Below are positions 1 through 23,568 of a stretch of 23,568 nt of DNA, in pieces. The DNA is from a virus. A program made the position numbers and the translations under genes. How positions within the stretch are numbered: position 1 is the stretch's first letter; every line of letters begins with the position of its first letter. The notes beneath the pieces are model-generated. The model had not been told where the DNA came from. It ran no database searches and saw only the letters and a program-made list of their open reading frames with translations. The DNA lies in IMG/VR virus record IMGVR_UViG_3300024262_000249, positions 1 to 23,568 of that record; one strand, given 5' to 3'.

Positions 1-2
1 CA

Positions 3-44
3 AGTAATCGAAAGTATATTGATAAGGCTTTAGGGAATATCTAA
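3..44 (+). CDS. C-terminal end of an upstream ORF (partial)
   Basis: A reading frame enters from the left edge and stays open for 13 codons, reading SNRKYIDKALGNI, then stops at TAA 42-44. That stop lies inside the CTAAC that opens the first palindromic repeat, the same arrangement as at the end of the 91-aa gene further on. Composition is compatible with coding. Too little is present to name a family. The left end is cut by the window, so the start is unknown. Confidence 0.45.
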   Translation, partial: SNRKYIDKALGNI

Positions 45-91
45 CGTTAAGCTATGTTTACGCTTTTTCGGTGAAATATAGCGTATGTTAG
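41..91 (+). repeat. attC-like imperfect palindrome, site A
   Basis: A 51-nt hairpin that begins CTAAC (41-45) and ends GTTAG (87-91). The outer arm is 41-47 with 85-91. The inner arm is 51-64 with 70-82, interrupted by a single unpaired A at 60 and closed by a TTTTC loop (65-69). Unpaired bases sit between the two arms (48-50 and 83-84). The first seven bases of the extended left box, ATCTAAC, fit the integron R-box consensus RYYYAAC; the right box GTTAGTT fits GTTRRRY except at one position. Site D (1522-1573) is clearly homologous, sharing loop and flank sequence. It lies directly after one ORF and before the methyltransferase gene. Assignment as a recombination site is inference; it could also act as a terminator or RNA-processing hairpin. 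Confidence 0.6.
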
Positions 92-140
92 TTGCTTTTA
101 TTTTGAGCGGTGGCAAAATTAATTTGAAAAATTAAAATAT

Positions 141-929
141 ATGATAGATTTAAGATTAGGCGATTGCCTTGAAGTAATGAAAACGATTAAAGATAATAGT
201 ATTGATGCTATTATTACTGATATACCCTACGGAACAACTGACTGCAAGTGGGATAGTGTTATTGATTTTGATTTGATGTGGCCCGAATTAAATAGGGTTA
301 TAAAAAGTAAAGGTGCTATTGTATTATTTGGAAGCGAGCCATTTTCTTCTACATTACGAATGAGCAACTTAAAAGGTTATAAATATGATTGGATATGGTC
401 TAAAAAAATGACTGGTGGATTTGCAAACGCAAAATACAAACCAATGAAAGCACACGAAGAAATAATTGTGTTTTCTAATGATGTAATAAATTACTATCCA
501 CAAATGATAAAGAGAACAGAAAAAGAATTAAAAAGGTTTGCATACAAAAGCAAGGAAACAACAAAATCTGACCACAGAAGCTGCAAGGGCAAAACTGGTA
601 ATAGGTTTGACAATAAAATGAAATACCCAAGTACTGTAATAAATATAAATGGCATTGTAAATAGTAGTAATGAGAAAGTGAAACACCCAACTCAAAAGCC
701 ATTAGAACTTATGAGATACTTAATAAATACATACAGTAAAAAAGGTGATACAATTTTAGATTTTACAATGGGAAGCGGTAGCACAATGGTTGCTTGTGTT
801 GAAACTGAAAGAAATGGGATAGGTATTGAATTAGATGAAACTTACTATAAACTTGCTAAAAAAAGGGTGGAAGAAAAAAAAGAAGAAAAAGATAATGAAC
901 CACCAACTTTGTTTAATGAACTGAATTAA
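141..929 (+). CDS. Orphan DNA methyltransferase, beta-class (N6-adenine or N4-cytosine type)
   Basis: A 262-aa S-adenosylmethionine-dependent DNA methyltransferase. The catalytic motif IV comes first, as TDIPYGTTDCKWD at residues 26-38. The SAM-binding motif I comes late, as DFTMGSGST at 207-215 followed by GIGIELDETYY (226-236). That order defines the beta class. A target-region HPTQKPLEL (182-190), usual in this family, precedes motif I. The catalytic tetrapeptide is DIPY rather than the textbook DPPY; DLPY/DIPY variants are, as I recall, known in phage enzymes. Length is normal for the family. No restriction endonuclease lies beside it, so it is an orphan that probably protects phage DNA from host restriction or marks packaging DNA. 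It is bracketed by palindromes at 41-91 and 931-992, which suggests that it arrived as a module. The ATG at 141 follows an A/T-rich leader and fits the usual N-terminus. Confidence 0.93.
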   Translation: MIDLRLGDCLEVMKTIKDNSIDAIITDIPYGTTDCKWDSVIDFDLMWPELNRVIKSKGAIVLFGSEPFSSTLRMSNLKGYKYDWIWSKKMTGGFANAKYKPMKAHEEIIVFSNDVINYYPQMIKRTEKELKRFAYKSKETTKSDHRSCKGKTGNRFDNKMKYPSTVININGIVNSSNEKVKHPTQKPLELMRYLINTYSKKGDTILDFTMGSGSTMVACVETERNGIGIELDETYYKLAKKRVEEKKEEKDNEPPTLFNELN

Positions 930-930
930 G

Positions 931-993
931 CACTTGTAGGTAACGTGTATTGTATGTGGTCGTTTTAATGCCATATACAAAGTGTTAGGTTTA
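931..993 (+). repeat. attC-like palindrome, site B
   Basis: Immediately after the methyltransferase stop (927-929). The strongest part is a hairpin of TGTATGTGG (951-959) with CCATATACA (971-979), 8 of 9 pairs plus one G-T wobble, with an 11-nt loop. An outer pair TAAC (941-944) with GTTA (984-987) extends it. The right box GTTAGGT (984-990) matches the integron consensus GTTRRRY at all seven positions, but the left box AGGTAAC does not match well. Sequence similarity to sites A and D is limited to this architecture. The bases 984-993 are repeated in inverted form after the next gene. Confidence 0.5.
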
Positions 994-1018
994 GTTTAAT
1001 AATATAAAAATAAGAGAG

Positions 1019-1198
1019 ATGACAAAAGAAGAATTTTTAAAACAATATTGCGAGAACTCAAATATAAAGGAAGAGGTTTTGTTAAAGACACAAGTAGTTT
1101 TACCTTGTAATTGTAATTACGGTAATTGCAAAGGATGGGCTTTAGTTAGTAATAATAAAATATCAATTAAAGCACATAATGAATTGTACAGGTATTAA
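1019..1198 (+). CDS. Small Cys-rich hypothetical protein (59 aa)
   Basis: An ATG at 1019 follows an A-rich, weakly purine leader (AAATAAGAGAG) and opens a 59-codon frame ending TAA at 1196-1198. The protein carries a compact cluster, PCNCNYGNCKGWALVSNN (residues 29-46), with Cys at 30, 32 and 37 and another at 11. The C-x-C-x4-C-x-GW pattern recalls small phage and accessory proteins of unknown role and could bind a metal. I cannot name a family. It sits alone between palindrome B and a half-palindrome, so it looks like the cargo of one cassette-like unit. Product length, composition and the leader support it as real, but it is short. Confidence 0.6.
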   Translation: MTKEEFLKQYCENSNIKEEVLLKTQVVLPCNCNYGNCKGWALVSNNKISIKAHNELYRY

Positions 1199-1205
1199 AC
1201 CTAAC
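1196..1205 (+). repeat. Half-site C: TAAACCTAAC, inverted copy of 984-993
   Basis: TAAACCTAAC at 1196-1205 is the exact reverse complement of GTTAGGTTTA at 984-993, and its first three bases are the stop codon of the 59-aa gene. ACCTAAC (1199-1205) fits RYYYAAC at all positions. No matching GTTAG follows before the next start at 1250, so this looks like a degenerate or truncated palindrome, with only the left box retained. Confidence 0.45.
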
Positions 1206-1249
1206 GCTAAATGTAAACACAGAAATTTTAACGATTTAAAAACGAAAAT

Positions 1250-1525
1250 ATGACACCAACGGAATTTTTACAAAACAGAAATATAGTAGCGAAAGATAAA
1301 ACAGACTTAATTATAGGCTTTGACAATGGGATAAAAGAAAGTTTAATTGAATTACTTAATGGTTACCACCAAGCTAAGTTAAAATTATTGTGTTTACATA
1401 ATGTTAGCCAACGAAGTGAACTGTTGTTTGCGTTGTTGGAATGGATAGATTATGGAGATGGAGAAGACAGAGAGAATATTGTGAATAGATTTTTAAAAGA
1501 TTTTGAAGCAAACAATTGTGGCTAA
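1250..1525 (+). CDS. Hypothetical protein, 91 aa
   Basis: A 91-codon frame starting at ATG 1250 after an A-rich leader. The protein is predicted to be soluble and mostly helical: FLQNRNIVAKDKTDLIIGFD near the N-terminus, then a central helix LLNGYHQAKLKLLCLHNV and an acidic C-terminus. Two Cys are present (48 and 90) without a recognisable motif. I do not recognise the family. Its stop TAA (1523-1525) is embedded in the CTAAC that opens palindrome D. The gene is thus packed as a gene-plus-repeat unit like the ORF ending at 44. It may be an anti-host or regulatory accessory gene, but nothing in the sequence shows this. Confidence 0.75.
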   Translation: MTPTEFLQNRNIVAKDKTDLIIGFDNGIKESLIELLNGYHQAKLKLLCLHNVSQRSELLFALLEWIDYGDGEDRENIVNRFLKDFEANNCG

Positions 1526-1573
1526 CATTAAGCGTATGTAACGCCTTTTCGGTGTTATATCGCGGCTTGTTAG
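1522..1573 (+). repeat. attC-like imperfect palindrome, site D
   Basis: A 52-nt hairpin from CTAAC (1522-1526) to GTTAG (1569-1573). The outer arm is 1522-1527 with 1568-1573. The inner arm is 1532-1545 with 1551-1563, with an unpaired T at 1535, a G-T rich middle and a TTTTC loop (1546-1550). Site A aligns along almost its whole length: both share AC.TTAAGC near the left end, ACGC.TTTTCGGTG across the loop and TGTTAG at the right end. The similarity of loop and stem, with compensatory differences in the arms, indicates a common origin. Left box GGCTAAC and right box GTTAGGA each match the integron R-box pattern at six of seven positions. Confidence 0.6.
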
Positions 1574-1605
1574 GAATAGGATTAACAAACTAAAAAATAG
1601 AAACT

Positions 1606-1704
1606 ATGATAACACTAATAATAATTTTAACAGTATATTTAACCTCGCTTTGGTTCGCACTTAAATGGTTCGCAAAATCAAAGCATACAATTAGATTAGA
1701 TTAA
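1606..1704 (+). CDS. Small single-pass membrane peptide (32 aa)
   Basis: ATG 1606 to TAA 1704 encodes a 32-aa peptide. Residues 2-23 (ITLIIILTVYLTSLWFALKWFA) are hydrophobic, and a basic tail (KSKHTIRLD) follows. This has the shape of a single-pass inner-membrane peptide. It sits alone between palindrome D and the terminase promoter. Phages use such peptides in superinfection exclusion, toxin-like killing or lysis control, but nothing here selects among these, and a chance ORF in AT-rich DNA is possible. The leader (aaactATG) is A-rich like that of neighbouring genes. Confidence 0.4.
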   Translation: MITLIIILTVYLTSLWFALKWFAKSKHTIRLD

Positions 1705-1723
1705 CCATTAAAAATAAAATGAT

Positions 1724-1731
1724 TATATTTG
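1724..1731 (+). promoter_or_regulatory. Candidate -7 element TATATTTG upstream of terminase
   Basis: TATATTTG matches the Bacteroidota -7 consensus TAnnTTTG exactly and lies 22 bp before the small-terminase ATG, leaving room for a short leader. No convincing TTG -33 element is seen 17-23 bp upstream. The box is at the boundary between the accessory block and the structural operon, where a late promoter is expected. Confidence 0.4.
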
Positions 1732-1753
1732 AAGATATCAAATTTTTATCAAG

Positions 1754-2065
1754 ATGGGGGGAAAAGCAGAGATAATAAAAAACGGGCATGGTGGGGCTAG
1801 AGCTGGATCAGGTAAGCCTAAAAAAAAAGAAAGTGAACACGTTAATTTTATAATTAAGAAGGCAATAAGATTGCTTTACAGTAAAGAAACTGATGAAGAA
1901 GCACAAGTGGAATTTATTAAAGACTTTGCTCAGACACCAAGAGGGCAACAGTATATTGCAGAGAAGTTGTATGGAAAAGCCCCTCAAATAATAGAACAAG
2001 AAGGAGCTATGTTTATTCAAACGCCATTAATCGAGTTTATAAGTGAAGATAAAAATAAGCGATAA
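1754..2065 (+). CDS. terS: Terminase small subunit (DNA recognition)
   Basis: A 103-aa protein placed directly before the large terminase. Residues 12-22 (GHGGARAGSGK) form the Gly/Arg/Lys-rich N-terminal motif typical of one large group of phage small terminases. A helical segment (31-75) and a C-terminal acidic end follow. Small terminase recognises the packaging start site as a ring and hands the DNA to the large subunit. It is short for the family (often 130-180 aa), so it may lack a longer oligomerisation region. The ATG at 1754 keeps the GGARAGSGKP motif near the N-terminus as in relatives. Its last 23 nt overlap the large-subunit gene. Confidence 0.82.
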   Translation: MGGKAEIIKNGHGGARAGSGKPKKKESEHVNFIIKKAIRLLYSKETDEEAQVEFIKDFAQTPRGQQYIAEKLYGKAPQIIEQEGAMFIQTPLIEFISEDKNKR

Positions 2066-3263
2066 ATATCAACCATTATTTAAAAGACCTAATGGAATAG
2101 ATACTTACATTGTTACAGGTGGCCGTTTTAGTTCTAAGTCTTATACAGTTGCTATTGCGGCTGTTAATTGGGCTGCAAGGTTAAACCATCGTATCTTATA
2201 CGGTAGATATACTAATGTATCTGGTAAGGATTCCACATTTCCAGAGGTAGAAGAAAAGATTAAATTATTAGGATGGGATGCCGCTTTTAACATTACTATA
2301 AATAGAATAGAATCAACACAAAACGATTCTAAAATAGTATTCAAAGGGTTTAAAACAGGATCAAATGTACAAACAGCATCTTTAAAATCTTTAAAAGATT
2401 TCAGTAGTTTAATAGTTGAAGAAGCTGAAGAAATACCAGACTTTGATACATACGAAAAAGTTAGTTTATCTATTAGGGGTAACAATAACACAAGCCCAGA
2501 ACCAAACATAAAAGTATTAATACTAAACCCTGTAACTAAAGAGCATTGGATATTTAAAGAGTTCTTCGAATCAAAAGGCGTTGAAGCTGGTTTTAATGGT
2601 GTAAAAGATAATGTTTGTTATATTCATACATCTTATTTAGATTGCCTGGACTTCGTACCAAACGACATCATAAGATCATTTGAAGAAATGAAAATAAGAA
2701 AGCCTAAACGGTATGAGAATATTGTTTTAGGTGGATGGCTAGATAGAGCTGAAGGATGTGTAATTGAGGACTGGAAAATAGGACCATTCGATGATTCCCT
2801 TCCATCAATTTACGGAATGGATTTCGGATATGTAAACGATCCAACGACATTGGTTAAGATTGCTACAGATAAGAATAACATCTATACAGAATTAAAACTA
2901 CATAGGAAGGGAATGAGTACTCCCGACATAATTACTTTTCTTGAGCAAACAGTTACAAAAGATGATTTAATATTAGCCGATTGTGCTGAACCTCGATTGA
3001 TTAAAGAACTACAATTAGAAGGTTACAATGTTGTCGCTTGTCGTAAAGGTCCCGATTCAATTAAGAACGGATTAGCCAGATTAAATGAAAAGACAATAAA
3101 CACTAGAGTTGAAGATGTAGAGATGCATAGAGAGCTTAATAATTATGTTTGGAATGATAATAAAAAAAGTAATACGCCAATTGATAATTGGAATCACATC
3201 ATTGATGCTTTGCGTTATGGATATGATGAATTAGTTCAAGATAATGCTGGTTACTTCTTCTAA
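2043..3263 (+). CDS. terL: Terminase large subunit (packaging ATPase/nuclease)
   Basis: A 406-aa packaging motor of the PBSX-like terminase group. Walker A is GGRFSSKS at 26-33, with Ser31 in place of the usual Gly before Lys32. Walker B is SSLIVEEAEE at 121-130. The RNase-H-fold nuclease domain shows acidic residues in GMDFGYVNDPTT (Asp260), LILADCAEP (Asp313) and NHIIDALRYG (Asp388), in the expected order. Length is normal for this group. The start is GTG at 2043: the product then begins MKIKISDKYQPLF just ahead of the ATPase motif, as family members do. The start lies 23 nt inside the small-subunit gene, so the two are probably coupled in translation. Confidence 0.96.
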   Translation: MKIKISDKYQPLFKRPNGIDTYIVTGGRFSSKSYTVAIAAVNWAARLNHRILYGRYTNVSGKDSTFPEVEEKIKLLGWDAAFNITINRIESTQNDSKIVFKGFKTGSNVQTASLKSLKDFSSLIVEEAEEIPDFDTYEKVSLSIRGNNNTSPEPNIKVLILNPVTKEHWIFKEFFESKGVEAGFNGVKDNVCYIHTSYLDCLDFVPNDIIRSFEEMKIRKPKRYENIVLGGWLDRAEGCVIEDWKIGPFDDSLPSIYGMDFGYVNDPTTLVKIATDKNNIYTELKLHRKGMSTPDIITFLEQTVTKDDLILADCAEPRLIKELQLEGYNVVACRKGPDSIKNGLARLNEKTINTRVEDVEMHRELNNYVWNDNKKSNTPIDNWNHIIDALRYGYDELVQDNAGYFF

Positions 3264-3364
3264 ATGGTTTTTTTATTCCTTAAATAAAAATAGTTGATAA
3301 AAATTATTTAACTTTGTATTTAAACAAATTAATTGCTAATTAAGTTTAGCCCTAATTTAATTTA
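3264..3364 (+). promoter_or_regulatory. Intergenic leader of the head genes with -7 box TAACTTTG
   Basis: A 101-bp AT-rich gap between the terminase and portal genes. TAACTTTG at 3309-3316 matches the Bacteroidota -7 consensus TAnnTTTG. The nearest TTG (3294-3296) is only 12 bp upstream, short of the 17-23 bp usual for a -33 element, so any promoter relies on the -7 box. Roughly 40 nt of A/T-rich leader without a purine-rich ribosome site precede the portal ATG at 3365. I see no terminator hairpin here. Confidence 0.5.
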
Positions 3365-4603
3365 ATGAGCATACTAGATAAGTTATTTAATTTAAAGAAT
3401 TCAAATGATGTAATAACATTATTTGAAAAGTTTACAACTAATAACGGTAACCTAACTAAATTAATTGAAGAAAGCTACGAATCTAATGTTGATGCCTATT
3501 CAGTTATTAAAAAAATAGTAGATGTTTATTCAAGTGCTAAATGGATAGTTGAGCAAAAAATAGACGGTGAATGGGAAGAAGTATTAGATACTACCGTTCA
3601 TGATCTAATGGATAATCCAAACATGGCCAAAGGTTATACCTGGAAAGACATAGACGAACAACTATCAACCTACTTACTTACTTCTGGAAACTCTTATACC
3701 TTAGGAACTGAACTAAATGGTAAGATTGAAGAAATTGATATACTACCAAGCAATCATATAGAAATAAGTTCAAACAATGACTTCTTTTTGCCTAACCTTA
3801 AATATACATTTGAGATAGGGAAAACAAAAAGATATTATGATGTTGATCAGTTAGAACATATTAAACTATTCAATCCATCTTATCAATCAGTAGAAGAATC
3901 TTATAAAGGGCTATCTGTTTTCCAAGTAGCTGCAAATGTTATTCAAGTAGGAAACGACAAATGGGATGCACAAGCTCACTTACTACAAAATAGAGGTATG
4001 GCTGGTATGTTAACGGATCAGTCAAATAGACCAATGACCGAGCCAGAAGCAAGACAAGCACAAATTTCATTAAACAAAAGAATATCTGGAACTGAAAAGT
4101 ATGGTGGTGTAGGCATTACCAATAAGGATTTGAAATATATTTCAATGGCTATGAGTGCTACTGATTTACAATTGGTAGAAAGTGGTGTTATTACATTGAG
4201 GTCCATGTGTAATGTATTAGGATTAGATAGTTCACTATTTAATGATCCAGCAAATAAGACTTTTAACAATAGATTAGAAGCCGAGAAAGCAATGTATACC
4301 AACGTAGTAATTCCTTTAGCTGATAAGATTGCAGCAAAACATACTAAATATATTGTTAAGAATCATTATCCAGATGGTAACTATAGAATGAGAAAAGACT
4401 TTTCAAGAGTTGAAGCATTGCAATCGGATAAGAAGCAAGAAGCTGAAAAGGATAAGATAGTAATGGAGGGTATTAATATCATTCTAATGATGCCTATTGA
4501 TAAGGATAGTAAGATAGCTTTATTACAAGAAAACTATGATTTAAGCGAAGAAACAATTAATGCTCTAAACAAAATAAAAGATGTACAACCTATTCAAGAC
4601 TAA
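3365..4603 (+). CDS. Portal protein, HK97 type
   Basis: A 412-aa portal subunit. Twelve copies form the ring at one head vertex through which DNA is packed and ejected. The N-terminal helix with YESNVDAYSVIKKIVDVYSS and the WIVEQKIDGEWEEV strand are typical of HK97-family portals. So are the HDLMDNPNMAKGYTWKD stretch, the LLTSGNSYTLG turn and the IDILPSNHIEI strand. The central GLDSSLFNDPANKTFNN region corresponds to the conserved segment before the long C-terminal helices. Length matches the family (about 380-450 aa). The order terminase, portal, protease and capsid supports the call. The last 23 nt overlap the protease gene, which starts at an ATG inside it. Confidence 0.95.
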   Translation: MSILDKLFNLKNSNDVITLFEKFTTNNGNLTKLIEESYESNVDAYSVIKKIVDVYSSAKWIVEQKIDGEWEEVLDTTVHDLMDNPNMAKGYTWKDIDEQLSTYLLTSGNSYTLGTELNGKIEEIDILPSNHIEISSNNDFFLPNLKYTFEIGKTKRYYDVDQLEHIKLFNPSYQSVEESYKGLSVFQVAANVIQVGNDKWDAQAHLLQNRGMAGMLTDQSNRPMTEPEARQAQISLNKRISGTEKYGGVGITNKDLKYISMAMSATDLQLVESGVITLRSMCNVLGLDSSLFNDPANKTFNNRLEAEKAMYTNVVIPLADKIAAKHTKYIVKNHYPDGNYRMRKDFSRVEALQSDKKQEAEKDKIVMEGINIILMMPIDKDSKIALLQENYDLSEETINALNKIKDVQPIQD

Positions 4604-5303
4604 AAATATAGAATTATCAGTAAAGGATATTGATACAGCTGGAAGGCGTGTTAAACTTATGCTATCTAAATTCAACAATATTGATTCAGATGGTGATGTA
4701 ATTGTAAAGGGTGCATTTACTAAATCAATCCAAGAACGTGGACCAGAAAGTATGAGTAACAGAAAAATAAAATTTTTACGTTACCATGACTTTGAACATC
4801 AAATTGGAATATTCAAACAAATAGAAGAATCGGCAGATGGTTTAATTGCTTATGCTGATTTAGGAAGAAGCACAAAAGGTAATGATGCTTTTTTAGATTA
4901 TCAAGATGGAATAATTACAGAACATTCTATTGGATTTCAAACTATTACAGATAAGACCGAAATAAGAGAGGATGGGATTCAATTATTAAAAGAGGTTATT
5001 CTTTGGGAGGGTTCAGCTGTTACATTTGGATCTAATGCAGATACACCAATGTTAACAGTTTCAAAGGGTAATAGTGTTGAATACTTAGAGCAACTTAACC
5101 AAAAGATGTTTGGACTTACCAACGCTTTAAAGAATGGTAAGGGAACAGATGAAAGACTAGAAGAAATTGAAATGAATTTAAGAGTATGCCAAACTAAATA
5201 TAATGATGTAATAAATTCACTTATGGTAAAAGAGCCAACGAAAGCTACTCCAGAGGTTAAGCCGAATGATTACAATGATTTTTATTTAAACTTAACAAAA
5301 TAA
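4581..5303 (+). CDS. HK97-type prohead maturation protease (S78 family)
   Basis: A 240-aa serine protease that trims the capsid protein's N-terminal domain during head maturation. The fold signature is present: a DSDGDVIVKGAF turn (36-46), the catalytic His69 in FLRYHDFEHQIG (65-76), and the catalytic Ser116 in EHSIGF (114-119). A later acidic position near LLKEVILWEGSAVTFG may complete the triad. Domain length is normal for the family, and the last roughly 60 residues form a Lys/Glu-rich tail. The ATG at 4581 lies 23 nt inside the portal gene and gives an N-terminus (MYNLFKTKNIEL) that looks complete. The major capsid protein, its substrate, is next. Confidence 0.93.
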   Translation: MYNLFKTKNIELSVKDIDTAGRRVKLMLSKFNNIDSDGDVIVKGAFTKSIQERGPESMSNRKIKFLRYHDFEHQIGIFKQIEESADGLIAYADLGRSTKGNDAFLDYQDGIITEHSIGFQTITDKTEIREDGIQLLKEVILWEGSAVTFGSNADTPMLTVSKGNSVEYLEQLNQKMFGLTNALKNGKGTDERLEEIEMNLRVCQTKYNDVINSLMVKEPTKATPEVKPNDYNDFYLNLTK

Positions 5304-5328
5304 TTAATAATAATTTAAAAAAATAATA

Positions 5329-6609
5329 ATGAAAAAATTTAATTTATTCTTAGAAAGCAAAGGTATTTCTACAGAACAATTCAAAGAAAAAAGTGCTGAA
5401 GAAATTGCTGGACTTTACAACGAGTACAACGAAAAGAATGCTGAAGTATTAGCGGAATTAGTTGCAAAAGGTCAAGAAGATAATGTTGAAGCAATCAAAT
5501 CTTTGAAAGAAGAAATATCTGCAAATCACATTTTACAATCTAAGTCTTTAAACGAAACTTTAAAACAATACGGTTTACAAATTAAAAAACTTACTGAACA
5601 AGAAAAAACTGATGGTGCTGCTGTTGTTAACTCTGTACAAAAAGGATTAGAAGCTAATAAAGAAACTTTATTAGAAATGAAATCTAACAAAGGTGCTAGA
5701 ATGAGCTTCAAAGCTGCTGGGACTATGTTAATTTCTACAAATGTATCAGGGGGTAATGTACCAGTTGAACAACGTTTATCTGGAGTTGACAATATAGCTT
5801 CAAGACAAATCAGATTATTAGATGTAGTTACAAGAGGTACAGCTGAATCAAATGTTATTTCTTGGGTATCTCAAGCTAACAAAGATGGTGCTGCTGGTGG
5901 AACTGCAGAGGGTGTTTTAAAGAATCAAATCGACTTTGATGTAGTTGTTGTTTCTGAATCTGTAAAGAAAAGAACTGCATTCATTAAAGTATCTGAAGAA
6001 ATGATCAATGATATTTCTTTTATGACTGCCGAAATTAACAACGAGTTAATGAGAGAATTATTGAAAGATGTTGAAAACCAAGTTTATCAAGGTGATAACG
6101 CTGGATCTAACTTAAACGGTATTAAAACAGTTGCTACTGCTTTTGCAGCTGGTGCTTTTGCTCTTGCAGTTGATAACGCTAACGAAGCTGATGTATTGAC
6201 AGTTGCAATGAATCAAATTCAAGTAGCCGAACAAGAAGATGCAACTCACGCTTTTGTTCATCCTAATACTATTACTACTCTAAAATTGATTAAAACTTCT
6301 ACAACTGATAGACGTTATATTGACCGTTTAGCAATGGTTGCTGGTCAACTTAGTTTAGACGGTGTTGCTTTAGTTCCTACAACTTTAGTAACGGCTGGAG
6401 AGTACTTAATTGGAAACTTCCCATCTGCTACTGTTTATGACAAAGGAGAAATTTCTATAGAAGTTGGTCGAGATTCAGATGATTTCACTAAGAACTTAGT
6501 AACTGTATTAGCTGAGTGGAGAGGTTTATGTTTAGTTAAAACTAACAGAAGACCAGCATTTGTTACAGGAGTATTTGCAACTGATAAAGCTGCTTTAGAA
6601 ACTGCTTAA
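5329..6609 (+). CDS. Major capsid protein, HK97 fold
   Basis: A 426-aa capsid subunit. Residues 1 to about 125 are charged and helical, a coiled-coil delta domain that serves as built-in scaffold and is probably removed by the adjacent protease. From about 126 (RMSFKAAGTML) the HK97 core begins. Conserved pieces include the axial and E-loop region with ESNVISWVSQANKDGAAGGTAEG, the P-domain helix VSEEMINDISFMTAEINNELMRELLKDVENQVYQGD, and the C-terminal AEWRGLCLVKTNRRPAFVTG. The gene has a 25-nt A/T-only leader and a strong terminator after it, as expected for the most abundant virion protein. Codon use is more uniform (TTA, GCT, GAA) than in neighbours, consistent with high expression. Confidence 0.95.
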   Translation: MKKFNLFLESKGISTEQFKEKSAEEIAGLYNEYNEKNAEVLAELVAKGQEDNVEAIKSLKEEISANHILQSKSLNETLKQYGLQIKKLTEQEKTDGAAVVNSVQKGLEANKETLLEMKSNKGARMSFKAAGTMLISTNVSGGNVPVEQRLSGVDNIASRQIRLLDVVTRGTAESNVISWVSQANKDGAAGGTAEGVLKNQIDFDVVVVSESVKKRTAFIKVSEEMINDISFMTAEINNELMRELLKDVENQVYQGDNAGSNLNGIKTVATAFAAGAFALAVDNANEADVLTVAMNQIQVAEQEDATHAFVHPNTITTLKLIKTSTTDRRYIDRLAMVAGQLSLDGVALVPTTLVTAGEYLIGNFPSATVYDKGEISIEVGRDSDDFTKNLVTVLAEWRGLCLVKTNRRPAFVTGVFATDKAALETA

Positions 6610-6628
6610 TCTTAAACACTAATCAAAC

Positions 6629-6655
6629 AGCCCACTATTAAATTAGTGGGCTTTT
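6629..6655 (+). terminator. Rho-independent terminator after the capsid gene
   Basis: A perfect 9-bp GC-rich stem pairs AGCCCACTA (6629-6637) with TAGTGGGCT (6644-6652) around a 6-nt loop, followed by a short T run (6652-6655). It lies 20 nt after the capsid stop and is the strongest such hairpin in the window. The T tail is short, so partial read-through into downstream genes is likely, which would set capsid transcripts above connector transcripts. Confidence 0.8.
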
Positions 6656-6675
6656 GGTGGTAAAATCTAATAACT

Positions 6676-6858
6676 ATGGAAAATAAAAAACTTAAAAACA
6701 AAGTGATTAAGAAGGTAGAAGTTGATTTGTCTAAATTAGATGCTCAAGTTTATATTGTTGCTTTAAAAGATAAGCACCTGGAAGAAGGGGCAACTTATCT
6801 TGTTACAAGAGAAACAGCAACCATCTTAATCAATAAAGGTTCTGCAAAACTAAAATAA
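6676..6858 (+). CDS. Small conserved phage protein after the capsid gene (60 aa)
   Basis: A 60-aa basic protein. After a Lys-rich start (NKKLKNKVIKK), the rest reads as a small beta-rich fold: VYIVALKDKHLEEGATYLVTRETATILINKGSAKL. Proteins of this shape, with a 'hLxxGxxYxVxxxxAxxLIxKGxA' ending, commonly follow the capsid gene in Bacteroidota phages, and their function is not established. By position it could be a head or neck accessory protein. It lies between the capsid terminator and the connector gene and is separated from the latter by one base. Confidence 0.75.
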   Translation: MENKKLKNKVIKKVEVDLSKLDAQVYIVALKDKHLEEGATYLVTRETATILINKGSAKLK

Positions 6859-6859
6859 A

Positions 6860-7360
6860 ATGAGTATAGTAGTCAACACAGATTTTACAGGAGAATATAA
6901 CATTTCAAAAAATTGTTATGATCAGATTGATTTTTATATTGAAAAGTATGAAAAGAAATATTTATTAAAACTGTTAGGTGCTGAACTATACGATTTATTT
7001 ATTTCAGATTTAACTGTTACTAATCCACAAGTACCACAAACTCAAAGATTCTTAGATATATTCAACTCATTTAATATAGATGAAAGTAGTTGTGTAGTAA
7101 CTAGCGAGGGAATACGTAAGATGTTAACTCAATTGATTTACTTTCATTATGTGAGAGAAAACCAAGTGATTAATACAGCAGGTGGTACGGTATCAAATAG
7201 TGTTGAATTAGGGCTTCCTGCATCGTTTAAAGGTAACATTGTACAAGCGTATAATGAAGGCGTAGATAATAGTCATGCAATACAATGGTATATTTGTGAT
7301 AATTCTACTGACTACCCAGAAGAAAACATACAACTTTTAGAAAATACAAGTGGTATATGA
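6860..7360 (+). CDS. Head-tail connector protein candidate (DUF6712-like)
   Basis: A 166-aa protein in the position of the adaptor that docks under the portal ring. Its N-terminal half is helical, with a conserved-looking segment CYDQIDFYIEKYEKKYLLKLLGAELYDLF (residues 19-47), a hallmark of a connector family I know from Bacteroidota phages. A second helical half carries GIRKMLTQLIYFHYVRENQV (95-114) followed by a flexible Gly/Ser/Asn-rich loop and a C-terminal helix. The family name is from memory. The gene ends with an ATGA overlap into the next gene, so the two are probably translationally coupled. Confidence 0.7.
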   Translation: MSIVVNTDFTGEYNISKNCYDQIDFYIEKYEKKYLLKLLGAELYDLFISDLTVTNPQVPQTQRFLDIFNSFNIDESSCVVTSEGIRKMLTQLIYFHYVRENQVINTAGGTVSNSVELGLPASFKGNIVQAYNEGVDNSHAIQWYICDNSTDYPEENIQLLENTSGI

Positions 7361-7704
7361 GAACTGAATTTCTATTAACTGATGCTGATGCTTCCATTAC
7401 TCAAATTGGAGCGTATGAGATTGATTGCGGTCAAGATATGCGATGGGTTTTGGCTATTAATAGTAGTGGTTTAGATGGTATTCCTAAAATATACGTTGAA
7501 GAAAGCGCTGATAATATTGATTGGATTCCTTTAAACAACAATGATTGTGAAGGCATATTAGATTACTTCCCAATGGATGATGATTTAATTAGCATTAGAG
7601 ATTCTTATTTCATGGGTAAAAGCATAAGGGTAAGAATTGAACCGAATGGAAATACAAGCGGTTTAATAACTGCTAAATTAGTTGTAAAGACAAAGAGTAA
7701 TTAG
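7357..7704 (+). CDS. Beta-rich virion protein, possible decoration or neck protein
   Basis: A 115-aa, acidic, beta-rich protein. The core reads ADASITQIGAYEI, RWVLAINSSGLDGIPKIYVEES, DNIDWIPLNN and KSIRVRIEPNGNTSGLITAKLVVKTKS. The last stretch, with paired strands around a PNGNTSG turn, resembles domains of phage surface proteins in which strands compare a measured value along a sandwich fold. I cannot assign a family. It starts inside the ATGA overlap with the connector gene and precedes two related beta-rich genes, so a role on the virion surface or neck is likely. Confidence 0.6.
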   Translation: MRTEFLLTDADASITQIGAYEIDCGQDMRWVLAINSSGLDGIPKIYVEESADNIDWIPLNNNDCEGILDYFPMDDDLISIRDSYFMGKSIRVRIEPNGNTSGLITAKLVVKTKSN

Positions 7705-7705
7705 A

Positions 7706-8065
7706 ATGGCTAAAAGTTACGATTTAAGGAGGGAAGTTGAAGTTGCAAAGATGCAAACTTTAATTGATGCTGTTGATGGTATCGAAAGAGGCACTTTGGC
7801 TTCTTTGGTTAATACTGATAACATACCTGCAAGTCTTACAGAGGTGCTTTTAATGGCTTCAAATGTTCTAAGGAAAGAAGTTACTATACAAAACAATTCA
7901 AACGGTATAATGTATGTTATTAGAGGCGGTGGGGTTACAACAACTAATTACAATTGGAAATTAAAAAGAGGAGATCATTTAACAATAGATGATTTTCGAG
8001 GCGACATAAAAGCTATCTTTGTAAACTCAACAGGTTTTGCAATGGTATCTGAAAGTTATTACTAA
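7706..8065 (+). CDS. Virion surface protein, tandem paralogue 1
   Basis: A 119-aa protein with a helical N-terminal third (1-40) and a beta-rich C-terminal domain (about 44-116). This domain aligns with residues 68-140 of the next gene's product: LLMASNVLRKEVTIQNNSNGIMYV here matches LLAANADRKQVVIRNDTNQDLYI there, and WKLKRGDHLTIDDFRGDIKAIF matches IKLKKNDVYLEDKYTGTISGIW. The pair therefore looks like a duplication followed by divergence. The fold (NxSNxxMYVxxGxG... with a later FxGxIxAIF) is common in phage head and fibre proteins. It is likely a decoration or surface-exposed virion component, but no function is shown. Confidence 0.65.
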   Translation: MAKSYDLRREVEVAKMQTLIDAVDGIERGTLASLVNTDNIPASLTEVLLMASNVLRKEVTIQNNSNGIMYVIRGGGVTTTNYNWKLKRGDHLTIDDFRGDIKAIFVNSTGFAMVSESYY

Positions 8066-8082
8066 TAAAATAAATAAATAAA

Positions 8083-8517
8083 ATGAGTCAAGTGCAACAA
8101 TCAAATGATGACCTACTATTAGAGTTAGAGTCAATCGACACAAGAGTAGAAACTTTAAACACCAACGGTGCTAAAGAGTCCAAGCAGGACACTATGATAA
8201 CAGAATTGCAGTCTATTGCTGCAAATACTGATGGTTTAGGTTTAGCAGATACAGGTGCTGCAAGTACGGTTGCAGTTTCAATTACTTCCGTTACTTTATT
8301 AGCGGCTAATGCAGATAGAAAACAAGTTGTAATTAGAAATGACACTAATCAGGATTTGTATATTGCACATGGAGCAACAGCAACCGTATCAAGTGCTATT
8401 AAGTTAAAAAAGAATGATGTTTATTTAGAAGATAAATATACAGGTACTATAAGTGGAATATGGGATTCTGTTGCTGGTGGTGGTAACGCTCAAATAATTG
8501 AAGATACTAAGGCATAA
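8083..8517 (+). CDS. Virion surface protein, tandem paralogue 2
   Basis: A 144-aa protein. Residues 1-55 form an acidic helical, probably trimer- or dimer-forming stalk (LLLELESIDTRVETLN). Residues 62-140 form a beta-rich domain homologous to the preceding gene's C-terminal domain. The conserved core is ANADRKQVVIRNDTNQDLYI, then KLKKNDVYLEDKYTGTISGIWDS. A 17-nt A-rich gap separates it from paralogue 1, and its TAATG junction overlaps the next start by one base. The N-terminal stalks of the two copies do not resemble each other, so one may be attached differently. Virion surface or fibre-associated role is inferred. Confidence 0.65.
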   Translation: MSQVQQSNDDLLLELESIDTRVETLNTNGAKESKQDTMITELQSIAANTDGLGLADTGAASTVAVSITSVTLLAANADRKQVVIRNDTNQDLYIAHGATATVSSAIKLKKNDVYLEDKYTGTISGIWDSVAGGGNAQIIEDTKA

Positions 8518-8921
8518 TGAGTAATATTGTCATAAGTAGTAGTGAAGATGCTGTTTCAGGTTATTTGAAAGTTCAAGTAACTGAAACAACTTCATCTAAT
8601 AATTTTAGCAGCAATACGCCAACTAATGTTCCAGGTTTAACTTATACAATTACTGTTGATGGTGATTATGTTTTATATTCTATAATTAACGGTGAGTGCG
8701 ACCAAAACGAAGAAATAGAACTTTATTTTGCTAAAAATGGAACTACTGATTTAGATTCTGTATGTATAGATAAATGGCAAAAGAAAAATTTGCAAAGTGT
8801 TCAATCAACTTATGCTTTAGACGGTTTGGTTGCTGGTGATGTTATTACTGTTCAGTTAAACACAAATAATGATAATGTTGATTTAGAAAATAGAAGGTTA
8901 TTATTGCAAACATGGGGATAG
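8517..8921 (+). CDS. Beta-rich virion protein (jelly-roll-like), 134 aa
   Basis: A 134-aa Ser/Thr/Asn-rich protein. Strand pattern: GYLKVQVTETTSSNNFSS, GLTYTITVDGDYVLYSIIN, EEIELYFAKNGT, and SVQSTYALDGLVAGDVITVQLN followed by NRRLLLQTWG. A central 'G-x-Y-x-hYSIING' strand followed by 'LYFAKNG' and 'GDVITVQL' is the general layout of C1q/TNF-like jelly rolls that appear in phage surface proteins; this is a resemblance only. It starts in a TAATG junction and ends in a 10-nt overlap with the Cys-rich gene, so the three are in one translational block. Confidence 0.6.
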   Translation: MSNIVISSSEDAVSGYLKVQVTETTSSNNFSSNTPTNVPGLTYTITVDGDYVLYSIINGECDQNEEIELYFAKNGTTDLDSVCIDKWQKKNLQSVQSTYALDGLVAGDVITVQLNTNNDNVDLENRRLLLQTWG

Positions 8922-9250
8922 ATTGTTTAAAATGTATTAATAGTGCTTGTTGTAAACTTGTTATTGAAGTAGATAAAGAAGAATATGATAGTAGTGTTAA
9001 ATCTGTTAAAAAGCATTTAGTAAAAAGAACTGATGAATTTATAAAAAGATTCCCAAAGCTTGAAAGTAAAAGAAATCATTTCGATGAGATGTATAAAGAT
9101 AATTTTGCTACATTAGAAAAAAGTGATGATGGTTTATGTGTTTTATTAGATAGAAAAACAATGTTGTGTTCTGTTTATGAAGATAGACCAAAATGTTGCA
9201 AAGATTACACAACAAATAGATGTTCAAAAATTAGAGAATGTATAAATTAG
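8912..9250 (+). CDS. YkgJ-like Cys-cluster (Zn/Fe-binding) protein
   Basis: A 112-aa protein with ten Cys. CLKCINSACC (5-14) is the C-x2-C-x4-CC signature of the YkgJ/'CxxCxxxxCC' family. LCVLLDRKTMLCSVYEDRPKCCKDY (75-99) matches its second half, where a typical member has 'C..L.....C.IYE.RP..CR.F'. More Cys follow at 104 and 110. The family is thought to chelate zinc or iron or carry an iron-sulfur centre; its activity is unknown. Length is normal. In the phage it sits between a virion protein and a conserved phage gene, with 10-nt and 13-nt overlaps. It may be an assembly or stress function, or a cellular gene acquired into the structural operon. Confidence 0.75.
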   Translation: MGIDCLKCINSACCKLVIEVDKEEYDSSVKSVKKHLVKRTDEFIKRFPKLESKRNHFDEMYKDNFATLEKSDDGLCVLLDRKTMLCSVYEDRPKCCKDYTTNRCSKIRECIN

Positions 9251-9729
9251 AAATACAACCAAAGAATAACAATGCTGAGGGGCATTTTTTCAATAAATGG
9301 TTAAACAACAATCACGTTCATACATCGTGCGTTTATAATGATTTTGGTGTTGATGTTTATTTTAGTAGTGAGCCATCTCAAGCTATAAAGGGTGAAATTA
9401 TTAATAAATACAGCTCTTTAACTGCTGCTGATTTACTTTATGATTTAATTATAAAAGACGGTTACGAGCAATATAAAGAAGATGGATTGGACTATTTCAA
9501 TGATATTAGGGTTGAATTAGTCTTGGAGTATAAGGCTGGTTTAAAGACGCCTGCTGAGATTTACGAAATAGAATCTAAACTAGATAAGACTATTACTAAA
9601 ATATTACGTGGTGACTGGATGAGCGCTTCCTTTGAAATGCAGAGCGTTGTTATAGATGGAGCATTGACGCAAGAGTTTTACGATGAAATATTAAACCATA
9701 TTAACAACTACGTAACAGAAAATTATTAA
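9238..9729 (+). CDS. Hypothetical phage protein, 163 aa
   Basis: A 163-aa protein without a recognised motif. N-terminal strands (YKLEIQP, SCVYNDFGVDVYFSS) precede helical segments (AADLLYDLIIKDGYEQYKEDGL; KTPAEIYEIESKLDKTITKILRGDWMSASFEMQSV). The C-terminus is a helix ending NNYVTENY. The 'WMSA...GDW' helical segment resembles C-terminal regions of small phage proteins of unknown role. It starts 13 nt inside the Cys-rich gene and ends two bases before a membrane-anchored gene. A virion or assembly role is only implied by location. Confidence 0.6.
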   Translation: MYKLEIQPKNNNAEGHFFNKWLNNNHVHTSCVYNDFGVDVYFSSEPSQAIKGEIINKYSSLTAADLLYDLIIKDGYEQYKEDGLDYFNDIRVELVLEYKAGLKTPAEIYEIESKLDKTITKILRGDWMSASFEMQSVVIDGALTQEFYDEILNHINNYVTENY

Positions 9730-9731
9730 TA

Positions 9732-10037
9732 ATGGATTTAGAAGGTAATATAGGAAATTTAATGACTGCTTTAAGCGGTGTTATTGGTGTAACTGCTGCT
9801 TTTTTCACGTTAAAAGGACACGTTAATAATAACGAGGACAAAATTCAAGACTTAAAAGACAAGATGACTAAAGATAATGAAGTTTTACATTTAAGGATTG
9901 AGAAAACGCAAGAAACAGCCTCAAAATATATTGAAAAAACAGATTCAGAGTTCAAGGAAATAAACGCCAATATGAATAATGTATTAATTGAAACTTCAGC
10001 AATTAAAGGAATGATTGAAATATTATTAAACAAATGA
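9732..10037 (+). CDS. Membrane-anchored coiled-coil protein (lysis or tail accessory candidate)
   Basis: A 101-aa protein. Residues 5-27 (GNIGNLMTALSGVIGVTAAFFTL) are hydrophobic and predicted to span the membrane once. From about 32 (NNNEDKIQDLKDKMTKDN...) to the end it is a charged heptad-rich helix with little Pro or Gly, i.e. a coiled coil. This layout is that of small phage proteins in the XhlA/holin-accessory or spanin class, in which a short anchor carries a coiled-coil stem. It lacks any lipobox or Cys. The gene is in a structural operon upstream of DUF1353 rather than beside the endolysin candidate at 23448, so the lysis role is tentative. Confidence 0.55.
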   Translation: MDLEGNIGNLMTALSGVIGVTAAFFTLKGHVNNNEDKIQDLKDKMTKDNEVLHLRIEKTQETASKYIEKTDSEFKEINANMNNVLIETSAIKGMIEILLNK

Positions 10038-10462
10038 TGATAACTAAAACCAATGTTCGTGAGTATTTGAAGAATGGATTGGTTAAAACTTCAATGGTTT
10101 ACCCGATCACTAAAGATTCTCATTATGTTGTCTTAGAAGAATTAATAATAAAATTATCAAATGAAGAAATTATTAAAATACCTAAAGGATTTAAGTTCAA
10201 CGGTAGTTCATCTCCGAGATTCCTATGGTGGTTATTTCCTCCTTATGGAGATTTTTTCTTTGCTGCTATTATTCACGACTATTTATACCATATTAAGTAT
10301 AAATCTACTGAAATTAATATTAAATTAGCTAAAAAAATAGCTGATAAAGAAATGTTAATTTGGTCTAACATAATAAATAAGCGTAACTTTGCTAAAATAG
10401 TTGATAATTATTCACGTTATTACGCAGTTCTTTTATTTGGAATGAAGCAATATAAAGATTAA
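10034..10462 (+). CDS. DUF1353 family phage protein
   Basis: A 142-aa member of DUF1353. The signature is IPKGFKFNGSSSPRFLWWLFPPYGDFFFAAIIHDYLY (residues 49-85), in which 'IPxGFxxxGxSxPRxLWW' and 'AAIIHDYLY' are the family hallmarks; His81 and Asp82 are the conserved pair. Members are frequent among tail- and lysis-adjacent phage genes; their biochemical role is not known. Length is normal. The start is a tandem ATGATG in a 4-nt overlap with the upstream stop (10035-10037), so either ATG could be used. It ends in a TAATGA junction with the next gene. Confidence 0.88.
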   Translation: MMITKTNVREYLKNGLVKTSMVYPITKDSHYVVLEELIIKLSNEEIIKIPKGFKFNGSSSPRFLWWLFPPYGDFFFAAIIHDYLYHIKYKSTEINIKLAKKIADKEMLIWSNIINKRNFAKIVDNYSRYYAVLLFGMKQYKD

Positions 10463-11898
10463 TGAAAAGAGAAACCGTCGACATAGTAGAAGATTTGATT
10501 GCACAACTTAGTATTGTAGTGCCTTTTAATACTATTACTGATAATGGTGATGGTTCTTATACTATTGAATCCTGTAATACTGGTTACTTATTTCCTTGTT
10601 ATAAGTTTGTTCTTGATGAAGTTACTTATACTGTAATGAATGAAGTTGGTAAGGAATTTATTTTCAATCAACAATTTACTATTTCGGGTAATGTTATTCC
10701 AACAGCTTCACAAGTTTTATTAGATGGCTTAAAATACTATCATGGGACGGTAATAGCTACAAAAGAAGAATTAGCAAGAAAAGAGCTGTCTTCTGATAAG
10801 TTTCCGATGGCTTTCTTATTGGAAGTATTGGAAGATGATTTTAATAACGCTGATGATGCTAGAATTGACCGAGTAAGTAAGTTAAGATTGTTCTTTTTAT
10901 CTGAAACAGACGAAAATAATTGGACTACACAGGAACATTACGAGTTTTCTATAAAACCAATGAGAAACTTATTGGATAAATTCATAACTTATTTAGATAG
11001 GAGTAATTTAATCGGTAAAGTTGATTCTTACAAAGCAATTAATCATGCTAAATTCGGAGTATTTGTATCTTCAAAAGGTGGTCATACTAAGCGAATATTC
11101 AACGATAAATTAAGTGGTGTAGAATTATTAATTGATTTACCAATTAGAAAATCAAAAGATTGTGATGATTGTGATACAGAGCCTATATTAGAGTGTTTAC
11201 CTGCTACAATAACTGATTCGGATGGTGTAAGTACATTTGAAGTTTTAAGCGGAGGAATAGGGGCTTGTACTCCAGCAGTTGTTCAAAGTGGTATTCAATA
11301 CCAAAGAGATTATTTCACTTATCAGGTAATTTCTTATGCAGCCTATGACGATGCTTGGCAATTAGCCAATGGAGGTTATAACTTTACACATCCTGCAATC
11401 CCTTTATTTATACAGGAGCTAGACTTGGTTACAGACCCAACAGGAAATACTTTATTATATAACAATGCTTTTGGCAATAAAATTAGATGGACTAGTGTAA
11501 GTGGTGTTTTAGCCACAAGCACAGAAACTTACACTATTGATAATTTAACTGGTTTAGCTTATGTTAGACCTACTACAATAAGAAGTTCTTATAACAATGT
11601 TTTTGGTATTGGTGGTGTTTTGGAAACTTTGAACACTTCTGGTTATAATGGTTATAATGATTATTTTGTACCTAATGGTAAAATAATTATTAATATATCT
11701 ACATTTAGTTTAAAAGCTGGTGATAGGGCGGTTTTATTACCATTAATGAAATTCGGTATTTATGAGATTTTAACATCTACTACTTATAGATTCAGTAGTA
11801 CTTCTGTTTATGATTCTAATCATGTAACAATATTAAGTACTGTACAGAAGTCCAGCAATACAGTATTTCAAAACATTTATTGCAGAATACACTTTTAA
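10462..11898 (+). CDS. Neck/connector-type protein with fused C-terminal surface region
   Basis: A 478-aa two-part protein. The first part (about 1-230) matches a Bacteroidota phage family with FPMAFLLEVLEDDFNN (114-129), RIDRVSKLRLFFLSETD (134-150) and NWTTQEHYEFSIKPMRNL (153-170). It is likely a head-tail joining or tail-terminator component, since it sits just before the tail tube gene. A linker (231-272) carries CDDCDTEPILECLP and ITDSDGVSTFEVLSGG, a repeat-like joint seen in phage surface proteins. The rest (about 273-478) is Ser/Asn/Tyr-rich and beta-strand predicted, with NAFGNKIRWT and YTIDNLTGLAYV. The C-terminal part may be an interchangeable display domain. The family call is from memory; the domain boundary is approximate. 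Confidence 0.6.
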   Translation: MKRETVDIVEDLIAQLSIVVPFNTITDNGDGSYTIESCNTGYLFPCYKFVLDEVTYTVMNEVGKEFIFNQQFTISGNVIPTASQVLLDGLKYYHGTVIATKEELARKELSSDKFPMAFLLEVLEDDFNNADDARIDRVSKLRLFFLSETDENNWTTQEHYEFSIKPMRNLLDKFITYLDRSNLIGKVDSYKAINHAKFGVFVSSKGGHTKRIFNDKLSGVELLIDLPIRKSKDCDDCDTEPILECLPATITDSDGVSTFEVLSGGIGACTPAVVQSGIQYQRDYFTYQVISYAAYDDAWQLANGGYNFTHPAIPLFIQELDLVTDPTGNTLLYNNAFGNKIRWTSVSGVLATSTETYTIDNLTGLAYVRPTTIRSSYNNVFGIGGVLETLNTSGYNGYNDYFVPNGKIIINISTFSLKAGDRAVLLPLMKFGIYEILTSTTYRFSSTSVYDSNHVTILSTVQKSSNTVFQNIYCRIHF

Positions 11899-11906
11899 AA
11901 AATATT

Positions 11907-12092
11907 ATGATACAAATAGAACAAGGATTGACAGTAAAAGAAAACATTTTAGAAATTCATTCAGCTTATATTGAATGTATTTTTGAAGATGAAAAAGGAA
12001 CTAAACATTCAAGATTGATGCAAGTTGATTTATCTGCCGTTAATTTAGTAGATGCAAAAGCAAGTAATGAAATAGTAAAAAAATTCATATAA
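11907..12092 (+). CDS. Small hypothetical protein (61 aa)
   Basis: A 61-aa protein that starts at ATG 11907. An in-frame TTG at 11880 would add nine residues and overlap the 478-aa gene, but the ATG has an A/T-rich leader like other starts here and is preferred. Predicted strands and helix: QIEQGLTVKENILEIHSAYIECIFEDEKGTKHSRLMQVDLSAVN. No family is recognised. It closes the connector module; the 156-bp gap with the tail promoter follows. Confidence 0.55.
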   Translation: MIQIEQGLTVKENILEIHSAYIECIFEDEKGTKHSRLMQVDLSAVNLVDAKASNEIVKKFI

Positions 12093-12248
12093 TAAATAAA
12101 AACTTTATAGGTTAAAGCCGAAATTATCACTTTAATCTAAATAGATAATACTAAAAAATAGACCTTTAAAATATTGGCGTACTTGAAAGGTTTAAATATA
12201 GTTTTGTTTATTAATCAAATAATAATAATAATTTAAAAATTTAAAAAA
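12093..12248 (+). promoter_or_regulatory. Leader region of the tail module: promoter with -33/-7 boxes
   Basis: A 156-bp gap with no gene. TAGTTTTG (12199-12206) matches the Bacteroidota -7 box TAnnTTTG. TTG at 12174-12176 lies 22 bp upstream, within the 17-23 bp usual for -33. The first half has short inverted repeats that share one segment: CTTTA (12103-12107) can pair with TAAAG (12113-12117), and GGTTAAAG (12110-12117) can pair with CTTTAATC (12130-12137). ACCTTT (12162-12167) and AAAGGT (12186-12191) flank the -33 region. None has a following T run, so I do not call a terminator. The final stretch before the ATG is A/T-only, as before the capsid gene, fitting high expression of the tube protein. 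Confidence 0.6.
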
Positions 12249-13148
12249 ATGGCAGAATGTAATTGCGATACAGGTTTATTTAACCTGCAATCTGGGTCAT
12301 GTATAGTGCATCCAGGAATAACGAGAAAATATATTTTCGTTGAATATTTTAAAGCAGATGGTAGTATTAATGGTGTTGATTTGTCAGCTACTTTTGGTGA
12401 GGCAGAAATTAATGCTTTATTAAACCAAAGCGACAAGGCTTTAAGATGGTATTTATCAGATAGTATTTCTAATTTCGTAACTGAAAGAGGCGATCCAAAT
12501 ACTGAGACAATCGACAATGTGAATTTCATTACTTCGCAAGGTGTTAGAAATATGAGTTCTGACTTCTTAGCTTCAAGTGCTGAATTGGCAAAGAAAATAA
12601 ATGGTAACAATTGTGTTGATATGGGTGTTTATCTTATTGATGAAGATAACAATATTAACGGAATTGTAAACAGAGATAACTTTTTAGATCCGATTAGATT
12701 AGAAAGAAATAGTTTTGGTAAGGTTGTATTTCCAACTGAATCAACAATATTTAAAGTTTCTTTTTCTTCAACTTGGGGTAAATCAGTAAAAGATGGAGAT
12801 TTAAGATCTTTAGGATTTGCTTCTCATGGTACAGATATTTTATCTAAAAGAGGCTTAATTGACGTTAATGAGAGTAATTCTAACGCTGCAACTTCAACAA
12901 CTGCAACTGTTAGATATACTACGGTTGATGGTTCGGCTAATGGTTCAGCTTTTACTGGTTTATTGTTCGGTGATTTTGCAATGTTTAATACAACTACTCA
13001 ATTAGCGGTTGTGGTAAGTGCCTCAGTTGAAAACCCTGATGGAACTTATGAATTGACTTTTGCAGCTCAAACAGCTACCGATGTAGGTACTATTTCAGCT
13101 ACTTCAACTGGTTTTGAGTTTGAAACAGCAGATATTATTTACTTATAA
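12249..13148 (+). CDS. Major tail tube protein
   Basis: A 299-aa protein in the place of the main tube subunit: first gene after its own promoter and upstream of the tape measure. The N-terminus, MAECNCDTGLFNLQSGSC, has three Cys (4, 6, 18), and VHPGITRKYIFVEYFKADGS follows. Its middle part (about 80-170) has the LYLSDSISNFV-type and NCVDMGVYLIDEDN strands of a tube beta-sandwich. From about 207 to the end, NAATSTTATVRYTTVDGSAN and VENPDGTYELTFAAQTATDVG form a Thr/Ala-rich, beta-strand region that could be an Ig-like add-on. The A/T-only leader before the ATG resembles the capsid gene's. The assignment is from position and composition rather than a recognised motif. Confidence 0.7.
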   Translation: MAECNCDTGLFNLQSGSCIVHPGITRKYIFVEYFKADGSINGVDLSATFGEAEINALLNQSDKALRWYLSDSISNFVTERGDPNTETIDNVNFITSQGVRNMSSDFLASSAELAKKINGNNCVDMGVYLIDEDNNINGIVNRDNFLDPIRLERNSFGKVVFPTESTIFKVSFSSTWGKSVKDGDLRSLGFASHGTDILSKRGLIDVNESNSNAATSTTATVRYTTVDGSANGSAFTGLLFGDFAMFNTTTQLAVVVSASVENPDGTYELTFAAQTATDVGTISATSTGFEFETADIIYL

Positions 13149-13158
13149 AAACTAAAAC

Positions 13159-13305
13159 ATGAAGATTTCATTTAATGACCAAGCGATAAAAAAAATGAGT
13201 AAAGCTCAATTCCTAAAACAGCATAAAGCATTTGCTGACAAAGTGGACTTGGAAGCGTACTATTATAAAATAAATCCGAAGAGTGTTAAAGGAAAGTCTG
13301 AATAA
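13159..13305 (+). CDS. Small basic hypothetical protein (48 aa)
   Basis: ATG 13159 to TAA 13305 encodes 48 residues: a short strand (KISFNDQ), a helix (QAIKKMSKAQFLKQHKAFAD) and a Tyr/Lys-rich end (YYYKINPKSVKGKSE). No family is recognised. It follows the tube gene after 10 nt and has an A-rich leader (actaaaac). Its last 23 nt overlap the next gene, whose GTG start lies inside it, so translation of the two is probably coupled. Similar small basic ORFs follow tail tube genes in related phages, as I recall. Confidence 0.6.
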   Translation: MKISFNDQAIKKMSKAQFLKQHKAFADKVDLEAYYYKINPKSVKGKSE

Positions 13306-13726
13306 ATGGCTAAAAATAGACCCTATCAGTATAATACGTCAAGTTTTATCTGATAGGGCTATTCTTAATTGGATTGAAGAAGCCAATAGGAAACAATTAT
13401 TAACTGGTAAAAACAGTTTTGACGTTAAACTTTCTGATATTGGTGGAGGTTATTCAGATTTTACACTACAATTAAACCCAAATAAACAAAGAGATGTTGT
13501 AAATTTGTTAGATACTAGCGAATTTTACGCAAGTATTACAGCTAAAGTAGATACAAGTTTATTAGAAATTGATGCAGACCCTATTAAAACAGACGACAAT
13601 GGCAAAGATACAAACCTTTATGATAGATGGGGTGAGGACATTCTTGGACTTAACGAAGAACATTTACAAGAACTTATTGATACGCTTAAAGACAAACTTA
13701 TTATTGAAATTCTCAAAAAAGTATAG
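13283..13726 (+). CDS. Tail-completion/gp10-like protein candidate
   Basis: A 147-aa protein with a GTG start. Recognisable stretches are KLSDIGGGYSDFTLQL (49-64), NLLDTSEFYASITAKV (74-89) and DRWGEDILGLNEEHLQELIDTLKDKL (114-139). The 'LxDTGxFYxSFxV ... GxxILGLxEExLxEL' pattern belongs to a Bacteroidota phage family that resembles HK97 gp10-like tail-completion or virion-morphogenesis proteins. The gp10 relationship is a resemblance from memory, not an alignment. The GTG is preferred because the only nearby ATG (13306) is in another frame and closes after 15 codons. It overlaps both neighbours by 23 nt and ends with two TAG codons in a row, next to an AAAAAA run. Confidence 0.6.
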   Translation: MLKESLNKWLKIDPISIIRQVLSDRAILNWIEEANRKQLLTGKNSFDVKLSDIGGGYSDFTLQLNPNKQRDVVNLLDTSEFYASITAKVDTSLLEIDADPIKTDDNGKDTNLYDRWGEDILGLNEEHLQELIDTLKDKLIIEILKKV

Positions 13727-14153
13727 TAGCATTGATGATTTACCAATGTATAATTGGCAAAAGATACATGATACGAATGAGTTGAAATGGTTGTTTATTG
13801 ATAATGTAAAATGTGAAAACACAAAAGAATTAGAAACAATATGGGCTGGGATTTATGATGAATATCTTAGCGAATTTGGATTGAGTGATGAATACAAAGA
13901 TATATTAAAGATTAAGCGAAGGATAGCAATGTTTCAAGCTGATTACATTGAAAAAGAAGATAGAATACTACTAAACTACATAAACATTGAAAAAAACGCT
14001 TTAAAATCAATGTATGATACAAGCAAAAAAGGGTCGAGTTTCAGAGATAGTTTAGTTCATTTGGAGAAAATGCAAGGTATTAAGATAAATACAAAAGAAA
14101 TTACAGTAGCAGATTATTATAATTATTTAAGAAGCATCAAACAAAATGGCTAA
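13704..14153 (+). CDS. Hypothetical protein in the tail-chaperone position (149 aa)
   Basis: The frame is open from 13569, but the part upstream of about 13704 is the shadow of the previous gene. Starts in frame are TTG 13704, giving MKFSKKYSSIDDLPMYNWQK and a 149-aa product, or ATG 13746 (135 aa). I prefer the TTG because SIDDLPMYNW is conserved-looking and would be lost with the ATG. The protein is helical and acidic/basic throughout, with KIHDTNELKWLF, DEYKDILKIKRRIAMFQADYI and a C-terminal VADYYNYLRSIKQ. It sits directly before the tape measure, where tail assembly chaperones lie in siphophages. The frame is +1 (equivalently -2) to the preceding gene, so recoding is a possible alternative to an independent start. 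It overlaps the tape-measure start by 8 nt. Confidence 0.6.
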   Translation: MKFSKKYSSIDDLPMYNWQKIHDTNELKWLFIDNVKCENTKELETIWAGIYDEYLSEFGLSDEYKDILKIKRRIAMFQADYIEKEDRILLNYINIEKNALKSMYDTSKKGSSFRDSLVHLEKMQGIKINTKEITVADYYNYLRSIKQNG

Positions 14154-17052
14154 AAAAATAACCCAAGATCAAGTAGTTGAAAAGAATTTATGGCAAAACA
14201 CCATAGATAGCACTAAAGCATTAATTGAAGTAGTTGATTTGCTTAACAAAGAACTTTCTCAAACTACAAAAATAACTAAAGAAGCGTTAAGCAAAAATAA
14301 AGCTAATAATTTTGAAGGGTTAAAAGAAGCTAACGCAGATGTCGAGAAATTAAATAAGGCTTTTGAAAGTAAATTAAAAATTGATAAACAAAGAACCACT
14401 TTACAAAATAAATTAAATGCAATTGAAGATGAAACTTCTAAAAACTTAAGCGAGTTAGAAGTAAAAACAAAAAAACTATCAGCTGCTAAAAATGATTTAA
14501 TAAAAAGACAATTAAAATCTGATAAACAAAGAAGATTAGGCAATGAAGAAATTGCTGAAGCTATTAAATTAACTAAAGCCGAAGAAATAGAGTTAAGCAA
14601 GTTAACCCAAGAGCTAACAGTTGCCAACTTAAGGAAAGCAGAATCTACAAAAATAAATAAAGACCAAATAAAAGAAGCTATTGGTTTAACTGATGAATAC
14701 CAAAAGCAAAGTAAAAGATTAAATACATTAAGAAAAGAATTTAAAAATCTATTATTAATTGAAGGTAAAGCAACTAAAGAAACTAAAAGGCTTGAAAAAG
14801 AAGTAAACGATTTAGATAAAACTTTAAAAGATGTAGACGAAGCAGCTGGTCAATTTCAAAGAAACGTAGGTAATTACCCAGGCACTTTACAAGAAGCATC
14901 AAGTTCTTTACTTGGGTTTGCCGCTGCTGCTTTAGGTGCTAAACTTTCTTTAGATGGATTACAAGAAGCATTAGAAAATACTGAAGAAGGGAGCGAAAGT
15001 TTAAGAGAAACAACAAGCGGGTTGAGTGGTATTTGGGATCAAACTTCTAATGCAGCTTCTTCTTTTATTTCAGATATAGTTGATTTAGGCAAAGGTTTAT
15101 CAACTGGTGATGTTAATGCTTTAGGTTTGGTTAAATCTTTAGGTTTGGCAGCTGTAGGTATGAGTGAATTGGATAAATCTGCTACTAGTTTGGATAAATC
15201 ATTTGCAAGAACAAACGAAGCAACAACTGATTTCGTGGCAAAAGCTGAAGCAAGTGCAAAAGCGGCTATTGAATTAGAAAGAAGAACAATAGCCTTTGAA
15301 AAAGCTATAAGACCATTAGAAAAGAGATTGACGGTATTAAATGGATTGATTGAGCAACAGCAAATAATAGCAGGCGATTCTACAAGGTCATTCAATGATT
15401 TACAAGCTGCAATTTTTAAAGGACAATCATTACAAGTGGAAAGAGCTAACCTTAATGTTAGAATAGCAAATGAAGAATTAGAAATATCGAGGGAGTTAAT
15501 AAGAATTAAAGAATTAGCTGGGGGAGCAGGTAAAGATTTAAGGGACGCGGAAACAGCGGCAGTTAACAAATTAATAGACGCGGAAAATGAATTAAAAAAT
15601 GAAGTTTTAGAAAACGAAAAAGAAATAAGGCAAATAAAACAAGATAGATTAGAAATAGATTTGGATATTCTTATTGATGGGTTTGATAATCAAAAAACGA
15701 TTAATGAAAGGATAATAGCTAATGAAAAAGAAACTTTAGAAGTTAGGTCAGCTTTATTAAAAAAAACTGGTCAATTAGCTGAAGATAGTTTTAGAGGTCA
15801 AAAAGATGTTTTACAAGAACTTTCTGCTGCTGGTTTAGATGTTGATGAATTATTGCTTTTAGATGCTACAGAATTAGCAAAACAAATACAGCTATTAGAA
15901 CAATCTGAAATAATTAATACTAGAACATTAGAAGTTATAAGAGAACGAAGAATTGTAATACAAGACTTGGAAGACGCTCAAAATGATTTGAACGAATCAG
16001 AACAAAGTTCTATTGATATCAGGAAAGATATTATTGCTCAAGAAGAAGCATTATTTGTTGCTATTACGGGTAATGCTAAAGAAACTAAAGAAGCATTAGA
16101 AAATTTAGAAAAAACAAGGGAACAAGATAATATTGACAATTTAATTAGAAGATTAGATTTAGAAAAAGATGGAAGTGTTGAGTTCCTTAGTATTCAGAAA
16201 GAATTGAATGATGCTTTACTTGACCAACAAAATGAAAGAATTGAAAAAGAAGAAGAAAACGAAAAGAAAACATTAGATAATCAAATCAATAACAGAAAAA
16301 AAGTTTTATCAGTACTCCAAGCGTTAAATGATAAATTCTTTGCTGACAAATTAAAAAAAGCTGATGAAGAAATTGATTCTACAGAAAAACGAGGAGAACA
16401 ATTACAAAATTTAGCGGCACAAGGTAACGCTGATGCTGCTGCTAGTTTAGGTCAAAATCAAAAAGACCAAGCAGAAGCCAATAGAAAGAAAGAAGAACTA
16501 TTACAAAAAGAAAAACAGTTTGAGTTGGCTTTAGCGGTTATATCGGCTTTTAATTCTGAATTAGATAACGGTAAAACAACAGGTCAAGCATTAACAAGTG
16601 CTATTACATCTACTACTGTTTTAACATCTTTTGTTGCTTCATTACCTAGCTTTTTAGATGGTACAACCGATACTGGAAACAAAGGTAGTTTAGATTCAAA
16701 TGGTGGTCATTTAGCTATGTTACACGAAAACGAGAGAGTAGTTGATAAAGGTAATAATGCTAAATTTGGAGGTATTAGTAATGATGATGCAGCTAATATA
16801 GTACACGATTTTAATAATGATTTACTTTCTTACAACACACCACAATTAACAATAAAAGAAAATAGATTTGATAGCAATGAGCAAATATTGAGTAAATTTG
16901 ATACATTGGAAAAAAGTATTGTTTCAGCGATCAATAACAAAGAAACATATTTAGGTAGTGATATTGATACTATTAAGAAAATGATATTTCAGAACTATTC
17001 AAAAGATGGCACGAAAACAAAAGTAAAAAGCAAATTCACTACTAGAAAATGA
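14146..17052 (+). CDS. Tail tape measure protein
   Basis: A 968-aa protein, the longest gene in the window, at the expected position after the tube. Residues 1-235 are almost continuous charged coiled coil. GQFQRNVGNYPGT (235-247) follows, a motif I recall in Bacteroidota tape measures. A hydrophobic stretch, SSLLGFAAAALGAKLSL (253-269), and further long helices up to about 810 come next. Near the C-terminus is a second hydrophobic segment, TVLTSFVASLPSFLDG (about 822-838), then a Gly/Asn-rich region with LHENERVVD (about 858-867) and a basic tail. The protein spans the tail lumen and sets its length; by the rule of about 0.15 nm per residue this suggests a tail near 145 nm. No lysozyme or peptidase motif is visible. 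It ends in an ATGA overlap with the next gene. Confidence 0.92.
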   Translation: MAKKITQDQVVEKNLWQNTIDSTKALIEVVDLLNKELSQTTKITKEALSKNKANNFEGLKEANADVEKLNKAFESKLKIDKQRTTLQNKLNAIEDETSKNLSELEVKTKKLSAAKNDLIKRQLKSDKQRRLGNEEIAEAIKLTKAEEIELSKLTQELTVANLRKAESTKINKDQIKEAIGLTDEYQKQSKRLNTLRKEFKNLLLIEGKATKETKRLEKEVNDLDKTLKDVDEAAGQFQRNVGNYPGTLQEASSSLLGFAAAALGAKLSLDGLQEALENTEEGSESLRETTSGLSGIWDQTSNAASSFISDIVDLGKGLSTGDVNALGLVKSLGLAAVGMSELDKSATSLDKSFARTNEATTDFVAKAEASAKAAIELERRTIAFEKAIRPLEKRLTVLNGLIEQQQIIAGDSTRSFNDLQAAIFKGQSLQVERANLNVRIANEELEISRELIRIKELAGGAGKDLRDAETAAVNKLIDAENELKNEVLENEKEIRQIKQDRLEIDLDILIDGFDNQKTINERIIANEKETLEVRSALLKKTGQLAEDSFRGQKDVLQELSAAGLDVDELLLLDATELAKQIQLLEQSEIINTRTLEVIRERRIVIQDLEDAQNDLNESEQSSIDIRKDIIAQEEALFVAITGNAKETKEALENLEKTREQDNIDNLIRRLDLEKDGSVEFLSIQKELNDALLDQQNERIEKEEENEKKTLDNQINNRKKVLSVLQALNDKFFADKLKKADEEIDSTEKRGEQLQNLAAQGNADAAASLGQNQKDQAEANRKKEELLQKEKQFELALAVISAFNSELDNGKTTGQALTSAITSTTVLTSFVASLPSFLDGTTDTGNKGSLDSNGGHLAMLHENERVVDKGNNAKFGGISNDDAANIVHDFNNDLLSYNTPQLTIKENRFDSNEQILSKFDTLEKSIVSAINNKETYLGSDIDTIKKMIFQNYSKDGTKTKVKSKFTTRK

Positions 17053-18830
17053 GCCAAACCTCTATAAACGCAAAACTTAGATTTAACTTAAATAACAAAG
17101 TTGTTGATGCCCCTATTGAATGGGAGGACATATCTATTAAAGCAAACTTTGAAGATGGTGGGGTGCAACCAAGTATTGATGTAGATTCATTTACCTTTGT
17201 TGATAATGAAGCACAAACAATTAGAGATTGGATTGGTGCAGGTCGTATTTTTGAAGGTATTCCTTTTAGTATAGATGCTTATAATATTAACACTTCCAAA
17301 AAATCATTTGATGGTTATGTTAATTGTGCTGATGGAGTTGAATTATTTGAAGATAGAACCATTAAGGCAAATATTCAATTAGCGAAAGGGCTAACAAGCA
17401 TTAGAGATAGATTGTCGGGAATTACAATGAGCTACTTAGAATCAATCGGAGTATTTACACAAGCAGACTATACAAGTGTAAAATATGTAGTTGAAAAAGA
17501 AAACAATAGGATGGAAATTCTAATGAATGTAGTCATTGCTTTTATGCTTATTGTTCAGTTGCAAAGACAAATAAAAGATTTAGGAGAAAACGCTGGTAAA
17601 GTGATTGATGCAGCAACACCTATTCCAGTAATAGTAGTTCCATCTGTAGGAACAGGATTCAATTTAGGGGGTCTTATTTATTCTATAATTGCTCTTTTGC
17701 TAAATGTTGTTTTTACCATTTTCATGGTAGTTGCATTAATTAATTTATCAATAAAAATATTTGAGGCATTACTTCCAATTCCTAGAACTCATAAGACATT
17801 AAGACTTAGAACGGCATTAACTAAAATCGCTAATCATTTAGGTTATTCTTTTTCAAGCCCTATAGGTTTATTGGATGATTTAGTTTATTTGCCATCTAAT
17901 TTAGAAACTGATGATGTTAATTTATTTACTGGCATGGTTAGTTTCCCACAAGGAACAAAAACAGGTTTGCCAAATGAAAGAGATTATGGATTTACTGGAT
18001 TAGAATTTTTTGAACTTTGTGAAAAAATGTTTAATGCTGATATAAAAATAGATGGTACTACTTTAGAATTTAGAAGTAGAAATGATTTTTATTGGAAACA
18101 AGCACCAACTTATCAAATGCCTAACTATTTACTAAGTGTTAAAAGATTTAATACTGATGAATTAGTTTTTAGTAGATTAATTAAATTTGATACTGATGAA
18201 ATAGCTGATGAATGGACCTTAAACAACTTTAAGGGTACTAATTATGAGATAATAACTAATGATAATACTATTACAAATTCTGACGCTAAATACATTACTA
18301 AGCATGAAACATTATCTATTCCAGTAGCATTAGGTAATAGAAAAGATAGTTTAAATGGTTTAGAAAATTCTTTGGAAGATTTAGCTAATGTTCTTGATAA
18401 TGTTATCGGATTCTTTGGAGGTTCTTCTAATTTAGTGGGAAAGATAACAAGCAGAATAGGACTTTTAAAAGTTGGAACTAATAACACTACAAAAGCAAAG
18501 ATATTATTTGTAAAAGGAAATAAAATACCAACAAATCATAGAGATTTATTTAGTGCTAAAGTACTTTATAACTTATATATTAATGAAAAATCATTTGTAT
18601 TAAACAATTTCGGAGGACAAAAAGCACTTTATACATTAAAAGGTTTGCCTTTTGGATTCGATAATTTTTTAAATACAATAGAAAATAGTAACTTTGTAGA
18701 TAGTAATAATAATCTTGCAAAATTTAGAACTTTGAATTGGTTAATTTCAGGAGATACGGCAGACGGTGAATATGAACAAAAAGAAATTTATACTACTACA
18801 CTAACAGAAACTTATATTGAAGCTCAATGA
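17049..18830 (+). CDS. Tail protein with internal hydrophobic segments (593 aa)
   Basis: A 593-aa protein directly after the tape measure, the position of the distal-tail/baseplate hub. The N-terminus (INAKLRFNLNNKVVDAPIEWEDI) is strand-rich, and NYFDG/YVNCADGVELFEDRTIKANIQLAKGL resembles baseplate-type domains. Two hydrophobic segments stand out: residues 157-171 (ILMNVVIAFMLIVQL) and 207-236 (GGLIYSIIALLLNVVFTIFMVVALINLSIK), the second long enough for a membrane span. The remainder (about 250-593) is mixed strand/helix. Tip proteins with membrane-like segments have been proposed to help DNA cross the cell envelope. Family unknown to me by name, but such a protein is common after Bacteroidota tape measures. 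Confidence 0.65.
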   Translation: MSQTSINAKLRFNLNNKVVDAPIEWEDISIKANFEDGGVQPSIDVDSFTFVDNEAQTIRDWIGAGRIFEGIPFSIDAYNINTSKKSFDGYVNCADGVELFEDRTIKANIQLAKGLTSIRDRLSGITMSYLESIGVFTQADYTSVKYVVEKENNRMEILMNVVIAFMLIVQLQRQIKDLGENAGKVIDAATPIPVIVVPSVGTGFNLGGLIYSIIALLLNVVFTIFMVVALINLSIKIFEALLPIPRTHKTLRLRTALTKIANHLGYSFSSPIGLLDDLVYLPSNLETDDVNLFTGMVSFPQGTKTGLPNERDYGFTGLEFFELCEKMFNADIKIDGTTLEFRSRNDFYWKQAPTYQMPNYLLSVKRFNTDELVFSRLIKFDTDEIADEWTLNNFKGTNYEIITNDNTITNSDAKYITKHETLSIPVALGNRKDSLNGLENSLEDLANVLDNVIGFFGGSSNLVGKITSRIGLLKVGTNNTTKAKILFVKGNKIPTNHRDLFSAKVLYNLYINEKSFVLNNFGGQKALYTLKGLPFGFDNFLNTIENSNFVDSNNNLAKFRTLNWLISGDTADGEYEQKEIYTTTLTETYIEAQ

Positions 18831-19063
18831 TAGATATAAATAAACAATTAGACGGTATTATATCAAAGCAATTTAAAGACATTACACCTCTTTTAGATAA
18901 AGTTGAACCAGGTGAACAAAAAGACTTTATCCAAAACGCTTTAAATCAAATACGAAATAATAGAACTTTAGATGTTAATAGTTTTATTGAAGATTTCTCA
19001 AATATAAAAGGTGAAAAAATTGATATTGAAAGTTTAAAAGAAATGATTAAAAATAAGAAATAA
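18827..19063 (+). CDS. Hypothetical protein, 78 aa
   Basis: A 78-aa acidic/basic helical protein (IDINKQLDGIISKQFKDITPLLDKVEPGEQKDFIQNALNQIRNNRTL). It is without Cys and has no recognisable motif. It lies in a tight ATGA/TAATG chain between the 593-aa and 828-aa tail genes, so it is probably a tail component or assembly factor, but its function cannot be told from sequence. Confidence 0.65.
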   Translation: MIDINKQLDGIISKQFKDITPLLDKVEPGEQKDFIQNALNQIRNNRTLDVNSFIEDFSNIKGEKIDIESLKEMIKNKK

Positions 19064-21549
19064 TGGGCGTAGAGATATTAACGAGGTCTACGAAGTTTTA
19101 TAATCAATTTAAAAATGGGATTGGTTTTACTGATAATCTTGCAGACTATACCACTAATTTAACTGGATCTGTAATGGATAATGTGAAATTAGTTTTAATA
19201 GTAGACATTGAATGGTTTACCCAAGCAGAGGATAGTAAAAAGCTGTCAATTGTTGCACAAGATAGGGTTGATAATGTTAACGGTGATTTCTTAAAAGATG
19301 GTTTTTCTAATGGTGATACAGTAGTTTTTCAAAGAAAAGATGATAATGGAGTTATTGTATCATCTCATACAGGAGAGATAAGTACAGTTAATTCAAATGT
19401 AATGATATTTACTGCTAATGTTTCCCCTGTTTTCCCTATCATTGGAGAAGAATTATCTAAATCAACTATTAGAGGTACTACAGATTTAACAGCTTCAGTT
19501 TATAAGTTTGGGTTAGTTGATAACAATGGAAATTTCAATATAACTTCTAAAGTTTCAGGAAACGATCAAGGCTATTACGGTTCTAATATTGGCTTTGATA
19601 CTGGAGGAGGTGTAAGAGATACTAATTTCGTTACATTGCAAAGGTTAGGAAACTATGAAGATTGGCGTACTGGAGGAATGCAAATAAGATATGATTCAAA
19701 CCCATCTACATACGTTCAAAGGTTTGAAATAGAACACGAATTTACAATTGTTCCATATTACTTAGAAGGTGAATTAAGTAATTTACAAAATAATATTATA
19801 CCTCCTTTATTAGTTGGATTAAATTCTTTAAAATATGTTTTTAGTCCAGGTTTTAGAACTGTTTTAAGCAATCCAAATACAGAAAAATTAATAACTTCAG
19901 ATATAAATTTAGGATCAACAGCATGGTTTAATGAAAACTTTAATGGATTTAATAATAATTACAATGTAGATTCTATAATATATCAAGATGCAAACACTTT
20001 AGATAATGCTGATGGTGTAATAATCGGCTCAAAAACAAAGGTAACTATTGAAGTTTCAAAGATTGTTGGAAACTTTACAGCTGGAGAAAGAGCTGGTGTT
20101 TATATTTCTTATTTACCAGAACAAGATGAGTATGAAAATACCACGTTGACAGATTTAAAAAATAACTTTCTTTATGATAACGCTTTAAACAATGAAGGAT
20201 TAGCCCCTGTAGTTGGTGCTGAATCTATTATTGAAAACTACGAGATTTCAAACATTGTAACTAATACAATGACTTTGACTTTTGATGTGGAATATTCAAG
20301 TTTACAAAAGGCTTTTTTATCTAATAAAAATTCACAATCGGCTATTTATTTTATTGTTGGTGTTCAATTAGGTGATGTAAGTATAGTTAGTGGGAATAGT
20401 GATAGAGTAACAATATTAGCCGATGTTGAAATTTATGATGAAAGTGCTGATATTCCAGATTTAATTGTTAATACATCTTTTAATTTATTTCCTTACAAAG
20501 AAGTTGTTGGAGTAGATGCTGGATTTAGCTCATTAACACAATGGAATGAGGACGGATTCACAATGGAAGGATCTTTTGATTTAGACCTAAACAAAGAAGC
20601 TGTTTTAAATACCTTAGAATTTAGATTGATAGCTGAAAATAATATAACTGGTTCATTCTTTGAATTGGATAGTTTTGTTTTTAATGTTGCTAATCCTATT
20701 GTTGTTAGTGGAGTTCAACAGTTTAATTTAATTACTAATAGAAATTATAATTTAGAAACTGGTTCTCAATTTAACGATATTAGTTTAACAACTGGAGCTT
20801 TGGCCGCTGGACTTCAAACTTACAATTTAAGATTCTCGCAGAAAATTAGTTGGCAAGATTGGATTGGTAATAATAATGTAGATTCTTTATTTTATGATCC
20901 TTCAAATCCAAACAATAACCTAAACGATAAGTCAAGTAATTACAGCGGTTTAAACGGTTATACAATTAAACTTAGTATGTTTTCCAATTTATCAGGGATT
21001 AATGATTTAGGTGTTGGAGGAATAACAGATTATCATTTATTAACGCCTGCTTTAACTGTTTATGATTATGATTTAGATGGTAGTTTTACGCCTGTTTGGT
21101 CTGCAACAATAGAAACATTTAACCCTAACAACTTAACTGATTTAGGCGGTGCTATATTAACAGGTCAAAATACATTGTTCAAAATTACATGGGTTAATTC
21201 TGGAGGAGCAGTTGTTGATTTAACAGATTATACAGCTATACATAGAATTGAAGAAACAGACCAAAACGGATATAATATTGACGAAGTAGGAACTTTGTAT
21301 TCTTATCCTTCTAATAATAGGATAATTCCAAAGGGTGGTTTTACTAATCTGGATATGTATCTTGATAGTGGTAATGTAGTTACAGAATGTTTAATAGATG
21401 GATCTCAGTTGAATAGCGGTATCGGTTATAATTTAAGTGGAAAAATAGAAGTTGAAAGGACTATTGATCCAAACGCAAAAGCTACTAGCCCTTACGGAGA
21501 TTTTAAAGATACAAGCGGTACAATAGAATTAAAAGCTGAAGCAATATGA
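19063..21549 (+). CDS. Large beta-rich tail-tip/baseplate protein (828 aa)
   Basis: An 828-aa, Asn/Ser/Thr/Asp-rich protein, dominated by predicted strands. The N-terminal part has VEILTRSTKFYNQFKNGIGF and KLVLIVDIEWFTQAED. The middle and C-terminal parts have repeated strand-turn blocks, with no coiled coil and no enzyme motif seen (no lysozyme, peptidase or glycosidase signature). Position and composition suggest a tail-tip scaffold or receptor-contact protein. No family name is recognised. It overlaps its neighbours by 1 and 4 nt. A repeat analysis might show that it contains several Ig-like or carbohydrate-binding-like units, but I cannot confirm this by eye. Confidence 0.65.
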   Translation: MGVEILTRSTKFYNQFKNGIGFTDNLADYTTNLTGSVMDNVKLVLIVDIEWFTQAEDSKKLSIVAQDRVDNVNGDFLKDGFSNGDTVVFQRKDDNGVIVSSHTGEISTVNSNVMIFTANVSPVFPIIGEELSKSTIRGTTDLTASVYKFGLVDNNGNFNITSKVSGNDQGYYGSNIGFDTGGGVRDTNFVTLQRLGNYEDWRTGGMQIRYDSNPSTYVQRFEIEHEFTIVPYYLEGELSNLQNNIIPPLLVGLNSLKYVFSPGFRTVLSNPNTEKLITSDINLGSTAWFNENFNGFNNNYNVDSIIYQDANTLDNADGVIIGSKTKVTIEVSKIVGNFTAGERAGVYISYLPEQDEYENTTLTDLKNNFLYDNALNNEGLAPVVGAESIIENYEISNIVTNTMTLTFDVEYSSLQKAFLSNKNSQSAIYFIVGVQLGDVSIVSGNSDRVTILADVEIYDESADIPDLIVNTSFNLFPYKEVVGVDAGFSSLTQWNEDGFTMEGSFDLDLNKEAVLNTLEFRLIAENNITGSFFELDSFVFNVANPIVVSGVQQFNLITNRNYNLETGSQFNDISLTTGALAAGLQTYNLRFSQKISWQDWIGNNNVDSLFYDPSNPNNNLNDKSSNYSGLNGYTIKLSMFSNLSGINDLGVGGITDYHLLTPALTVYDYDLDGSFTPVWSATIETFNPNNLTDLGGAILTGQNTLFKITWVNSGGAVVDLTDYTAIHRIEETDQNGYNIDEVGTLYSYPSNNRIIPKGGFTNLDMYLDSGNVVTECLIDGSQLNSGIGYNLSGKIEVERTIDPNAKATSPYGDFKDTSGTIELKAEAI

Positions 21550-22466
21550 TAACAATACAATTACCTGACACCAATGCCCACGTTCCGATTAGTGGTTTAG
21601 CTACTAAAGTAAATGGAGAAAGTTTACCAGAAATAATTTCTATTCCTGTAAGTGATTTTTGTTATTGTGAAGTAGAATGTGATTATGTTGGTAATGTATT
21701 CGCTGAGGTTGGTGGAGAAGATTATAAAAACGATAAAAGTCAATTTTTATTTAGGAGATTCGTTACAAGTGATACAGTAGCCATCGAGCTTTGGAAAAAT
21801 GGAGTTAAAATTGAAGATTTAAACGATAATACTTATGGTACTTTTTTCAATGGTTTTGCTAGCGGTACAACTGAACAACAACTTTATGTTGGGTATTTAT
21901 TAGAATGGGAAGAAGTTTACAATATCTATGGAGGTGGCGAATATCAAATTAAAGCAGAACTTTCTGTTATTGGTGTATCTTCTACTTTTGAAAGTGAACT
22001 TTACAAATTAATGGGGTATTCTGATAAAGCTGCTGATGGTACTGTTAAAATTGAAACAGTACAAAACGGAAATATAATGAGTTCTATATTTGATTTTACC
22101 GATTTAAACTGGAATCAATCAATTAGAATTAGAGGTAATTTCTTTGAAGAAAGCGAGGGTTTTGAAAAAATAATTTATAAAACTCAAGAACATAAACAAA
22201 AACAAGTTCAAGATAAAATTATAGAAAATTGGACTTTGCAAGCCGATTTAATACCTCGCTCAGTTTCTGAATTTCTTACCAAAAATGCAGCACTAAGTAA
22301 TTCTTTTATTGTTACAGATTACAACTTATTGAATGAACAAATATTAAGAAGTATTGAAGTTGCTCCAGAATCTATAGAAAAAACTAGAATATTAGATAAC
22401 AGAACATCAAATTATATAATTAAATTTACAAGCAGAAACGATAATATTATTAAAAGAAACTTTTAA
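21546..22466 (+). CDS. Tail-tip protein of a Bacteroidota phage family (306 aa)
   Basis: A 306-aa strand-rich protein. The C-terminal half is the most recognisable: KIIYKTQEHKQKQVQDKIIENWTLQADLIPRSVSEFL (208-244), then IVTDYNLLNEQILRSIEVAPESIEK (254-278) and NYIIKFTSRNDN (289-300). I recall this pattern, with an EYTLETDLLP-like core and a 'DYN..N...R.I.V.P..I.K' segment, from many Bacteroidota prophage tail regions. Its function is not known; a distal-tail or baseplate wedge role is plausible. The N-terminal Cys pair, CYCEVEC (39-45), is unusual for an extracellular protein. It starts in an ATGA junction. Confidence 0.6.
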   Translation: MITIQLPDTNAHVPISGLATKVNGESLPEIISIPVSDFCYCEVECDYVGNVFAEVGGEDYKNDKSQFLFRRFVTSDTVAIELWKNGVKIEDLNDNTYGTFFNGFASGTTEQQLYVGYLLEWEEVYNIYGGGEYQIKAELSVIGVSSTFESELYKLMGYSDKAADGTVKIETVQNGNIMSSIFDFTDLNWNQSIRIRGNFFEESEGFEKIIYKTQEHKQKQVQDKIIENWTLQADLIPRSVSEFLTKNAALSNSFIVTDYNLLNEQILRSIEVAPESIEKTRILDNRTSNYIIKFTSRNDNIIKRNF

Positions 22467-22469
22467 GCT

Positions 22470-23423
22470 ATGGCCAAACAGATAAACCAATACTCGAAAA
22501 CAAGAACGGAAGTAACAACTCAAGATGATGATTTAATAGATTTTGATTCTACTGAAGATTTAGGGGTAACTTTTGAAAGTGCTAAAATTACTGTTTTAAG
22601 TTTTGTTAATTATATCAGATCAAAAATAACTACTTTTTATACTGGAAACGGAACGGTAGGTGCTAGTAGGGTTGTAACCTTAACAGATACTCTAGCTTTT
22701 GAGGATGGTGAAGTAACAGTCAAAGGAGCTTCATTAGGAAATTCTTTGGTTTTAGAAAGGTCTGTAGGCTCTGCTTGGTTTACTGCTGACGACAATGCAA
22801 TATTAACATTGGCAAACCCTACAAATGCACGAGAAAATTTAATATTAGGAACAGGTGTAGCTAGGGCAGGTATTGAGTTTAATTCGGGTTATGCTGTGAG
22901 TTCTAAAATATATGACAGGAATGATGGAGACCATAATGACGGGCTAACTTTTCAGTCAAGAAATAATATATTTGAATTTATTGGAAATACGGGTGTAGCT
23001 GGTAATGCTGAAATAATGGTTGGAAACTTAACGAGGGTTAAAAATATAAGTGCGGCAAACATTAACGCTCCGATAGTTATTCAAGGGGCTTCTAATCCAA
23101 ATGATGTAAATGACGGTGTAAGGTTTCAAACTGCGAGTTCTTTAAACACTTACGAAGATAGGCTTCAAATAGAATCAAACAGTTTGACTCCGAAAGCCTA
23201 CTTCACAAATATTAGTGGCTTAGGTGTAGGAACAACAACTCCTGATTCATCATCTTTATTAGATGTGGATAGTACAACTCAGGGTTTTTTACCTCCTAGA
23301 ATGACAACTACACAAAAAAATGCAATTTCAACTCCTGCTACTGGTTTGATGGTATTTGATACAACATTAGCAAAATTAGCAGTTTACACAGGGGCAGGTT
23401 GGGAAGCAGTAACAAGTGCTTAA
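22470..23423 (+). CDS. Tail fibre/receptor-binding protein candidate
   Basis: A 317-aa Asn/Ser/Thr-rich protein, last of the tail genes. The N-terminus (MAKQINQYSKTRTEVTTQDDDLIDFDSTEDLG) resembles virion-attachment segments, then repetitive strands follow. Its C-terminal 55 residues (about 260-317) match a widespread Bacteroidota module: LGVGTTTPDSSSLLDVDST, TQGFLPPRMTTTQKNAIS, TPATGLMVFDTT and TGAGWEAV. This module is best known from large secreted and adhesin-like proteins, and it often precedes a C-terminal intramolecular chaperone, absent here. It could mediate trimerisation or carbohydrate contact. It is likely the main fibre, but no receptor can be inferred. It is 3 nt after the preceding gene. 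Confidence 0.65.
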   Translation: MAKQINQYSKTRTEVTTQDDDLIDFDSTEDLGVTFESAKITVLSFVNYIRSKITTFYTGNGTVGASRVVTLTDTLAFEDGEVTVKGASLGNSLVLERSVGSAWFTADDNAILTLANPTNARENLILGTGVARAGIEFNSGYAVSSKIYDRNDGDHNDGLTFQSRNNIFEFIGNTGVAGNAEIMVGNLTRVKNISAANINAPIVIQGASNPNDVNDGVRFQTASSLNTYEDRLQIESNSLTPKAYFTNISGLGVGTTTPDSSSLLDVDSTTQGFLPPRMTTTQKNAISTPATGLMVFDTTLAKLAVYTGAGWEAVTSA

Positions 23424-23447
23424 AAGAACACATAATTTAGCTAGAAT

Positions 23448-23568
23448 ATGAAACTAAGCAAAAACTTATATTTAAAAGAAGTAATTAAATCTAATACAGC
23501 AACACGTAAAGGAATTGATAACAGCCCAACTGAGGAACATTTAAACAACCTTAGATTAATTGCTATCA
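23448..23568 (+). CDS. Peptidase M15-like endolysin, N-terminal part (cut by window)
   Basis: ATG 23448 opens a frame that continues to the window edge (40 full codons). The start MKLSKNLYLKEVIKSNTATR resembles the N-terminus of M15 D-Ala-D-Ala carboxypeptidase-type phage lysins, in which 'LS.nFtl.E...S.tA.r.gidN.p' is the opening and 'hL.nL..l...v' follows; here GIDNSPTEEHLNNLRLIAI is seen. The catalytic HxxxxxxD and HxH would lie beyond the window, so the activity cannot be checked. Location after the fibre is usual for endolysins in these phages. The 24-nt gap before the ATG holds no clear signal. Confidence 0.65.
   Translation, partial: MKLSKNLYLKEVIKSNTATRKGIDNSPTEEHLNNLRLIAI

Follow-up and report, generated by a model that had tools for sequence, protein, structure and literature searches.

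A YkgJ-type cysteine protein gene linked to a predicted C1q/TNF-like domain in phage genomes

Results

The window, i.e., the entire 23,568-base virus record analysed here, encodes a small cysteine-rich protein of the YkgJ/CxxCxxCC family (CX) directly behind a gene for a predicted C1q/TNF-like jelly-roll domain (DOM). In all clade contigs with CX (34/34; 31 plus 3 added) the upstream open reading frame (ORF) ends in this domain of ~120 aa. A functional connection of CX with DOM, as its target or its partner, is therefore very probable. Covalent modification of DOM by CX is the reading that we tentatively prefer, based on the sequence relationships described below.

Table 1. Features of the DOM-CX locus, with positions in the window.
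Feature	Position	Strand	Basis
DOM, 134 aa, almost entirely one C1q/TNF-like jelly-roll domain; proposed CX partner or substrate	8517..8921	+	Model, structure match, linkage
Codon of DOM residue K89, candidate target residue	8781..8783	+	Invariant lysine in alignments
DOM/CX overlap, 10 nt	8912..8921	+	Sequence reading
CX, YkgJ/CxxCxxCC (PF03692), 112 aa	8912..9250	+	ORF, Pfam, alignment, dN/dS
163-aa protein with no assigned function; possible third module member in part of the loci	9238..9729	+	13-nt overlap with CX; homologous at this position in 29/300 locus pairs

Genomic Setting of CX and DOM

CX was initially described as part of a virion structural operon, and the gene order agrees with this: terminase, portal, protease and major capsid protein genes lie upstream of CX and a tape measure gene lies downstream. 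The terminase is closest to those of the Nonlabens phages P12024L and P12024S (41.7% identity) and the capsid protein to those of Flavobacterium phages (38.3% identity), which points to a host that is probably a member of the Bacteroidota.

The overlaps of CX with both flanking genes are as first reported (Table 1). The CX reading frame has an ATG start, formed by the last base of a DOM Thr codon and the first two bases of a DOM Trp codon. A DOM-CX overlap of 10 nt recurs in 12 of the 23 sources with an upstream ORF, and the rest have other small overlaps or gaps. The gene behind CX had no match in a collection of named phages (50,697 records).

Two adjoining small genes before DOM, 7706–8065 and 8083–8517, are paralogues of each other (28–35% identity, relatives against window) and may encode further decoration or fibre proteins. 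The latter matches phrog_33692, a family of unknown function, at E 1.7e-5 and the former only at 0.01. The gene at 10034–10462 encodes a DUF1353 protein that also matches phrog_1158, which is named tail assembly chaperone.

CX Is a Member of the CxxCxxCC Family

The cysteines of CX are arranged as C5-x2-C8-x4-C13-C14 near the N-terminus (C-x2-C-x4-CC), followed by C76, C86, C95-C96, C104 and C110, with the stretch CSVYEDRPKCC near the C-terminus. Eight of them are conserved in the family (C5, C8, C13, C14, C76, C86, C96 and C104), while C95 and C110 are extra here. The assignment to the YkgJ family, made earlier from the two cysteine clusters (the second ending in YEDRPKCC), is supported by a match to PF03692 (CxxCxxCC) of 33.9 bits (E 5.1e-8), above the curated Pfam cut-off of 23. 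In the CX alignment A3, each of the 18 members hits this family at E ≤0.1 (best 1.3e-10). The PF03692 signature, C-x2-C-xn-CC with a later C-x-(I/V)-Y-x2-RP-x2-C, is present in alignments A1 and A3 when compared with a short cellular-type set, with H for Y in one contig (L008).

Searches against PHROG gave six weak matches for CX, every one a family of unknown function. The predicted structure of CX has low confidence near the cysteines (block pLDDT 50–72 at both ends) and gave no Foldseek match to known structures at E 10 and no VIA-align row among 8 chains, and the best sequence match among solved structures was only E 0.76.

The possibility that CX is a passing insertion or a decaying gene was considered and rejected. 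Three close relatives (L001, L002 and L004) have CX at the same place, the linkage to DOM holds in 34/34 contigs, and dN/dS values of 0.12 and 0.17 against two close relatives show that purifying selection acts on CX.

The aa identity of CX between the window and two relatives is 97–98%, and its dS against two close relatives is 0.09 and 0.11, compared with at least 0.27 in the seven tested neighbours where computable. At 8881–9240 the window is 93–100% identical to L001, L011 and L013 (the last of which ends inside CX), and just past CX the identity drops to 68–85% in L001 and L011. The low dS of CX and this identity peak make a recent recombination centred on CX itself likely. In one distant copy (L031, 6001–6376) CX is broken into two frames by what resembles, by eye, a short tandem duplication, which is either a sequencing error or real decay.

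DOM Has a Predicted C1q/TNF-Like Fold

DOM matches nothing in Pfam or PHROG at E 1. Its AlphaFold monomer model has a mean pLDDT of 91.9 and nine strands, and the best PDB match is the N-terminal lectin of BC2L-C (6tid; VIA-align Z 14.0, rmsd 2.4, 117 residues). Other PDB matches are BxpB, the Photorhabdus lectin PLTL, chlamydial Pgp3, the phi812 spike knob and a fibre domain of cyanophage A-1(L), and 629 viral predicted structures match at E ≤0.001. The predicted fold is thus a C1q/TNF-like jelly roll, in line with the jelly-roll-like character previously ascribed to the gene. Such domains are usually the trimeric ends of adhesins.

Among the named phages (50,697 records) DOM had one match at chance level (E 10). 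A longer DOM protein (from L014) also had one match (E 2e-3), at residues 139–181, ahead of the DOM part.

Residue K89 is a lysine in 20/20, 22/22 and 12/12 rows of three overlapping alignment sets. It lies in a loop between model strands 76–87 and 93–104, and the strand order suggests that it sits at the pole of DOM opposite the C-terminus. D108 is invariant in the same three sets (20, 22, and 12 rows), G75 in the 22-row and 12-row sets and Q96 in the 20-row set, and both of the latter are nearly so elsewhere. K89 may therefore serve folding or binding instead of being a target. No His or Cys of DOM is ≥90% conserved in the 20-row and 22-row sets, which makes delivery of a soft metal by CX to DOM unlikely.

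CX Is Linked to DOM Across Changing Gene Orders

Loci were collected from viral contigs with CX (8, 23 and 26) and with DOM (21, 26 and 11), in sets that overlap. A scan of 38 sources with CX and DOM profile models, which were built from clade members so that the search itself partly determines what counts as the clade, gave CX-model matches in 36. Clade-type CX (≥50 bits) was found in 31 contigs including the window, all with DOM directly upstream, although in one (L027) only the last ~30 residues of DOM are on the contig. The remaining five matches (L205–L209; 39–41 bits, cellular-like) are in viral contigs without DOM.

Conversely, DOM was found in 36 contigs, of which 34 have CX directly behind it. 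One of the other two (L159, contig L051) ends, as read by eye, in a jump from within DOM to mid-CX sequence (3300–3361), and this junction is a probable assembly chimera. The other (L152, identical to L047) has DOM with K89 kept, but neither CX nor any PF03692 match in its 39.8-kb record.

The cellular-type YkgJ genes without DOM in L206–L209 may be host genes at prophage edges; in the two read by eye, the gene lies behind acetyltransferase-like genes (L206) or before a repressor-like gene (L208). In the 143-kb contig L205 (3300037245_000806, 5001–6070) a short YkgJ-type gene (86 aa) follows a gene for a 1165-aa protein and directly precedes one whose product has a collagen-like GPKGDPG stretch and repeats; this may be an independent case of a YkgJ gene next to a fibre gene.

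Positions were compared in 26 of 33 DOM contigs, omitting near-duplicates (L013, L017, L168, L023 and L025) and partial loci (L156 and L159). By BLAST, DOM is homologous in 253/300 locus pairs (84%) and CX in 300/325 (92%), the remaining 25 all involving L152. The other neighbours are homologous in 1–10% of locus pairs: 10/276 for the gene before DOM, 7/253 for the one before that, 29/300 for the gene after CX and 5/253 for the next one. In the longer DOM proteins, the N-terminal parts mostly show no relationship to one another (BLAST matches in 7/78 pairs among 13 sequences). Distances between CX proteins follow those between DOM proteins (Mantel r 0.69, 0/9999 permutations as high, 22 loci), although part of this correlation is shared ancestry. 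Single linkage by any shared neighbour gives four clusters with 23/26 loci in one, and requiring the shared neighbour to have the same position gives 11 clusters, the largest with 13 loci. The phages are thus partly related, and the independent contexts number about 11, not 34. Since the other neighbours change while DOM and CX stay, the two act as a single mobile unit, much as a fibre and its chaperone do.

CX could in principle have a general metal or redox function, in which case its gene would only happen to lie beside DOM and the two proteins would not touch. PF03692 is widespread in cells (9/14 control genomes, bacteria and archaea), the five weaker CX-model matches lie in contigs without DOM, and in Vibrio phage R21Y a protein with a PF03692-type annotation (R21Y_123; PMC10671443) has hypothetical genes around it. 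R21Y_123 gave no CX-model match, and no DOM was found in 22.8 kb (forward frames). The same domain upstream of CX in 34/34 clade contigs amid changing neighbours would, however, not be expected of such a bystander, and we consider this explanation highly unlikely.

The preliminary description had proposed a role for CX in assembly or in modification of a virion component. The linkage to one domain type across many gene orders supports this in part; what CX is tied to, however, is the upstream C1q/TNF-like domain and not the structural operon in general.

A Possible Chaperone-Like Role for CX

Small genes behind fibre genes often encode chaperones. CX could accordingly be a non-catalytic helper of the Tfa kind that assists the C1q/TNF-like tip in folding or trimerising, or that caps it transiently, and in this case its zinc or iron site would be structural. 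The position of the gene directly behind the tip, the mobility of the two genes as a unit and their co-divergence are all traits of tail-fibre/chaperone modules. Such a module is reported as common to distantly related Alteromonas phages (PMC10579305), and in Pam3 the chaperone is described as binding a TNF-like fibre domain (PMC9608196). Yet the Pfam families matched by the 18 CX members at E 0.1 include no chaperone family, the kinship of the CX family is with FliB and YkgJ, and eight conserved cysteines would exceed the needs of a binding surface. We regard this role as a possible but somewhat doubtful one, and prefer covalent modification to it.

Kinship of CX to FliB and Short YkgJ Proteins

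FliB is described as a cytosolic SAM-dependent [4Fe-4S] lysine methyltransferase of flagellin surface lysines, with eight conserved cysteines stated; its cluster is bound by a CX4CX3CC motif, and both cluster and SAM are required for flagellin lysine methylation (PMC8598068). With hhalign, CX aligns to a set of 15 FliB proteins at 94.2% (E 1.1e-7) over 86 columns, reaching beyond the cysteines, and to a short YkgJ set (11 bacterial proteins and one viral, L183) at 98.9% (E 1.6e-17). The short YkgJ set against FliB gives 51% (E 1.5e-4), weaker than CX against FliB, with both sets being small and the ranking of these relations thus rough. PF03692 is matched by 8/15 FliB proteins at E ≤0.01.

With the FliB model NF038110 (373 positions, cut-off 85 bits), CX is hit in two of the 16 viral records scanned, at scores under the cut-off (E 1.1e-6 and 2.7e-4). 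No full-length match to it was found in these 16 records, the best being 21.2 bits over positions 9–86, and it matched nothing in them except CX. The CX protein of the window itself has no NCBIfam match at E 1. The alignment with CX covers only the first 100 or so residues of FliB, and the C-terminal ~260 residues of FliB are missing from CX. Because this part is absent and the FliB model finds nothing but CX in the viral records, SAM binding and catalysis may be absent from CX.

CX could also be a component of the virion, namely a small cap or linker, stabilised by metal, that remains bound to DOM and perhaps touches the receptor. The CX-DOM linkage fits this equally well, and the chaperones of Mu and Ur-lambda are reported in mature phages (PMC9608196). 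An exposed [4Fe-4S] site would, however, suffer from oxygen, which a zinc site would not. CX also varies little for such a role (97–98% aa identity), unlike many host-facing proteins, a weak point as recombination could also explain it. A structural place in the virion is improbable in our estimate.

Searches Outside the Clade

In genome contigs the best 80 of 320 CX relatives start at E 3e-10 and come mostly from Pseudomonadota with a few others (Opitutus, Bdellovibrio-type). The best segment of each begins at CX residue 55 or later, and there is no close prophage or host relative of CX among these best 80. In a tblastn search of the named phages (50,697 records) the sole match of CX, and also of the L183 protein, was the 'UNVERIFIED' Pseudomonas phage Y11 (L010; OQ572412, 16750–29022). 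By eye this region looks chromosomal, with oxidoreductase, glycosyltransferase, transporter and cellular-type YkgJ genes. Y11 was not counted as a phage carrier of CX, as the record may not be phage there. None of the papers listed in the literature searches, which had supplementary files and bioRxiv outside their scope, linked YkgJ/CxxCxxCC proteins with a phage fibre.

Discussion

We infer that DOM and CX make up a two-gene module of the receptor-binding type. DOM would be the distal, trimeric C1q/TNF-like domain of a fibre or adhesin, a domain that other phages carry behind varied N-terminal parts. CX would be a dedicated metal-dependent maturation factor, encoded right behind DOM and usually overlapping it, that contacts the tip directly and works on it in the cytoplasm, either ahead of assembly or in its course. 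A helper gene directly behind a tip and moving with it is the signature of a fibre chaperone, so CX probably serves DOM.

As for the chemistry, we favour a covalent change to the tip of the kind made by FliB, with K89 as the most likely site, and CX might use a cysteine-bound centre for it, perhaps [4Fe-4S]. This chemistry is preferred because FliB, a relative with a known reaction, modifies the surface protein of an extracellular assembly. The invariance of K89 and the kinship of CX to FliB speak for covalent modification, while the missing C-terminal part of FliB and the retention of K89 in L152, which has no CX, speak against it. More specifically, CX may be a minimal FliB-like iron-sulfur protein of phages that almost always accompanies a receptor-binding tip as its second gene and that methylates or otherwise modifies the invariant loop lysine of the C1q/TNF-like domain. 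Taken as a whole, this detailed version is rather unlikely.

To our knowledge, the short YkgJ/CxxCxxCC proteins have no established function, and we know of no reaction shown for any of them. If the minimal FliB-like version is true, the pair would represent a new type of post-translationally modified phage adhesin module and provide the first function for the short YkgJ proteins of bacteria and archaea. With a probable partner domain of 120 residues, the YkgJ question becomes a problem of two-protein co-expression. If CX is an enzyme, phages would modify their own receptor-binding tips; if it is a chaperone, it would be a new type of helper. Either way, the CX-DOM pair may help to locate receptor-binding tips in unannotated phages.

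Comparison With Known Systems

FliB and CX share an N-terminal cysteine domain (C-x4-C-x3-CC in FliB and C-x2-C-x4-CC in CX) with later cysteines and eight conserved cysteines in each, and the target is a subunit of an extracellular assembly, presumably so for CX. Unlike FliB, CX has only 112 aa without the C-terminal ~260, scores below the FliB cut-off and has a C1q/TNF-like phage domain as its proposed target. The short PF03692/YkgJ proteins are closer to CX, as seen from the score above the Pfam cut-off and the hhalign value of 98.9%, but CX has a longer C14–C76 stretch between the cysteine clusters, is phage-borne and is linked to DOM.

The fold of DOM resembles those of C1q/TNF-like lectins and fibre knobs such as the BC2L-C N-terminal domain, BclA, the phi812 spike knob and the cyanophage A-1(L) fibre (Z 12–14 over 114–118 residues), while DOM differs from these known proteins in having no Pfam or PHROG match at E 1. 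Finally, the tail fibre and chaperone modules of the Alteromonas phages V22/A5, Pam3 (gp24/gp25), Mu and T4 likewise encode a helper together with the fibre tip. The Alteromonas module also resembles DOM-CX in moving between distantly related phages (PMC10579305). The arrangement of a tip plus a helper is thus known, whereas the helper of DOM-CX comes from a cysteine/metal family with no chaperone family match, and such a helper family appears to be new as far as our literature search reaches.
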